Of a DNA stretch of 64,000 nucleotides, positions 1 to 64,000 are shown piece after piece. The stretch is from the NCBI GenBank assembly GCA_030523765.1, contig JAUNHX010000004.1:1-64000 (forward strand). The letters are read 5' to 3'. This DNA is from Bacteroidales bacterium (GTDB lineage: Bacteria > Bacteroidota > Bacteroidia > Bacteroidales > P3). The translations under genes and the position numbers were made by a program. The stretch's first letter is position 1; each line of letters starts with the position of its first letter. The notes beneath the pieces were generated by a model. The model had not been told where the DNA came from. It saw only the letters and a program-made list of their open reading frames with translations, and ran no database searches.

Positions 1-53
1 CTTTTCCCCGTCTTGGGGGCCCACATTAGTGGTGCTCAATTTCAATATCCCGA

Positions 54-231
54 CCACAGTTGGAAGGAACTTTGTGGCCCCTCACACATGCCTTTCGAAG
101 AAAGGCGACCTCCACCCTAGTAGGGCTGCCGCAGGCACTCCTAGGCCTCCAGAAGCCCCGGAATATTCGGATTATTCGGAAAATCCGGAATATCAGAAAC
201 ATCCGGGACATCCGGAACATCCGAGCTCTCC
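54..231. repeat. Hairpin cluster followed by a 9-bp tandem repeat
   Basis: Non-coding stretch. Short stems lie at 54-77 (CCACA/TGTGG), 90-106 (GCCTTTC/GAAAGGC, 3-nt loop) and 115-125 (CCCTA/TAGGG). From 160 to 231 there are eight consecutive 9-bp units with consensus GGAAYATCC. Because the period is a multiple of three, both strands stay open and give low-complexity ORFs, but these have no plausible start context. I see no recognisable family, and a repeat or structured RNA is more likely than a gene. Confidence 0.6.
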
Positions 232-272
232 GAAAAAAAACGAAAACCAGCCTTCGGCAGCCAAAAATGTAA

Positions 273-461
273 AGGTAACCTCTAAAAATTGCTTCAATGT
301 GATTTTGGAGAAGATTTATAGCAGATTGCTCCGTTGAACGAAGGAGTATAGCGGGCTATATGACTGAGTGAAACTGAGCAAGATGCATAAATCAATCCAA
401 AAGCACTGAAAGTATGGTTATTATTATTCCTTTTCATACGTGGAATTTTTAGAGGTTACCT
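273..461. repeat. 189-bp foldback element with perfect 18-bp terminal inverted repeats
   Basis: AGGTAACCTCTAAAAATT at 273-290 is the exact reverse complement of 444-461. Nested inside are TTTTGGA (303-309) with TCCAAAA (396-402), GATTTAT plus GCA (313-323) with TGC plus ATAAATC (384-393), TTGCTC (326-331) with GAGCAA (376-381), and a TATAGC/GCTATA hairpin at 347-360. The whole element can fold into one long interrupted hairpin. There is no ORF of note and no TAnnTTTG box directly upstream on either strand. It could be a MITE-like element or a structured RNA; the fold is seen, the function is not. Confidence 0.7.
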
Positions 462-569
462 AAACAAAAAGCCCTCTTTTTTCCCTCCCTAATCCAGTTA
501 AATGTGGCGAAAAGGGGTTAAATCGTCCCGAATAGTATCGGATGTGCCAAAGTAGTGAAAAAATGTTCG

Positions 570-577
570 TATCTTTG
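570..577 (+). promoter_or_regulatory. Bacteroidota -7 promoter box, distal (C69 gene)
   Basis: TATCTTTG matches TAnnTTTG and lies inside TGTTCGTATCTTTGC (564-578), which is repeated exactly at 815-829. Transcription from here would give a leader of about 290 nt before the dipeptidase gene. Confidence 0.6.
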
Positions 578-743
578 CATCGTGATTTCAAGAGGGAAGT
601 AATACTTTTTCAACTCCAATGCAATGCTAATATAACTAATATATAACTTTCACATCTTCCCCACCCCCTACCCACTCTCTTCTACCCACAATATATCCCA
701 CCCCAATAAAAACAACAACCAACAAAACCAAAAACCAACCACC

Positions 744-875
744 ATGAAACAAAGCCAACTCACCTCAAGCCGCAACCCTCTCGGGCACCCTCATTTTTCT
801 GAAGAAACGATTTTTGTTCGTATCTTTGCCGCCAATAACACTGAGAACAATTACAGCATAAACCTTGAACAATGA
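744..875 (+). CDS. Possible 43-residue leader ORF overlapping the dipeptidase start
   Basis: An ATG at 744 opens 43 codons that end in a TGA overlapping the ATG of the next gene (ATGA, 872-875). This geometry permits translational coupling. Against it, the proximal promoter at 821-828 lies inside the ORF, the peptide resembles nothing I know, and the surrounding 656-760 stretch is strongly C-rich and G-poor. It could only be read from the distal promoter. Treat it as speculative. Confidence 0.2.
   Translation: MKQSQLTSSRNPLGHPHFSEETIFVRIFAANNTENNYSINLEQ
821..828 (+). promoter_or_regulatory. Bacteroidota -7 promoter box, proximal (C69 gene)
   Basis: TATCTTTG at 821-828 is the second copy of the 15-bp promoter sequence. 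It lies 43 bp upstream of the dipeptidase start codon, giving a leader of roughly 35-40 nt. Confidence 0.7.
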
Positions 876-2566
876 AGAAGATAACGATTTTACTACTGCT
901 CGTAGTGCTGCTAATACCCCAATCGTGGGCTTGTACCAACCTCATTGTTGGTAAGAAAGCATCGGCCGATGGAAGCGTGATGTGTACCTACAACTGCGAC
1001 GGATTCGGCTTTGCTGGCTCGCTCTTCTACAGCCCTGCTAGTCGCCACACCGCTGGTGAGCCGATAGCCATTCACGGCTGGGGACCCTCGCACGAAGGAC
1101 GCTTCGTAGATCAGGTGGCATACACTTACAACGTAGTAGGTTTCATGAACGATCAACAAGTGACTATCGTAGAGAGCACTTTTGACGGACGACTGGAGTT
1201 ACAGAACCGCGACGGACTCCTCGACTATTTCAGCTTGATGCGTCTGGCACTACAGCGTTCAGCTACAGCTCGCCAAGCAATAGCATGTATGGCCCAGTTG
1301 GTAGAGCGTTATGGATATAACAGCACAGGTGAGAGTTTCACAATATGCGATCCCAACGAAGCTTGGATTATGGAGATGATTGGCAAAGGAGCCAGCCAAC
1401 AAGGTGCCGTATGGGTGGCGCTGCGTATCCCCGACGATTGTATCTGCGCCCACGCCAACCTGAGTCGCATACGCCAGTTTCCCCTCGAACAGAAACGTTC
1501 CTACCGCAGCATTAGCAGTAAGCATCTACAACAGATTGATCGTCCCGAAGTGGAGTGTGTATATGCTGCCGATGTGATCACGATGGCTCGCGAACAAGGT
1601 TTCTTCAGTGGAAAAGATGAGGACTTCTCTTTCCGCGATGCCTACTGCCCCATCGATTTCGAGAATGTACGTTATGCCGATGCCCGCGTATGGAGTTTCT
1701 TCCGTCATCACCGTTCCGATATGGATCAGTACCTACCTTATATTGAAGGCCACTTCGAGCAGTGCGATCACCTGCCGCTGTGGGTGAAACCCGAGAAGCC
1801 TCTCACCCTTCGCGACTTGCAGCACGATATGCGCGACCATTTTGAGGGGACCCCTCTCGATATGACCTCCGATATGACTGCTGGCCCTTGGGGAATGCCT
1901 ATCCGTCCGCTGCCCATGCACTACCGTGCTAGTGATGGTACCGACCTTTACAGAGAGCGCCCCATAGCCACCCAGCAAAGTGGTTTCACGATGACCTGCC
2001 AGATGCGATCGTGGCTGCCCAACGATGTGGGAGGCGTTACCTGGTTCAACTGCGACGATGCCGATATGGTTGCCTACGTACCGCTATACTGCTGCATTAC
2101 GCAAGTGCCCGACCCCTTCCGTCAGGAGAACAACCCTCGCAACGAATTTAGTTTCGAGTCGGCCTTCTGGATGAACAACTGGGTAGCCAATATGATCTAT
2201 CCTCGCTATTCAATGATGATTGGCGATTTGCGGATTGCACAGCGCGAGTTGGAAGACTACTATTTTGCCGATCAGGACAGCGTGCTCGCCGCGATAGCTC
2301 TCCTCACCCCTGCCGATCGACAGAGCTATCTGAACAAGAAAAGCATCGACTATGCCACCCGTATGATGCAACGATGGGATCGTTTGGCCAAGTATCTGAT
2401 AGTAAAATACAACGATCAGGTTCAGAAACGGGTTGATGAGCAAGGCAATTTCCAACGGTGGGGATACGAAACCCCAGGATACAACCAGTCGTTTATCGAT
2501 GCTATAGTGCCTGCCACAGGCAACCGCTACAAACTAGAGCAGGTAATAGAACGACGCGAACGATAA
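872..2566 (+). CDS. C69 family dipeptidase (PepD-like), exported
   Basis: A 564-residue peptidase family C69 (dipeptidase A) protein. Family members are N-terminal-nucleophile hydrolases that cleave dipeptides, with the nucleophilic Cys at the mature N-terminus. Here a hydrophobic segment at residues 4-18 ends in W-A-C, so Cys21 would be exposed after cleavage, followed by the family's T-N-L-I-V-G-K-K-A-S-x-D-G-S segment. Cys21 could instead be read as a lipobox cysteine, but W-A-C is a poor lipobox and the family motif argues for the nucleophile. Length is normal. It has its own promoters and a strong terminator and is convergent with the MATE gene. It likely works in the periplasm on peptides from the exported proteases. 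Confidence 0.88.
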   Translation: MKKITILLLLVVLLIPQSWACTNLIVGKKASADGSVMCTYNCDGFGFAGSLFYSPASRHTAGEPIAIHGWGPSHEGRFVDQVAYTYNVVGFMNDQQVTIVESTFDGRLELQNRDGLLDYFSLMRLALQRSATARQAIACMAQLVERYGYNSTGESFTICDPNEAWIMEMIGKGASQQGAVWVALRIPDDCICAHANLSRIRQFPLEQKRSYRSISSKHLQQIDRPEVECVYAADVITMAREQGFFSGKDEDFSFRDAYCPIDFENVRYADARVWSFFRHHRSDMDQYLPYIEGHFEQCDHLPLWVKPEKPLTLRDLQHDMRDHFEGTPLDMTSDMTAGPWGMPIRPLPMHYRASDGTDLYRERPIATQQSGFTMTCQMRSWLPNDVGGVTWFNCDDADMVAYVPLYCCITQVPDPFRQENNPRNEFSFESAFWMNNWVANMIYPRYSMMIGDLRIAQRELEDYYFADQDSVLAAIALLTPADRQSYLNKKSIDYATRMMQRWDRLAKYLIVKYNDQVQKRVDEQGNFQRWGYETPGYNQSFIDAIVPATGNRYKLEQVIERRER

Positions 2567-2590
2567 TCGCCTATACCTCCAACAATTATC

Positions 2591-2641
2591 AGCACGACGA
2601 TGATTGCACTATACGGTATAATCATCGTCTGCTTTTTTTAA
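2591..2641. terminator. Intrinsic terminator between convergent genes
   Basis: GACGATGATT (2596-2605) pairs perfectly with AATCATCGTC (2620-2629), flanked by AGCA/TGCT, and is followed by a T-run on the plus strand. It serves the dipeptidase gene and may also stop the convergent MATE transcript. Confidence 0.8.
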
Positions 2642-2667
2642 GTTTTTATGTGAAGCGAAAAGAAGGG

Positions 2668-4071
2668 TTATTGGGACGACTTGTGGAGCTCGGCATTGTC
2701 CATCTTGGTTAGCTTGCGGGTTATCCAGATGGCGAAGGGGATAGAGAGGAGGAAGGTACACACATCGGCTACCGCTTGCGTCATCTCCACACCTTGAAGT
2801 CCGAAGAAATGCGGGAGGATAAGGATGGCGGGGATAAAGAAGAGTCCTTGACGACCGATGGAGAGGAGCGTAGAGCGGAACGTCATTCGGATATTCTGGA
2901 AGAGCATATTGGTAGAGGTGGAGAGACCGATGAGGGGGAAAGCAGCACACTGCCAACGGAGGGCCCGCGTACCGATAGCTATCAGTTCGGGATCTTCATC
3001 GCGATAGATGGCGATGATCTGCGGAGCAAAGATAAAGCCTAAAACACCCAAGATGGTAAGCATGATGGTGGAGGTGCGCAACGCGAAGAGATAGCTGTCG
3101 CGCACTCGACGATATTTATGGGCACCATAATTGAAGCCCGCCACAGGTTGGAAACCTTGATTGAAGCCCAGCACAATAGAGAAGGCAAACATCATGGTTC
3201 GCGACACTACGGTGAAAGCGGCAATCGAAGAGGCATCTTGTCCCGGAGCTGCCCATCGAGCAGCGGCATGATTCAGCAAGATGGCACCAATACAGTTGAA
3301 AGCCTGACGACAGAGCGAGGGCAATCCGCCAGCAAAGATCTCACGATAGGCATACCAACTGGGTTTGAAATTGGCGATGGAGATATGGACTGCTCCTGGA
3401 CGGGTGGTACCCCATAAGAGCAATCCCCAACTGAAAAGTTGACTGATAGCTGTTGCGATAGCTGCTCCCTCAACACCAAGATGGAGTGCGAAGATAAAAA
3501 GGGGGTCGAGCGCGATATTGAGGAGGGCGCCCGAGGCGATACCTATCATGCCGAAGAGCGAATTGCCCTGCAGGCGCAACTGGTTGTTGAGACAGAGGGC
3601 CGACATCATGAATGGCGATGCTATGAGGATATAACGCAGATAGGCGTTGGAGTAGGGCACCACATCGGGGGTAGCGCCTAACGCTACAGATAGCGGGGTA
3701 AGGAAGAAGAGACCTACGATTCCTACTACGATACCCAGCATGATGGGGGTGAAGAAACCTACGGCAGCCATCGTGGAGGCATTCTCCTCGTGGCGTGCCC
3801 CTAAGGCCCTCGATATAAAATTTCCCGACCCATGACCGAAGAAGAAGCCCACCGCCTGGATGAAGGTCTGATAGGCGAAGCAGACACCGATACCTGCCGT
3901 TGCTTCGGTAGAGAGATGACCCACGAAGGCGGCATCGACCACATTATAGATAGCGGTGATGACCATACTGACGATCGTAGGGACGGCCAGTTTGAGCACT
4001 AGCCGATGAATCGGAGTCGTCGTCATGTCTTTATAGCGTGCATCGATAGCGGAAGCGTCTTTGCTGGTCAT
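2668..4071 (-). CDS. MATE family efflux transporter
   Basis: A 467-residue inner-membrane protein of the multidrug and toxic compound extrusion family, which exports organic cations or other solutes using Na+ or H+ gradients. It has about 12 hydrophobic segments in the two-bundle MATE arrangement, a typical N-terminus (P-I-H-R-L-V-L-K-L-A-V-P-T-I-V-S-M), the internal segment F-N-Q-G-F-Q-P-V-A-G-F-N-Y-G-A and a charged C-terminal tail. Length is normal. It lies 63 bp downstream of the HtrA gene on the same strand, so the two may be co-transcribed. The substrate cannot be read from sequence. Confidence 0.9.
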   Translation of the reverse strand: MTSKDASAIDARYKDMTTTPIHRLVLKLAVPTIVSMVITAIYNVVDAAFVGHLSTEATAGIGVCFAYQTFIQAVGFFFGHGSGNFISRALGARHEENASTMAAVGFFTPIMLGIVVGIVGLFFLTPLSVALGATPDVVPYSNAYLRYILIASPFMMSALCLNNQLRLQGNSLFGMIGIASGALLNIALDPLFIFALHLGVEGAAIATAISQLFSWGLLLWGTTRPGAVHISIANFKPSWYAYREIFAGGLPSLCRQAFNCIGAILLNHAAARWAAPGQDASSIAAFTVVSRTMMFAFSIVLGFNQGFQPVAGFNYGAHKYRRVRDSYLFALRTSTIMLTILGVLGFIFAPQIIAIYRDEDPELIAIGTRALRWQCAAFPLIGLSTSTNMLFQNIRMTFRSTLLSIGRQGLFFIPAILILPHFFGLQGVEMTQAVADVCTFLLSIPFAIWITRKLTKMDNAELHKSSQ

Positions 4072-4134
4072 TTCTTTTCTTGCTTGCGGAAAAAGGGATA
4101 GGGCTGCACCTCAACGAGGGGGTATTGTATTGAT

Positions 4135-5199
4135 TTATTTAGGTATGCGATCGGTAGTACCTTTGGAGTTGAGAAGGGTGAGCATCACCATTTGGCGACG
4201 CCCCTCGCGGAGATAGGTCACACTTACCTGCTCGCCAGGATAGTAGTAGCTAACCTCTTCCATCATACGGGCATAGGAATCGACCTCGACACCGTTTACC
4301 TGAAGGATGACATCGCCTGCTTGGAGACCTGCCCTTTCGGCAGCACACTCAGGAATACAACGGGCAATATAGACACCATGCAGATCGTTGAGTCCTAGTT
4401 TTTTGGCCAATGCATCGGTCATCTCCGACACTTGAACGCCTAAATAACCGCGACTGACGGTTCCATATTCGCACAGATCGTGACTCACTTTGCGAGCAAT
4501 ATTGGAGGGGATAGCGAAACTATAGCCGGTATAGTATCCGTTGCCCGAAGCGATAGCGGTATTGATACCAATCAGCTGACCCTGCACATTGACAAGAGCG
4601 CCACCCGAGTTGCCGCTATTGACAGCAGCATCGGTTTGCAGGAACGATTCGATGGTGCTCTCGCCTGTGTTGTTGTTTTGGATGATATCCATATTGCGGG
4701 CTTTGGCCGAGATGATGCCAGCCGTAACAGTAGAGGTGAGGTTGAAGGGATTGCCGATAGCCAACACCGGCTCGCCAATACGCACCTGATCAGAATTGCC
4801 GAAGGGGATGGTGGTGAGGTCGCGTGCCTCGATCTTGATGACAGCAAGGTCGGTAGCAGGATCGTGACCAATGAGACGGGCAGGCATTACCCTTTTGTCG
4901 TTGAGGGTAACGGTAATCTTCTCGGCATCTTGCACCACGTGATTGTTGGTGATGATATAACCATCGGTGGAGATGATCACACCCGAGCCATAGGCATCAT
5001 AGCGCTGCTTCTGGAGTCCTTGGTTGATAATGATGCCAAAATAGGAGCGATACATAGGGGTGACTCGAGCTATCTCGGTCTTTATATGAACTACGGCATC
5101 GATGGTACGCGATGCTACCTGGGTAAAATCGACCATTTGCTGGCACTGGGCACCCACAGTGAAAAGGAGCATAAGGATTGTGGCAACTAACTTCTTCAT
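4135..5199 (-). CDS. HtrA/Deg family serine protease, one PDZ domain
   Basis: A 354-residue periplasmic quality-control protease. A signal peptide covers about residues 1-19. The trypsin-like domain holds the triad His87 (T-N-N-H-V-V), Asp117 (A-T-D-L-A-V) and Ser198 (N-S-G-N-S-G-G-A), followed by a single PDZ domain near 250-335. DegP has two PDZ domains and DegS has one with a membrane anchor; this protein resembles DegS in size but has a cleavable-looking signal rather than an obvious anchor. All catalytic residues are present, so it should be active against misfolded envelope proteins. The MATE gene lies 63 bp downstream. The upstream 130 bp separates it from the divergent glycosyltransferase gene. 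Confidence 0.92.
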   Translation of the reverse strand: MKKLVATILMLLFTVGAQCQQMVDFTQVASRTIDAVVHIKTEIARVTPMYRSYFGIIINQGLQKQRYDAYGSGVIISTDGYIITNNHVVQDAEKITVTLNDKRVMPARLIGHDPATDLAVIKIEARDLTTIPFGNSDQVRIGEPVLAIGNPFNLTSTVTAGIISAKARNMDIIQNNNTGESTIESFLQTDAAVNSGNSGGALVNVQGQLIGINTAIASGNGYYTGYSFAIPSNIARKVSHDLCEYGTVSRGYLGVQVSEMTDALAKKLGLNDLHGVYIARCIPECAAERAGLQAGDVILQVNGVEVDSYARMMEEVSYYYPGEQVSVTYLREGRRQMVMLTLLNSKGTTDRIPK

Positions 5200-5298
5200 T
5201 GCTATATCTTTTTCTTTAGTTTATTTTTATTGGGTTATGAAAAACATCTTTATTAACAAAAAACTTCCCTTTTTAGTATATGGTTTAAAATAATTTAG

Positions 5299-5306
5299 TA
5301 TTTTTG
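5299..5306 (+). promoter_or_regulatory. Bacteroidota -7 promoter box for the heptose cluster
   Basis: TATTTTTG matches TAnnTTTG, 23 bp before the glycosyltransferase start codon, so the leader is very short. It probably drives the four same-strand genes to 8976. Confidence 0.6.
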
Positions 5307-5329
5307 CATTTCCAAATCAGTGATAACTC

Positions 5330-6472
5330 ATGCACGTAATAATTGTTGGAACAGCCTATCCCTATCGCGGAGGCCTCTCGGCCTTCAATGAACGGATTGC
5401 CTATGAATATCAACAGAATGGGCATTCGGTTGAGATTTATACTTTCTCGCTACAATACCCTTCGTTCCTCTTTCCTGGCAAGACGCAATATAGCGACGAA
5501 CCAGCTCCCGAAGGACTGAAAATTTACCGAAAAGTGAACTCGTGCAACCCCTTTAACTGGATAAAGGTGGGGCGCGAGATTAGGAAAAAACGTCCCGATC
5601 TGCTCATCACCAAATACTGGCTTCCCTTCATGGCTCCCTGTTTGGGTACCATCGAACGAATGGTTCGCAAGAACGGACATACTCGGGTGATAGCCCTTCT
5701 TGACAATATTATTCCCCACGAGCATCGGATTGGCGACAAGCTGTTTTCGCGCTATTTCGTGCGTAGCACCGATGGCTTTGTGGCTATGTCGCGCTCGGTA
5801 TTGAACGATCTGAACCTCTTCGATACGCAGAAACCCCGCCAGTTCTGTCCCCATCCCTTATACGATCACTACGGTTCGTTGATAGCAAAGGAGGAGGCTC
5901 AACGGGTGTTGGGACTTGCAGGCGACAGCCATTATGTGCTCTTTTTCGGTTTTATCCGTTCTTACAAAGGACTCGATTTGCTGCTCGATGCTTTCGCCGA
6001 TACGCGACTAAAGGAGTTGGGGGTGAAGCTAATTGTGGCTGGCGAGTTTTATGGTGATCCTAAGCCCTATCACGATCAGATTGAACGTCTGGGCATCGCC
6101 TCGAGGGTGGTGCTTTGTACCGATTTCATCCCCGATAGCAAGGTGAACAACTATTTCTGTGCTAGCGATATAGTGGCACAACCCTACAAAACGGCTACCC
6201 AAAGTGGTGTTACCCAGATTGCCTTCCATTTCGAGAAGCCGATGTTGGTAACCAACGTGGGAGGGTTGCCGGAGATAGTGCCCGATGGTAAGATTGGTTA
6301 TGTGGTAGAACCGCAGCCGCAAGCTATTGCCGATGCTTTGGTGCGCTATTATGAGGAGCATCGCGAAGCCGACTTCACCGAAGGGGTGCGGGAAGAGAAG
6401 AAGAAATATGCGTGGTCGACGATGACCAATGCTATTGCCCAACTGATGCAACCGCAAGATACAAAGAAATAG
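5330..6472 (+). CDS. Glycosyltransferase family 4-type protein
   Basis: A 380-residue GT-B fold glycosyltransferase. The N-terminal Rossmann half starts H-V-I-I-V-G-T-A-Y-P-Y-R-G-G-L-S, with the glycine-rich acceptor loop. The C-terminal GT1 domain carries F-G-F-I-R-S-Y-K-G-L-D-L-L near 205-220 and a donor-binding segment ending N-V-G-G-L-P-E-I-V-P-D-G near 315. No signal peptide or membrane span is seen, so it acts on the cytoplasmic side. It is first in a cluster with hddA, gmhA and hddC, which suggests, but does not prove, that it transfers the heptose made by those enzymes onto a surface glycan or lipid-linked precursor. Donor and acceptor are inferred from context only. Confidence 0.85.
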   Translation: MHVIIVGTAYPYRGGLSAFNERIAYEYQQNGHSVEIYTFSLQYPSFLFPGKTQYSDEPAPEGLKIYRKVNSCNPFNWIKVGREIRKKRPDLLITKYWLPFMAPCLGTIERMVRKNGHTRVIALLDNIIPHEHRIGDKLFSRYFVRSTDGFVAMSRSVLNDLNLFDTQKPRQFCPHPLYDHYGSLIAKEEAQRVLGLAGDSHYVLFFGFIRSYKGLDLLLDAFADTRLKELGVKLIVAGEFYGDPKPYHDQIERLGIASRVVLCTDFIPDSKVNNYFCASDIVAQPYKTATQSGVTQIAFHFEKPMLVTNVGGLPEIVPDGKIGYVVEPQPQAIADALVRYYEEHREADFTEGVREEKKKYAWSTMTNAIAQLMQPQDTKK

Positions 6473-6561
6473 ACTTTTATGGGAATCGACAATAGTGCTA
6501 TTCCCTATTACATCCAATAATTAACCTTCTTGAACAACAACCGAAACAGAACAAAACAGAT

Positions 6562-7581
6562 ATGTTTATAAGAAGCAAAGCTCCCCTACGACTCGGATTG
6601 GCCGGCGGCGGCACCGATGTTTCTCCTTATAGCGACCTTTATGGTGGCGCCATCCTCAACGTTACTGTAAGCATGTATGCCTACACCACTATCGAACCTA
6701 CCAACGATGGTAAAGTGGTGTTCGAGGCTCCCGAAAAGAATCTCCGCGAGGAGTATGATAACGCGATGGAAGTGGATACTGATGGCTATTTTATTCTCCA
6801 TAAAGGAGTTTATAACCGCATTGTCCGTCAGTTTACCCATCGTCCCCTCTCGCTCCGCATTGCTTCGCATGTTGATGCTCCTGCGGGTAGCGGTATGGGC
6901 ACCTCTTCTACCCTTGTGGTGAGCATTCTTGGAGCCTATGTGGAGTGGCTGAAACTCCCTATGGGTGAATATGATATTGCCCGTTTGGCTTACGAGATTG
7001 AACGTATTGATCTAGGTTTGGCGGGCGGTAAGCAGGACCAATATGCAGCTACCTTTGGCGGTTTCAACTTCATGGAGTTCAAGGACGACAACGTGATTGT
7101 GAACCCGCTGCGTATCCGTCAGAGCTATGCCGATGAGCTGAACCACAACTTAGTGCTATACTATACCGATACGTCGCACGTGAGTGCCGATATCATCAAA
7201 GAGCAACAGAAAAACGTTAAAGCTAAGAAAACCAGCAGCATAGAATCGATGCACAAACTGAAGGAGCAAGCCATTCAGATGAAGGAGGCGCTGCTGAAAG
7301 GCGATGTGAACCACATAGGTGAGATTCTCGACTTTGGATGGAAGCATAAGAAACAAATGGCGAAAAGCATTAGCAACCCTCGTATTGATGCTATCTATGA
7401 TGCTGCTAAACAGGCGGGCGCTTCGGGAGGCAAGATTTCGGGCGCTGGCGGTGGTGGATTCATGTTCTTCTATTGTCCCGGTATGACTCGCTACGATGTG
7501 ACGGAGGCTCTCCGTGAGTTTGGTGGCGATGTGAAACGCTACGATTTCGCACCCGAAGGACTCAAGACTTGGACAGTATAG
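6562..7581 (+). CDS. hddA: D-glycero-alpha-D-manno-heptose 7-phosphate kinase (GHMP family)
   Basis: A 339-residue GHMP kinase. In the GDP-heptose pathway HddA phosphorylates C1 of D-glycero-D-manno-heptose 7-phosphate to give the alpha-1,7-bisphosphate. Visible motifs are motif 1 (P-L-R-L-G-L-A-G-G-G-T-D-V, 8-20), the ATP-binding P-A-G-S-G-M-G-T-S-S-T (107-117) and the C-terminal K-I-S-G-A-G-G-G-G-F. The GGGTD start and placement beside gmhA and hddC separate it from galactokinase or fucokinase. The start lies 89 bp after the glycosyltransferase stop. It is cytoplasmic. Confidence 0.88.
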   Translation: MFIRSKAPLRLGLAGGGTDVSPYSDLYGGAILNVTVSMYAYTTIEPTNDGKVVFEAPEKNLREEYDNAMEVDTDGYFILHKGVYNRIVRQFTHRPLSLRIASHVDAPAGSGMGTSSTLVVSILGAYVEWLKLPMGEYDIARLAYEIERIDLGLAGGKQDQYAATFGGFNFMEFKDDNVIVNPLRIRQSYADELNHNLVLYYTDTSHVSADIIKEQQKNVKAKKTSSIESMHKLKEQAIQMKEALLKGDVNHIGEILDFGWKHKKQMAKSISNPRIDAIYDAAKQAGASGGKISGAGGGGFMFFYCPGMTRYDVTEALREFGGDVKRYDFAPEGLKTWTV

Positions 7582-7631
7582 AAAAAATACAAAAAATAAA
7601 CCATTGACCCTTAACAACCAATAAAAACATC

Positions 7632-8213
7632 ATGTCTTCTCTTCGTATATCCCAATCTATTGAGCAAAGTATTGCTGCCAAGAATCAGATTTTAAACGAT
7701 AAAGCGTTTCTGCAACGCATCGATGATGCAGCACAGATGATTATCCGTTCGCTTAACGATGGCGGCAAAATCCATTTCTGTGGTAACGGTGGCAGCGCTG
7801 CCGATGCTCAGCATCTGGCTGCCGAACTGAGTGGCCGTTTCTATTTTGATCGCCCCCCACTCAACGCTGAGGCACTACATTGCAACACTTCGTACCTCAC
7901 GGCTGTAGGCAACGACTACGGCTATGAGATGATCTTTTCCCGCCTAATTCGTGGTACGGGTAAAAAAGGAGACGTTTTGGTAGGCATCTCTACTTCGGGC
8001 AACTCCAAAAACATACTGAAGGCCTATGAGGTGTGTCACGAAATGGGTATCCACACCATCTCGCTAACGGGCGAGACGGGTGGGGCGATGGCTTCGATGA
8101 GCGATATCTTGCTCAATGTGCCTAGCACCGATACCCCTCGCATCCAAGAGAGTCATATCATGATTGGCCACATTATCTGCGAACTGGTAGAGACGGCTCT
8201 GTTCAAAAAGTAG
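7632..8213 (+). CDS. gmhA: Sedoheptulose 7-phosphate isomerase (SIS domain)
   Basis: A 193-residue GmhA. It converts sedoheptulose 7-phosphate to D-glycero-D-manno-heptose 7-phosphate, the first step of heptose synthesis. It is a single SIS domain with the phosphate-binding loop F-C-G-N-G-G-S-A-A-D-A-Q-H near 49-61 and V-G-I-S-T-S-G-N-S-K-N near 117-127. Length matches the family. It sits between hddA (50 bp upstream) and hddC (64 bp downstream), so its product feeds directly to its neighbours. Confidence 0.93.
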   Translation: MSSLRISQSIEQSIAAKNQILNDKAFLQRIDDAAQMIIRSLNDGGKIHFCGNGGSAADAQHLAAELSGRFYFDRPPLNAEALHCNTSYLTAVGNDYGYEMIFSRLIRGTGKKGDVLVGISTSGNSKNILKAYEVCHEMGIHTISLTGETGGAMASMSDILLNVPSTDTPRIQESHIMIGHIICELVETALFKK

Positions 8214-8277
8214 CTGTTCACTCGTAAATGATGATAAGGTTTTTCTTCTCTATATATAAATAAGGTATTATTATATA

Positions 8278-8976
8278 ATGAAAGAGGCAATCGTTTTGGC
8301 TGGTGGTCGCGGCACACGACTGCAATCGGTGGTGAGCGATGTTCCTAAACCGATGGCTCCCATCCATGGGCGTCCTTTCCTTACCTATCTCTTCGATATG
8401 CTGATAGGTTATGGCTATGAGCATGTGGTGCTCTCTACTGGCTATATGCATGAGGTGATAGAATCGTATTTTGGCAGTCGCTACCGCAGTATCGACATCG
8501 ATTACGCTCGAGAAATGAGCCCTTTGGGTACAGGCGGGGGATTGCTGAATGCGATGGATCACTGCCGCTCGGAGGAGGTTACGGTGCTGAATGGCGACAC
8601 ACTGTTCCGCATTGATTTCGATGCTCTTTATCGTTTCCACCAACAACATAAGACGCTACTGACGATAGTGTTGCGAAAGGTAGAGGATACTTCTCGCTAC
8701 GGTTCGGTTGTCACCAATGCTGAGGGGCGCATTACCTCGTTTGTGGAGAAGGGCGATGCTCAGGGAACTGGTTTTATTAACGGGGGCATCTATCTGCTTA
8801 ACTCTTCGATATTTGAAGGAAGGAAGGTGGGCGATGTGTTCTCCTTCGAACGCGACATCATGCAGGTGGATTATCCCCACAAGCCTTTCTATGCGATCGA
8901 GAGCGACGGCTATTTTATTGATATAGGCATTCCTGAAGATTATGCGCGTGCGCAGAATGAGTTTATATCACTATAA
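8278..8976 (+). CDS. hddC: D-glycero-D-manno-heptose 1-phosphate guanylyltransferase
   Basis: A 232-residue sugar-nucleotide transferase with the nucleotide-binding V-L-A-G-G-R-G-T-R-L at 6-15, the lysine region P-K-P-M-A-P-I-H-G-R-P-F, and the metal-site V-L-N-G-D-T-L-F near 102-109. The family could make GDP- or other NDP-sugars; hddA and gmhA next door point to GDP-D-glycero-alpha-D-manno-heptose. The phosphatase GmhB, needed between HddA and HddC, is not in this window. The gene is last in the cluster and is followed by a hairpin/T-run at 9113-9147. Confidence 0.85.
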   Translation: MKEAIVLAGGRGTRLQSVVSDVPKPMAPIHGRPFLTYLFDMLIGYGYEHVVLSTGYMHEVIESYFGSRYRSIDIDYAREMSPLGTGGGLLNAMDHCRSEEVTVLNGDTLFRIDFDALYRFHQQHKTLLTIVLRKVEDTSRYGSVVTNAEGRITSFVEKGDAQGTGFINGGIYLLNSSIFEGRKVGDVFSFERDIMQVDYPHKPFYAIESDGYFIDIGIPEDYARAQNEFISL

Positions 8977-9112
8977 ATCAGTTGTGTGCAACAAGTGTTC
9001 AAAAAAGAATAACACTTTGTGCAATAAAAACGAAATAGGCTGTACTAATTATTAAAGTTTCATAATAGTATAGTGTAAATATTTGGTACATTTTTTGTAC
9101 AAGCCATCCATT

Positions 9113-9147
9113 AAAGGGAGCATCTGGGAAGACGCGCCCTTTTTTTA
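9113..9147 (+). terminator. Terminator downstream of hddC
   Basis: AAAGGG-A-GC (9113-9121) can pair with GC-G-CCCTTT (9134-9142), followed by a T-run to 9147. A further imperfect GTGTT/AACAC hairpin lies just after the hddC stop (about 8988-9023). Confidence 0.55.
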
Positions 9148-9156
9148 TGATCTCTT

Positions 9157-9840
9157 TTATCTTGAAATGGTTGTTTTCTCGATAGCCACAACGGTAAGGC
9201 TGTTGTCTTGTACTTGGAACTTGACCTCGCATCCTGCAAAGGGGAATCCATAGATGCGCGATGCATCGTGTTGATACTGGGGACGCGGATCGTTGGCGAG
9301 GATTTGAAGCAAGGGTTCGCGATAGGGTGCATCGATGACTGCGAGGAGTGAAGCGTCACAGTGTACCTCTAGCAGTCGATTGGCGGGGGTTGGGGCAAAC
9401 CCACTACGGGCTTCGGGATGGGCATCGGTATAGGGGATATAGGGTTTGATATCGTAGATAGGTGTGCCATCCATCATATCGGCACCTGCTATATGAAGGA
9501 GGGGCCCTTCGGGCGATTGCATCTCGACCGAGAGGAGTCGCACCGATGAGAGGGCTAACGCATTGGGGCGGAACGAACTGCGTGTGGCAAAAACCCCCAT
9601 TCGCTGATTGCCCCCCAAACGGGGAGGACGCACCGTAGGCGACCAAGTGTCACGCACATTCTCGGAAAACTGCCAGATAAGCCACAAATAGTCGAATTCC
9701 TCGATACCTCGCAACGCTTCGGCTACTCGAAACGGTGGGGTAAAAACGATAGTGGCGGGCAGCGCCTCTACAATATTACTTTGTCGCGGTATACCAAATT
9801 TGGAGGTGTAAGGACTTCGTATATGTGCTATGACTTGCAT
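9157..9840 (-). CDS. trmO: TrmO-like tRNA m6t6A37 methyltransferase (TsaA family)
   Basis: A 227-residue protein of the TsaA/TrmO (UPF0066) family, SAM-dependent methyltransferases that add the N6-methyl to t6A37 in some tRNAs. The N-terminus I-A-H-I-R-S-P-Y-x-x-K-F-G-I-P-R-Q matches the family, as do G-I-E-E-F-D-Y-L-W-L-I-W-Q-F and G-V-F-A-T-R-S-x-F-R-P-N-A-L-A-L-S. The C-terminal segment corresponds to the family's extra domain. It starts 11 bp after the PAP2 gene ends, in an apparent comB-PAP2-trmO operon; no functional link is obvious. Confidence 0.88.
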   Translation of the reverse strand: MQVIAHIRSPYTSKFGIPRQSNIVEALPATIVFTPPFRVAEALRGIEEFDYLWLIWQFSENVRDTWSPTVRPPRLGGNQRMGVFATRSSFRPNALALSSVRLLSVEMQSPEGPLLHIAGADMMDGTPIYDIKPYIPYTDAHPEARSGFAPTPANRLLEVHCDASLLAVIDAPYREPLLQILANDPRPQYQHDASRIYGFPFAGCEVKFQVQDNSLTVVAIEKTTISR

Positions 9841-9851
9841 ATGGTATTGTT

Positions 9852-10616
9852 TTAATTGAAGGAGGTAAGTACTGGGGTATAACTATAACTGGTTGAGGGC
9901 TTTGGCTGGGGATTGAGCCATCGTTGGATATGAGGATGTACCCAATAAGCCATACGTGCTGAAGCAACACCTACGCCGCCACCCGCTATCACATCGCCCA
10001 ACCAATGACGATCGTTGTAGATACGCATTAATCCTGTGAGGGCTGCTAACGCATAGGCACTATAACCTACCCAGGGGGCTGATTCGCGAAACTCGCTCCG
10101 CGCTATCTCTGCTCCCCAAAAGGCGGTGGCTGTATGTCCTGAAGGGAATGAGTTGCGCGCCCATCCCGAAGGACGAGGTACTCGTGTGGTATATTTCACC
10201 GACTGCACCACAATATTGAAGATTGCAAACGATTCGATTTCGATCCACAATAGGTCGCGATAACTGCTGCGGGTAGAGACTCCCGCTTTTTTCAAGATCC
10301 AGGGGGTTGCTGCAGGTAGAAACTGGATATAATTATCGAAATGAAGATGCGAACCCTCCATAGGGCCGTGCTCGCTTTTCCACTGCTGTACTGTATTTCG
10401 CACATAGTGGTTGAGCGTTTCTCCCTCTTCGAGGATATGGGTGAGGCCTCCAGCTATCATCGTTGCACCTACCATAGGAAGCAAGATTGCGTTGTCGTGA
10501 CAATCAACCCTAATCCATTGGCTGGTGGTATCGCTTTCTATATATTGTGCCTTCCCTATGAGGGCTCCCATGAGTAGCAGGAAAAATATGGAACGTCTAA
10601 ATATCATAGGATTCAT
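9852..10616 (-). CDS. PAP2 family membrane-associated phosphatase
   Basis: A 254-residue PAP2 superfamily phosphatase with an N-terminal signal sequence. The motifs are present: K-Y-T-T-R-V-P-R-P (KX6RP), F-P-S-G-H-T (PSGH) and R-I-Y-N-D-R-H-W-L-G-D (RX5HX3D). Members hydrolyse lipid phosphates such as undecaprenyl pyrophosphate or lipid A phosphates; the substrate here is unknown. It overlaps the 3' end of the ComB-like gene by 20 bp, indicating co-transcription. A second in-frame ATG lies 9 bp further in and could be the true start. Confidence 0.88.
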   Translation of the reverse strand: MNPMIFRRSIFFLLLMGALIGKAQYIESDTTSQWIRVDCHDNAILLPMVGATMIAGGLTHILEEGETLNHYVRNTVQQWKSEHGPMEGSHLHFDNYIQFLPAATPWILKKAGVSTRSSYRDLLWIEIESFAIFNIVVQSVKYTTRVPRPSGWARNSFPSGHTATAFWGAEIARSEFRESAPWVGYSAYALAALTGLMRIYNDRHWLGDVIAGGGVGVASARMAYWVHPHIQRWLNPQPKPSTSYSYTPVLTSFN

Positions 10617-11331
10617 TATTTACAAGACGTAAAACACCATCGGAATCTAGATGAGGTACCAATCGGCAAGTATCGATGCGGAAAGCATATGCGATATCTT
10701 TTTCAGCTCCCAACCGCTGCAATCTATGTACATGAGTAGCTTCCTTGCAATAGGTGAAGGGATCGCCTTGCGCCTGTTGCCACAAGGAACGACACATCAT
10801 CGCCCCATCGTTCACCATCATGAGTTGGGAATCTTTGCCGAGTTTTTCGGCCAACGCCCCAGCAAAGAGGGAATCTTCGAGCGATGGGTTGTTCTTCCAT
10901 CCGGAACAAAGCACCACCACATCTTTCTGCAACTGTGTAAGATAATCGGTTAGCACTGTTAGGTTGGAGAAACAACCCACCAACACTTCTCCCTCCCCTT
11001 GGGCAGTAAGGATGGCTACGGTTCCGTTGGTAGTGGAATAAGCCAATCGACGTCCCCGAAGATCCATAGCGATATACTCGGTTGGCGAATTGCCCACTTC
11101 GGCTAGCGGCACCTTTGATCCTCCCCTTTCGGCAGCAATGGTATATCCTTGCTGATGATAGGAGGGAAGCATGTCGAGCGAATCGAGCGGTACTACCTCT
11201 TCAACACCTGCTTGGAAAGCGGCACAGATGGATGTTGTGGCACGAAGGATATCAACGGCTACCGTCACATGATTGTCGCGAAGCGATCGGAGGGGATAGA
11301 GGATAGGGCTAAAAATAACTTCGATTTGCAT
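10597..11331 (-). CDS. comB: 2-phosphosulfolactate phosphatase family protein (ComB-like)
   Basis: A 244-residue ComB-family protein. In methanogens ComB dephosphorylates 2-phospho-3-sulfolactate in coenzyme M synthesis; many bacteria carry the gene, where it may make sulfolactate or act on another substrate. Recognisable segments are the N-terminal V-A-V-D-I-L-R-A-T-T-S-I-C-A-A-F and the central S-T-T-N-G-T-V-A-I, both family hallmarks, with full family length. No comA, comC or sulfonate gene is nearby. It is first in a three-gene minus-strand unit with the PAP2 and trmO genes, directly downstream of rnpB on the same strand. Confidence 0.85.
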   Translation of the reverse strand: MQIEVIFSPILYPLRSLRDNHVTVAVDILRATTSICAAFQAGVEEVVPLDSLDMLPSYHQQGYTIAAERGGSKVPLAEVGNSPTEYIAMDLRGRRLAYSTTNGTVAILTAQGEGEVLVGCFSNLTVLTDYLTQLQKDVVVLCSGWKNNPSLEDSLFAGALAEKLGKDSQLMMVNDGAMMCRSLWQQAQGDPFTYCKEATHVHRLQRLGAEKDIAYAFRIDTCRLVPHLDSDGVLRLVNNESYDI

Positions 11332-11397
11332 ATAGGATGTTCGGAGGTTAGCTAATAGGTGTTTATAACTAAAAGACTATATATCAAAAAAGAAAAA

Positions 11398-11792
11398 AAT
11401 CGGGCGCTTGTAAGCCGGGTTCTGTACCCCTTGAAAGGGGCCTCTATCATTAATCTAGGACAGCTGTCACCAACTGCCTCAATCAACCTACCCCCCCGAC
11501 ACAGGCGAGTCAACCTTTCACTGCCGGTATATTTGGTCTTTCAACCCATAAGGTTTACCATCGACCTCATTGCTGAAGGTCGTCGTGAGCTCTTACCTCG
11601 CGTTTGCACCCTTACCCTGCTGGCACGAAGCCAACGTTGGCGGTATTGTTTCTGTGGCACTTTGCTGTGACATAACCCTTACGGAATTATGCCCCTTCCC
11701 GTTAGGAAGTATGGGACTCTGTGTTGCCCGGACTTTCCTCTCGCCTCGACCCCGAAGGGTTGATGGCCAGCGATAGAGCGGCGACCCGATTA
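11398..11792 (-). ncRNA. rnpB: RNase P RNA (bacterial class A)
   Basis: On the minus strand the universal core GAGGAAAGTCCGGGC lies at 11740-11726 and the conserved 3' segment ACAGAACCCGGCTTA at 11425-11411. The predicted 5' end AATCGGG pairs with CCCGATT at the 3' end (11404-11398), forming P1, and the 3' end runs directly into a T-rich tract (11399-11384) that would terminate transcription. This gives about 395 nt. RNase P RNA is the catalytic subunit that matures tRNA 5' ends. The 5' boundary is inferred from P1 pairing; the promoter lies about 130 bp further upstream, so a processed leader is possible. Confidence 0.93.
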
Positions 11793-11923
11793 TTCTCTTT
11801 CTTCTTCCTTCTTGTTCGAGGCAGCGGCATCGATATTTGCTCTCCAATGGTGTAACTCGATATCGATTTAACAATATGGTTTACAACTGTCGAGGGCAAT
11901 AGAGTGCCAACCTCGATGGATTG

Positions 11924-11931
11924 CAAAAGTA
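11924..11931 (-). promoter_or_regulatory. Promoter box upstream of rnpB
   Basis: TACTTTTG on the minus strand. The expected start near 11916 falls at the outer edge of a hairpin (CGAGG-GCA/TGC-CAA-CCTCG, 11891-11915), so the primary transcript would begin with that stem. Confidence 0.65.
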
Positions 11932-12005
11932 CAAATAAATTTACAAAGGGCATGAAAAAAGAACTATTTCTTTGCAATAAACGATGGGAAATAGATTTTT
12001 TTTTG

Positions 12006-12013
12006 TATTTTTG
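12006..12013 (+). promoter_or_regulatory. Promoter box for the DUF4810/DUF799 lipoprotein genes
   Basis: TATTTTTG, 74 bp before the first start codon and divergent from the rnpB promoter. Confidence 0.65.
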
Positions 12014-12086
12014 CAGCCGTTATTGTTCTCTCGATAGGTTATCGAACAAGAACGTAGTTTATTGAATTAAAAATAAATAAATATAC

Positions 12087-12662
12087 ATGAAGCACGCCAT
12101 ACCGTTCCTCGTTATCCTCTCATTGGGTGTACTGTCGCTTTTCACTTCGTGTAAAGGGGCTCAGCCAATGGTACAGGATAGTAATGTGCAGTTGGCCTAC
12201 CTAAAGGAGGCCAGCGAGGATAATCTTGAAGCTCTATCTAAAGCCTACGCTACCGCTATCAATAAGAACCGTAAGGCAAAGGTGAAATATCCGGGTCTTT
12301 TCTGCGACTACGCTGTCACCCTCGCCTTGTTGGGTAATGCCTCTGAGGCTAACAAATGGTTCAACAACGAGGTAGCTGAATTTCCTAGCAGTCAGGCTTA
12401 TGTGAACACCCTCAAAGCAAAACTGATACCTCAGTATGCCAACGATAACACTACCACCGATGGTGATGCTATCGAAACCGATCCCTCTATCACCGAAGGA
12501 ATGCGCAAGGCGGTGAAAAACGTTATCGATGAGCAAGAGGCCAAAGATGCGGAGGTGAAGGAGCAAGGCGATGAGAGTTCCTTGAAACCTACTACCGATC
12601 GTAAGAAACAACCTGCCAAGAAGAAAGGAAAGAAGGGAAAAAAGGGCAAGAAGAGAAGATAA
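12087..12662 (+). CDS. DUF4810-type lipoprotein
   Basis: A 191-residue lipoprotein. The signal peptide ends in the lipobox F-T-S-C at about residue 21. The middle has a helical, TPR-like pattern (L-E-A-L-S-K-A-Y-A-T-A-I-N-K-N followed by a G-N-A-S-E-A-N-K-W-F-N-N-E turn), as in DUF4810 proteins. The C-terminus is an unusual Lys/Gly/Arg tail of repeated K-G-K-K. DUF4810 genes usually sit with CsgG-like and DUF799 genes; the DUF799 gene is next here, but no CsgG homologue is in the window. It likely faces the periplasm from the outer membrane. Function unknown. Confidence 0.75.
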   Translation: MKHAIPFLVILSLGVLSLFTSCKGAQPMVQDSNVQLAYLKEASEDNLEALSKAYATAINKNRKAKVKYPGLFCDYAVTLALLGNASEANKWFNNEVAEFPSSQAYVNTLKAKLIPQYANDNTTTDGDAIETDPSITEGMRKAVKNVIDEQEAKDAEVKEQGDESSLKPTTDRKKQPAKKKGKKGKKGKKRR

Positions 12663-12722
12663 TCCTTCACTATTGTTTCCTCCTTCAACCTAATGTCATA
12701 TCTTATTCGAATAGATCAAACA

Positions 12723-13517
12723 ATGAAAAAGACATATACCCTCCTCGCTTTTATCGTAGCAGTGCTCCTTTTGGGTGCCTGCAAGCAGGAAAAGAAAGCT
12801 ACCTACTATGAAGGTATCTACTCCGAAAAACCGGTTTCGATATTCATAGCACCTGTCGATGATCAGACAATGCGCAAGGTGGAGAAATATCCCTCCGATA
12901 TCGAATACAATGATGCCTGCAATACTGCTACTCAGTATTTCCAACAAACTCTGGCTTACCCCTTTATCCAAAATGGTTATTATGTAGTAGGTCCTGTGTC
13001 GGCTCGCCAGATTATGGAGGCAGAAGAATTCACCTTCAAACATCTGCGTCGCGGCAATCTGAAAGATTTCTATAACGCCTATGGTATCGATGCTGTTCTC
13101 AATACCACCCTTTACCGTTGGCAGGAGAAGAATGCCGAATGGACACTCTTCATAGAGTACCAACTGCGCTCTACCAAGACCAATACCGAACTGATGCACA
13201 AATGGGTGAAAGCCACCAAGCGTCTCCCCACCAACCTGAAGGGCGATGCCTATATCATGAAAGAGGATAAAGCTTTCGCTGCCAGCATGGGAGGTCTAGG
13301 TACCCAAGCTACCCAACAGTGTTATCTTGTTGAGAAATGCAATGACTATGTGCTTCGCAACTTGCCCACATCCTCTACCCGTAGACAGTTTGAGGAAGAC
13401 CTCTACCATATGGCCAACGCTACCTATATCTCTTATATATGGACAGAAGAGGGTCGTGCCGATGTGCAACAACTCTCGCCAGAGGAGTTTGAACAAGCTT
13501 GCTTTGTAGATAAATAA
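12723..13517 (+). CDS. DUF799 / GNA1162 family lipoprotein
   Basis: A 264-residue lipoprotein with lipobox L-G-A-C. I chose the ATG at 12723 because it starts a normal signal peptide (M-K-K-T-Y-T-L-L); an upstream ATG at 12693 would add ten polar residues. The body matches the DUF799 pattern (I-F-I-A-P-V-D-D, then Y-P-F-I-Q-N-G-Y-Y-V and Y-G-I-D-A-V-L-N-T-T-L). This family includes meningococcal GNA1162 and has a TolB/CsgG-like fold. It follows the DUF4810 gene by about 60 bp and the two probably form one envelope complex. Function unknown. Confidence 0.78.
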   Translation: MKKTYTLLAFIVAVLLLGACKQEKKATYYEGIYSEKPVSIFIAPVDDQTMRKVEKYPSDIEYNDACNTATQYFQQTLAYPFIQNGYYVVGPVSARQIMEAEEFTFKHLRRGNLKDFYNAYGIDAVLNTTLYRWQEKNAEWTLFIEYQLRSTKTNTELMHKWVKATKRLPTNLKGDAYIMKEDKAFAASMGGLGTQATQQCYLVEKCNDYVLRNLPTSSTRRQFEEDLYHMANATYISYIWTEEGRADVQQLSPEEFEQACFVDK

Positions 13518-13613
13518 TTCCTAAACACCTATTCTTTTTGAAATGCAATCAGATTTCATAACATACATAAATTAAGTAACCAGATAAATAATCTTTAAAA
13601 AAAAGAAAACTCA

Positions 13614-16427
13614 ATGAAGAAAGTCCTTATGCTGCTTGCCGTGATGGCAATCAGTACCTTCCAACTGCTGGCCTCGCCGGCTTACCCTGAACTCATTAAG
13701 TTTCAACAACCCAAGCACGACATCAGCCTCAACATCTACCTCAAAGGTGATGAGCGTGTGCATTGGGCAGAAACAGAAGATGGCTACAGTCTTGTTCATG
13801 CTGATGATGGCACCTTGATGTATGCCACCCTCGATGAGCACGGCGATATGGTGCCTTCGCAATTCATCGCTACCGATTTCAAAGATCGCGATGAGGTGGT
13901 TCTCGAATTCCTTAGTAAGACTCCCAAGCATCTCACCTTCAGCAAATATCAAGTTGAACAGATGGTTTCTATTTGGACCGATATGAGCAAGATGAAATAT
14001 GCTCCTAAGATGATGACAAATGTGGTGGGACAGAAGAAGTTCCTTGTGATCCTCTTCCAATTCCCCGACCTAGAGTTTACCCATCGTCCCTCTGCTTTCC
14101 AAAACCTCTTCAACCAGGTGGGTTACTCGGTGGGTAGTGCTACAGGTAGCGTTCACGACTATTACTATGATGTCTCGGGCGGACTTTTCTCACTGCAGGT
14201 CGATGTGGTAGGTCCCTATACCGCTAATGAAGGTTTCGCCCACTATGGAGCCAACGAGGGCTATCAAGATTTTGCCGAAGAGGCTGTTGAGAACGCTTCG
14301 GCCGATGTTGATTTCTCTGACTATGACAATGATAACGATGGGTATATCGATGGACTTCATATCATCTTTGCGGGTCATGGTGAAGAAGCAGGCGCCAGTT
14401 CCGATCATATTTGGTCGCATAAATGGAACATTTTCAGTTCGCCTATCTACAACAACACCATCGTCAATGTCTACTCTTGTTCGCCTGAATGTAGCGGCAA
14501 CAACGGCACTACTCTCACCGCTATCGGTGTGATTTGCCACGAGTTGGGTCACGTATTTGGTGCTCCCGACTATTATGATACTGATTATGCTGGTTCGGGT
14601 GGAGAATACCCTGGATTGGGTCAGTGGGACATCATGTCGAGTGGCAGCTGGAATCGGGGTGGTCACTATCCTGCCCATCATAACGCTTACACCAAAGCCT
14701 ATATCTATCGTTGGATTACAGTCGATACCCTCGATAGCCCTCGTGCCGTTACGATGCTCCCCACTACTGAGAGCAGCAGCGATTTCTATCGCATCAACAC
14801 CAGCACTGAAGGCGATTTCTTCTTGCTTGAGAACCGTCAGCATACAAAATGGGATCGTTATATTCCTGGTCACGGATTGATCGTGTATCATGCTCACCCT
14901 AATGCTCATGGGGCTTCTGTTGATAATTCCAAACATCCGCAGCAGCTCTATATCTTGGCACAAACCAACGTCACCGACTCGTTCCCCAACTACAGCGCCT
15001 CTTCGTATGGTTACCTCAACTCGAGCGCTACTCCTCTTCCTGGTACTAGCAACCGTCGCATGCTCACCGATTACACGTGTCCCCGTCTCCGTCCTTGGAG
15101 TCAGGCACTCAACAATACCCCCATCACACAGATTAGTGAAAACAATGATGCTCATACTGTCTCTTTCTGCTTTATGGGTGCTTCTCCTAGCTCTTCCAAT
15201 CTGCGTGCCGAAGGTATCAACGACAATACCATCCGTATTGACTGGAATAATTACGGCGACTATCAGAGTATCCTGATCTATTCTTCTGACAGTCTTTTCA
15301 CTACAGCAGATAGTGCTTACCTTACAGCCGACACCATCGGCAACAACATCGTTGCCTATCGCGGTATCAATACTACCCAGTACTTGTCTGATCTTGCAGC
15401 CAACACAACCTATTACTTCAAACTCCTTACCCGTCTTGACGATAGCACCTTCATGCAACCCCTATTCACCTCTGCTGCAACACTTGCTTGCTCGGCCGAG
15501 AATTGGGGATTGGAGAATTTCGAAGCAATAGCGGATACCCTTGATCTGCCCGAATGCTGGGAGGCAATCAGCAATACAGCTAGCAACAACTGGTATATCG
15601 CCTCTGAGAATGGCAACCATTATGTGGCCGTTTCGCCACGCAGCGCTACAGCGACAAACTATATCTTGCAAACGGCTCCTTATCATCTTGATAGTGCCAA
15701 CAACACCATCCTCTCTTTCAAGGCCCGTTTCGATAATGCTGATGCTGATCACAAACTCTATATCCTTCGTCGTCGCGACATTGAACAGCAGTTCGACACC
15801 ATCATCATCATCACTCCTGATAGCAGCAGTGAATGGAAGACCTATTATTATGATATCTCTACCCCCGGAAGATACAACATATTGCAGTTCCTCTTCCAAG
15901 GTGACAACAATCGGGGTATTGCTCTCGATGACATCCGTTTACAATCGGGCATACTGCTGAGCACCACCAACTCTGAAGGGGGATTCCTCTATCCTCAAGG
16001 CTACAATGTTTACCAGTATGGAGACACCGTTCATTTCCGCATGATGCGTCAAAGTGGTTACAAATTTAAGGCTCTTTATATCAATAATAGTAACTACACC
16101 TCGCATGTCGATACTACTCGCTATCCCTCATTCGATTGGGTGATCCGTTTCAGCAGTACGGCTCGCGGTCTTTTTGAACGCGACTTGGCTATCGATGATG
16201 TAGAAACTGCAATGCCTGTCTTCTATCCCAACCCTACCAACAATTGGGTTACTATCGATCAGATTCCTAATGGCATTGATCGTATCACGCTGCACGATAT
16301 CTATGGTCGTGTACTGCGTACATATTCTGTTGAAGGTAGCAGTCTTCGCATCAACCTTGCAGCAATGCCTCGGGGGCTTTACCTGATCCGTATCGGCGAT
16401 CGTATTCACAAAGTAATGAAGGAGTAA
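13614..16427 (+). CDS. Secreted M6 family metalloprotease with T9SS sorting domain
   Basis: A 937-residue exported protease. Order: signal peptide (about 1-20), propeptide-like region (to about 135), M6 (immune inhibitor A-like) catalytic domain with the zinc motif H309-E-L-G-H313-x-x-G-A-P-D, Asp-rich calcium-like segments (D-Y-D-N-D-N-D-G-Y), a fibronectin-like middle, a concanavalin-like region and a C-terminal sorting domain from about 855 (F-Y-P-N-P-T-N-N-W, then G-R-V-L-R-T-Y and M-P-R-G-L-Y-L-I-R-I). The last part fits type A T9SS cargo. Catalytic residues are intact. It is followed by a strong terminator and likely degrades extracellular protein. Confidence 0.92.
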   Translation: MKKVLMLLAVMAISTFQLLASPAYPELIKFQQPKHDISLNIYLKGDERVHWAETEDGYSLVHADDGTLMYATLDEHGDMVPSQFIATDFKDRDEVVLEFLSKTPKHLTFSKYQVEQMVSIWTDMSKMKYAPKMMTNVVGQKKFLVILFQFPDLEFTHRPSAFQNLFNQVGYSVGSATGSVHDYYYDVSGGLFSLQVDVVGPYTANEGFAHYGANEGYQDFAEEAVENASADVDFSDYDNDNDGYIDGLHIIFAGHGEEAGASSDHIWSHKWNIFSSPIYNNTIVNVYSCSPECSGNNGTTLTAIGVICHELGHVFGAPDYYDTDYAGSGGEYPGLGQWDIMSSGSWNRGGHYPAHHNAYTKAYIYRWITVDTLDSPRAVTMLPTTESSSDFYRINTSTEGDFFLLENRQHTKWDRYIPGHGLIVYHAHPNAHGASVDNSKHPQQLYILAQTNVTDSFPNYSASSYGYLNSSATPLPGTSNRRMLTDYTCPRLRPWSQALNNTPITQISENNDAHTVSFCFMGASPSSSNLRAEGINDNTIRIDWNNYGDYQSILIYSSDSLFTTADSAYLTADTIGNNIVAYRGINTTQYLSDLAANTTYYFKLLTRLDDSTFMQPLFTSAATLACSAENWGLENFEAIADTLDLPECWEAISNTASNNWYIASENGNHYVAVSPRSATATNYILQTAPYHLDSANNTILSFKARFDNADADHKLYILRRRDIEQQFDTIIIITPDSSSEWKTYYYDISTPGRYNILQFLFQGDNNRGIALDDIRLQSGILLSTTNSEGGFLYPQGYNVYQYGDTVHFRMMRQSGYKFKALYINNSNYTSHVDTTRYPSFDWVIRFSSTARGLFERDLAIDDVETAMPVFYPNPTNNWVTIDQIPNGIDRITLHDIYGRVLRTYSVEGSSLRINLAAMPRGLYLIRIGDRIHKVMKE

Positions 16428-16453
16428 CAATCCTTCTCTTTACTGAACACTCT

Positions 16454-16497
16454 GATGTGTCCCCTACCTCTGCTTCGAGATAGGGGACACATCCTTT
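16454..16497 (+). terminator. Terminator of the M6 protease gene
   Basis: GATGTGTCCCCTA (16454-16466) pairs perfectly with TAGGGGACACATC (16481-16493), followed by TTTTAT. Confidence 0.9.
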
Positions 16498-16579
16498 TAT
16501 CCCCTCCCCCACCCTTCCTCATGCATATCCTCATTCATGTATAGTTGTCAACCTAATCGTTATCCTCTTTCTCTCCCCT

Positions 16580-16717
16580 ACCCCTCTCCTCACTCTTATG
16601 CTACAACCCTCCATACTCGTATAGTATACTCCTCAACACTCGTATAGTGCAACCCTCCACACTCGTAGGCTCCGATGTGGGTCGCACTTAAGTCCTATCC
16701 ACCTCGTTGCCTACGAG
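16580..16717. repeat. 23-bp tandem repeat (about 4 units) plus 9-bp inverted repeat
   Basis: Three clear 23-bp units start at 16603, 16626 and 16649, sharing the core ACTCGTA, with a degenerate unit at 16580-16602. CTCGTAGGC in the last unit (16662-16670) is inverted at 16709-16717. The stretch is pyrimidine-rich with no convincing ORF. It lies between the terminators of two convergent genes. Confidence 0.65.
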
Positions 16718-16778
16718 CTCCCACCCCTACTTATATGAGTATTATTTCATGTTATTAAAGTTGGGTAGTTCACCATAC

Positions 16779-16812
16779 AAAAAAAAACTCCCAAACCAAA
16801 TAAGTTTGGGAG
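16779..16812 (-). terminator. Terminator of the sigma/anti-sigma transcript
   Basis: CTCCCAAAC (16788-16796) pairs with GTTTGGGAG (16804-16812); on the minus strand it is followed by a T-run (complement of 16779-16787). Confidence 0.9.
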
Positions 16813-16845
16813 GTGTCATTAGTAATAATATAAATAATTATATTT

Positions 16846-17676
16846 CTAACGGATAAGGGTGATGGTGCCTCGATTATGTTTGATACCAAACTGTGCATCG
16901 CGATATTCAATCACATAAACATAGGTGCCCATGGGTTGTGCTTCACCGTGCATAGTTCCGTCCCATGCAGCATTCACATCGTGCGATGCATATACTAGCT
17001 TGCCTCCACGATTGAAGATGCGGATGGTGTAGGAGATAATCTGACTTCCTTCACGTGGAGTTATCGTAAAGCGGCGTACCTGATCGTTGGCATCATCGGG
17101 CGAGAATGCATTGGGAATATATATTAGGTCATCGTCCGCATTGAGAGTCACAGCTTTGCCGCTACTAGGAGAAGAGACGGTGGAGGGGGTGCTTGTAGTA
17201 TTGGATGGAGCAGCATCAGCAACAACAGTTGGTGCAGCAGAGGTGGTAGTTTCTGTTGACACACGCTGTTGTGTAGGCGTTACCTTCTGAAACTTAGCGA
17301 TAGGAATAGTATTGGGATTCACCCCTACCAACTGACTCGATACTTGTTGCCCCTCTGATGAGTTAGTGACTGATTGAGGAGGATGGGTAGAGGAAACCTG
17401 GGGTGCCACTTCATTAGTGACGACAGGAGAGGGTGATTGCTGCTCAACCACAGGAGTGGGAGTAAGCTGAGCCACCTCCAAGGGGGCGTTATCGATAGAT
17501 GAACGACTTACCGTCCATACTACTACACTAGCGGCAACTAGTGTTGCTGCAGCACCTACGATACCCCAACGACGAAGCGCTGTTTGATGACGCATACGGG
17601 TATTGATGCGATCCCATACAGAGGGGTCGGGGGTGACAGAAGTTTGGTCAAGTCGTTTTTTCAAATCATTTTTCAT
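16846..17676 (-). CDS. Putative anti-sigma factor with T9SS type B / gliding-type C-terminal domain
   Basis: A 276-residue protein of unusual build. Residues 1-36 are charged and resemble the cytoplasmic part of Bacteroidota anti-sigma factors (P-D-P-S-V-W-D-R-I near 17-25). One membrane span follows (about 38-57), then a Pro/Ser/Thr/Val-rich linker (about 60-180), then a gliding-motility-type domain (187-276) with I-P-N-A-F-S-P-D-D, I-R-I-F-N-R-G-G-K-L-V-Y and M-G-T-Y-V-Y-V. The same domain ends the large exported proteins at 21430-26108. The gene lies 69 bp downstream of an ECF sigma gene on the same strand. Seen: the domain order. Inferred: it restrains that sigma factor and the outer domain senses something in the envelope, perhaps T9SS state. 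Confidence 0.75.
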   Translation of the reverse strand: MKNDLKKRLDQTSVTPDPSVWDRINTRMRHQTALRRWGIVGAAATLVAASVVVWTVSRSSIDNAPLEVAQLTPTPVVEQQSPSPVVTNEVAPQVSSTHPPQSVTNSSEGQQVSSQLVGVNPNTIPIAKFQKVTPTQQRVSTETTTSAAPTVVADAAPSNTTSTPSTVSSPSSGKAVTLNADDDLIYIPNAFSPDDANDQVRRFTITPREGSQIISYTIRIFNRGGKLVYASHDVNAAWDGTMHGEAQPMGTYVYVIEYRDAQFGIKHNRGTITLIR

Positions 17677-17745
17677 TGTGTGATCTCCTTATTCAAATAC
17701 GGTATAACTATTATATTATAGATCATTCAGTTTCTTTAACTTTAG

Positions 17746-18297
17746 CTAACGTTGATGGATGCCCATCTTCTCTAGTTTGGCTATCAGCATCTGTCGTGCT
17801 CGCGATGCGTTGCTACGAACAGTCGATTCGCCTACCCCTAACTGTTGAGCAATCTCCTTGTCGGAATAGCCCTCCACTTCACGCAGGTTGAAAGTGGTGC
17901 GGAGCATGCGGGGTAGCTCCGTGATTGCCTGCTGGATCTTATCGATATCATATTGGGTAAGATCGTTCACCACCTGAAAATCATTGCCCCCCAACGGAAT
18001 CTCATCGATCGACACTAGGTCGACCTTCTTTCGGAGCGAAGAGAGTGCCGTATTGATCATAATGCGCTCTATCCAGGAACGTAACTGGGCGGCATCCTTG
18101 AGGTTACGCAGGCTATTGAAAACTTTAACGAAACCATCTTGAAGTACATCTTGGGCCTCATCGCGATTGCCCATATAGCGGATACAGAGGGCCAGCATTG
18201 TGGGGGCAAAACGATCGTAGAGTTGCTTCTGCGCCCGGGGGTCGTGCTTCAAGCATGCCAGTACTAACTGTTCGTTCTCCGTTTTCATTTTAGTCAA
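17746..18297 (-). CDS. ECF-type RNA polymerase sigma factor
   Basis: A 183-residue sigma-70 family protein with region 2 (Y-D-R-F-A-P-T-M-L-A-L-C-I-R-Y, then D-E-A-Q-D-V-L-Q-D-G-F-V-K-V-F) and region 4 (L-P-R-M-L-R-T-T-F-N-L-R-E-V-E-G-Y-S, then I-A-Q-Q-L-G-V-G-E-S-T-V-R-S-N-A-S-R-A). Size and lack of region 3 place it in the ECF group. The downstream membrane protein is the likely partner anti-sigma factor. The regulon is unknown; T9SS or surface genes are a reasonable guess from the partner's C-terminal domain. Confidence 0.93.
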   Translation of the reverse strand: MTKMKTENEQLVLACLKHDPRAQKQLYDRFAPTMLALCIRYMGNRDEAQDVLQDGFVKVFNSLRNLKDAAQLRSWIERIMINTALSSLRKKVDLVSIDEIPLGGNDFQVVNDLTQYDIDKIQQAITELPRMLRTTFNLREVEGYSDKEIAQQLGVGESTVRSNASRARQMLIAKLEKMGIHQR

Positions 18298-18334
18298 GAC
18301 GCATCATTAGCAGTTTTTGCTGCAAGCAATACTG

Positions 18335-18994
18335 TTAAAAATTATTAAAACTACTATTCCTACACTCATCGTATAGTTGATCGAAATAGCTTTTCAACAT
18401 TGTCGTATCGGCGATAATACCCTGCAATTGTTCGAGTTTTGCCTTATTTGGCGAATGAGGAATAAAAAGTTGGAGATAGCCTCCAACAGCATATTTTTCA
18501 TGCAGATGATGGAGTGTTCGCTGCCAATGCCCCTCACGTTCGAGGGTGGGATAATGATCAAGACCATATTGGATAGTACGACGAATAATAAGCATCGGCT
18601 CGATATCGCGATCGGCCTCAGCAACAATAAGTCCGTAGATACTGCGAGGACGATAACCGATACTAGCTCGGTGATCTTCGGCTGCTTGCGCCATCACTTC
18701 AAGTTGTTGCGAAGAGAACCATCGAGGCAACTGTGGATCATTGCGGATAATACGACCTGATACCAAATGGTGGTGTTGTCGCCCCTCTGCCAATCCCACA
18801 TCATGAAAAGCTGCAATAGCGTAAACCATACTGCGATCCACAGGATAGGATTGCGCGAGCGAAAGACTGTTGGCAATCACCTTCTCGGCATGATCGTGCT
18901 GATGAGCAGCATCAAAATAATCATAGCGAGGGATAATTTCGTTTTTTATATAGCATCGCAGGGAGGCATCGATAGTTTGATAATCCATTTCCAT
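18335..18994 (-). CDS. HD domain phosphohydrolase-like protein
   Basis: A 219-residue cytoplasmic HD-domain protein. Metal ligands are visible as His35 in H-Q-H-D-H-A-E-K-V (31-39) and the HD pair His64-Asp65 in A-A-F-H-D-V-G (61-67), with later His and Asp residues (D-H-R-A-S-I-G and V-A-E-A-D-R-D). This places it with small metal-dependent phosphohydrolases of uncertain substrate. It ends 37 bp before the sigma gene on the same strand, so read-through is possible, but I see no functional tie. It is separated from the upstream VTC unit by a terminator. Confidence 0.78.
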   Translation of the reverse strand: MEMDYQTIDASLRCYIKNEIIPRYDYFDAAHQHDHAEKVIANSLSLAQSYPVDRSMVYAIAAFHDVGLAEGRQHHHLVSGRIIRNDPQLPRWFSSQQLEVMAQAAEDHRASIGYRPRSIYGLIVAEADRDIEPMLIIRRTIQYGLDHYPTLEREGHWQRTLHHLHEKYAVGGYLQLFIPHSPNKAKLEQLQGIIADTTMLKSYFDQLYDECRNSSFNNF

Positions 18995-19061
18995 GATTCT
19001 ATAACGATAAGTGTTGAATGTTAGTATGTGTAACGCATAACGACCACACAGTTGCGAGCAT

Positions 19062-19093
19062 AAAAAAAATCGATCGGCAGGAAATCCTGCCGA
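19062..19093 (-). terminator. Terminator of the VTC/DUF4956 unit
   Basis: TCGGCAGGA (19074-19082) pairs with TCCTGCCGA (19085-19093); on the minus strand a T-run follows (complement of 19062-19069). Confidence 0.88.
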
Positions 19094-19119
19094 CCGAACT
19101 CTATTATGAAAAAAAAATA

Positions 19120-19845
19120 TTATTTCGAACGGAACCGATTCAGCATCTCGAAGCTATCGGGCTCATCATCGCTATTATAGGTAACCTTAAGGAATGCGGT
19201 ATCTTTTAGATAATCGATGCTTCCCACTTTTACACTGACAATATCGAGTCCTGTACGCTCTTTGAGGTCGGCCACCAACTCTTCATAACGATCGGTCTTA
19301 ACAAGATCGATCTTATCATAATTGATCAGTTTTTGGTGTTGACGATCAGTGTTGGAGAAGCCCAGCTTTTCGAGGATGAAGATAACCAGGATAAAGAGGA
19401 CATTCGTAAGGATCATAGCCGCATACGAGGTTCCCATACTGAAACCGTTGACGATGCTGATAGCGATGATAACGAAGAGGTAGGTCATCTCACGAATGGG
19501 GACACTCTCGGTACGATAACGAATCATGCCGAAGATAGCGAAGAGACCTAAAGCGATACCCATACCAAGATTGAGATTCTGCAGCAAGAAGAGCAAGAAG
19601 AAGATGCTTACGCTGAAGAGGATGTAGGTGAAATAATAATCGCGGCGATGGCTCTTCTTATAATAGAAGCAGTGCACAACAATCCAACATACAAGCATGT
19701 TGAAAAGGAAACGAACAATCAGATTCCAAAACGAGACAGGCTCGAAGAACGGAATATCGCCAAAGAGGGCATCTTTAAAACTTTGTCCATATTGGACAGC
19801 GATTTCGGGATCGAAATCAGGTGTGGCTTGAAGAAATGGTATCAT
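19120..19845 (-). CDS. DUF4956 membrane protein
   Basis: A 241-residue inner-membrane protein, using the ATG at 19845 (M-I-P-F-L-Q). An upstream ATG at 19911 would lengthen the overlap with the VTC gene from 29 to 95 bp. About five hydrophobic segments occupy the first 150 residues, with the family-typical G-L-F-A-I-F-G-M-I-R-Y-R-T-E between them, followed by a soluble C-terminal domain. DUF4956 genes are commonly next to VTC-domain genes, as here. It probably forms the membrane part of a two-protein system with the VTC protein; the reaction or transported species is unknown. Confidence 0.85.
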   Translation of the reverse strand: MIPFLQATPDFDPEIAVQYGQSFKDALFGDIPFFEPVSFWNLIVRFLFNMLVCWIVVHCFYYKKSHRRDYYFTYILFSVSIFFLLFLLQNLNLGMGIALGLFAIFGMIRYRTESVPIREMTYLFVIIAISIVNGFSMGTSYAAMILTNVLFILVIFILEKLGFSNTDRQHQKLINYDKIDLVKTDRYEELVADLKERTGLDIVSVKVGSIDYLKDTAFLKVTYNSDDEPDSFEMLNRFRSK

Positions 19846-20593
19846 TGATATAACGGATTTTTTGTTTGAAACGATTATATTTTGCTTGAGGATTGGTAAG
19901 TACGGTGCCAATACAGTACTTGCTCATCCGCTTGGGATGAACACGTACTTCGAGCATGGCCCGTTGGATAGCGCTTAGGGGTGCCCCTACTTCGTGCTTC
20001 ACCTCCATAATCACCAACGGCGAAAGATCGTAGTTGATGCCTGTATGGTGATTCACAAAACGAATCTCACTATCAATGGTGATACGCGAGGTCTTGGCCT
20101 TATCAACAAGGGTGATGCGGCGAAAGGTGTTCTCTACATGGGGCATCAGCAAATCGAGAGGATAGCGACTTTGTTCCGATAAGAACTCTCGCACCTGTGC
20201 ATCATCGAGCGCATGATAGAAGATCGACTTATCTACCTTGATGCGAACCTTTTTGGTTTTACCTTTATTGTTCTTATTCTTCACCTCCATAAAGGTGGTA
20301 CCGGAACTAAGGTAGGTGCGTATGCGGAGTTTCTGGCGATTGAGTCGCCGATTGTGGTGCTCTGTATACATCGCCACATCCTCAGTATCGAAGTAGAGGG
20401 TGTTATAAGGTGCGAGCGCATCGCCATCGATACGTTGCACATAATACTCATCAACAACAAGATCCAACAATGCGGCAAGTTGCTGACGGTTCATGAGGAA
20501 CTTCTCATCGACACGATTCATCAACTTCACACCACTCATCTGATCGAGCGTGATGGTCTCCATACGGGAGAGGATGGGATTGAGCGAATCCAT
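19817..20593 (-). CDS. VTC domain protein (polyphosphate polymerase-like)
   Basis: A 258-residue VTC (triphosphate tunnel fold) domain. In yeast Vtc4 this domain makes polyphosphate from ATP. Basic and acidic strands expected of the tunnel are visible: R-V-D-E-K-F-L-M, L-Y-F-D-T-E-D, L-R-I-R-T-Y, F-M-E-V-K-N-K and V-I-M-E-V-K-H-E. Length is that of stand-alone bacterial VTC proteins. It starts 7 bp after the small secreted-protein gene and overlaps DUF4956 by 29 bp, so the three are one operon. Polyphosphate synthesis is the best family-based guess; other nucleotide or phosphate-polymer roles are possible. Confidence 0.85.
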   Translation of the reverse strand: MDSLNPILSRMETITLDQMSGVKLMNRVDEKFLMNRQQLAALLDLVVDEYYVQRIDGDALAPYNTLYFDTEDVAMYTEHHNRRLNRQKLRIRTYLSSGTTFMEVKNKNNKGKTKKVRIKVDKSIFYHALDDAQVREFLSEQSRYPLDLLMPHVENTFRRITLVDKAKTSRITIDSEIRFVNHHTGINYDLSPLVIMEVKHEVGAPLSAIQRAMLEVRVHPKRMSKYCIGTVLTNPQAKYNRFKQKIRYINDTISSSHT

Positions 20594-20600
20594 AAAAATA

Positions 20601-21020
20601 CTACTTATAACTATACTCGTATTTCTTGGTCGAAAGCAACTTGCCGTTAGGGCCGTAGGTCAACTGACGAGCTTTGGTGCCATTCTCGTTGTACTCAAAC
20701 TTACGGATCTTCACCGGCTTGTCTTTTTCATTGTACTCCACTTGCTTCACGCAACGTTTGGAGTTGCCTTCGTACTCGTAAGTGGTACGACATTTCTGCC
20801 CATAAGAGGCATACTCTATCTCCTCGATTTTGCGTCCCATCTCATCGAAGGTACGAACATTGTCAAGATAGGAGGTGGTGGAACCAGCCTTCTGGTTGAA
20901 CTCTTTGATGACTAGATTCTTTTTGCGTTCTTTCTTGGCAGAAGAGGAGGGAGTGCTCTGTGCCAGCAGTACTGTGCCCGAAAGGCAAAGAACGATAAGC
21001 AAAGAAATGAGTTTCTTCAT
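20601..21020 (-). CDS. Small exported protein with YD-like repeats
   Basis: A 139-residue protein with a signal peptide (about 1-20, ending V-L-L-A-Q). The mature part has repeating Tyr/Glu/Gly strands (Y-E-Y-E-G-N, Q-V-E-Y-N-E-K, K-F-E-Y-N-E-N-G-T, Q-L-T-Y-G-P-N-G-K) like the short YD/RHS-type beta repeats in many Bacteroidota secreted proteins. No catalytic residues are evident. It is first in the operon with VTC and DUF4956, with a promoter 96 bp upstream, and could be a periplasmic or surface partner. Function unknown. Confidence 0.7.
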   Translation of the reverse strand: MKKLISLLIVLCLSGTVLLAQSTPSSSAKKERKKNLVIKEFNQKAGSTTSYLDNVRTFDEMGRKIEEIEYASYGQKCRTTYEYEGNSKRCVKQVEYNEKDKPVKIRKFEYNENGTKARQLTYGPNGKLLSTKKYEYSYK

Positions 21021-21429
21021 AAATACGTTTTATTAAATTACTATTATTTTGATTATTCTTTTTAAAGTTATATGCATCGAAAAAGAAGATGCAATAATTT
21101 ATATTTTCAATAATGCAAAAGTAATAAAAAAATATTACCCACCAAATATTTTTTTTAAAACTACATCATTGTACACTAAATCAGTATCTAAAAAGAAACA
21201 ATCTTTTATGGACATCGTTAGAATAATACCTAACAAATGATGATTTATGGAAAAATTAAAGCTGCTTTAGTCAATCATTGACACATGAATAGCGTCGCCT
21301 ATCTGCACATTAAACTTAGGGAGAAGGATACCTCATCCATCAACAACAGTCTCTTTAATAACAAGAATTACAACAAGATTCTTATATATAATCAAAAGAA
21401 AAAAAGTGATAACAAAAAGCCAATCTGTT
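21021..21429. other. AT-rich intergenic region
   Basis: Holds the minus-strand promoter of the VTC unit (21116-21123). An open stretch from ATG 21285 runs about 59 codons into the 3' end of the next gene; it is AT-rich and lacks any recognisable motif, so I do not call it. Nothing else is evident. Confidence 0.5.
21116..21123 (-). promoter_or_regulatory. Promoter box for the VTC/DUF4956 unit
   Basis: TACTTTTG on the minus strand, 96 bp upstream of the first gene of the unit. Confidence 0.65.
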
Positions 21430-23694
21430 TTACCTTAACAGCTGTACCGTACCCGATTGGGTAAGAGGATTGCTCGGATCAATGATATTAGTATAAGTGG
21501 CTTTATATACATACGATCCTTGGGGCATCTTATGTCCATCAACGGTTCCATCCCACGAGCCATCGAAACCTTCAAACTGGTAGATTAACAATCCATTACG
21601 ATTATATATCTCTACTTTAAGACTAAGGATACCTAAACCTTGAGCTTGAAATACTTTGTTAGAAATTTCGTCGGGTGTGAAAGCATTCGGGAACCAAATA
21701 GCCTCCTTGTATTGATAGATGCGATAGCGTGCCGTATCTACACAGTCGTAGGCATAAGCCACAAGAAAGACATCCACCGAATCTTCCTCCTTTTTCACCG
21801 TATAGTGAAGTCGTTCTTGATTGGAAGTAGTTCCATCGGGGAGTTTCCATAAAATACGCTGATAGCCGTGACTCTGATTGGAGAGCATAATATCGCGGTT
21901 GCCCAGGGTGGCGTAGGGAGGCGATGCACCGATATAGGCTTTCAGCGAAGTGTCGCGTGTATAACTAAGGCTATAAATACTATCGCAGCCCTCTTCGGTG
22001 GTATACGTGATAGAAGGAGCATCGGTGGTTTGTTCATAAGTAACACCATCAATCCAAGTGTAGGGCATACAATCAACTCGATATTCCACCGTATGAGGCA
22101 CCTCGCGAGCCAAAAGGTAAAGAGTTTCGTTGTAAGGACATCCCTCGGGGGTAACGGCCGCCCTAGTATAGGTTCCTGGCTGATGAAGTTGCTGTTCACC
22201 ATAGGCATAGGTAACTCCTATGCAGAAACTATCGGTAACCGATCGATCAATATTATTAATATTGTGTATGGGGAGTACCACACTATCGAGACATCCGTTG
22301 GCAAACTCTGCCCGGATGGTGAGATTGCTGACACGCTCAAGCGAGTCGCGATAGATACCAGTAAACAGATCGAGTTGATTGGCTGATACTGTAACAACAG
22401 TGCCATCAGTTGAACCATTAACCTGTAGATTAGGGTTATCGCAATACCAACTCAAGCCTGTATGAGGGATCGTATCTTCGGCAGGGAAGATACTTGTATA
22501 AGTTCCTGCCTCCTCCAAGCATAGCAACGTATCGCCTATTACATGCAACAAAGCAGCAAAATCGCACCCTACAGTAACGGTATAAGCTATATCGTAGAAG
22601 GTACCATTGGCTGAATGACAAGTAAGACGCATCGTATATTTTGTAGTTACCCTAGGACTAACCATTATACTACGATATGAAACACCTGTCTGTTCACAGA
22701 GATAGATAGAGTCGTTAGGATTGGTGGAGGTAATCTCCATAGCGGAATCGACCGTAGGACCCAGATACCAACGTATCGTATCGTCTGTAGCACCATAAGG
22801 GGCAAAACGCCACGCTTCGGGGGTAAGAATATTTTGGTTAATAAGAGGGTTGCGATTGGAGGGAGTATAGGCATTGAAACCCAAACTATCGATAATGCCT
22901 ACCACACACTGATTATGATCTGTACCACAAGCGGCCCAATGCCGCTTGATGTGAACCTCGATGATATTGGTTGACTCGTAGCAAGCAATCTGACTCGTGC
23001 TATAGTTCTGCGAGCAAGAATAGTATCTATTATTACCAAACTTAGGTATAGCATTATAACTTACCAACAACATACGACACTCAGGACCATTGTGTTGTGG
23101 AGGCATCGTAAAGATAGCCTTATGGATGCCCGAATTTGCAAAACCAGTGCTATCGCAATAGCGAGGATCAATATCTTCCCATAGCCCTAAAATATTGTTT
23201 TTGATATGCTTTGTATTTAACGTTGAAGCACTAGGAATAGGAGCATAAGTAGAAACATTGTATGGCATACTCTCGTTACATACCGAAGTATCGAACGAGA
23301 TGTTGCCGTTAGGTCCTACCACCGCCTGAGTGTAAGTGTTGCCAAAGAAAACAAAAGGGAACGGCATCTGCATTGGGTTAGCATCATAAAGATCGTCATC
23401 CGTTACATTCAGTTTTCCTCCACCACCTGCGTGACTACAGAATGTGGGATCGGGCGGAGCATAGGGGATAGAGTAGACGTGATATCCTTGATAGGTTAGT
23501 GGAGGAACAAAGGTGGTAGCGCTCAGTTTGATGGTTCTATTATGGCAGTTAACGAGGGTATCCCAACCACGCTCCACCATCCGTGGGTCGTTACTTGATT
23601 CAGCATAATAAATATCTGGACATTGAGCCCACAAGGAGCCACACCAACCAAAGGTTAGCAACAAAAGAGATACTATAATAGTGTTTCGTTTCAT
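21430..23694 (-). CDS. Large exported protein with gliding-type (T9SS type B) C-terminal domain, paralogue 1
   Basis: A 754-residue exported protein, using the ATG at 23694 (M-K-R-N-T-I-I-V-S-L-L), which gives a clean signal peptide ending S-L-W-A-Q; an upstream ATG at 23718 adds eight residues. The N-terminal third has a conserved block also found in the next gene (C-P-D-I-Y-Y, F-C-S-H-A-G-G-G-G-K-L, V-V-G-P-N-G-N-I-S-F-D-T-S). Ig-like segments follow. The C-terminal about 90 residues are the gliding-motility domain (F-P-N-A-F-T-P-D-E, E-I-Y-N-R-N-G, M-P-Q-G-S-Y-V-Y). This domain targets proteins to the type IX secretion system. Function is otherwise unknown; a surface adhesin or structural role is plausible. 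Confidence 0.85.
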   Translation of the reverse strand: MKRNTIIVSLLLLTFGWCGSLWAQCPDIYYAESSNDPRMVERGWDTLVNCHNRTIKLSATTFVPPLTYQGYHVYSIPYAPPDPTFCSHAGGGGKLNVTDDDLYDANPMQMPFPFVFFGNTYTQAVVGPNGNISFDTSVCNESMPYNVSTYAPIPSASTLNTKHIKNNILGLWEDIDPRYCDSTGFANSGIHKAIFTMPPQHNGPECRMLLVSYNAIPKFGNNRYYSCSQNYSTSQIACYESTNIIEVHIKRHWAACGTDHNQCVVGIIDSLGFNAYTPSNRNPLINQNILTPEAWRFAPYGATDDTIRWYLGPTVDSAMEITSTNPNDSIYLCEQTGVSYRSIMVSPRVTTKYTMRLTCHSANGTFYDIAYTVTVGCDFAALLHVIGDTLLCLEEAGTYTSIFPAEDTIPHTGLSWYCDNPNLQVNGSTDGTVVTVSANQLDLFTGIYRDSLERVSNLTIRAEFANGCLDSVVLPIHNINNIDRSVTDSFCIGVTYAYGEQQLHQPGTYTRAAVTPEGCPYNETLYLLAREVPHTVEYRVDCMPYTWIDGVTYEQTTDAPSITYTTEEGCDSIYSLSYTRDTSLKAYIGASPPYATLGNRDIMLSNQSHGYQRILWKLPDGTTSNQERLHYTVKKEEDSVDVFLVAYAYDCVDTARYRIYQYKEAIWFPNAFTPDEISNKVFQAQGLGILSLKVEIYNRNGLLIYQFEGFDGSWDGTVDGHKMPQGSYVYKATYTNIIDPSNPLTQSGTVQLLR

Positions 23695-23807
23695 TATATC
23701 CAATATTTTTTTCACCATTGAAGGCTGTTAGGGTTGTTGTTGTTTTGTAAAGAAAAGCTTCAAACTGATGTCTGAAGAGAGGGCAGGGATATAACTATCC
23801 CTACCCT

Positions 23808-26108
23808 TTATCGGATCAGCAGGACATTACCCTTGTTACTGATAGGGTTAACTGGATTAATGACGGTAGTGTAGCGAGCACGCCAAACATAGTTGCCCTG
23901 TGGCATATCGTTGCCATTGAAGTCAGTACCATCCCAGAAACCTTCTGGATCGGTAATCTTATTAATCAAGATTCCGCGACGATCATAGATCTCCATCTCC
24001 ATCGTCTCGATACCAATACCGATTGCTTGGAAGTGATTGTTCTCCTCACGTCCTGGAGTAAATGCATTGGGGAACCACACGGCCTCTTTCAACAGAGGGA
24101 TAGTGATATAGGCAGTATCAATGCATCCGTATGGACTGAAGGCCTCAAGCATGAAGGAGATAGAATCCTGTTCGGTGGGGAAATTGAAATACACTGTCAC
24201 ATTAGTATCAACACGTCCATCAGGCAGATACCAACGACGTCGGTCACTACCCTTACTCACATCCTTCAGCATAAGACTGAGGTTATCGAGTGTAGCATGC
24301 AAAGGATTGGCTTCAATGATAGCTTCGAGCGAATTATCGAAAGTGAAGTTGAGGGTAATCACACTATCGCAACCCCACTGATTGGGAATAGTAACCGTAG
24401 CGGTATTGTTCGACTCGTAATATGTATTGCTGTCCATCCAGGTAAGGGGATGACAATCTTTCTGATAATCGATACCACTATTGCGCGAATGAGTTTCGAG
24501 CCGTAGGTATTTGGTATAAGGGCATCCTTCGACCGTTGCTGTATCGTAACTATAGGTACCCACCATCGTATAATCCTGACCACAGAAGGTATAGGCCTCA
24601 CCGTCGCAGATGCTACCATAAGTAGTGTCATCGATACGGTTGATATGGCGGATAATAACGAGCGCACTGTCCTTGCATCCATTGTTGAAGGTAGTATTGA
24701 GCGAGAAGCGAGTCACTTTATCGCGATCGTTTACACGAGGACCAAAGAAGAGGTAAGGCTGACTAGCGGGGATCACCACTCGTGTTGAATCGAGGTTGAA
24801 GGTGTAGCGCAGATTTGGGTTATCGCACAGCCAACGGTTATGGGTAGGATAGGTAAGATCGTTGCTGCTTAAGTCGATGCTGATCGTATCAGCAACATTC
24901 TTACATACTACAGTATCGGTAGTAACACTCATATTGTGACTAAAATCGACGCCCACATGGAAAGGATAGTTCACCACGTAAGGTACACCCGTAGCGCTAG
25001 TATAACGCAACTGAACAGTATAAGTGGTAGGAACAGTTGGCGATACCCACAAACCCATATACTGTGACACACCATACTCATCGACCTCTACATTGCATTT
25101 GTATACCGAATCGACAGGGCTATGGTTAGTGATAGTAGCCATAATCTCATCTTCATCGTCAGTACTATCGCCATAGAACCAACGAATATTGCGAATGGTA
25201 CGACCTTTAGGGGTAAAACGCCAAGCTTCAGGAACGGTGATATCTTGGTTGTTGAGGGGATTACGACCGGGAGCTGTATAGGCAGTATCGCCTGTTGGGT
25301 TGATGATACCCACAACACACTTGTTGCCATCGGTGCCGCAGGTAGCACTATGCCGTTTGATGTGAACCTCAATGATATTGGTACCCTCGTAACATACAAT
25401 CTGACTGGTGCTATAATGGGTAGGAGCTTCGGCAGCACTGCTATGACCAAACTTAGGAACACCATTATAACTCACACAAAGCATACGACATTGAGGACCA
25501 TTGTGAGCAGCAGGGATGGTATAGATAGCCTTATGGATACCTGCATTGGGAACACCTGTATTAGAGAAATAACGGGGATCGATATCCTCCCAGAGACCAA
25601 AAATATTATTCTTTACAGCACCTTCAGTTTGAGTTGTCGAACTAGGGATAGGAGCATAGTTTTGTACACTATAAGGCATAAATTGACCCGTCATGCTAGT
25701 ATTGAAACTTACATTTCCGTTAGGTCCCACCACTGCCGAATTATATGTACGGCCAAAGAAACTAAACGAGAAGGGGAACGACATCACATTGTTATCGTAA
25801 TAGTCATCCTGATTAACAGGCAACTGACCACCGCCACCAGCATGACTGCAGAAAGTGGTGTCGGGTGGGTTGTATGGAATCGATTCCACCTCGTAATGGT
25901 CGAACTCTGAGCAAGTGATATAAGGAGTACATATCAGTATGACAGCAGGGTTGTCGCACGTTACCAACGTATCCCATCCTCTGTTAACCAACGATTGACG
26001 AGTTGAAGCATCGCCATAATAGATATCGGGACACTGAGCCTGTAAAGTCATACCCAATCCGAGTATCATAGCAAATGCAACAAAGTACTTTTTATAGATC
26101 TTATTCAT
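23808..26108 (-). CDS. Large exported protein with gliding-type (T9SS type B) C-terminal domain, paralogue 2
   Basis: A 766-residue paralogue of the downstream neighbour with the same layout: signal peptide ending L-Q-A-Q, the shared block (C-P-D-I-Y-Y, F-C-S-H-A-G-G-G-G-Q-L, V-V-G-P-N-G-N-V-S-F-N-T-S, I-K-R-H-S-A-T-C-G-T), Ig-like repeats and the C-terminal gliding domain (F-P-N-A-F-T-P-G, E-I-Y-D-R-R-G, M-P-Q-G-N-Y-V-W). The conserved glycine-rich F-C-S-H-A-G-G-G-G motif suggests a fold or ligand site kept in both. The two genes are 113 bp apart and arose by tandem duplication. T9SS export is inferred from the domain; the role is unknown. Confidence 0.85.
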   Translation of the reverse strand: MNKIYKKYFVAFAMILGLGMTLQAQCPDIYYGDASTRQSLVNRGWDTLVTCDNPAVILICTPYITCSEFDHYEVESIPYNPPDTTFCSHAGGGGQLPVNQDDYYDNNVMSFPFSFSFFGRTYNSAVVGPNGNVSFNTSMTGQFMPYSVQNYAPIPSSTTQTEGAVKNNIFGLWEDIDPRYFSNTGVPNAGIHKAIYTIPAAHNGPQCRMLCVSYNGVPKFGHSSAAEAPTHYSTSQIVCYEGTNIIEVHIKRHSATCGTDGNKCVVGIINPTGDTAYTAPGRNPLNNQDITVPEAWRFTPKGRTIRNIRWFYGDSTDDEDEIMATITNHSPVDSVYKCNVEVDEYGVSQYMGLWVSPTVPTTYTVQLRYTSATGVPYVVNYPFHVGVDFSHNMSVTTDTVVCKNVADTISIDLSSNDLTYPTHNRWLCDNPNLRYTFNLDSTRVVIPASQPYLFFGPRVNDRDKVTRFSLNTTFNNGCKDSALVIIRHINRIDDTTYGSICDGEAYTFCGQDYTMVGTYSYDTATVEGCPYTKYLRLETHSRNSGIDYQKDCHPLTWMDSNTYYESNNTATVTIPNQWGCDSVITLNFTFDNSLEAIIEANPLHATLDNLSLMLKDVSKGSDRRRWYLPDGRVDTNVTVYFNFPTEQDSISFMLEAFSPYGCIDTAYITIPLLKEAVWFPNAFTPGREENNHFQAIGIGIETMEMEIYDRRGILINKITDPEGFWDGTDFNGNDMPQGNYVWRARYTTVINPVNPISNKGNVLLIR

Positions 26109-26307
26109 TAGTATTATATTTTAACGTAGCCAAATTAACCTTTTTATTCTAGACTCAATTAACCCTTCTTTTGCTGCATAACTTGTGTGTTAAAAATATT
26201 TAATAGATAATTACAGCACTCTAAGTCAATCAACTAATAAAAACACAAAATTAAAAAATATTTATATAAGTTTTATCGACCCATTATGTTTGAAGGAATT
26301 GATGTTA

Positions 26308-26363
26308 GAGAAAAAGAGTGGCGATAGGCACGGAGACTCAAAGCTTCGCCATCGCCACTCTTT
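26308..26363 (-). terminator. Terminator of hppA
   Basis: AAAGAGTGGCGAT (26313-26325) pairs with ATCGCCACTCTTT (26351-26363); on the minus strand the stem is followed by a T-rich tract. Confidence 0.88.
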
Positions 26364-26374
26364 AGATTAGAAGG

Positions 26375-28810
26375 TTACTGGTCGATACGCATCTTGTAGA
26401 AGCTGCGGTATACGAACACCAAAGCTATAAGCAAGAATACCAAACCTACATAGGGAGCCACACCACGGAAGCCATCACTAATAGCAATTTCCATAGCCAG
26501 CACACCGAAGAGAGTGGTGAACTTGATAATAGGATTCAGTGCCACCGATGAGGTATCTTTGAAAGGATCGCCCACCGTATCGCCTACCACACTAGCATCG
26601 TGTAGAGGTGTTCCCTTGGCTTGCATATCTACCTCTACTACCTTCTTCGAATTATCCCAAGCACCACCAGCATTGGCCATATAGGATGCCTGGAAGAGGC
26701 CGAAGACAGCAATAGAAATCAGATAACCGATAAAGAGACAGATAGGAGCATAATCCATACTTTCGCCAGCACCACGAGGAGCAGAGAAGAAGGCGAAGGC
26801 CAAAGCGAAGCAGAAGATGGCGATGAAGATATTGATCATACCGCGCTGAGCGTAGTTGGTACAAATCTTCACAACCTCTTGCGACTTAGCGGTATCGGCT
26901 TTCTTAGGTGCATTGGCATCGAGTTTGATATTGTCGCGAATGTAAGCCACAGCACGATTGGCACCAGTGGTAACAGCTTGCATCGAAGCACCTGTAAACC
27001 AGAAGATAACACAGCCACCCAAGATAAATCCAAGAATGGAATAGGGGTTGAGGAGGTTGAGAACCGAATCGATCGACACAGGAACTACCTGTGCATTGAG
27101 GAACTTCTCGATCATCAAGATCAACGAGAAGATCATCGTGGTAGCACCTACCACAGCGGTACCGATCAGTACAGGCTTAGCAGTTGCCTTGAAGGTATTG
27201 CCAGCACCATCGTTGGCCTCCAGATAGTATTTGGCCTTCTCGAAATCGGGAGTGAAACCAAATTCCTCTTTCACCTCTTTGGTGGTCTTTTCAATATCAT
27301 CTTCAATCAAAGAGAGTTCGTATACCGACTGAGCATTATCAGTTACAGGACCATAACTGTCGACAGCAATAGTAACAGGGCCCATACCCAGCATACCAAA
27401 GGCTACAAGGCCGAAGGCGAAGATGCTATAGTAGCTACCAAACACAGTACCCATTTCGAAACCGGTACCCGTCATATAGGCAATGAACATCAACACTACG
27501 AAAGTAATACCTGTCCAGAAAGCACCAAAGTTACCAGCCACAATACCACTCAGGATATTGAGCGAAGCACCGCCTTGCTGCGAAGCTTTCACCACCTCTT
27601 GTACATGCTTCGAGGTAGGCGAAGTGAAGAGTTTGGTCAACTCAGGAATCAGTGCAGCACCAAGGGTACCGCAGCTAATGATGATGCTTAGAGCCAACCA
27701 CAGATTAGGCATACCACTGATATCTTTCAGCAAGAAGTAGCTTGCCAAGAAGGTACCACAAATAGAAAGGATAGAGGTAATCCAAACCAAACTGGTAAGA
27801 GGTTTCTCGAAATCGATATCGTCAGCTTTTTTGTATTTAGCCTTAGCCAAAAGATCATTGATATAATAAGCCAAAACGGAGGCAATGATACCCAGAATAC
27901 GCATAACGAAGATCCAAACAAGCAGCTTCACCTGCATTTCGGGATCGCCAACAGCCAAGAGGATAAACGATACGAGGGCCACACCAGTAACACCGTAAGT
28001 CTCAAAACCATCGGCGGTAGGTCCGATGCTGTCACCAGCATTGTCGCCCGTACAGTCAGCAATAACACCAGGATTGCGAGGATCATCCTCACCAATCTTG
28101 AAGACCACCTTCATCAGGTCGCTTCCGATATCGGCAATCTTAGTGAAGATACCACCAGCAATACGCAGAGCACTAGCACCCAAACTTTCACCAATAGCAA
28201 AGCCAATAAAACAAGAACCAGCCAGATGCTCAGGCATAAAGAAGAGGATAACAAGCATCAGGATCAGCTCAACACAGATCAAGATGATACCGATGCTCAT
28301 ACCAGCACTCAGCGGGATATTGAGCAGATCGAGCGGTTTGCGGCGCAACGAAGCAAAAGCCATACGAGCATTTGCATAGGTATTCATACGTACACCAAAC
28401 CAAGCCACAGCGTAGGAGCCCAAAATACCAATAATGGTCCATCCCAAGATAAGACAAACATTGCCCAAAGGCATCCCTTCGAGTACTCCGAAATAGAGAG
28501 CCATAGCGGCGCCAATGAAAAGAAACAGGATAATGAGGAATTTACCCTGCTGACGTAGGTAGGTAGAGCAGGTTTTGAAGATCACTTCGCCAATTTTGAG
28601 CATCGACTTGTGAGCACCCAACTTACGAACCTTAGTAAACTTCATGAATCCGAACAGCAGACCCAGTGCAATAACAAGAAAACCCCAGTAGAGGATTTTT
28701 GCAGAGGGATTGGAGGAGAATCCTTCTGGCATCTGCAAGTCGGCTTCGCTTGCAAAGGTCAGCATAGGCAACGCTATGCCGGCTAGTAGTGTTAACAGTT
28801 TTTTCTTCAT
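26375..28810 (-). CDS. hppA: Membrane-bound ion-pumping pyrophosphatase
   Basis: An 811-residue integral membrane pyrophosphatase that couples PPi hydrolysis to H+ and/or Na+ export. The active-site region is clear: D-D-P-R-N-P-G-V-I-A-D-C-T-G-D-N-A-G-D and a later D-A-S-V-V-G-D-T-V-G-D-P-F-K-D-T-S. About 16 membrane spans are expected. The protein starts with a signal-like hydrophobic segment (1-20). The K+-dependence loop reads G-N-T-F-K-A-T-A-K-P, unlike both textbook versions, so ion coupling cannot be decided; a Bacteroides vulgatus homologue was described as pumping both Na+ and H+. It lies downstream of atpD-atpC on the same strand, 183 bp after atpC with a hairpin between. Confidence 0.95.
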   Translation of the reverse strand: MKKKLLTLLAGIALPMLTFASEADLQMPEGFSSNPSAKILYWGFLVIALGLLFGFMKFTKVRKLGAHKSMLKIGEVIFKTCSTYLRQQGKFLIILFLFIGAAMALYFGVLEGMPLGNVCLILGWTIIGILGSYAVAWFGVRMNTYANARMAFASLRRKPLDLLNIPLSAGMSIGIILICVELILMLVILFFMPEHLAGSCFIGFAIGESLGASALRIAGGIFTKIADIGSDLMKVVFKIGEDDPRNPGVIADCTGDNAGDSIGPTADGFETYGVTGVALVSFILLAVGDPEMQVKLLVWIFVMRILGIIASVLAYYINDLLAKAKYKKADDIDFEKPLTSLVWITSILSICGTFLASYFLLKDISGMPNLWLALSIIISCGTLGAALIPELTKLFTSPTSKHVQEVVKASQQGGASLNILSGIVAGNFGAFWTGITFVVLMFIAYMTGTGFEMGTVFGSYYSIFAFGLVAFGMLGMGPVTIAVDSYGPVTDNAQSVYELSLIEDDIEKTTKEVKEEFGFTPDFEKAKYYLEANDGAGNTFKATAKPVLIGTAVVGATTMIFSLILMIEKFLNAQVVPVSIDSVLNLLNPYSILGFILGGCVIFWFTGASMQAVTTGANRAVAYIRDNIKLDANAPKKADTAKSQEVVKICTNYAQRGMINIFIAIFCFALAFAFFSAPRGAGESMDYAPICLFIGYLISIAVFGLFQASYMANAGGAWDNSKKVVEVDMQAKGTPLHDASVVGDTVGDPFKDTSSVALNPIIKFTTLFGVLAMEIAISDGFRGVAPYVGLVFLLIALVFVYRSFYKMRIDQ

Positions 28811-28947
28811 AAGATATTTTTATTATACATTATTTCGTTATTGATTGTGTGTGGGGATTGTTGATCCCCTTGTGCAATAGTTTTGTTGGTTATTATATTT
28901 GCTTGGATCGAGAGTGATCCATCGCTATGCCTTCGCTCTGTTTTCGC

Positions 28948-28986
28948 AGAAGCCCCTAAAGGATAAAAACTTTTAGGGGCTTCTGG
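28948..28986. terminator. Strong hairpin between atpC and hppA
   Basis: CAGAAGCCCCTAAA (28948-28961) pairs perfectly with TTTAGGGGCTTCTG (28973-28986), a 14-bp stem with an 11-nt loop. No clean T-run follows on the minus strand, so it may end or stabilise the atpDC transcript rather than act as a classic terminator. Confidence 0.65.
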
Positions 28987-28993
28987 GTCTCTC

Positions 28994-29227
28994 TTACTGG
29001 ATGAGGATCAACACGTCGTTTTGTTGGCATTTTACCACTCCCGCATTGACTTCGAACGTCTTTTCGCCTTCTGCCGTCTTCATTCGGACCACTCCTTTGG
29101 CCAATGCAGAGATAATGGGAGCATGGTTCTCCAACAGTTCGAACATACCACCCGTACCCGGCAATTGTACCAGCGTTGCTTCGCCCTCAAAGAGGATGCA
29201 ATCAGGTTTTGTTATCTTTACGTTCAT
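28994..29227 (-). CDS. atpC: F1Fo ATP synthase subunit epsilon (short form)
   Basis: A 77-residue epsilon subunit: only the N-terminal beta-sandwich (I-T-K-P-D-C-I-L-F-E-G-E-A, T-G-G-M-F-E-L-L-E-N-H-A-P-I). The C-terminal two-helix domain that inhibits ATP hydrolysis in E. coli is absent, which is usual in Bacteroidota. It starts 11 bp after atpD. Subunits a, b, c, alpha, gamma and delta are not in the window. Confidence 0.93.
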   Translation of the reverse strand: MNVKITKPDCILFEGEATLVQLPGTGGMFELLENHAPIISALAKGVVRMKTAEGEKTFEVNAGVVKCQQNDVLILIQ

Positions 29228-29238
29228 AGCTTATCAAA

Positions 29239-30765
<1,527 letters not shown>

Positions 30766-30794
30766 CTAAACTTATCTGATTATGATTTAGAGTG

Positions 30795-30802
30795 CAAAGA
30801 TA
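30795..30802 (-). promoter_or_regulatory. Promoter box for atpD-atpC
   Basis: TATCTTTG on the minus strand with a TTG about 18 bp further upstream, matching the Bacteroidota -33/-7 layout, 48 bp before the atpD start. Confidence 0.75.
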
Positions 30803-30978
30803 CAACTTTTTTTTTAATAACAAGAATTTTTTCGATAAATAATTATTGGTTACACATATTTATAAAGATTATCCCACTTTTTTCTGCAAGGCAATTTTCA
30901 GATCTACAGATAATAGATTCACTTTCGAAAACGAACACCCGATTGAATGGTAATTAGAGTAAAAAAACATAAAAAAAC

Positions 30979-31055
30979 AATTGTCTAACTCTAACCTAAG
31001 TCTAACCTAAGTCTAACTTAACTCTAACTTCGTTTTAGCCATACTTAAACCATAC
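30979..31055. repeat. 11-bp phased tandem repeat array
   Basis: Seven consecutive 11-bp units keep strict phase from 30979 to 31055. Units at 30990 and 31001 are identical (TCTAACCTAAG), then they diverge (TCTAACTTAAC, TCTAACTTCGT, TTTAGCCATAC, TTAAACCATAC). The surrounding 30803-31247 is AT-rich and holds no gene I can support. Confidence 0.65.
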
Positions 31056-31247
31056 TGACGAGTATATCTAAAAGCACACTATAATTACTTTAGAAGCACT
31101 ATGTAGTATTTAACTTTCTTTAATTCTGGAACTTAAAATAAAAAGAATGTAACCAGTCATCACATTATATTGAGATTGGAAAACAACTGTGGCAAAGAAA
31201 CATAGGAAAACTGCATAAATACCACTTGTCAAATCATTTCATTTTCG

Positions 31248-31255
31248 TATCTTTG
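31248..31255 (+). promoter_or_regulatory. Promoter box for the NUDIX-dprA unit
   Basis: TATCTTTG with TTG at 31226-31228, a 19-bp spacing that fits the Bacteroidota consensus well. It lies 94 bp before the NUDIX start. Confidence 0.75.
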
Positions 31256-31349
31256 CAATTCGAATCGTTTGTCAATATCCCGCACTATTGATGGATATAA
31301 ACAACAGATTTTTAATCGATAATAAAAGAAAAAGCAATAACCAAACACA

Positions 31350-31967
31350 ATGAATATTTGGAAAATATCCTTTCAATATTGGATGATTGTCTTTGTGAGC
31401 AGCGATGCTCCTGCCGATATACAGAAACCCTCGAGCGACAGGCAATGGATATGTATGGACGATAGCCATTTGGAACGCTGTTTTGCAGAACTAACACAGC
31501 AGCAGCACGATGTATGGGTTCTTTGCAAGCAAAGTCTCCGAAGGGTTGTACAATACTGTATGGATCGTTATATCTTCATCAAAGCGGCTGGAGGTATTGT
31601 GCAACGACCCAATGGCGAACGCCTCCTTATTTTACGTAACGGCAAATGGGATATGGCCAAAGGAAAGGTAGAAGCGGGCGAGACGCTAAGAGAAGCAGCT
31701 CTGCGCGAGGTGCAAGAGGAAACAGGCATCCACGTAACTGATACTCAACAGTTATGGCTGAAAGCTTACCATATCTACGACCTTTATGGAGGATGGCATC
31801 TGAAACAAACTACGTGGTACGTGATGCCTTATCAGGGAGACGATAACGTAGCACCTCAAGGCGAAGAAGGTATCACGCAAGCCGTTTGGGTGCCAATTAA
31901 CGAATGGCGTCAACGACTGAACAAGAGCTATTCGATGCTTCGCGAAGTGGCCAGTTGTGAACGATAG
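31350..31967 (+). CDS. NUDIX hydrolase
   Basis: A 205-residue NUDIX protein. The NUDIX box is complete at 105-127 (G-K-V-E-A-G-E, then R-E-V-Q-E-E-T-G-I), so it should cleave a nucleoside diphosphate linked to another moiety. The first 70 residues are an extra domain without a recognised motif. Preceding the box is I-K-A-A-G-G-I-V-Q. The substrate cannot be read; housekeeping roles such as clearing oxidised nucleotides or ADP-ribose are usual. dprA follows 58 bp downstream in the same direction. Confidence 0.9.
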   Translation: MNIWKISFQYWMIVFVSSDAPADIQKPSSDRQWICMDDSHLERCFAELTQQQHDVWVLCKQSLRRVVQYCMDRYIFIKAAGGIVQRPNGERLLILRNGKWDMAKGKVEAGETLREAALREVQEETGIHVTDTQQLWLKAYHIYDLYGGWHLKQTTWYVMPYQGDDNVAPQGEEGITQAVWVPINEWRQRLNKSYSMLREVASCER

Positions 31968-32025
31968 TGACAATAATGCCCCTAACTACGAGCTTTTGAC
32001 CCTATAATAAAGAATAAAATAAAGT

Positions 32026-33135
32026 ATGAACGACCATTTCTACGAGATCGCCCTTTCGTTTATCCCCCAGTTGGGATACAAGAGTCAGCGTGCCCTTTAT
32101 GGCTTAGTGCCCTCGGCCGAACACTTGTTCCGTATGTCACAGAAAGATCTGTATCAACTATTTAGTTATCGTCGTCCCGACATCATTGAAGCCATCATCG
32201 GAAAATCAACATTCGATAAAGCCGAACAGGAACTCCGTTTCATCGAAAAGAAACAGATACAAGCCCTTTTCATGACCGATGCCAACTATCCGCAACGACT
32301 CAATATGTGTGTGGATGCTCCCACAATACTCTACTATCGAGGCAATTCCAACCTTAATGCAGTACATACAGTCGGGATGGTAGGAACGCGAAGGGCATCC
32401 GAATACGGAAAAGAGATGTCGCACAAGATATGTGAAGGGCTGAAGGGACAGCAAGTGCTAATAGTCAGCGGATTAGCATTGGGTATTGATGCAGCTAGTC
32501 ATCAGGGAGCTCTCGATATGGGATTGCCTACAGTAGGAGTAGTGGCACACGGGTTCGATCGTTTCTATCCCGCTGCCAACAAAGAGTTGGCACGCAAGAT
32601 GGTGAACAGCAACGGAGGGTTACTCACTGAATTTCCTTCAGGTACCCCCGTCTCGCCTGGAATGTTTCCCGTACGTAATGCCGTCATTGCTGGTATGTGC
32701 GATTGCGTAGTGGTGGTTGAAGCAGCAGAGAAAGGGGGAGCCCTCATCACAGCCAACATTGCTAACGGATACAACAGAGAGGTGTTAGCGGTGCCTGGAC
32801 GTACGAGCGACAAATATTCGCAAGGATGCAACAAACTCATTGCCTACAACCAAGCGGCCCTCATCAACAAGGCAGAAGACATATTCTATCATATGGGATG
32901 GGAAATGGAGAGAGGATTGACCAACGCAACTCAAAAAACACCAATGCCTACTCTTTCAGCTAACGAATCGCAGGTATATACTCATCTGAAGAACAACGAA
33001 GAAGGGCTCACAATGGAGGAACTATCCCTCGCCACCGATTTCCCCTTGTCTAAACTAGCTTCTATCCTACTCGATATGGAATTGGCAGGAGTGGTACGCT
33101 CTATTTCGGGTCGCTCCTACAAGTTATGCTGGTAA
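32026..33135 (+). CDS. dprA: DNA-processing protein DprA
   Basis: A 369-residue DprA/Smf protein that binds incoming single-stranded DNA and loads RecA during natural transformation; it is also widespread in bacteria not known to be competent. The central Rossmann-like domain shows V-G-T-R-R-A-S-E-Y-G, S-G-L-A-L-G-I-D-A-A-S-H and G-A-L-I-T-A-N-I-A. An N-terminal helix-hairpin-helix-like region (about 1-65) and a C-terminal winged-helix domain (about 305-369) complete the usual architecture. It is convergent with the ABC gene, only 39 bp away. Confidence 0.95.
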   Translation: MNDHFYEIALSFIPQLGYKSQRALYGLVPSAEHLFRMSQKDLYQLFSYRRPDIIEAIIGKSTFDKAEQELRFIEKKQIQALFMTDANYPQRLNMCVDAPTILYYRGNSNLNAVHTVGMVGTRRASEYGKEMSHKICEGLKGQQVLIVSGLALGIDAASHQGALDMGLPTVGVVAHGFDRFYPAANKELARKMVNSNGGLLTEFPSGTPVSPGMFPVRNAVIAGMCDCVVVVEAAEKGGALITANIANGYNREVLAVPGRTSDKYSQGCNKLIAYNQAALINKAEDIFYHMGWEMERGLTNATQKTPMPTLSANESQVYTHLKNNEEGLTMEELSLATDFPLSKLASILLDMELAGVVRSISGRSYKLCW

Positions 33136-33174
33136 TAATACTAGATACAAATATTGAAATCAATAATCTAAAAA

Positions 33175-34899
33175 CTATACTGTTGTTGCCGATTGGGTAG
33201 GTATCATAGGAATAGCCTCAATAAGTTTTTTCGTATAGGGATGCTGCGGATGAAAATAGATATCATCGGCCTTACCTAACTCCACCTTCTTGCCCTTCTC
33301 CATCACCAAAATGCGATCGGAAAGAAATCGAACTACAGACAAATCGTGCGAGATAAAAATATAGGTGTAGTGAAACTGTCGTTTCAAATCGTTGAGCAAG
33401 TTAAGTACCTGTGCCTGAACCGATACATCGAGCGCTGAAACCGATTCGTCACATATCACTAGTTCGGGCTCCAATACCAAAGCTCGTGCAATACATACAC
33501 GCTGCCGCTGTCCCCCCGAAAACTCGTGCGGGTATCGATTATACCAATCAGCTTGCAACCCCACTTGCTCCATCAATTCTAGCACTCGCGCTTTGCGTTC
33601 TTTATCGTTATGGAACATACCGTAGTTTTGTAGCGGTTCTAAGATAGCATTGCCTATGGTGATACGAGGATTGAGCGATGAGTAGGGATCTTGAAACACT
33701 ATCTGCAACTTGGGACGCAACGCCCTCATTTGACGCGATGATAATTCGTCTAGTCGTTTCCCATCATAGGTAATAGTGCCCGAGGCGGAATCAAGCAGAC
33801 GCAGTATAGTACGACCGAGGGTTGTTTTTCCACAACCCGACTCTCCAACCAAACCAAAAGTCTCGCCCCTATACACATCAAAACTGATACCGTCTACTCC
33901 CTTCAACGTCTCTATAGGTTTGCCAAAAATATTCTTCTTAAGCACATACTCTACATCCAAATCGCGCACAGAGAGCAAAGGCACCGCCTGTTCGAAATCG
34001 AAAGAGGGCTGCTCGGTTGTTTCGATTGTTTTGTTTTCCAAGAAATCAGTTACCGTAGGGAGATGCATAGGACGGGTATCAATAGGAGGACGACAAGCGA
34101 GGAGTCCTTGGGTATAAGGCTCGCGAGGATGGGTAAGCACATCAATTGCTGCTCCTTGCTCTACGAGATGACCCTGATACATCACTGCCACTTCGTCAGC
34201 CACTTGAGCCACTACCCCTAAATCGTGCGAGATGAAGATGATGCCTATCTGACGGCGTTGTTGCAACTGTCGTAGCAGTTGTAGGATGGTTTTCTGTACT
34301 GTAACATCGAGTGCCGTTGTTGGCTCATCAGCTATCAGTATATCGGGTTCACAAATCAACGCCATAGCAATCATCACACGCTGCTTCTGTCCGCCCGAAA
34401 TCTCGTGAGGATAACTGTCAAAGATTTTTTCTGGTCGTGGTAGCATCACCTCCTCAAATAGTTCAATCACACGATTCCTAGCATCCTCTTTCCCCATCGG
34501 ATGGTGAAGCAACAACATCTCAACCACTTGGTCGCCACAACGTTGCACTGGATTGAGTGATGTCATAGGTTCTTGAAAGATCATCGAGATGCGTCGACCT
34601 CTATACTTTCTCATCTCATGTTCAGGCAGATGAGCTAGATCAACAACTTGCTGATTGTCATAAAAAAGAATCTCACCCTCTGCAATAGAGCCATTATTGG
34701 GGAGGAGTCCCATGATAGCCAACGAGCTAACCGATTTGCCCGAACCCGACTCACCCACAATACCGAGTGTAGCCCCTCGATGCAAAGTATAAGAGAGAGA
34801 GTGAACAGCACGTCGTGTTTTTTTTTCAACAACGAAATCAACACTCAATCCTTTTATCTCCAAGAGTTTATCTTCTTTTTCCATTTTACGGACAACCAT
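33175..34899 (-). CDS. ABC transporter with two ATPase domains (peptide/nickel OppDF-type)
   Basis: A 574-residue protein with two fused nucleotide-binding domains, like YejF or GsiA. NBD1 has Walker A G-E-S-G-S-G-K-S (49-56) and signature [11 protein letters not shown]2 has G-E-S-G-C-G-K-T (about 350) and S-G-G-Q-R-Q-R-V. Each is followed by the oligopeptide-type C-terminal extension ending in a Pro-rich segment. Such proteins power uptake of oligopeptides or related solutes. No permease or binding protein is adjacent, so partners are elsewhere. The frame stays open about 700 bp upstream across the antisense of rocD; I start at 34899 (34884 is also possible) because earlier sequence is not homologous. 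Confidence 0.92.
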
Positions 34900-34949
34900 T
34901 TTTCTTTTCTTATAACGAAAAAAATCGCTTATTATTTCTAAAAATGATG

Positions 34950-34957
34950 TAAATTTG
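34950..34957 (+). promoter_or_regulatory. Promoter box for rocD
   Basis: TAAATTTG matches TAnnTTTG, 53 bp before the rocD start codon. The -33 element is unclear. Confidence 0.5.
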
Positions 34958-35010
34958 CAAAATCTTTTCAAGTAATCATTCATTAAACAATTATAAACAA
35001 AAAGAAGATT

Positions 35011-36231
35011 ATGACAAAGTCTGAAGAATTCATGGAAATGGAAGCACGCTATGGTGCTCACAATTATCATCCACTGCCCGTTGTTCTCGCTAAAGGCGAA
35101 GGTGCTTTTGTGTGGGATTGCGAAGGCAAACGCTATTTTGACTTCCTGTCGGCTTACAGTGCCGTCAACCAAGGCCACTGCCACCCCAAGATTGTGAAAG
35201 CCATGTGCGACCAAGCCCATCAACTCACCCTCAGCTCGCGCGCCTTCTACAATAACTGTCTCGGCGAATGGGAAAAATATGTTACCGAATATTTTGGCTA
35301 TGAGAAAGTGCTGCCTATGAATAGTGGTGCCGAAGCCGATGAGACGGCTCTCAAACTGGCTCGCCGTTGGGGTGTTGTTAAGAAAGGCATCAAGAACGAT
35401 GAAATAATGATTGTATGCTGCGAAGGCAACTTCCACGGCCGTACCATCACCATCATCACCATGAGCAACGATCCCGAATCGTATGCCAACTATGGTCCTA
35501 TGACCCCAGGTTTCCTCCGCATTCCTTACAACGATACTGATGCCCTCGAGAAGATCCTCGACCAGTATGGCGACAAAGTGGCTGGCTTCCTCGTAGAGCC
35601 CATCCAAGGCGAGGCTGGCGTTTATGTACCCGATGAAGGTTATCTAAAGAAATGCTACGACATCTGCCACAAGCACAATGTACTCTTCATGGCCGATGAG
35701 GTACAGTGCGGTATAGCCCGTACTGGTAAGATGCTTGCTTGCGACCACGAAAACGTGCGTCCCGATATCCTCATCTTGGGTAAAGCCCTCGGTGGTGGTG
35801 TAATGCCTGTTTCGGCAGTTTTGGCTGACGATGAGATTATGCTCAACATCAAACCAGGCGAGCACGGCTCCACCTTTGGAGGCAACCCCATTGCTGCCAA
35901 AGTAAGTATCGCAGCTCTGCAGGTAATCAAAGATGAACACCTGATGGAGAATGCTGATCGTCTCGGAAAGATCTTCCGTGAAGAAATCATGAAAATCGAT
36001 AGTCCTATGATCGAGAAGGTTCGTGGTAAAGGTCTCCTCAATGCTGTCATTATCCGTCCTCGCAACGGAAAAGAGGCTTGGGACGTTTGCCTCAAGATGC
36101 GCGACCTCGGAGTACTCGCCAAACCTACCCACCAACATATTATTCGCTTCGCTCCTCCTCTGGTTATCACTGAAGAGCAACTCCATGAGGCTATTGGACT
36201 TATCAAACAAGCCATTCTTTCGTTCGAATGA
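35011..36231 (+). CDS. rocD: Ornithine-oxo-acid aminotransferase
   Basis: A 406-residue class III PLP aminotransferase. It interconverts ornithine plus 2-oxoglutarate with glutamate semialdehyde plus glutamate, linking arginine and proline metabolism. The PLP lysine is K258 in [10 protein letters not shown], with [11 protein letters not shown] (phosphate and cofactor contacts) and F-M-A-D-E-V-Q-C-G upstream. The N-terminal [12 protein letters not shown] motif is typical of ornithine aminotransferases and separates it from acetylornithine or GABA transaminases. It is monocistronic, with promoter and terminator. Confidence 0.95.
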
Positions 36232-36262
36232 TCGAATGTTGGCATTTGCCATCTATAAATAC

Positions 36263-36305
36263 GAAGTTGCCAGCCTCTCGGTTGGCAACTTCCTTTTCTT
36301 TCTTT
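36263..36305 (+). terminator. Terminator of rocD
   Basis: GAAGTTGCCA (36263-36272) pairs with TGGCAACTTC (36283-36292), followed by a T-rich run. Confidence 0.88.
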
Positions 36306-36445
36306 TCATATAAAAAAACAAACTCTAAAAAGCACTTCCTTCTCCTACCCTCATCACTCCCACATCTTAGACATAAACCCATTAAAGACAAAAGCAGTTT
36401 CTGCCCCATCCTCCTTTAGAAAACAATAAAAACAGATATATTGAC

Positions 36446-37894
36446 ATGAAAAAATTTACCCTCTCCATCCTTCTCACACTGGCCTTCGCACCTATGGCTA
36501 TGGCGCAGGATCAACAAGAGGCAAAGGTTGTCAATCCTCGCAATACTGCCGAAGAATCACAACCTGAAACCAACCCACTCATCCTTGAACGCCTCGATGA
36601 ATGGCAAGACCTCAAGTTTGGTTTTATGGCCCACTGGGGTATGTATACCCAATGGGGTGTTGTTGAATCGTGGAGCATCTGTAGCGAGCCCTGGATCAAT
36701 CGAAATGGAGCCAACTATATGGGCTATTTCCTTAGCTATCGCAACCTCAACACCACCTTCAATCCCACCCGTTTCGATGCCAAACGATGGGCAAAAGCTG
36801 CTGGCGATGCAGGCATGAGGTACATGATCTTCACCACCAAGCACCACGATGGCTTCTGCATGTTCGACTCCAAATACACCAACTACACCATTGCCGACAA
36901 GAGTTGTGCCTACTCCAAACGCAGCAAGCACGATCCCACCAAAGAACTGGTAGATGCTTTCCGTGCCAAAGGTATGTGGACAGGTCTCTATTTCTCGAAA
37001 GCCGACTGGCATCACGATGATTATTGGGCACCCGAATGGGCAACCCCCGATCGCAACGTTAACTACGATCCTGTTGAATATCCCGAACGTTGGAACAACT
37101 TCTGCGAATTCACCTACAATCAAATTTATGAGTTGACACACAACTATGGATATATCGATATCCTTTGGCTTGATGCAGGATGGATTCGCCCCCAATGGAG
37201 TATCAACGAAGAGGTTCGCCCTTGGCTAGGATGTCATGGTTATGTACAAGATATCAATATGCCCCGTATTGCCCGTATGGCTCGCGAAAACAACCCCAAC
37301 CTCCTTATTGTTGATCGCTCTGTTGGAGGTAAATACGAGAACTACCGAACTCCCGAGCAACAGATTCCCGATACCTATCTCGATTATCCTTGGGAAACCT
37401 GCATGACGATGGGCGACTCATGGTCGTATGTTAAAGACGACAATTACAAGAGCACCAACACACTGATCCATACCCTCGTAGATGTTGTTGCCAAAGGAGG
37501 CAACCTACTACTCAACGTAGGACCCGACCAGTATGGTGCCATCCCCGACACCTGTCTTCAACGTATGCGCGAAATAGGTGCTTGGCTCAAAATCAACGGC
37601 AAAGCCATCTATAGCACCCGTGCCTGCGCACCCTATGTAAGCAACAAATGGCGTTTCACTCAAAGCAAAGATCTCAACACCATCTATGCTATCTATCTGC
37701 TCGATGAGGGAGAAGCGATGCCCGAAGTGGTAACGATGCCCCATCTGAATAGGGTACCCACTGGTGCCTCTGTAGTAGGCGGTGGTAGTGCAAAACTGAA
37801 CATTGAGAGCGAACATATCCAATTATATGTTCACCCCTCAAAGAAGGCCTCTCACGCTGTTGCTATCGCCCTCACCTTCGATAAAAAGAACTAG
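36446..37894 (+). CDS. Alpha-L-fucosidase (GH29), exported
   Basis: A 482-residue glycoside hydrolase family 29 protein with a signal peptide (about 1-20, ending A-M-A-Q). GH29 enzymes remove terminal alpha-L-fucose from host glycans such as mucin and milk oligosaccharides by a retaining mechanism. The catalytic nucleophile is Asp243 in I-L-W-L-D-A-G-W; other family segments are F-M-A-H-W-G-M-Y-T-Q-W-G, T-T-K-H-H-D-G-F-C-M-F and N-L-L-L-N-V-G-P. Length is enough for the barrel and a small C-terminal domain. Periplasmic or outer-membrane location is expected. No SusCD pair is adjacent, so it is not in a classic polysaccharide utilisation locus. Confidence 0.93.
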   Translation: MKKFTLSILLTLAFAPMAMAQDQQEAKVVNPRNTAEESQPETNPLILERLDEWQDLKFGFMAHWGMYTQWGVVESWSICSEPWINRNGANYMGYFLSYRNLNTTFNPTRFDAKRWAKAAGDAGMRYMIFTTKHHDGFCMFDSKYTNYTIADKSCAYSKRSKHDPTKELVDAFRAKGMWTGLYFSKADWHHDDYWAPEWATPDRNVNYDPVEYPERWNNFCEFTYNQIYELTHNYGYIDILWLDAGWIRPQWSINEEVRPWLGCHGYVQDINMPRIARMARENNPNLLIVDRSVGGKYENYRTPEQQIPDTYLDYPWETCMTMGDSWSYVKDDNYKSTNTLIHTLVDVVAKGGNLLLNVGPDQYGAIPDTCLQRMREIGAWLKINGKAIYSTRACAPYVSNKWRFTQSKDLNTIYAIYLLDEGEAMPEVVTMPHLNRVPTGASVVGGGSAKLNIESEHIQLYVHPSKKASHAVAIALTFDKKN

Positions 37895-37956
37895 CCCACC
37901 CTCTTCTCACCAGCGATAATAGTAAAACTATATTTGAAAATACCAACATCATCAAT

Positions 37957-37990
37957 AAAAAACGGCAGTAATTTCATACTGCCGTTTTTC
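37957..37990. terminator. Bidirectional terminator between GH29 and peptidase genes
   Basis: AAAAACGGCAGTA pairs with TACTGCCGTTTTT around a 6-nt loop, with A-runs on the left and T-runs on the right, so it can act for both convergent genes. Confidence 0.92.
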
Positions 37991-38052
37991 TTTATTATTG
38001 CAATTATTGAACAGCCGAACATATCGGTAATCGACTGATGTATATAACCGCT

Positions 38053-40227
38053 TTAGAGCTTACGCAACAAGAAATCGGTCATCAACTGGTAAAGATTAAG
38101 ACGTGTGTTGCCACCATAAATGCTGTGATTCTTATTAGGATAGATACGCATCTCGAACTGCTTGTTGGCTTTCTCAAGTGCAGTAATCATATCGGCAGCA
38201 TTTTGGAAATGCACATTATCGTCACCAGTACCATGAATCAATAAATAGTTGCCCTGCAAACGATCGGCATAGTTTATAGGCGAATTGTCATCATAGCCAG
38301 CAGCATTATCTTGCGGACGCTGAAGGAAACGCTCGCTGTAGATATTGTCATAGTAACGCCATGTGGTGACTGGAGCAACAGCGATAGCCGATTTAAAGAC
38401 ATCGTTACCTTTGAGGATACTAAGAGTTGAGAGGTAGCCACCAAAACTCCATCCGAAGATACCAATACGACTTTCATCGATCCATGATTGTTGACCAAAG
38501 TAGCGAGCAGCTTCAATGGCATCCTCACACTCCATCTTACCAAGATTCTTATAGGTCATCTTCTTAAAAGCAGCACCTCGTCCACCAGTACCACGTCCGT
38601 CGAAACATGCCACCACGTAACCTTTCTGAGCCAACATATGGAACCAGAAATAGTCGCGATAGCCAAAGCCATTGGTAACCTGTTGGTTGCCAGGACCACC
38701 ATAGACATAGAAGAAGAGGGGATAGCGCTTAGTGCTATCAAAATCGGGAGGCAGAATGGTGTAGCAATTCAGTTCGGTGCCGTTGCTAGTAGTGAAGGTA
38801 CCAAACGTTTTGCGGCATGTACCATATTCTTGCATCGTCTGTTGCAGTTTGGCATTATCTTGAAGAGTCTTCACCAGCTGACCCTTGCTATCATGAAGAG
38901 TAAATACAGGAGCCGAGTTAGCATCGCTCCACATACGGATAAAATATTTGCAGCCATTGCTCATCGAGGCAGTATAGGTGCCAGGTTTATCACCTAGGTT
39001 CACCTTTTTCTTACCCTTGAAATTGATCATATAAAGATCGGTATTGATGGGCGAACTTTCGTGCGAAGTGTAATAGATTTGTTGTTTAGACTCATCGATA
39101 CCACAAATGGTAGCCACATCATAGTTGCCAGTAGTGATCTGTCGCACCATCGTGCCGTTCATATCATACAGATAGATATGGTTATAACCACTACTCTCAG
39201 AATTGATAAGGAAATGTTTGCCATCCTTAAGGAACACCCATGTTTCGGGAACCTCTACATAAGCCTCATCGCGTTCGGTATAAAGGGTACGGATGTTGCC
39301 TGTGGTAGCATCAGCCAAGAGTAGTTCCATGAAGTTCTGCAGACGATTCATACGCATTACAGCCAACGTGTTAGCATCGCGTGTCCATTGCATGCGAGGA
39401 ATATACTGGTCGTTTTGGCTACCAATATCAAGCTTCATGGTTTTCTGCGAAGCAAGGTCATAGATCATCACATCTACCACCGAATTATCTTCGCCTGCTT
39501 TGGGGTATTTGAAACGGTAATCTTCAGGATAGCGTTCGCCCCACATTTGCATGTTGTATTCCTTGACGTTCGATTCATCAAAACGATAGAATGCCAGTTT
39601 TTTACTATCAGGACTCCAGAAGAAACCCTGGGTAATAGCGAACTCCTCCTCATACACCCAATCGGTAGTACCGTTGATAACATGATTGAACTTGCCATCG
39701 CGAGTCACCTGAGTTTCCTGCATCGTTGAGAGGTTGATGATGAAAAGGTTATTGTCGCGAACAAAAGCCACCATCGTGCCATCGGGCGAGAAGGTGGTGA
39801 GGCGCTGCTTGCCCTCCTGACTAATCTTCTGAATCGATTTTTCAGCCACATTATAAATATAGTAGTCGCTCACACCCGAATGGCGATAAAGCGGCTCGAA
39901 GCCCGACGAAAGAAGTATCAGTTGTTCATCAGCACTGAAAACATAGCTCTCCATAGGAGGTAGCGGCTTGCTTTTCTTAGCCTCTTGAGGTCCTCCAAAA
40001 GAGCATACGGTTTCTACCTTTTCGCCTGTCTTGTAGGCATACTTCTCGATGCCCGTGCGGGTAAGGATGCAATAATGTTCGCCATCGTTCATCGACTCGA
40101 TCGACTGGATGCCTTGAGGCGAAAATTTGTTGGAAGCCCATATATCTTCCAGCGTAATTTGTTTTGTCTGTGCCATAAGCGTGGATGCCATCACTAGGAG
40201 GCTCAACAGTAAAGGAATTTTCTTCAT
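38053..40227 (-). CDS. Dipeptidyl peptidase IV-like S9 peptidase, exported
   Basis: A 724-residue S9 family serine peptidase with a signal peptide. The N-terminal about 450 residues form the beta-propeller (repeated W-x-x-D segments); the C-terminal alpha/beta-hydrolase carries Ser594 in G-W-S-F-G-G-Y, the Asp in G-T-G-D-D-N-V-H and the His in N-K-N-H-S-I-Y-G. The conserved N-terminal Glu pair that binds the free amino terminus is present (V-Y-E-E-E-F), indicating X-Pro dipeptidyl specificity as in DPP IV. It works in the periplasm on peptides delivered by the secreted proteases. Catalytic residues are intact. Confidence 0.94.
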   Translation of the reverse strand: MKKIPLLLSLLVMASTLMAQTKQITLEDIWASNKFSPQGIQSIESMNDGEHYCILTRTGIEKYAYKTGEKVETVCSFGGPQEAKKSKPLPPMESYVFSADEQLILLSSGFEPLYRHSGVSDYYIYNVAEKSIQKISQEGKQRLTTFSPDGTMVAFVRDNNLFIINLSTMQETQVTRDGKFNHVINGTTDWVYEEEFAITQGFFWSPDSKKLAFYRFDESNVKEYNMQMWGERYPEDYRFKYPKAGEDNSVVDVMIYDLASQKTMKLDIGSQNDQYIPRMQWTRDANTLAVMRMNRLQNFMELLLADATTGNIRTLYTERDEAYVEVPETWVFLKDGKHFLINSESSGYNHIYLYDMNGTMVRQITTGNYDVATICGIDESKQQIYYTSHESSPINTDLYMINFKGKKKVNLGDKPGTYTASMSNGCKYFIRMWSDANSAPVFTLHDSKGQLVKTLQDNAKLQQTMQEYGTCRKTFGTFTTSNGTELNCYTILPPDFDSTKRYPLFFYVYGGPGNQQVTNGFGYRDYFWFHMLAQKGYVVACFDGRGTGGRGAAFKKMTYKNLGKMECEDAIEAARYFGQQSWIDESRIGIFGWSFGGYLSTLSILKGNDVFKSAIAVAPVTTWRYYDNIYSERFLQRPQDNAAGYDDNSPINYADRLQGNYLLIHGTGDDNVHFQNAADMITALEKANKQFEMRIYPNKNHSIYGGNTRLNLYQLMTDFLLRKL

Positions 40228-40314
40228 GTATCGTAATATTTATTATTCAAAATGATGATTATCACGTCTGCTGCACCCTCTCCTACCCTCTTAGCTACGT
40301 GCTGAAACAGCATG

Positions 40315-40322
40315 CAAAAATA
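40315..40322 (-). promoter_or_regulatory. Promoter box for the S9 peptidase gene
   Basis: TATTTTTG on the minus strand, 88 bp upstream of the start and divergent from the tRNA-Ser promoter. Confidence 0.65.
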
Positions 40323-40374
40323 CATTTTTTTTCTCATTCGGCACTTTTTTTCTTGGTAGTTCAAAAAAAGTTTG

Positions 40375-40382
40375 TACTTTTG
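40375..40382 (+). promoter_or_regulatory. Promoter box for tRNA-Ser
   Basis: TACTTTTG with TTG at 40353-40355 (19-bp spacing), 63 bp before the mature tRNA 5' end. It is a textbook Bacteroidota promoter. Confidence 0.8.
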
Positions 40383-40445
40383 CAAACCGAAACGCAAGGG
40401 ATACCAAGCGTTCAAGAGTGCTCTAAGAGCTTGAAATATAACAAT

Positions 40446-40533
40446 GGAGAGATGCCGGAGCGGTCGAACGGGGCGGTCTCGAAAACCGTTGACCCCCTCT
40501 GGGGGTCCCAGGGTTCGAATCCCTGTCTCTCCG
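40446..40533 (+). tRNA. tRNA-Ser (anticodon CGA)
   Basis: 88 nt with a 7-bp acceptor stem (GGAGAGA/TCTCTCC), discriminator G, anticodon stem GCGGT/ACCGT, loop CTCGAAA giving anticodon CGA, a long variable arm (GACCCCC-TCTG-GGGGTC region) typical of tRNA-Ser, and the T-loop GGTTCGAATCC. It reads UCG. The 3' CCA is not encoded and must be added. A terminator follows at 40541-40583. Confidence 0.97.
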
Positions 40534-40540
40534 CAAAATG

Positions 40541-40583
40541 AATCTCATAGGTTCCTAAAAAGAGATCTATGAGATTTTTTTTT
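40541..40583 (+). terminator. Terminator of tRNA-Ser
   Basis: AATCTCATAG (40541-40550) pairs with CTATGAGATT (40567-40576), followed by eight or more T residues. Confidence 0.92.
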
Positions 40584-40664
40584 CACCACCCTTCTCTTAT
40601 CTACACAACCATCCTTTTCGATGGTATCTGCTGAAAATATAACAGATCACCATCCACAAAACAA

Positions 40665-40706
40665 AACAAAGCACTCAACCTAATTAGTTGGATGCCTTGT
40701 TTTTAT
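40665..40706 (-). terminator. Probable terminator of the OmpA-like gene
   Basis: An imperfect stem with ACAA/TTGT, GCA/TGC and CAAC/GTTG pairs, with A-runs to the left (T-run on the minus strand). It is weaker than the others in the window. Confidence 0.5.
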
Positions 40707-40734
40707 TACAGAAAGCAAACGGTTCTCTGCTTTT

Positions 40735-42042
40735 CTATTGTTCTGTAATACCAGTAATAATCAGTTTGATCTTGGTTTCGCTGAACGACTGACCCTTGTT
40801 CAGGGCTGCTGCAGCCGAACGTTTTATCTCATTCTGCGTCATACCTGCAACCGTCATGCGACTCTCCTCAATGCCATTCTTAACAAAGAACTCTTTTACC
40901 GATTGAGCACGTTTGAGCGACAATTCCATATCGCGTTGCAGATCTACACCATACGATTGCACGTAACCTTTAATCTGAAGTGTGATATCGTTGTGGTTGC
41001 GGAACATCGAGATATAATTGAGGAGTGCTGTATCCGATTCGGGAAGGAGGGCACCATTATCATCGAAATAGACATCGTTGATATTGAAGGCGGTACCCTT
41101 CACAGTTCTGTTTAGCATCACACGCAGCAAGGTATCCTCACGGAAGATATTGGAGTTAAACTCTTTGTACACTGAGAAATAACCCTCCTTCTTTGCATAT
41201 AGGGTATAGTTGAAGTTAGGTACAAATTTCACTTTGCCTGCACGGAAGCGAGGATCCTTCACAATAGGCCTATTATCAGTATTCTTCTCAAGGATCAGCA
41301 AATCAACATCCACCCTTTTCTTCAACTCATTATCCCAGAAAATGATGGTAGGTTCATATGAATCCACCTGTATCGACACCTTGATAGTGTGACCACTACC
41401 CTTATTGCTGAGGTTATCGAGTGCAATATAGTATACCTCCCCTTTCTTGGCGGGGATGCTCTTCACAAAGCCTTGACTACTATTTTTATCAATAAACTGT
41501 TTCGTTGCATCTTTCACATGCATACCCAAATGGGGTGTCCCTATCCTAGCGGCACTATCAACAGCACCAAAGCAAGCAGCGATAGGTTTCACACGACCCT
41601 CGATAATGCGATTCGAGAAATATGAATCGGTATATCTGAAAACGATAAAATTATAGTTGTCCTTCGGGTCGGTCTTCGTAATATCAAACTCCAAATTTCC
41701 ACTATAAGGAACGGTAAACTTATACCATACGGTATTATGCTCGTATTCAAACACCCATGGGTTACTTTTGTCACGCATGACATCCTGCACACGACCCGCA
41801 CCTACGGGAGCAGTGGTAGGTCCGAAAGCCACATCGGGTTGCAACTCGATAGCGAAGATACAGTCGTTGCTATTAGAAGGCAACTGCACCTCTTGCGGTT
41901 TAGGCTTGGTAGGCACCTTTGATTTCGACTTGGACGATTTCGAAGAGGTGGGCTTCTTGCCAGGAGTCTTGTTCTGAGCTTGAAGGTCGCACATACCCAC
42001 AAGGAGTAAGCAAGTAAGAAGGGCTATGGCGATTCGTTTCAT
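40735..42042 (-). CDS. OmpA-like outer-membrane protein with atypical peptidoglycan-binding site
   Basis: A 435-residue exported protein: signal peptide (1-22), Lys/Ser/Pro-rich linker (about 25-55), a beta-rich middle domain (about 60-310) and a C-terminal OmpA-like domain (about 325-435). In the OmpA domain the helix L-S-L-K-R-A-Q-S-V keeps the peptidoglycan-contacting Arg, but the usual G-H-T-D segment reads G-Y-V-Q, so the diaminopimelate-binding Asp is lost. Binding may be altered or absent. It has its own promoter and is likely an abundant envelope protein; the exact role is unknown. Confidence 0.85.
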   Translation of the reverse strand: MKRIAIALLTCLLLVGMCDLQAQNKTPGKKPTSSKSSKSKSKVPTKPKPQEVQLPSNSNDCIFAIELQPDVAFGPTTAPVGAGRVQDVMRDKSNPWVFEYEHNTVWYKFTVPYSGNLEFDITKTDPKDNYNFIVFRYTDSYFSNRIIEGRVKPIAACFGAVDSAARIGTPHLGMHVKDATKQFIDKNSSQGFVKSIPAKKGEVYYIALDNLSNKGSGHTIKVSIQVDSYEPTIIFWDNELKKRVDVDLLILEKNTDNRPIVKDPRFRAGKVKFVPNFNYTLYAKKEGYFSVYKEFNSNIFREDTLLRVMLNRTVKGTAFNINDVYFDDNGALLPESDTALLNYISMFRNHNDITLQIKGYVQSYGVDLQRDMELSLKRAQSVKEFFVKNGIEESRMTVAGMTQNEIKRSAAAALNKGQSFSETKIKLIITGITEQ

Positions 42043-42081
42043 ATCTTATAAATGTTTTAGTATATGTATTAAAAATCGAGG

Positions 42082-42089
42082 CAAAGTTA
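42082..42089 (-). promoter_or_regulatory. Promoter box for the OmpA-like gene
   Basis: TAACTTTG on the minus strand, 40 bp upstream of the start codon. Confidence 0.7.
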
Positions 42090-42511
42090 CATATTTTTTT
42101 TAATATAAGGACCATATTTGATGAATATTTTTTTTGATTAGACTTTATCTTCTTGATAATTAGAATCATTATTTTCTATTTAGCAACACCATTGTCAGGG
42201 TTTATTATCTCGTTTTATAATCCTATATGTCAATTTCGGACACTGCATTGTACAAATTAGCTTTTGGGGATATCGTTAACCGCCTCTCGAGTATCCCATC
42301 GGCATCGCAAAGGTTCCTCGTCCGCTCACCATTGTCTCTTACCGCCCCCCCCCCTACACGTCATCTATTCGCACCAACCACCGAATGTATGTTTTTTGGA
42401 TAAAAAATTCAGGCCTCATAACGCGCTGATACCTTGGATATTGCAACCATCATTCCCCCATTATCCATCAATGAGCATTATTTTTTTTACTGCCATATAA
42501 AAAAATAGTTT

Positions 42512-42519
42512 TATTTTTG
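42512..42519 (+). promoter_or_regulatory. Promoter box for ppdK
   Basis: TATTTTTG, 69 bp upstream of the ppdK start codon. Confidence 0.7.
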
Positions 42520-42587
42520 CATTTCTCTTTCAACAAAATACAGATTTATATAATCGATTAAAATATAAACTAATACTATAAATAAAC

Positions 42588-45317
42588 ATGGCAAAATACG
42601 TTTACACTTTTGGAGGCAAAACTGCCGAAGGCAAGGCCGACATGAAGAATTTGCTAGGTGGCAAGGGTGCCAACTTGGCTGAGATGTGCTTGCTGGGGCT
42701 TCCTGTCCCCGCTGGTATGACAATCACTACCGATTGCTGTACGGCATATTATGAAAACAACTGCGAACTTCCCAACGGATTGATGGATTCTGTCTGGAAA
42801 GCTATGGCCAAAATCGAAAAAACGATGGGCGCCAAGTATGACGACCCCGACAACCCTCTTCTCGTATCTTGCCGTTCGGGTGCTCGTAGCTCGATGCCTG
42901 GTATGATGGACACCGTTCTTAACATCGGACTTTGCTCCAAGACTATCCCCGGTTTGGTTGAAAAGACAAACAATCCTCGTTTTGTTTACGACTCCTATCG
43001 TCGTCTCATCATGATGTATGCCGACGTGGTAATGGAGAAGAGCGAAGGTATCGAACCTGCCGATGGCCAGGGAATCCGCAAGCAGCTCGACGATATGCTC
43101 GACGAGTTTAAATCCAAGAAAGGATATAAGAGCGATACCGACCTCAACACGCAAGACCTGATGAAACTTGCCGAAGCTTTCAAGTTGAAAGTCAAAGAGG
43201 TTCTCGGTTCTGAATTCCCTGATGATGCTCGCGCACAGCTCGAAGGTGGTATCAAAGCCGTATTCAAATCGTGGAACGGAAAGAAAGCTATCGCTTATCG
43301 TCGCATCGAAGGCATCCCCGATGATTGGGGCACCGCTGTCAATGTACAAGCTATGGTGTTTGGTAACATGGGTAACAAGAGCGCTACCGGTGTTGCCTTC
43401 ACCCGTAACCCTGCCACTGGCGAAAACCAGTTCTATGGCGAGTGGCTTATCAATGCCCAGGGCGAGGACGTTGTGGCTGGTATTCGTACTCCCAATCCCC
43501 TCAACGATGCTACCAAGAACGATCAAAACCGCAGCATGAAGTCGCTCGAAGAACTCATGCCCAAGATCTATAAAGAGCTTTGCGATATCCGTCACATCTT
43601 AGAGCAGAACTATCACGACATGCTTGATATCGAGTTCACTATCCAAGATGGCAAACTCTATATGCTTCAATGCCGTGTAGGTAAACGCACTGGTGTTGCC
43701 GCCCTCACCATGGGTATGGATATGATGCACGAAGGCCTTATCGATGACGATGAGGTGGTAATGCGTCTCTCCCCTGCTCAGCTCACCGAGCTCCTCCATC
43801 CCATCCTCGATGCTGCCGATGAGAAGAAACACAAAGTTATCGGCAAAGGCTTACCCGCTGGTCCTGGTGGTGCTGTAGGTAAGATTGCCCTCACTAGCGA
43901 GAAAGCTAAAGAATATAACGATGCAGGTATCAACAGCATCCTCGTTCGCGAGGAAACTAACCCCGAAGACGTGGAAGGTATGCGTGCCTCCGAAGGTATC
44001 CTCACCGCTCGCGGTGGTATGACCTCTCACGCAGCCCTCGTAGCTCGTGGTTGGGGTAAATGCTGCATCGTAGGATGCGATGATCTTACCATCAATATGA
44101 AGAGTGGCGAGGTCACCATTGGCGAACATAAATTCAAAGAGGGAGACACACTCGCACTCAACGGAGCCAAAGGTTGGGTTTATGGCGAAGCAGTGGCTAT
44201 GGTCGATGCTACCGAGAACCCCAACTTCAAACGCTTCATGGCCATCGTCAACAAGTATCGTACCATCGGTGTCCGCACCAATGCCGATACCCCCGAAGAT
44301 GCTATGCAAGCCGTTGCCTTCGGTGCCGAAGGTATCGGATTGTTCCGTATCGAGCACATGTTCTACGGCAAGAATGGCGAGAAGCCTCTAAAGAAACTCC
44401 GCAACATGATCCTTGCCAACACTGAGGAAGAACGTCGTGCTGCCCTCAATGAGTTGGAGCCCTTCGTGAAGGAAGCTGCCAAAGGCACCCTCAAGGTGAT
44501 GGATGGCATGCCCCTTACCTTCCGCCTCATGGATCCCCCTCTACATGAGTTCGTTCCCCAAACGCCCGAGAAGCAGAAAGCTGTTGCTAAAGAGCGTGGC
44601 ATGACCTACGAAGAGGTGAAAGCACGCGTTGAGGCACTCGAAGAGGTCAATCCTATGATGGGTGTTCGCGGTGTTCGTCTTGGCATCCTCTATCCCGAAA
44701 TCAGCGAGATGCAGTTCCACGCACTCTTCAGCACCACTGCCGAGTTGATTCGCGAAGGCCTCGATCCTCACCTCGAGATTATGGTACCTCTCACTATCAA
44801 TGTAGCCGAGCTCAAGCATCAGAAAGCTATCGCTGACCGCGTTCAGCGCGATGTTGAGAATGGTTATCGTGTAAAGATCGAATACAAGTTCGGTACCATG
44901 ATCGAGATTCCTCGTGCTACCATCGTAGCCGATAAGATTGCCGAAGTGGCTGAATTCTTCAGCTTCGGTACCAACGACCTCACCCAGATGACCCTTGGCT
45001 TCAGCCGCGACGATGTCAACGAGATCGTTCCCAAATATATCAAGAACAAGATCATCGCTGCCGATCCCTTCAAGACACTCGACAAAGAGGGTGTAGGCGA
45101 ACTAGTGCTCGAAGGTATGAAACGTGGCCGTCATACTCGTCCCGACCTAAAATGTGGTGTTTGTGGCGAACATGGTGGCGATCCCGATAGCATCGAATTC
45201 TTCTACCATAACGGCGTCAACTACGTCTCTTGCAGCCCTTACAGCATTCCTGTAGCATGCTTGGCCGTAGCTCAAGCCTCCATTCTCAAGAAGAGAAAAA
45301 ACAGAAACATTAAATAA
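42588..45317 (+). CDS. ppdK: Pyruvate, phosphate dikinase
   Basis: A 909-residue PPDK, which interconverts pyruvate + ATP + Pi with PEP + AMP + PPi. The N-terminal nucleotide-binding domain starts with G-G-K-G-A-N-L-A-E-M. The swivelling domain carries the phospho-acceptor His481 in G-G-M-T-S-H-A-A-L-V-A-R-G. The C-terminal PEP/pyruvate barrel ends with the catalytic Cys region C-G-V-C-G-E-H-G-G-D. Full length and intact. In anaerobic Bacteroidota it often works in the PEP-to-pyruvate direction using PPi. pckA follows on the same strand after a hairpin. Confidence 0.98.
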   Translation: MAKYVYTFGGKTAEGKADMKNLLGGKGANLAEMCLLGLPVPAGMTITTDCCTAYYENNCELPNGLMDSVWKAMAKIEKTMGAKYDDPDNPLLVSCRSGARSSMPGMMDTVLNIGLCSKTIPGLVEKTNNPRFVYDSYRRLIMMYADVVMEKSEGIEPADGQGIRKQLDDMLDEFKSKKGYKSDTDLNTQDLMKLAEAFKLKVKEVLGSEFPDDARAQLEGGIKAVFKSWNGKKAIAYRRIEGIPDDWGTAVNVQAMVFGNMGNKSATGVAFTRNPATGENQFYGEWLINAQGEDVVAGIRTPNPLNDATKNDQNRSMKSLEELMPKIYKELCDIRHILEQNYHDMLDIEFTIQDGKLYMLQCRVGKRTGVAALTMGMDMMHEGLIDDDEVVMRLSPAQLTELLHPILDAADEKKHKVIGKGLPAGPGGAVGKIALTSEKAKEYNDAGINSILVREETNPEDVEGMRASEGILTARGGMTSHAALVARGWGKCCIVGCDDLTINMKSGEVTIGEHKFKEGDTLALNGAKGWVYGEAVAMVDATENPNFKRFMAIVNKYRTIGVRTNADTPEDAMQAVAFGAEGIGLFRIEHMFYGKNGEKPLKKLRNMILANTEEERRAALNELEPFVKEAAKGTLKVMDGMPLTFRLMDPPLHEFVPQTPEKQKAVAKERGMTYEEVKARVEALEEVNPMMGVRGVRLGILYPEISEMQFHALFSTTAELIREGLDPHLEIMVPLTINVAELKHQKAIADRVQRDVENGYRVKIEYKFGTMIEIPRATIVADKIAEVAEFFSFGTNDLTQMTLGFSRDDVNEIVPKYIKNKIIAADPFKTLDKEGVGELVLEGMKRGRHTRPDLKCGVCGEHGGDPDSIEFFYHNGVNYVSCSPYSIPVACLAVAQASILKKRKNRNIK

Positions 45318-45324
45318 GTGATTG

Positions 45325-45392
45325 TGATGCAGGGGCGGATTCTCAGTGCTCAACACCCAACATCCCGTCTCTGCATCACTTTAATTTTAAAA
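45325..45392 (+). terminator. Hairpin between ppdK and pckA
   Basis: TGATGCAG (45325-45332) pairs with CTGCATCA (45371-45378), enclosing a partial GGGCGG/CCCGTC stem and followed by CTTTAATTTT. It could end ppdK mRNA or partly attenuate read-through to pckA; no separate TAnnTTTG box is evident before pckA. Confidence 0.7.
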
Positions 45393-45396
45393 CAAT

Positions 45397-47010
45397 ATGA
45401 ACGAAAACATCCTGAAAGCCCTCGAGGGCTATGGCATCAAAGGGGTAAAAAAACTCTACTACAACCCCTCCTATGATGATTTATATAAGATGGAACTCGA
45501 CCCCACCCTTACCGGTTACGACAAGGGTCAACTCACCGAGCTTGGAGCCATCAACGTAATGACCGGCGTCTATACTGGTCGTTCGCCCAAAGACAAGTTC
45601 TTCGTCATGGACGACGTTAGTCGCAACACCGTATGGTGGACAAGCGATGAGTATAAAAACGACAACAAGCCCGTTACTCCTCAAACTTGGGATGTGCTCA
45701 AAAAACTGGCCGTCGATGAGCTCTCCAGCAAGGAACTCTTCGTTGTTGATGCTTTCTGCGGCGCCAACGCCAATACCCGTCTCAAAATCCGCTTCATCAT
45801 GGAAGTAGCATGGCAGGCACACTTTGTCCGCAACATGTTTATCCATCCCACCGATGAGGAGTTGAAAAACTTCGGCGAACCCGACTTCACCGTCTATACC
45901 GCTTCCAAAGCTAAGGTAGACAATTATAAAGAGTTAGGTCTCAACAGCGAGACAGCCGTTGTGTTCAACCTCACTAGCAAAGAGCAGGTTATCATCAACA
46001 CCTGGTATGGTGGCGAGATGAAGAAAGGTATGTTCTCTATCATGAACTACTATCTCCCCCTCAAAGGTATGGCCGCTATGCACTGTAGTGCTAATACCAA
46101 TGAAAAAGGTGAGACGGCTATCTTTTTCGGCCTCAGCGGCACTGGCAAAACCACCCTCTCTACCGATCCTAAACGTGCTCTTATCGGTGACGATGAGCAT
46201 GGTTGGGACGACGAAGGCATCTTCAACTTCGAAGGTGGCTGCTACGCTAAGGTCATCAACCTCGACAAAGAAAGCGAACCCGATATCTACAACGCTATCC
46301 GTCGTGATGCCCTCCTCGAGAATGTCACTGTCGATGCACAAGGCAAGATTGACTTTGCCGACAAGAGCGTTACCGAAAATACCCGTGTAAGTTATCCTAT
46401 CTACCACATCGAGAACATCGTTAAACCCATCTCTAAAGCACCCGCAGCCAAGAAGGTTATCTTCCTCAGCGCCGATGCTTTTGGTGTATTGCCTCCTGTA
46501 AGTATCCTCACCCCCGAACAAACCAAGTACTATTTCCTCAGTGGTTTCACCGCCAAGTTGGCAGGTACCGAGCGTGGTATCACCGAACCTACCCCCACTT
46601 TCAGTGCTTGCTTCGGAGCCGCCTTCCTAAGCCTTCACCCCACCAAATATGCTGAGGAGTTGGTAAAGAAGATGGAAAAGAATGGTGCCAAAGCATACCT
46701 GGTCAATACCGGATGGAATGGCACAGGCAAACGTATCTCTATCAAAGATACACGCGGCATTATTGATGCTATCCTCGATGGTTCGATCGATAAAGCTCCC
46801 ACTAAGAAGATCCCTTATTTCGATTTCGAAGTACCCACCGTACTGCCAGGCGTAGCCACCGAGATCCTCGATCCACGCGACACCTATGCTAGCTCCAGTC
46901 AGTGGGATGAGAAAGCACACGATCTTGCTTCCCGTTTCATCAAGAACTTCACCAAGTTCACCTTCAATGAAGCCGGTAAAGCCCTCGTGGTAGCAGGACC
47001 GAAACTTTAA
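45397..47010 (+). CDS. pckA: Phosphoenolpyruvate carboxykinase (ATP)
   Basis: A 537-residue ATP-type PEPCK. It interconverts oxaloacetate + ATP with PEP + CO2 + ADP; in succinate-forming Bacteroidota it runs toward oxaloacetate. The P-loop is [11 protein letters not shown] (about 245-255), preceded by M-H-C-S-A-N and followed by [11 protein letters not shown] with the metal-binding Asp residues. [10 protein letters not shown] near 53-62 binds the substrate. It neighbours ppdK, placing the two main PEP-handling enzymes together. A strong terminator follows. Confidence 0.98.
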
Positions 47011-47039
47011 TCATGCAAAAAGAATCAACACATCAAGCG

Positions 47040-47073
47040 GACCCCTCTACCCTTTGTGATAGAGGGGTCTTTT
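47040..47073 (+). terminator. Terminator of pckA
   Basis: GACCCCTCTA (47040-47049) pairs with TAGAGGGGTC (47060-47069), followed by TTTT. Confidence 0.93.
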
Positions 47074-47121
47074 GCTTATCCGTTGATCGTTCGAAAATGG
47101 CAATCAATCTTATATAATCCT

Positions 47122-48597
47122 ATGATAGGTATCACATATAAACTTCACGATCGTTTCAGCATCGAGTTCAAGGTGCGCTTCACCTCGCGCAATCAACGCA
47201 ACGAAGAGATACCCCTCTCCGATTTTGCCATCAATACCTGGATGTTCTTCCCTAACAGCCTCGACATCAACAGCAATACCTACGACAAAACACAGTTCCA
47301 TCGCGACATCAAATCCAACGTACGCCTCATCACCCCCAACTACACCCTCCAAGCCTTGTCACGCTACGATGCCGACCCCTACGTCCATCTCCGCGATGCT
47401 ATTGCCCATCTCACCGAACCCATACGCAAAGAGGAACAAGCCGAATATGAGTTCCAACTCAAGCTTTTCGCAGCCATCTTCAAGAGTGCCGTTCGCGATG
47501 CGGCCAACGCACTCCTCACGCTCAATCCCTCCGATACATCGCAGCATCCCAACTTCACAAAGCAGATAGAGGCCTACGTTGAACATAGCCAAACCATCAT
47601 CGCCCATTTTACCGAATTGCGCCGTAGCATCCCCTCCCTGCTACTGCCCCAATACACCTATGCAGATGAGTTTATGGACAACGTGCTTGAAATCCATACC
47701 GCACGTATAGCCGATTATCTACATTCCCACAAGGTAGATAACACCCTGATGGATCCCATCGTGAAGTTAGCACAGCAGATGCATAAAAACGATCACGACA
47801 AAGGCTATCTCTATGTTGATAGTGATGGCACCCCCCAATCAGCCACACGCAACAGTCAGTTGGTAGAGCGTCATGCCCTCCTAAAGAAATTTGTTGAAGG
47901 ACCACTATATCTCAAAGTAGACACCCACAAAGATGGACGAAAAATAGAGCAGTTTTACTTTGGAGTAGCTGCAGGGTTAGCCATGATACTCTCCACCCTG
48001 ATCGCCCTTCCCTTCCAAAAATACTGGGCAGGATACCCCGCCCTTCTCTTTGCCGCACTCGTCATCGCCTATGGCTTCAAAGATCGTACCAAGGAATGGC
48101 TCCGAGGACTCTTTTCCAACCAGTTGCGCAATCGTTATTTCGATAGTAAGAGCATCCTTAAAATCAAAGATCAACCAGCCGGATGGATCAAAGAGAGCGT
48201 TGATTTCGTTGACGATAGTCACCTGCCATCCGAAGTATTTCGATGTCGTCACCGCAACCCCCTCGAGCAAGCCAACCCCATGCTCGAAGAGCAGATCCTC
48301 TTTTATCGCAAACGCGTCCGAGTCGATGCCGATGTCCTCAATAGTCAATACTCCTACAGCTTCTCGGGCATCAACGATATTATGCGGCTCCATTGGATCC
48401 ATTTCTCACAGAAGATGGTAGGTCCCTATGTCGAACTCACCACTACCACCCCCGATGGCACCGTCAACCATATAGCCACCCAACGACTCTACCATATCTA
48501 CATCGTTATGCAGTTGCAAGGCGAAGGACAGTTAGAATATCGTTGTTTCGATGTTGCCGCCACATGCAATGGCATCCAATCGGTCACCCTTATCTAA
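47122..48597 (+). CDS. Hypothetical membrane protein
   Basis: A 491-residue protein I do not recognise. I start at ATG 47122 because the frame's earlier GTG (47056) lies inside the pckA terminator. Residues 1-270 are soluble, Asp/His/Arg-rich and mostly helical. Two adjacent hydrophobic spans follow (about 280-300 and 307-325), then a cytoplasmic-looking region with a conserved-sounding C-terminal part (H-W-I-H-F-S-Q-K-M near 430) ending in beta strands. No signal peptide, so both soluble ends are probably cytoplasmic. No promoter box is obvious. The neighbours give no functional hint. Confidence 0.7.
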   Translation: MIGITYKLHDRFSIEFKVRFTSRNQRNEEIPLSDFAINTWMFFPNSLDINSNTYDKTQFHRDIKSNVRLITPNYTLQALSRYDADPYVHLRDAIAHLTEPIRKEEQAEYEFQLKLFAAIFKSAVRDAANALLTLNPSDTSQHPNFTKQIEAYVEHSQTIIAHFTELRRSIPSLLLPQYTYADEFMDNVLEIHTARIADYLHSHKVDNTLMDPIVKLAQQMHKNDHDKGYLYVDSDGTPQSATRNSQLVERHALLKKFVEGPLYLKVDTHKDGRKIEQFYFGVAAGLAMILSTLIALPFQKYWAGYPALLFAALVIAYGFKDRTKEWLRGLFSNQLRNRYFDSKSILKIKDQPAGWIKESVDFVDDSHLPSEVFRCRHRNPLEQANPMLEEQILFYRKRVRVDADVLNSQYSYSFSGINDIMRLHWIHFSQKMVGPYVELTTTTPDGTVNHIATQRLYHIYIVMQLQGEGQLEYRCFDVAATCNGIQSVTLI

Positions 48598-48723
48598 CAA
48601 TCCTCCATTAGTTGTAAACACACCGATAGTAGACAATACAAGCCGTCATTGTCATATTATTGGCATATCTTGATGCCCTATGGTCATATTGAAAAAATAT
48701 CTAGGTATGGGTTTCTAAAGATG

Positions 48724-48792
48724 TTAGCAAGATATTAGCAAGTACTAAGCAAGCACATATGCTTGCTTAGTACTTGCCTAGAGCTTGCCTAA
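48724..48792. repeat. 11-bp phased palindromic repeat
   Basis: GCAAGTACTAAGCAAGCA (48738-48755) is a perfect 18-bp inverted repeat of 48760-48777 around a 4-nt loop. The motif TWAGCAAG occurs at 48724, 48735 and 48746, exactly 11 bp apart, and its inverse CTTGCYTA at 48762, 48773 and 48784, again 11 bp apart. The whole forms a nearly symmetric 69-bp structure between convergent genes. It may also terminate transcription; no T-run follows closely. Confidence 0.8.
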
Positions 48793-48818
48793 TGTATAAA
48801 AAAAGGTAAAAAGGAAAC

Positions 48819-49331
48819 CTAGCGACGTCGCACGTAATTCACGAAGCGATACGTAAGCCCTGAAGCCTCATCAAAGATAGGTTCTGATTCCTCTACAGGA
48901 ACGAAAACCGAACCATCGATGGTTGGGAAAAAGACATCCGCCTCGAAATTACCATCCACAAAAGTCACATACAATTGATTCACAAAAGGAAGGAACTGTT
49001 CATAGATAGAGGCACCCCCAATAATGAAACTCTCCTCCTCACCCTCCACCATCTTCATCGCCTTCGCTATTGTGGTAGCCACCTCTGCCCCTTCAGCTTG
49101 AAAATCAGCATCGCGGGTAAGGACAATATTCCTACGGTTAGGGAGGGGTCGTTTCGGTAGCGAAAGATAGGTTTTTCGTCCCATAATGATAGGATGCCCG
49201 CTAGTCAGCGCCTTAAACCGTTTCAAATCGGCCGAGATATGCCACAACAAATCGTTGTCTTTTCCTATAGCGCCATTGCTAGCCACAGCAACGATAATTG
49301 AGAGATTGGGGTTCTTTTCGAGATGGATCAT
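48819..49331 (-). CDS. folA: Dihydrofolate reductase
   Basis: A 170-residue DHFR, reducing dihydrofolate to tetrahydrofolate with NADPH. Family segments are visible: I-I-V-A-V-A-S-N-G-A-I-G, L-L-W-H-I-S-A-D-L-K-R-F-K (the Asp is the active-site acid), I-I-M-G-R-K-T-Y and I-G-G-A-S-I-Y near 107. Length is normal. thyA, a frequent neighbour, is not adjacent. It lies 71 bp downstream of the barrel gene on the same strand and may be co-transcribed from the promoter at 50222-50229. Confidence 0.95.
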   Translation of the reverse strand: MIHLEKNPNLSIIVAVASNGAIGKDNDLLWHISADLKRFKALTSGHPIIMGRKTYLSLPKRPLPNRRNIVLTRDADFQAEGAEVATTIAKAMKMVEGEEESFIIGGASIYEQFLPFVNQLYVTFVDGNFEADVFFPTIDGSVFVPVEESEPIFDEASGLTYRFVNYVRRR

Positions 49332-49402
49332 AATAGGGCTGATAAGAGTCGTTATGATAAGTATGATTATGCTTCAAGAAGAGGGTCACCCCCGCCAGTT
49401 AG

Positions 49403-50161
49403 TTATCGCAGTGGAAGGGTATATCCAACACTCAGCACCAAAGCATTGTGAACACCCGTATAGGGGTTGATGTTATCAACAGTATTCGTTGTATTGGTGT
49501 TATTCTGAGAATCAAGGGTACGCAACACATCCTCCTCCTCCATCAGAGCAATGAATCCATGCTCCCAAAAGAGATCCACCGTAAGAGTGTTATGCTTGTA
49601 ACCAATACCGATACGCGAACTGATATCGAAACGGCGCATATGTTTGAAAGCCTTCTTATCGGAAGGATTAGAGGATTCATATGTGTCATAGTTGACCGAA
49701 GTTTGAGGGAACCCAGGGGTTACATGGCGATCCCAAATACGACCAAAAAGACCCACATTGAAGGCAGGTCCTACATAAAAACTAGCGTAGTGATCAGCTT
49801 CGCGCAGCGGCAACTCCATTTTCCATGCAGCCAACACTGGGATCTCGATATAGTTGAGATGATAGAAGCCTTCACGATAAGATCGTTGCATCGGCCATAC
49901 CTGTTCAAATCGAGCACCACGACGAATATAATTCATACCCATCTGCAGGTAGAGGTTATCCGACCAGAAGGCAGAAGAATTCTGAAAACCATAGTTAACA
50001 TATCCACCCATATCCATAGCCATGATTGGAGAACGGGTAAGCAGATCGTCAGAGATGGTGGCAGCACCTAAACCGAAGCGAACACCCCAGTCGGTGAACT
50101 GAGCGTGAGCCGAAATACCCATTGTAAGGGTTAACACTAAAGCAATAAGACACTTCTTCAT
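49403..50161 (-). CDS. Outer-membrane beta-barrel protein (PorT-like)
   Basis: A 252-residue exported protein with a signal peptide (1-20, ending A-H-A-Q). The mature chain is a run of alternating amphipathic strands with aromatic ends, closing on a terminal strand L-V-L-S-V-G-Y-T-L-P-L-R. Y-I-E-I-P-V-L-A-A-W-K near 95 and the overall size match the PorT-like outer-membrane barrel family common in Bacteroidota. No enzymatic residues are seen. Role unknown; outer-membrane location is likely. Confidence 0.78.
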   Translation of the reverse strand: MKKCLIALVLTLTMGISAHAQFTDWGVRFGLGAATISDDLLTRSPIMAMDMGGYVNYGFQNSSAFWSDNLYLQMGMNYIRRGARFEQVWPMQRSYREGFYHLNYIEIPVLAAWKMELPLREADHYASFYVGPAFNVGLFGRIWDRHVTPGFPQTSVNYDTYESSNPSDKKAFKHMRRFDISSRIGIGYKHNTLTVDLFWEHGFIALMEEEDVLRTLDSQNNTNTTNTVDNINPYTGVHNALVLSVGYTLPLR

Positions 50162-50479
50162 CTATAATATCGTATTGAGGTTCAGTAATAAAAACACATT
50201 CTTTACCAATGAAAGAAAGTACAAAGATAGTAAAAAAAAATTAATTGGCATAATTACGGTTAAAAAAATTTAGAAACCCTACCCATATCATTACCCATCC
50301 AATATATCAACCACATCGGTGTATCGAAAACCCACATCCATTCACCAACACTCCTTCGGAAGCATAGCAACAAAAAAAAATAACACCTTGCAACAACAAA
50401 AAAGGTTTTTTTACGTAATATATAGTTAAGAACAATACTGTTCGAGCGCGAATACTGCAAAAAATAATTGCAAATTGTA
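50162..50479. other. AT-rich intergenic region with a minus-strand promoter
   Basis: Holds the promoter of the barrel gene (50222-50229). No convincing plus-strand TAnnTTTG box precedes the gene at 50480. Nothing else was recognised. Confidence 0.5.
50222..50229 (-). promoter_or_regulatory. Promoter box for the barrel gene and possibly folA
   Basis: TATCTTTG on the minus strand, 61 bp upstream of the start codon. Confidence 0.7.
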
Positions 50480-51508
50480 ATGAAGATATTGATTTATAAT
50501 ACAATACAACAAATCACCCTTCTCGTAGCACTGTTTTGCAGCACTGCTATGTGGGGACAAGACAAACTCCTCTTCCATCAGCTACAGCAGGAATTGAATC
50601 CCCTGCTAGAGAAAATATACAGTGCTCCTACCGACAACGAACGCTACAACGCCAACGAACAATTTGTTGACATCATGCACGAAGCACTCCAACAGGAGAA
50701 TTCCTTCTTCTACGAATGGCAATTTGGCAAACGCGTATCGGTACTCACCTCCACCGACAAGCAGTTCCGCATCATCACCTGGCCAGTGGTACGCGACGAT
50801 GGCGAATACGAATGCTTTGGATTCATCCAGTCGTGGAGCGAGAAAGAAGGTGATTATGTTGTGTTTACCCTCCACGACAAGAGCGACGAGATGATCTCGG
50901 CCGAAGAGACAGTGCTCGATCCCGACAATTGGTATGGCTGCGTGTATCAAGATCTAGTAGAGCAGAAATTCGAGGGCAAGATGTACTACACCCTCATCGG
51001 GTGGACAGGCGTTGATGCCCTCACCCAACGCAAGGTTATCGAACCCATCGCCTTCAAAGGCACCAACGCCCAACCCCTCTTCGGACAATCCATTTTTCGT
51101 CGCGAAAAAAACCGTCGCCGTTTAATCCTACAGTATTCCGCTACGGCAATGGTCAACGTCCGCTACGAAGAGCAATTCGTTGATGTCGAAACGGTGAAGA
51201 AAGTCAAGAAAAAAGGCGGGAGAACCGTCACCCAACGCGAAGTGCACCAAGAAAAGATGAAGATGATCCTCTTCGACGAGATAGCACCCCAGATTCCTGG
51301 TATGGAAGGACTCTATCAGTACTACATCCAAACGGGCACCGAGATGGCTTACATCTTTGTAAACGGCCGTTGGGAGTTACACAACAGTGCACAAGGACGA
51401 GTCAACAACCCCAAACTCAACAAAGAGTTCGAGCCCTTGCCCAAAACAGCACCCACCTATAAGGTGACGCTGCGCGAAACCGATCCCGCCAACAATCCGA
51501 AAAAATAA
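50480..51508 (+). CDS. Hypothetical exported protein upstream of dxs
   Basis: A 342-residue protein, starting at ATG 50480 (M-K-I-L-I-Y-N-T); a TTG 12 bp earlier is less likely. The signal peptide ends near residue 26 (S-T-A-M-W-G-Q). The mature protein is mixed alpha/beta with conserved-looking segments F-Y-E-W-Q-F-G-K-R-V, W-Y-G-C-V-Y and Y-T-L-I-G-W-T-G. A basic stretch near 235-250 (V-K-K-V-K-K-K-G-G-R) may be a loop. I do not recognise the family. dxs begins 32 bp downstream, so the two are co-transcribed. Confidence 0.75.
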   Translation: MKILIYNTIQQITLLVALFCSTAMWGQDKLLFHQLQQELNPLLEKIYSAPTDNERYNANEQFVDIMHEALQQENSFFYEWQFGKRVSVLTSTDKQFRIITWPVVRDDGEYECFGFIQSWSEKEGDYVVFTLHDKSDEMISAEETVLDPDNWYGCVYQDLVEQKFEGKMYYTLIGWTGVDALTQRKVIEPIAFKGTNAQPLFGQSIFRREKNRRRLILQYSATAMVNVRYEEQFVDVETVKKVKKKGGRTVTQREVHQEKMKMILFDEIAPQIPGMEGLYQYYIQTGTEMAYIFVNGRWELHNSAQGRVNNPKLNKEFEPLPKTAPTYKVTLRETDPANNPKK

Positions 51509-51540
51509 TTCACTACAATCGCATCGACAATCATACTTCA

Positions 51541-53445
51541 ATGTACGGAGTAATACTAAGCAATATAGAATCGCCTGCCGACCTACGGAAATTGCCCGTG
51601 TCCGACCTCAAAGAGGTAGCCAACGAGTTGCGCCGTTATATTGTTGACACGCTGGCAACCCATCCTGGGCATCTCGCCTCTAGTTTGGGTACTGTCGAAC
51701 TTACTATAGCCCTTCACTACGTCTTCAACACCCCCGACGATAAACTGATATGGGATGTGGGTCACCAAGCCTATAGTCATAAAATCCTTACCGGACGACG
51801 CGATCAGTTCCCCACCATCCGCACCTATGGTGGCATCAGCGGTTTCCCCAAGATGGACGAAAGTCCCTACGATGCCTTCGGCACAGGACATAGCTCCACC
51901 TCCATCAGCGCCGCCCTAGGAATGGCCATCGCCTCCAAATTGCAAGGCAACCTCGATCGCCAGCATATTGCCGTGATAGGTGATGGTAGCATGACGGGAG
52001 GCGAAGCCTTCGAAGCCATCAACAACGCGGGGGTATCGAAATCCAACATCCTCGTCATTCTCAACGACAACGGCATCTCCATCGATAAAAGTGTAGGAGG
52101 ACTCTCCAGTCATCTTACCCGCATCACCGCCAGTCGCAGCTACAACCAATTCAAAGAGAAGATGTGGCAACGCACAGGAGGTGATCATGCCAAGTCGAAA
52201 ACCAAAGACTTCCTTAGCAAGACCCTCTTCGTCACCAAGACCGCCATGCTCAAAGGAGCCAACCTATTCGAAAGCTTAGGATTCCGTTATTTCGGCCCTA
52301 TCGATGGCCACGATGTCGACAACCTCGTAAAGGTGCTCGCACAACTCAAAGAGATCAAAGGGCCCCGCCTACTTCATATCGTCACCAAGAAAGGCAAAGG
52401 ATTGAAGATGGCCGAAAAGAACCCCGTCATCTATCATGCCCCCGGCTTGTACAATGCCCAAACAGGCAATCAAATCAACAACGCCCCCTCCGAATCGCAG
52501 CCACCCAAATATCAAGATGTCTTCGGACACACCATAATCGAACTGGCCGAACAGAACGATCGTATCGTTGGCATCACCCCAGCCATGCCTACTGGATGTT
52601 CTCTCAATATGATGATGGCACAGATGCCCGATCGCTGTTTCGATGTAGGCATTGCCGAACAGCATGCCGTTACCTTTGCCGCCGGATTGGCTGCCCAGGG
52701 GATGATTCCCTTCTGCAATATCTACTCCTCGTTCATGCAACGCGCCTACGATCAAATCATACACGATGTAGCGTTGCAACGCTTGCCCGTCATCCTATGC
52801 CTCGACCGAGCAGGGTTGGTAGGCGATGATGGACCTACCCATCACGGCACCTTCGATTTGGCATGCCTGCGCCCCATCCCCCATCTCACCATCTGTGCCC
52901 CCCTCGATGAGCACGAGCTCCGTCATATGATGTTTACCGCACAGCAACCCAACCAAGGGGCTTTCGTTATCCGTTACCCTCGAGGACGCAGCATCCATGC
53001 CGATTGGCGTCAACCCATGCAAATACTCCCTGTAGGCAAAGGACGCTGCTTGCAAGAGGGTCACGATCTAGCCATTGTCAGCATCGGACATATAGGCAAC
53101 AACGCCATCAGCGTTGCCCAGGAGCTCCTCTCCGAGTCACGCATCCAAATAGGGGTATACGATATGCGGTTCCTCAAGCCCCTCGACACCACATTGCTCG
53201 ACACCATTGCCAACCGCTATCGTCATATCATCACTCTTGAAGATGGAGTGGTGAAAGGCGGATTGGGTAGTGCTGTCGAGGAGTACCTCCTGCAGCGTCA
53301 AAGCTCCTCCCCCCTTCCCTCCATCCATCCGATGGGAATCCCCGACGAGTTTATCACCCATGGCTCTATTACCCATCTGCAACATCAGTGTGGCATCGAT
53401 GTGGAGGGAATCAAGCAGCGCTGCAAGCAGCTATTGGGCCTCTAA
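51541..53445 (+). CDS. dxs: 1-deoxy-D-xylulose-5-phosphate synthase
   Basis: A 634-residue DXS, the entry enzyme of the MEP isoprenoid pathway: pyruvate + glyceraldehyde 3-phosphate to DXP, using thiamine diphosphate. The His-rich W-D-V-G-H-Q-A-Y-S-H-K near 78-88 and the ThDP motif G-D-G-S-M-T-G-G-E-A-F-E-A near 147-159 are intact, and the transketolase pyrimidine and C-terminal domains follow (G-I-A-E-Q-H-A-V-T; Y-D-M-R-F-L-K-P-L-D). Full length. It is co-oriented with and close to the upstream exported-protein gene. Confidence 0.97.
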   Translation: MYGVILSNIESPADLRKLPVSDLKEVANELRRYIVDTLATHPGHLASSLGTVELTIALHYVFNTPDDKLIWDVGHQAYSHKILTGRRDQFPTIRTYGGISGFPKMDESPYDAFGTGHSSTSISAALGMAIASKLQGNLDRQHIAVIGDGSMTGGEAFEAINNAGVSKSNILVILNDNGISIDKSVGGLSSHLTRITASRSYNQFKEKMWQRTGGDHAKSKTKDFLSKTLFVTKTAMLKGANLFESLGFRYFGPIDGHDVDNLVKVLAQLKEIKGPRLLHIVTKKGKGLKMAEKNPVIYHAPGLYNAQTGNQINNAPSESQPPKYQDVFGHTIIELAEQNDRIVGITPAMPTGCSLNMMMAQMPDRCFDVGIAEQHAVTFAAGLAAQGMIPFCNIYSSFMQRAYDQIIHDVALQRLPVILCLDRAGLVGDDGPTHHGTFDLACLRPIPHLTICAPLDEHELRHMMFTAQQPNQGAFVIRYPRGRSIHADWRQPMQILPVGKGRCLQEGHDLAIVSIGHIGNNAISVAQELLSESRIQIGVYDMRFLKPLDTTLLDTIANRYRHIITLEDGVVKGGLGSAVEEYLLQRQSSSPLPSIHPMGIPDEFITHGSITHLQHQCGIDVEGIKQRCKQLLGL

Positions 53446-53772
53446 TCACCCTTTCTTTCTTGTCGCTGTACCCTCTCGTCCACTGGGCATAATCTTATTA
53501 TCGATAGGAGGGCAATAAAAAACGGACAATGGTTTTATTAAAAGTATACCATGTATAATGATAGAGCGTTGAAACATAGCCACAGAGAAAAGAAAAACAG
53601 AAAGGAATTACAGCATAGCAATCATACTATCGTATTATAATAAATGAAAAAGTATTATATTATTATAGTAATACAACTATTATAATGATTCAGTATTGAC
53701 ATCAAAAAGGAGGACCCTAATCATTGCCCACCTAGTAGGCAGTCAAATCTATAAGCCCACCCACTCGTAGCG
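53446..53772. other. AT-rich intergenic region
   Basis: Between the convergent dxs and GH3 genes. It has short AT-rich stretches (TATTATA-type) but no stem, promoter or ORF I can support. Confidence 0.4.
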
Positions 53773-56751
53773 TTATTTCTTTACCGACTTCTGTGCTCCT
53801 TGTATCGCTTCATATATCAGCGTCTGCACATCGGTACGTATATTCATATTAGCCAATTTGTTGGGCGACGAAGAGGGATGCACCCTATTGCTAAGAAAGA
53901 TATACACCAACTCATATTCAGGATCCACCCATATCATCGTACCTGTAAATCCCGTATGGCCGAAACTCTGTTGCGATGCCAACGGAGACACATGGGTACT
54001 GTTGCCCCTAATGAACGGCTTGTCGTACCCCAAAGCCCTACGATTGTTATAGTAGGTGTAGTAGCGATGATTAAAGGTGTTGATAACCTCGCTGCTCAGA
54101 TATTTCTTTCCATCCACCGTTCCTCCCGCCAGTAGCATCTGGCATAGTTTGTTCAAATCAGATGCAGTACTGAACAAGCCCGCATGACCTGTCACACCGC
54201 CAAAGGCAGCCGCATTGGGATCGTGAACCTCACCGCGCAAAGTTCTTTGCCGCACATCGGGGTTCGTCTCGGTAGGAGCAATCCTCTTCTCCTCTATCTG
54301 GGTGTATTGATTCAACAACGGACGGTAAGTAGTGCTCCTCATTCCTAGCGGGGCATAGAACTGTTGTTGCATAAACAAATCGATGCTCTGTCCACTCACC
54401 TGCTCCACCACATCGGCCAAAAGGATAAATCCCAAGTCACTATACACATATTTATGCTTATCCTTATTCAATTTGCTATCGGCAATCTGAGAGAGGAGCG
54501 CCTTGCGCGTCTTCTCCATCAGTTCCTTTGAAGGTTGGTGGTCGGGTAACGAGGCATCCATACACTCCGAGGCATTCTGCCAATAGGCATCAAACGATTT
54601 CAGTCGTCCAATATGGCTGAGTGCTTCTCGGATGGTAATCTTGCTTTTATTGGTATGTTTCAGGTAAGGGAGATAACGCGATAAAGGATCATCGAGAGTT
54701 ATCTTGCCAGCATCCACCAACTTCATGATAGCCATTGTGGTGGCAGTCATCTTGGTAAGCGAAGCCAAATCGTATACCGTTTGCGTGTCCACCTTAGGGG
54801 AACGGCTCTCGTAGGTTTGTCGCCCATAGCAACGTTCATACACCACATCGCCCTTATACGCCACCAACAGTTGACATCCAGGGTAAGCCTGGGCAGCAAT
54901 GCCATTGTTAATGATCGAATCAATCTGGTGGAAATAAAGGGTATCAATACCAGCCTTCGTCAAACGGGCATAAGGGCTGATGGTTTTCTTGGGGGTGGTG
55001 AGCGATTTGGGAGCCATGAAATGATCCACATCCACCGGCAGTATGCCTTCAAATTTCCCTATGCGCAACTGCTTATTCACAGCCTTGTGCACCGCCTCCA
55101 TATCTTGATAAGCCACCACGATAGCAGCAGGGGTGGTACTCAGCGAGGAGCCAGCATAGATAATACTATCTGCAGGAGTTGAGCGGCGCTGAGCATTCTT
55201 TGGTGTCTTCGTATTAGCAAATGGGAAATATTGCAAGATAAAAGGAGAGCCATAGATCACCAAGATGGTGTTGTGGTTAAAAGCAGTAATCTGACTTATC
55301 AAATCGGTCGTTGCCCTGCTCACTCCATAGTTTTTCTGTGAAGTAGGATTGGCATAAGCCGCCAGCGATATCACCACCTTGTCGGCCTTTGCTATCTCAT
55401 CGATAGTAGTATTGCTCAGCGAGGTGATAGCCGAATCGCAGTTACCCAAAGCCACCCATGCCACCTTATCGTTTCCCTTCAAAGGCAACACCTTGTTCTC
55501 ATTGCGCACTAGCGTCAGTGCCTTTTCAGCAATCCATGAGGTTATCTCCTCGCATCGTTCATAATCATTCTTTGAGGGGACACTCAGGTTGTCAAGATCC
55601 AACTTATTCAATCCAAAACGATATTTCTCGTAAAGCACCCTGCGGCATTTGTTATCTATCAACTGCGCAAAATTATCATCATCGGCAGCCGCACCCTTCA
55701 CCAATTCAATGATGCCCTCCACATCGGAGGGGAGCAGTATGATGTCGCCACCTGCCCTCAGCGAAAGCAGCGCACTCTCCGCCTTCCCGTGGTTCTTCGT
55801 TACCGCCTTCATATCCATACCATCGGTAATAATCAAGCCAGTAAACTTCATCTTCTCGCGGAGCAACTCGTTCATAATCGGTTCCGAAAGGGTTGCTATC
55901 GTATTCTTATCGTAAGCGTTCACCTGTAAATGACCTACCATCACACCTCGGCATCCTGCCCCTATCAGTCGTTTGAAAGGATAGATGTCTACCGTATCCA
56001 CAAAAGCCTTGGTATGATTGATCACCGGCACATCCAAGTGCGAATCGGTTTCCGTATCGCCATGACCAGGAAAATGTTTAGCCACCGCCATCACATGTTG
56101 CGATTGTAGCGCTTTGGCATAGCGCGCCCCCTTGGCAGCCACCCGCATAGGATCGGCACCAAACGAACGGGCACCAATCACAGGATTCAAAGGATTGCTA
56201 TTAAGATCTACCACAGGAGCGAAATTGATATTAACACCCATCTGGTAGCACTGTCGTCCAATCTCGTTGCCCATCAAGGTAATCAAACTGTCGTTGCTAC
56301 TGCTCAAAGCCCCCATCATCATCTGTCGGGGAAAAGAGTAGCAATCGGTTAGACGCATCCCCAAGCCCCACTCGCCGTCAATGCTAACAAAGAGGGGTAT
56401 CTTCGACAAGCGTTGATATTGTTTCGTCTGCCTAAGTTGTTGGGGAGCGGTGCCAGCAAAGAAGCAAACGCCACCCACATGGTAATCGGTTATCAGTTTG
56501 TTGAACTCCTTTTCGTCGCGCGCCTTCATCTTCGTAGGCACACGCACAATCATCAGTTGGCCAATCTTTTCTTCGATGGTAAGGGTACTCATCACCGAAT
56601 CAACCCATTGTGTGGCATGCTGATACATCTCTTTTTTCTGCACTGGACGATGAGCGTTTTTCTTTTTACGCTGTGCATTGGCATCGGTAGGCAATGCTAC
56701 TATTGCCACCAGCAGTACTAGTGATACAAGGAGGGAGCTTACTTTTTTCAT
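53773..56751 (-). CDS. GH3 beta-N-acetylhexosaminidase fused to a serine beta-lactamase-like domain
   Basis: A 992-residue exported protein with two enzyme domains. The signal peptide ends near residue 27. The GH3 N-terminal domain (about 45-390) has the NagZ-type K-H-F-P-G-H-G-D-T (about 224-232), with its catalytic His, and the nucleophile in T-D-G-M-D-M (about 308-313). A GH3 C-terminal-like region follows (about 400-600). The C-terminal beta-lactamase/esterase-type domain (about 620-990) has Ser-x-x-Lys in A-S-L-T-K (about 662-666), Tyr in Y-V-Y-S-D-L and F-G-H-T-G-F-T. Predicted: hydrolysis of peptidoglycan GlcNAc linkages plus a serine hydrolase acting on related peptides or esters. The fusion occurs in other Bacteroidota. 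Confidence 0.9.
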   Translation of the reverse strand: MKKVSSLLVSLVLLVAIVALPTDANAQRKKKNAHRPVQKKEMYQHATQWVDSVMSTLTIEEKIGQLMIVRVPTKMKARDEKEFNKLITDYHVGGVCFFAGTAPQQLRQTKQYQRLSKIPLFVSIDGEWGLGMRLTDCYSFPRQMMMGALSSSNDSLITLMGNEIGRQCYQMGVNINFAPVVDLNSNPLNPVIGARSFGADPMRVAAKGARYAKALQSQHVMAVAKHFPGHGDTETDSHLDVPVINHTKAFVDTVDIYPFKRLIGAGCRGVMVGHLQVNAYDKNTIATLSEPIMNELLREKMKFTGLIITDGMDMKAVTKNHGKAESALLSLRAGGDIILLPSDVEGIIELVKGAAADDDNFAQLIDNKCRRVLYEKYRFGLNKLDLDNLSVPSKNDYERCEEITSWIAEKALTLVRNENKVLPLKGNDKVAWVALGNCDSAITSLSNTTIDEIAKADKVVISLAAYANPTSQKNYGVSRATTDLISQITAFNHNTILVIYGSPFILQYFPFANTKTPKNAQRRSTPADSIIYAGSSLSTTPAAIVVAYQDMEAVHKAVNKQLRIGKFEGILPVDVDHFMAPKSLTTPKKTISPYARLTKAGIDTLYFHQIDSIINNGIAAQAYPGCQLLVAYKGDVVYERCYGRQTYESRSPKVDTQTVYDLASLTKMTATTMAIMKLVDAGKITLDDPLSRYLPYLKHTNKSKITIREALSHIGRLKSFDAYWQNASECMDASLPDHQPSKELMEKTRKALLSQIADSKLNKDKHKYVYSDLGFILLADVVEQVSGQSIDLFMQQQFYAPLGMRSTTYRPLLNQYTQIEEKRIAPTETNPDVRQRTLRGEVHDPNAAAFGGVTGHAGLFSTASDLNKLCQMLLAGGTVDGKKYLSSEVINTFNHRYYTYYNNRRALGYDKPFIRGNSTHVSPLASQQSFGHTGFTGTMIWVDPEYELVYIFLSNRVHPSSSPNKLANMNIRTDVQTLIYEAIQGAQKSVKK

Positions 56752-57120
56752 GTTTTTATAAACGCGCTAGATGCCAAAAAATTGTATCTATTCGAAAAAA
56801 AGTGTATATATGGCACCTAAAAAAACGCCACCCTTTTTTGTAAGTTTCCAAAAAATGTGTATTTTTGCATTTGGAATACTGGTTGAGCCTATTTGTTTTA
56901 TGCGATTATATTCCTTAAAATCAGATTTTTAGATACCCATCTTCAAAGAAAGTATCTATTGGGAGACATACTAATTCAGTTAAAAAAAGAGGGAAAATGC
57001 CCAAATGTAGGATTTATTGTGTAGGATTTCTCCAGTTTTCCAAAGCAGTGTATTTTTTATCCCCTTGGAGAGAAACAAAGTACAATTGATGAATACTAAT
57101 CTAATAAAAATATCAGCAAA
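56752..57120. other. Intergenic region with the promoter of the lipoprotein operon
   Basis: Holds the plus-strand promoter at 56860-56867. About 250 bp of leader separate it from the first start codon; no stem or ORF was recognised in that leader. Confidence 0.5.
56860..56867 (+). promoter_or_regulatory. Promoter box for the 57121-60636 operon
   Basis: TATTTTTG with TTG at 56838-56840 (19-bp spacing). The start lies about 250 bp before the first gene, leaving a long leader. Confidence 0.7.
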
Positions 57121-57810
57121 ATGAAGAAGATCTATTTCTTGACGTTGATTCTCGCTGCCTCATTCTTTACGGCATGCGATGACATTGAACTCAACGGTCT
57201 TATCGGATCGGCCACGATCTATACCAACACCCTCGACACCCTCAATGTGGTTGTCGATTCCGATACGGCCCTGTTCACCTCGTGTGCTTGCGATATCTAT
57301 ACCGATACCAATGGCACAGGCATCCTTTCTATTGCTGCCGAGATTGACCTCTCTGCCGCCAACACCCTCACCTACCCCTACATGCTTATTTATCTGTCCG
57401 ATACAGTACCGCAAACCTATGTGTTCGACTCTATCACACTGCCCATGCTCGAAACCTGGGAGCAAGGTATCCGCCTCTCGCTCCTTACTGACGCCAACCG
57501 TTATGTCTATGTAGAGAGCGACACCTCGTGGATCGTCTCGGCAGGTGGTATGATCACTGTCACCAATTTCTCCGACTATGGTAGCAGCCTCAATGCCTCC
57601 TTCAGCAATATTCCTTGCTATCGTCTCACCGAGTCAACTCTAGAGTTCCTCCACAACATGCATGTGGCTGTCCAAAATGGCGATCTTTCCGCCATCGCCT
57701 ACATGGCCACTTTTAATTTCACCGATCTCTTCACCCCTGTCCTCGTCAGTGGTACTGTCGAGGGGCGCCGCATGAATATCACAGGTATTCTCGACGATGT
57801 AGATGTATAA
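57121..57810 (+). CDS. Lipoprotein, first gene of a surface operon
   Basis: A 229-residue lipoprotein with lipobox F-T-A-C (Cys19). The mature part is beta-rich and Thr/Ser/Asp-rich with repeated T-x-T and D-T-x elements, and a C-terminal N-F-T-D-L-F-T-P-V-L-V. No family recognised. It is followed after 58 bp by a second lipoprotein and then an outer-membrane barrel protein, all in the same direction, so it probably belongs to a membrane complex. Function unknown. Confidence 0.72.
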   Translation: MKKIYFLTLILAASFFTACDDIELNGLIGSATIYTNTLDTLNVVVDSDTALFTSCACDIYTDTNGTGILSIAAEIDLSAANTLTYPYMLIYLSDTVPQTYVFDSITLPMLETWEQGIRLSLLTDANRYVYVESDTSWIVSAGGMITVTNFSDYGSSLNASFSNIPCYRLTESTLEFLHNMHVAVQNGDLSAIAYMATFNFTDLFTPVLVSGTVEGRRMNITGILDDVDV

Positions 57811-57868
57811 CCCTCCCATCCTATCTTGATCATATTTGTTTACATACACTTTAATATAATAAAACACA

Positions 57869-59170
57869 ATGAAACATTCATTACTTACTAAGATACGCCT
57901 GGCCTTGCTGCTGCTTGCCCTTGTGCCTTTGGCCACCTCTTGCCTCAAAGAGGGCCTCAACGATTTCGAGGGACTTCGTCATCCTATGCAAATCACCGGT
58001 ACCTTCAACCCCGAACTGGGCTTACCCATTGGTCAAGCCGACATCAATATCACCGATCTTTTGGGCCTCTTCAACGAAACCTCAGGCATCATCGAGATCG
58101 ATCCCCAAACAGGTGCCGCCACCGTGCATTACGACACCACCTTCCTGAATATCTTCGATGTCTCTTCAACAAAACATCGTGGCAAGAGCACCGTCCCCTA
58201 CCAGCGGTCGGTACAAGGAACAATGGACTTTGATCTGTTCAGCAATATCGATGTGTTGCCCGAAACCTTCCGTCTCGAAAAGGTCTTCCTCACCCTCACC
58301 ACCGATATCATGGCTCATGGCACCCCCGCCACACAGAATCTGTTGAACAACTACGATGTCTTTGCCTATTTCGACAACATAGTGCTTACGGCTGTCAACA
58401 GCACCACCCACCAATCCTATACCCTTCCTATCATCCAAGACTCCATCCCCATCAACAACATGCTCACCGGAGCGAGCATCCTAGTCATCGATAGTGTTGA
58501 TGCCTCCGATTTCTTGAATATCAAACCCGACTGCATCACCTACAACGCGCAACTGAACATCAACTTCGGCACCGCATTTTGGGCATCCGATATCACCCAG
58601 TTCCTTTCCGATTCACTAGGCCTATCTACCATCGATGTCAACTCCCATCTCTCCATCTATTCCCCCCTCACCATCTTCTTCTCCGATGCCTCCTACAACG
58701 CCTATATAGGTCTCGACGCCAATCGCAACGATCTTCTCGAGCAGCTGCAAATCGATTCCTCATACCTCGTCTTCGAGTTTGTCAACGGCCTTCCCCTGCA
58801 ACTCAACCTCTCCGCATCCCTCACCGATGCCGACAGCCATGCACTGGTATCGCTCTTCGAGAATGGGGTAGGTCAGCTCAACGCTGCCGCCATAGGCTTC
58901 AACGCTGCCACCCAGAGCTATACTGCCACCACCCCTACCACCTCTATCGTGCGGGTGCCCATCACCTCCGAACTCTTGCAATCCATCTCCAAGGCCTCGA
59001 ATATCCACCTCTTGGCAAGCCTCTCCACGGCTGCCGATGCCAATGTGTCGCAGCCAGCGGTATCCATCATAGGTAGCGATGCCTTAGCGGTACGGGTTTA
59101 TGCAACACTCCGTCCCCATGTAAACATCACCTATCCCATCGGAGCCGATTCCATCATTATCAGTAAATAA
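57869..59170 (+). CDS. Lipoprotein, second gene of the surface operon
   Basis: A 433-residue lipoprotein with lipobox A-T-S-C (about residue 27) followed by L-K-E-G. The mature chain is almost entirely beta strands rich in Thr, Ser, Asn and Asp, resembling an elongated beta-sandwich adhesin-like or plug-type protein. F-N-P-E-L-G-L-P-I-G-Q and the repeated D-I-N-I-T-D pattern near the start are notable. I do not recognise the family. It ends 20 bp before the DUF5723 gene. Confidence 0.72.
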   Translation: MKHSLLTKIRLALLLLALVPLATSCLKEGLNDFEGLRHPMQITGTFNPELGLPIGQADINITDLLGLFNETSGIIEIDPQTGAATVHYDTTFLNIFDVSSTKHRGKSTVPYQRSVQGTMDFDLFSNIDVLPETFRLEKVFLTLTTDIMAHGTPATQNLLNNYDVFAYFDNIVLTAVNSTTHQSYTLPIIQDSIPINNMLTGASILVIDSVDASDFLNIKPDCITYNAQLNINFGTAFWASDITQFLSDSLGLSTIDVNSHLSIYSPLTIFFSDASYNAYIGLDANRNDLLEQLQIDSSYLVFEFVNGLPLQLNLSASLTDADSHALVSLFENGVGQLNAAAIGFNAATQSYTATTPTTSIVRVPITSELLQSISKASNIHLLASLSTAADANVSQPAVSIIGSDALAVRVYATLRPHVNITYPIGADSIIISK

Positions 59171-59190
59171 ACGTCAAAACTATCGCTATC

Positions 59191-60636
59191 ATGAAACATT
59201 CAGCTAAACATACATTTGTATCGCTGTGCGTCGTTTTGGCGTTCAGCATCAGCTCCCTTCCCTTGAAGGCTCAGAATAGCACCCTCCTTTTCAGTTCCGA
59301 CATCCTGCCCCACGGCAATGTCATGAACCCCGCTTTCTTCCCCAACACTCCCTTCTATCTAGCCCTTCCCAGTGCCACCCTCAATATGGCATTGCCCCTT
59401 GCCTATAGCGACATCATCCAATACGATGCCGCAAACCAGGTCACCAATATCAACCTCAACAACATCACCAACCAACTCATGGAAGGCAACACCTTCACCA
59501 TCAACCCCGATATTTATGCCGTTGGATTGGGCCTCAAGATCGGAAAAACCTTCGTTACCCTCTCTTCCCAAGTCAAAACCCATATCGCCATCAATCCTCC
59601 TACCGGACTTCTTACCTTCCTCAATGAAGGTAATATGAACCATCTCGGTGCTGGCAACGAGGTCTATATCACCGATGGCAACATCCTTCATGTCAGCTCT
59701 TATGCCGAAGTAGGATTAGGCTTGGGTCGCACCTTCGCCCTCCCTATGGGCGACCTCACTGTAGGTGCTCGTGTCAAGCTGATTGATGGTATTGCCGATA
59801 TCCATACCACCAACACCTTCGCCCGCATCTACACCTCCGAAGACCTCTCCACTATGCGTGCCGACGTCAACTACCAACTAGGTGCCGCAGGCATGTTCCC
59901 CATCAGCTTAGATACCGCTGGCAACTTCATCATAGGCAACCCTCAGCTACCCCCCACCAATTATAGTGTCGGCTTCGACCTCGGTGCTCGCTGGCAGTGG
60001 GAGAAACTCGATGTAGCCTTCAGCATCCTCGATCTAGGTTCGCGCATCAACTGGGATCAGAATGTAGTCAAACTCATCCCCGAATCGGGCAACGGTGCTG
60101 GCTTCACCTTCGAAGGTATCGACCTCAATGGCGTTATCCAAAATGGAACACTCGACTCCACCTTCACCCAGCAGCTCTCCGATTCCCTCTCCGCCCTGAT
60201 GAACTATACGATGGTCGATGGCGAAAGCTATTGGACCTCCACCCCTACCCGTATCAACCTCAGCGCCTTCTATCGTCCCCTGCCCCTCCTGAAAGTAGGT
60301 GCAATATTTCACGGCGAGTTAGACAGAGGAGTCAACTCCTACAACCTCACCACCGAAGAAGTCGTCTCCACCTTCCGTCAAAACATCACCCTTATGGCCA
60401 ACCTCAACCTCATGAATTGGATCGAAGTGATGGTCGGCAACTCGGTAGTATCCGATGGTCTTCGCACCACCGTCATCAACCCCAGTGTAGGCGTCACTCT
60501 CTCCCCCTTCAAAACCCTACAAGCCTATTTCATGTTAGATTACATCAGCAATATCTATCTTGTCGATGCCAAATCAGCCAAACTCACCGCTGGCGTCTCG
60601 CTAGCCATCCCCGGCAAACGCCCCGACAAAGATTAA
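59191..60636 (+). CDS. DUF5723-type outer-membrane barrel protein
   Basis: A 481-residue exported protein with a signal peptide (about 1-27, ending L-K-A-Q). The start of the mature chain, D-I-L-P-H-G-N-V-M-N-P-A-F-F-P-N, matches the DUF5723 family, and the rest is alternating strands with a C-terminal barrel-like end (L-T-A-G-V-S-L-A-I-P-G). Members are predicted outer-membrane proteins of unknown function. With the two upstream lipoproteins it may form an outer-membrane unit; the pairing is inferred from gene order. Confidence 0.8.
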   Translation: MKHSAKHTFVSLCVVLAFSISSLPLKAQNSTLLFSSDILPHGNVMNPAFFPNTPFYLALPSATLNMALPLAYSDIIQYDAANQVTNINLNNITNQLMEGNTFTINPDIYAVGLGLKIGKTFVTLSSQVKTHIAINPPTGLLTFLNEGNMNHLGAGNEVYITDGNILHVSSYAEVGLGLGRTFALPMGDLTVGARVKLIDGIADIHTTNTFARIYTSEDLSTMRADVNYQLGAAGMFPISLDTAGNFIIGNPQLPPTNYSVGFDLGARWQWEKLDVAFSILDLGSRINWDQNVVKLIPESGNGAGFTFEGIDLNGVIQNGTLDSTFTQQLSDSLSALMNYTMVDGESYWTSTPTRINLSAFYRPLPLLKVGAIFHGELDRGVNSYNLTTEEVVSTFRQNITLMANLNLMNWIEVMVGNSVVSDGLRTTVINPSVGVTLSPFKTLQAYFMLDYISNIYLVDAKSAKLTAGVSLAIPGKRPDKD

Positions 60637-60800
60637 TTGCCCCTCTCTCTACCTCATTATTGCTCCTCCTCTTCCGCCTCGATCTTCGACAACGATGAGG
60701 AGGAGCTCTTTTATAATAGTATGTTTCTTTAATAGTTTAATACGTTTATATGTTGATAGGAAAAAATATATATTAGAAGTAATAATGTCATGGAATTGCA

Positions 60801-61470
60801 AAATGAGAAGTGAGAAATGAGAAATGTGTTATTCCGCTTTAAAACTGATGGTGACAATAATACATATTTTTTCTATATTGATTATTAATTATATCAATAT
60901 AGTGGCTATTTCTAAAAAATACATATCATATCGATTTGAACACTGGAAATGGTTTAGGTTTACTTGTTTTTAGCCTTAAAAGTGTGAAGGCTGATACTTT
61001 TTTGTATAATTAGTTCACTTTTCTATCTACATAAATGTCATTTGTCATTTCTAAGCATTTTTTTTCGTTGAACGAGTTCTTAGTTATGCATTTCTTTATG
61101 TTATTAATGAATACATATACAGATATTTGTACTTTATAATACAATCTATTACCCTGAAAACTACCAAAGATTAGAAAGTGACAAATGACAAGTGACAAAT
61201 TGCATTACATCGCTATATTTCAATATAATACATAAAAAAGCGTAAATAACATTTCTTATAGAGCCACTATTCACATCATTCCGCCATCCCAATGGTAATC
61301 TGCCGCTATGACTTCGCCATGCCTATATCCTTTTCCCTTTACTCTAACTTAAAATGCTAATTTTGGGCACAAAAAAACGATATTGGAAGATTATGCATAG
61401 TACTTCGATCATCAAGATCTCATTTCTCACTTCTCACTTTCCATTTCTCTTTTCTCTTTCCTCTTTCCAC
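60801..61470. repeat. Nested inverted arrays of 7-bp repeats
   Basis: Four heptamer arrays: A at 60801-60828 (AAATGAG/AAGTGAG units), B at 61036-61054 (TGTCATTTGTCA core), C at 61171-61203 (AAGTGAC/AAATGAC units), D at 61418-61470 (TCTCATT/TCTCACT units). A and D share an exact 18-bp inverted match (60805-60822 with 61418-61435); B and C share an exact 12-bp match extended to 19 of 20. The arms are nested, A-D outside B-C. The region 60637-61524 has no ORF I can support. Confidence 0.75.
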
Positions 61471-61524
61471 TCAATTCGGATTAAACTTGAAGGGGATATA
61501 GTATGGGGGGGGAAAAAAATCCTA

Positions 61525-64000
61525 TTAAAACTCAAATCCGAGGTTGATGTAGAGGCCGAGTCGATGGGTAAGATCGCTCCAATGGAGGTCGATGGTGACA
61601 GGGCCGAAGGAGGCGTCGTAGCCGTATTGGAGTGCGAAACCCCAGTAGTTTTGGTGGATGCGTTCTTTGTCGGAGAAATTGAAGAAGGTGGTAAATCCTT
61701 CGGTGGCGTAGAGGTGGTTGGCGATAAGGGTGAGGTACTGTTTGTTGGCGATTTTGAAACGATAGTCGGTGCGTAGGATGATAGCTGCATCGCCTATGAT
61801 ATAGGGGGTATTGATACCAATGAAAGGCATCTGATAATCCATATAACGGCCTTGCATGTCGCCACCTGCAACATTGCGATAGGCAAAATAATAAGTATTG
61901 CCTTCAATCCATCGGCCATAGATTTGGGGGATAAAGGTGAAGCGGGCATTGGCGGTGGAGAGGTAGGCAACGAGGGAGCCAGAGGCATCGAGGAAATCGT
62001 TGATCGTACCAACAAGGCTGCTGTTGTCAAAATGCCACTGCAGGATGCCGTTGATGCGATGCCCTCGTGTGGGGAAGGAGGCTCGATCGAGGGTGTCGAT
62101 GCTGATGGAGGCGTAAGGGGTGAGGCATTGGTTGCGAAGCCAGCTTTGATAAGGAGAGTATTCGGGAACTTGCTGTACCATGAGCTGGTTGAAGTTGAGG
62201 AACGACTGGCTGATACCGGTAGCGATGTGGCTGTGGCCGTTGAAATGGTGTGAGAGGTAGAGACGAAGATCGTGACTATAACTCTTGGTGTTGGCATAAA
62301 GGCTGTCGACATCACACATATCATAGAAACCACGACGGAAACTATAGGAGGCGTTGAGATCGAGGCCTCGCCGTTTGCCATAGGTGGCTTGCACATAGAG
62401 ACGTGGGTTGAGGCTGAGACGGGCGTTGAGATAGGCTTGGAAGCCTTTTGGCTTTCGAGCATTAAAGCTGCTGGAGAAGAGGATGGCGGCCCCCTCTTCG
62501 GTGTCGGCACGATATTTGAAACCATAGGAGAGAGGTTTCTGCGATTGGAAATTCATAACCAGATCGTAGGTCTGCTCTTCGGTATTTCCCTCTTTGTTGG
62601 TGGTCTTATTACGAATACGCAAATCGTAGGTGACGTCGGAGAAATGACCTGAACCCATGAAGGCTTCGATGGCTTTCTCGATATCGCCCAATTTGAGGGG
62701 TTGACGCTGATCTACTTGCTGTTGCTCGGATACCCAGTGCGACTGTTTTTCATCTAAGTGGTTGAGGGTGATGGAATGGAGGTGGATATTATTGGATACC
62801 AACAACTGGGAGTTATGGAGGGGTTGGTAGGTGATGCCTTGCCATTGGAACGACTTGGAGATATGGCTTACCGCTTGGAGATGGGGGATGATGGAGGCAG
62901 ATGTGCTATAGCCTTGCTGGATAAACTGGGAGAGGTGAAGACTGTCGGTGGTGGTGGCGATAGAGAGGGTGTCGGGTGTGGGATGGAGATAGATTTGGCA
63001 TAAGGCGACCTCCTCTTGATGGTTGCCATCGAGTGAGGAGGAGATCAAGGTTTCGAGCAGCTGCCCCCAGGAATCAATGCTATCGGTGATGCGGGTGCTG
63101 GCATTGGCATCGATACCAACAAGGATATCGGCACCCAACTGGTAGCAGATGGATGCCGGAAGACTGCTGACGAGTCCGCCGTCGATTAGCAGGGTGCTGT
63201 CGATAACGACGGGGAATGAGATACTGGGGCGCGCCACGCTGGCTCGGACGGCAGCATCGAGATGTCCATGGGTAAGCACTATAGGAAGACCGCTATGGGT
63301 GTTGGTAGCTACACAGGCAAAAGGGATGGGGAGATGAAGGAAATTGGTATCGGAGGGATAGAGATGACCGATATTATTGAAGAGGCTCTCGAAACTGGAG
63401 CCAATGGCGAGGTTGCTGAGGGTATCGTTGCCTAACATCTTGGAGAGATCTACATTCTTGCTCTCGCCCAAGCGAGGCCATTCCACACTGCATAGCGCCT
63501 CTTGGATGGCGTGGGTGCTGAAGCCCATAGAGTAGAGAGATCCGATAACGGCACCGATACCGGTGCCTACCACATAATCGATAGGGATATGCATTTCCTC
63601 TATCCTACGGAGAACACCTATCTGACTGACACATTCGGCGGCACCACCACTGAGGACGACTCCTATACGGGGACGCGATAAATGATCCATCCGATGAAGG
63701 GTATCGGTTTCTGCTAAATCCTCATAATGGATGAGACGTCCTACCGACTCAAGGGGTTTTCCCATGAAGAAGACACCCCAATACTGATCGCCATTGGGAT
63801 AGGTGCAACGCCCTTTGCCATTGGGAAGATTGTTGAAGAATTCGCCTTCAAAACGACTACCATCGGCAAAGAGGTAGATGCCACGACTGTGGTCGGCATT
63901 GAGGAAGATAGCGCTATCGGCAACCTGTTGGGTATGTCCGACAGAGGGGAAGAAAAGCATAAGGGCTATTGAGAGTAGCGTTAACCGATAACTGACAATG
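61525..64000 (-). CDS. MORN-patatin-POTRA-Omp85 outer-membrane protein, 5' partial, catalytic Ser replaced
   Basis: At least 820 residues; the frame stays open to the window edge. The upstream codons read I-V-S-Y-R-L-T-L-L-S-I-A-L, a signal peptide, so the start is beyond 64000. Order: two MORN-like repeats (G-S-R-F-E-G-E-F-F, then N-G-D-Q-Y-W-G-V-F-F), a patatin domain, a POTRA-like segment and a C-terminal Omp85-type barrel, as in PlpD-type proteins. In the patatin motif GTSxGA the nucleophile Ser is Gly (G-T-G-I-G-A; codon at 63559-63561), and the oxyanion G-G-G-A-[KR]-G is G-G-A-A-E-C. The dyad Asp region I-D-G-G-L is kept. Canonical lipase chemistry is unlikely, so this may be a pseudoenzyme. 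Confidence 0.88.
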   Translation of the reverse strand, partial: IVSYRLTLLSIALMLFFPSVGHTQQVADSAIFLNADHSRGIYLFADGSRFEGEFFNNLPNGKGRCTYPNGDQYWGVFFMGKPLESVGRLIHYEDLAETDTLHRMDHLSRPRIGVVLSGGAAECVSQIGVLRRIEEMHIPIDYVVGTGIGAVIGSLYSMGFSTHAIQEALCSVEWPRLGESKNVDLSKMLGNDTLSNLAIGSSFESLFNNIGHLYPSDTNFLHLPIPFACVATNTHSGLPIVLTHGHLDAAVRASVARPSISFPVVIDSTLLIDGGLVSSLPASICYQLGADILVGIDANASTRITDSIDSWGQLLETLISSSLDGNHQEEVALCQIYLHPTPDTLSIATTTDSLHLSQFIQQGYSTSASIIPHLQAVSHISKSFQWQGITYQPLHNSQLLVSNNIHLHSITLNHLDEKQSHWVSEQQQVDQRQPLKLGDIEKAIEAFMGSGHFSDVTYDLRIRNKTTNKEGNTEEQTYDLVMNFQSQKPLSYGFKYRADTEEGAAILFSSSFNARKPKGFQAYLNARLSLNPRLYVQATYGKRRGLDLNASYSFRRGFYDMCDVDSLYANTKSYSHDLRLYLSHHFNGHSHIATGISQSFLNFNQLMVQQVPEYSPYQSWLRNQCLTPYASISIDTLDRASFPTRGHRINGILQWHFDNSSLVGTINDFLDASGSLVAYLSTANARFTFIPQIYGRWIEGNTYYFAYRNVAGGDMQGRYMDYQMPFIGINTPYIIGDAAIILRTDYRFKIANKQYLTLIANHLYATEGFTTFFNFSDKERIHQNYWGFALQYGYDASFGPVTIDLHWSDLTHRLGLYINLGFEF

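Follow-up and report, generated by a model that had tools for sequence, protein, structure and literature searches.

A membrane protein encoded directly behind an ECF sigma factor gene in the 64,000-nucleotide stretch of Bacteroidales DNA analyzed here (the window) is best read as a Dma-like dual-membrane anti-sigma factor, in which the outer-membrane anchor is a sorting domain of the type IX secretion system (T9SS) and which controls T9SS cargo. Taken jointly, the anti-sigma identity of this protein, the exchange of a C-terminal domain (CTD) for a beta-barrel among its relatives and a regulon made up of T9SS cargo are considered likely. No description of a CTD-bearing anti-sigma factor was found in the open-access literature. 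The two genes, and the segments into which the product of the second one can be divided, are located in the window as follows.

17746..18288, minus strand: ECF sigma factor gene (Pfam Sigma70_r2 and Sigma70_r4_2; aligned with 27 paired sigma factors)
16846..17676, minus strand: predicted anti-sigma factor with a terminal T9SS type-B CTD, 276 aa (Pfam and NCBIfam matches, relatives, alignment)
17569..17676, minus strand: residues 1-36, predicted cytoplasmic anti-sigma domain (N-terminal profile relatives; AlphaFold tandem model)
17509..17565, minus strand: residues 38-56, single inner-membrane span (hydropathy maximum 2.0, positive-inside)
17140..17508, minus strand: residues 57-179, Pro/Thr/Ser/Ala/Gln/Val-rich linker, periplasmic and probably disordered (composition)
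16849..17121, minus strand: residues 186-276, T9SS type-B CTD (PF13585 and TIGR04131 over cut-off; AlphaFold and Foldseek)

The sigma factor gene was identified through Pfam matches to Sigma70_r4_2 (1.9e-14) and Sigma70_r2 (7.6e-13). Its product clears the cut-off of the sigma70-ECF superfamily only, and the narrower NCBIfam sigma models listed were not reached. Translation probably starts at the ATG at 18288 rather than at the TTG at 18297, since the latter overlaps the -10 element of the promoter and the former corresponds to the conserved first residue in the alignment. A gap of 69 bp separates the sigma gene from the anti-sigma gene, both of which lie on the minus strand. The four-part architecture was found at full length in about 32 of 36 same-genus genomes, in proteins of 266-302 aa, and an ECF sigma gene is located immediately upstream, with a 4-bp overlap in some cases, at all 30 genus loci fetched and at a paralogue. 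Hence, neither the architecture nor the pairing can be attributed to chance. The paralogue belongs to a divergent second sigma/anti-sigma-CTD pair of the same genome (contig C45, 19469-20275), which has a different upstream sequence.

The N-terminal segment of the anti-sigma protein consists of 36 residues and is cationic, with a net charge of +5 before the hydrophobic span and -1 after it, and it presents in the genus alignment the motif LKxY..xPDxxVWxxIxxRLRxR (also written LKxYxxQPDxxVWxxIxxRLRxR). Profiles were built from this segment and the membrane span alone, and the relatives thus identified, which are spread across the class Bacteroidia, were then classified with local HMMs. All of the distinct relatives examined (~167/~167) sit directly behind an ECF sigma gene. 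These profile matches and gene neighborhoods identify the N-terminus as an anti-sigma domain that is widespread in Bacteroidia and is predicted to bind the sigma factor. Membership in the zinc-binding (ZAS) or FecR anti-sigma groups was dropped, because no match to the zinc-finger PF13490 or to the FecR domain was obtained for the protein with Pfam or NCBIfam, and because it contains no cysteine. At six loci, a third kind of relative was observed, harboring the same N-terminus behind an ECF sigma gene in a protein of ~225-260 aa with a hydrophilic C-terminus and neither barrel nor CTD.

The putative interaction between the two proteins was modeled in AlphaFold, for the cognate pair only, as a single chain in which the sigma stop codon and the in-frame 23-codon gap were read through as an artificial linker leading into residues 1-61 of the anti-sigma protein, using an alignment of 37 such tandems (window included) and 51 sigma factors. 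The resulting model obtained a pLDDT of 88 (~95 for the anti-sigma part) and a pTM of 0.84, and presents the anti-sigma domain and the membrane span as one continuous helix. When both of its domains are compared with other sigma factor complexes, the modeled sigma factor matches the anti-sigma-bound state of SigW/RsiW over 154 residues at ~5 A, that of CnrH/CnrY over 152 residues at 6.2 A and that of RpoE/NepR at 5.1 A, and lies ~26 A apart from RNA-polymerase-bound SigH. The model provides support, but not proof, for a confident docking of the anti-sigma segment on a sigma factor held in an inhibited-type conformation.

Following the membrane span, the linker extends for about 125 residues, of which roughly three quarters are P, T, S, A, Q, V or E. 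Its sequence is variable and not conserved within the genus, where its length ranges from 122 to 156 residues, and a linker of this length suffices to span the periplasm. The C-terminal domain matches CHU_C/PF13585 at residues 186-276 (51.3 bits vs. a cut-off of 27) and the TIGR04131 type-B sorting domain (40.2 bits vs. a cut-off of 35, profile positions 3-85 of 85), and no other globular domain was recognized in the protein with Pfam or NCBIfam. Modeled alone with AlphaFold, the CTD adopts a beta-sandwich fold (pLDDT 94.9), for which Foldseek returned the T9SS entries 8glk_D and 8gl8_D and PorU, amid many Ig-like domains.

A prior, sequence-only reading of this region had described an ECF sigma gene followed, 69 bp downstream, by a membrane protein with a charged, anti-sigma-like N-terminal segment, one span, a long Pro/Thr-rich linker and a T9SS-type C-terminal domain facing the periplasm. 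Coordinates, strand and gap were all confirmed, and so was the architecture, the +5/-1 charge distribution being positive-inside. The anti-sigma character of the N-terminus agrees with the invariable location of its profile relatives behind ECF sigma genes and with the docking model, and the C-terminal domain could be assigned, by two profiles over their cut-offs, specifically to type B. Two of the checks proposed in that reading, a structure prediction of the sigma/anti-sigma contact and a search for the pair in other genomes, likewise turned out in its favor.

Among relatives, the same N-terminus carries either an outer-membrane beta-barrel (OMP_b-brl_2 over cut-off), a type-B CTD or a PKD-PKD-CTD arrangement, with a minority of relatives presenting neither barrel nor CTD. 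The association of these alternative ends with the T9SS was analyzed over the order, because nearly all of the nearest 61 genomes are SprA-positive and hence uninformative. SprA-positive genomes of the order contributed 34 CTD and 47 barrel proteins (CTD 34/81), versus no CTD and 15 barrel proteins in SprA-negative genomes (CTD 0/15; Fisher p = 9e-4), in a sample picked by N-terminal score, where a few barrels lacking an HMM match were assigned by inspecting their C-terminal strands and where the SprA-negative set stems from about six families and represents fewer than 15 independent events. Within this sample, CTD ends are confined to T9SS-bearing genomes and SprA-less genomes are devoid of them. 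On the tree of the sigma factors, parsimony requires at least five changes between CTD and barrel, of which two are imposed by branches with strong support. A single clade of 28 sigma factors, itself strongly supported, contains both CTD partners (21) and barrel partners (7). CTD and barrel ends have, by this phylogeny, been exchanged repeatedly. Given the common backbone, the repeated exchange and the lack of CTDs in SprA-negative genomes, the CTD behaves, in cells with a T9SS, like a functional replacement of the barrel. In three anti-sigma loci, the type-B CTD is preceded by PKD domains, which may be surface sensors.

The upstream regions of the paired sigma genes of the genus share a bipartite motif (TTGCARCAAAA ... 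GTCTATA), which attains an ad hoc score of 15 or higher in 34% of these genes versus 0.6% of shuffles. In the 2.4-Mb genome, the exact TGCARCAAAA-N14-GTCT pattern has only three sites: one ahead of the sigma gene and one ahead of each of two operons made up of CTD cargo genes in tandem, of which one operon is located inside the window.

18297..18324, minus strand: TGCAGCAAAA-N14-GTCT, predicted promoter of the sigma/anti-sigma operon, specific for this sigma factor (paired sigma genes share the motif in their upstream regions)
26151..26178, minus strand: second exact copy of the motif, ~43 bp upstream of the 766-aa CTD cargo gene
23808..26108, minus strand: predicted regulon member, secreted 766-aa protein with a signal peptide and a type-B CTD (CHU_C 7.8e-07; TIGR04131 over cut-off)
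21430..23718, minus strand: predicted regulon member, second gene of the same operon, 762-aa paralogue (47% identical) with a type-B CTD and no motif of its own

The third exact site is located on contig C1, 66 bp before a gene for a 923-aa CTD cargo protein that is followed by the gene for a 911-aa paralogue. None of the further CTD genes inspected in this genome carries the motif, and a genome-wide search allowing one mismatch yielded additional sites inside genes or with no gene after them, and no further regulon genes. In the other genomes of the genus, sites outside the sigma promoters precede five cargo genes of the type-B family (three of 945, 932 and 786 aa, plus two homologues truncated by the contig) and four cargo genes with a type-A CTD (2191, 1605, 1588 and 1525 aa), and the regulon is therefore not limited to type-B cargo. 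The remaining genus sites comprise one before a truncated lipoprotein gene, one without a gene and one at a contig end, and the weaker sites look like chance. As predicted by motif distribution, the regulon thus encompasses the sigma/anti-sigma operon itself and T9SS cargo, and not the T9SS machine. Since the predicted targets are T9SS cargo operons, the link of the anti-sigma protein to secretion is strengthened.

In nearly all genus members, the sigma start codon is located only ~6-9 nt past the -10-like GTCTATA (18286-18300 in the window), compared to leaders of ~40-100 nt in the cargo genes; the sigma transcript may have no leader, or almost none. Beside the pair, a plus-strand gene (13614-16427) encodes a 937-aa secreted metallopeptidase-like protein with a C-terminus (YPNP...GLYLIRI) that by eye resembles a type-A T9SS sorting domain. 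Two apparently identical genes for a 1045-aa CTD protein are arranged in tandem on contig C41, ~3.9 kb apart (around 7678 and 11623).

The genome encodes SprA and carries three PorP-like genes, the latter all on other contigs and none beside the sigma/anti-sigma pair. Compared with the other CTDs of the genome, those of the predicted regulon show no greater similarity to the CTD of the anti-sigma protein (~31-36% identity). A shuttle shared with the regulon is therefore not indicated, and the result is neutral with regard to competition between the anti-sigma CTD and cargo.

We propose a mechanism in which the N-terminal ~36 residues would hold the ECF sigma factor encoded upstream at the inner membrane, as suggested by the docking model and the strict gene pairing. 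A single helix would cross the inner membrane, and the ~125-residue linker, predicted to be disordered, would traverse the periplasm. By analogy with known type-B CTDs, the CTD would take the place of the barrel and probably dock to the T9SS at the outer membrane, where its most likely partner would be a PorP/SprF-type shuttle. PorP/SprF shuttles serve type-B CTDs (PMC12618676), and secretion of the latter needs five conserved motifs (PMC9143113, PMC12618676). Once released, the sigma factor would transcribe its own operon and the T9SS cargo operons, as the promoter motif predicts. The CTD would operate as a tethered mock cargo, competing with real cargo for access to a PorP/SprF shuttle or to the translocon, SprA. 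The extent to which these components are occupied, or the condition that they are in, would alter either the pull exerted on the anti-sigma factor or its proteolysis, and would thereby set sigma activity. As an outcome, cargo synthesis would follow the capacity for export and anchoring. It is plausible that secretion load is read out in this manner, and we put forward the competing mock cargo tentatively, as a serious possibility.

The main rival explanation regards the CTD as a mere substitute outer-membrane anchor, through which the protein would respond not to T9SS status but to another cue, such as the spacing of the envelope, stress at the outer membrane, a ligand at the surface or a protease. 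The interchange of CTD and barrel on one anti-sigma/sigma backbone is compatible with such a role, the PKD domains of some CTD types could be the real sensor, and Dma1 and Dma2 control vesiculation and polysaccharide loci in B. thetaiotaomicron (PMC13088901). In the genus of the window, however, the part of the protein beyond the inner membrane consists solely of a disordered linker and the CTD. This, together with a predicted regulon of T9SS cargo, leaves the plain anchor as a possible but somewhat doubtful explanation.

It is very unlikely that the protein is ordinary T9SS cargo, fully secreted upon cleavage of its hydrophobic stretch as a signal peptide. The type-B CTD over cut-off would be expected of cargo, and so would a weak cleavage pattern of small residues that may follow the hydrophobic stretch. 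However, the hydrophobic core starts near residue 38, behind the conserved charged domain, whereas six cargo proteins from this genome have theirs starting at residues 4-13, and from its position the stretch looks like an anchor. Moreover, the same N-terminus is found on barrel-type anti-sigma proteins, always behind ECF sigma genes, and is predicted to dock on the sigma factor. The plain-cargo reading was hence dropped on N-terminal architecture. Matches to PF13585 and TIGR04131 mark a domain and not its use, and the CTD could in principle be no more than the remnant of a gene fusion, decayed or inert, on a plain membrane anti-sigma factor. This is made highly improbable by the conservation of the CTD, which exceeds that of every other part of the protein in the genus alignment (P188, R223, G225, G244 and Y252 are invariant and the LIR end is kept), by its fit to the full TIGR04131 model, by its absence from T9SS-negative genomes and by its repeated exchange with the barrel. 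Lastly, the sequence-only reading had raised the possibility that the activity of the sortase, PorU, is read out through cleavage of the CTD. In favor of it, P. gingivalis PorA, a secreted, PorU-processed CTD protein, feeds PorXY-SigP (PMC7712824). The possibility was nevertheless dropped as extremely unlikely, because the domain belongs to type B, a class of CTDs not known to be processed by PorU, and because the one characterized type-B CTD of P. gingivalis, that of PG1035, stays uncleaved and requires neither PorU nor PorV for its binding to the PorP barrel (PMC9143113). What stands of that interpretation is the membrane-tethered anti-sigma factor with a T9SS domain facing the periplasm; PorU sensing is not supported.

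Among known systems, the closest to the Dma-like anti-sigma factor proposed here is the Dma family itself, described in B. thetaiotaomicron as anti-sigma factors that extend from the cytosol to the outer membrane and are paired with ECF21 sigma factors (PMC13088901). Both have a location beside an ECF sigma gene, a cytosolic anti-sigma domain and a reach from cytosol to outer membrane, and the barrel-type relatives with Dma architecture share their N-terminal domain with the window protein. The pairing, the predicted anti-sigma domain and the membrane span of Dma proteins were found in the window protein; the barrel, however, is present only in relatives, and the window protein ends in a T9SS type-B CTD. 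The predicted regulon also differs, consisting of T9SS cargo, whereas the targets reported for Dma1 and Dma2 are NigD1 or polysaccharide loci (PMC13088901). The window protein works like a Dma protein but is not one in the strict sense, its likeness to Dma1 and Dma2 being one of architecture rather than of compared sequence.

PorA has been presented as the first CTD protein with a part in regulating T9SS genes; it is fully secreted, with a signal peptide and a FimH-like domain, has been reported only in Porphyromonas and acts upstream of the two-component system controlling T9SS machinery genes (PMC7712824). PorA with PorXY-SigP resembles the present case in that a CTD protein influences a T9SS-linked ECF sigma pathway. 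In the window protein, in contrast, the anti-sigma factor itself bears the CTD, and cargo rather than machinery makes up the predicted targets. No FimH-like domain, as found ahead of the CTD in PorA (PGN_0123), was recognized in the window protein, and its N-terminus is unlike a signal peptide. Type-B cargo such as SprB and PG1035 belongs to the same CTD family (TIGR04131/PF13585), but is surface-exposed and has a short cleavable signal peptide, whereas the window protein is predicted to combine a cytoplasmic anti-sigma domain with a membrane anchor. In FecI/FecR, an outer-membrane event reaches the ECF sigma factor by way of an anti-sigma factor in the inner membrane, with the periplasmic domain of FecR contacting a TonB-dependent receptor. 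A similar passage of an outer-membrane event through an inner-membrane anti-sigma factor is proposed here, but the window protein itself bears the domain expected to engage the outer membrane, and no FecR/STN domain was found in it.

On the question of how cargo production is matched to export in Bacteroidota, the known route (PorXY-SigP, PorA) governs machinery genes in one genus. Here, the anti-sigma factor incorporates a sorting domain, and a promoter motif connects it with operons for cargo. Small proteins annotated with a "type-B sorting domain", which one would otherwise count as cargo, may thereby gain a function as anti-sigma factors, and the substitution offers a clue to the role of the Dma barrel, which may be that of engaging the outer membrane. 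The secretion-feedback hypothesis becomes testable with simple deletions. If the CTD does act as mock cargo, it would constitute a secretion-coupled feedback switch made from the sorting signal itself, in many families of the Bacteroidota.
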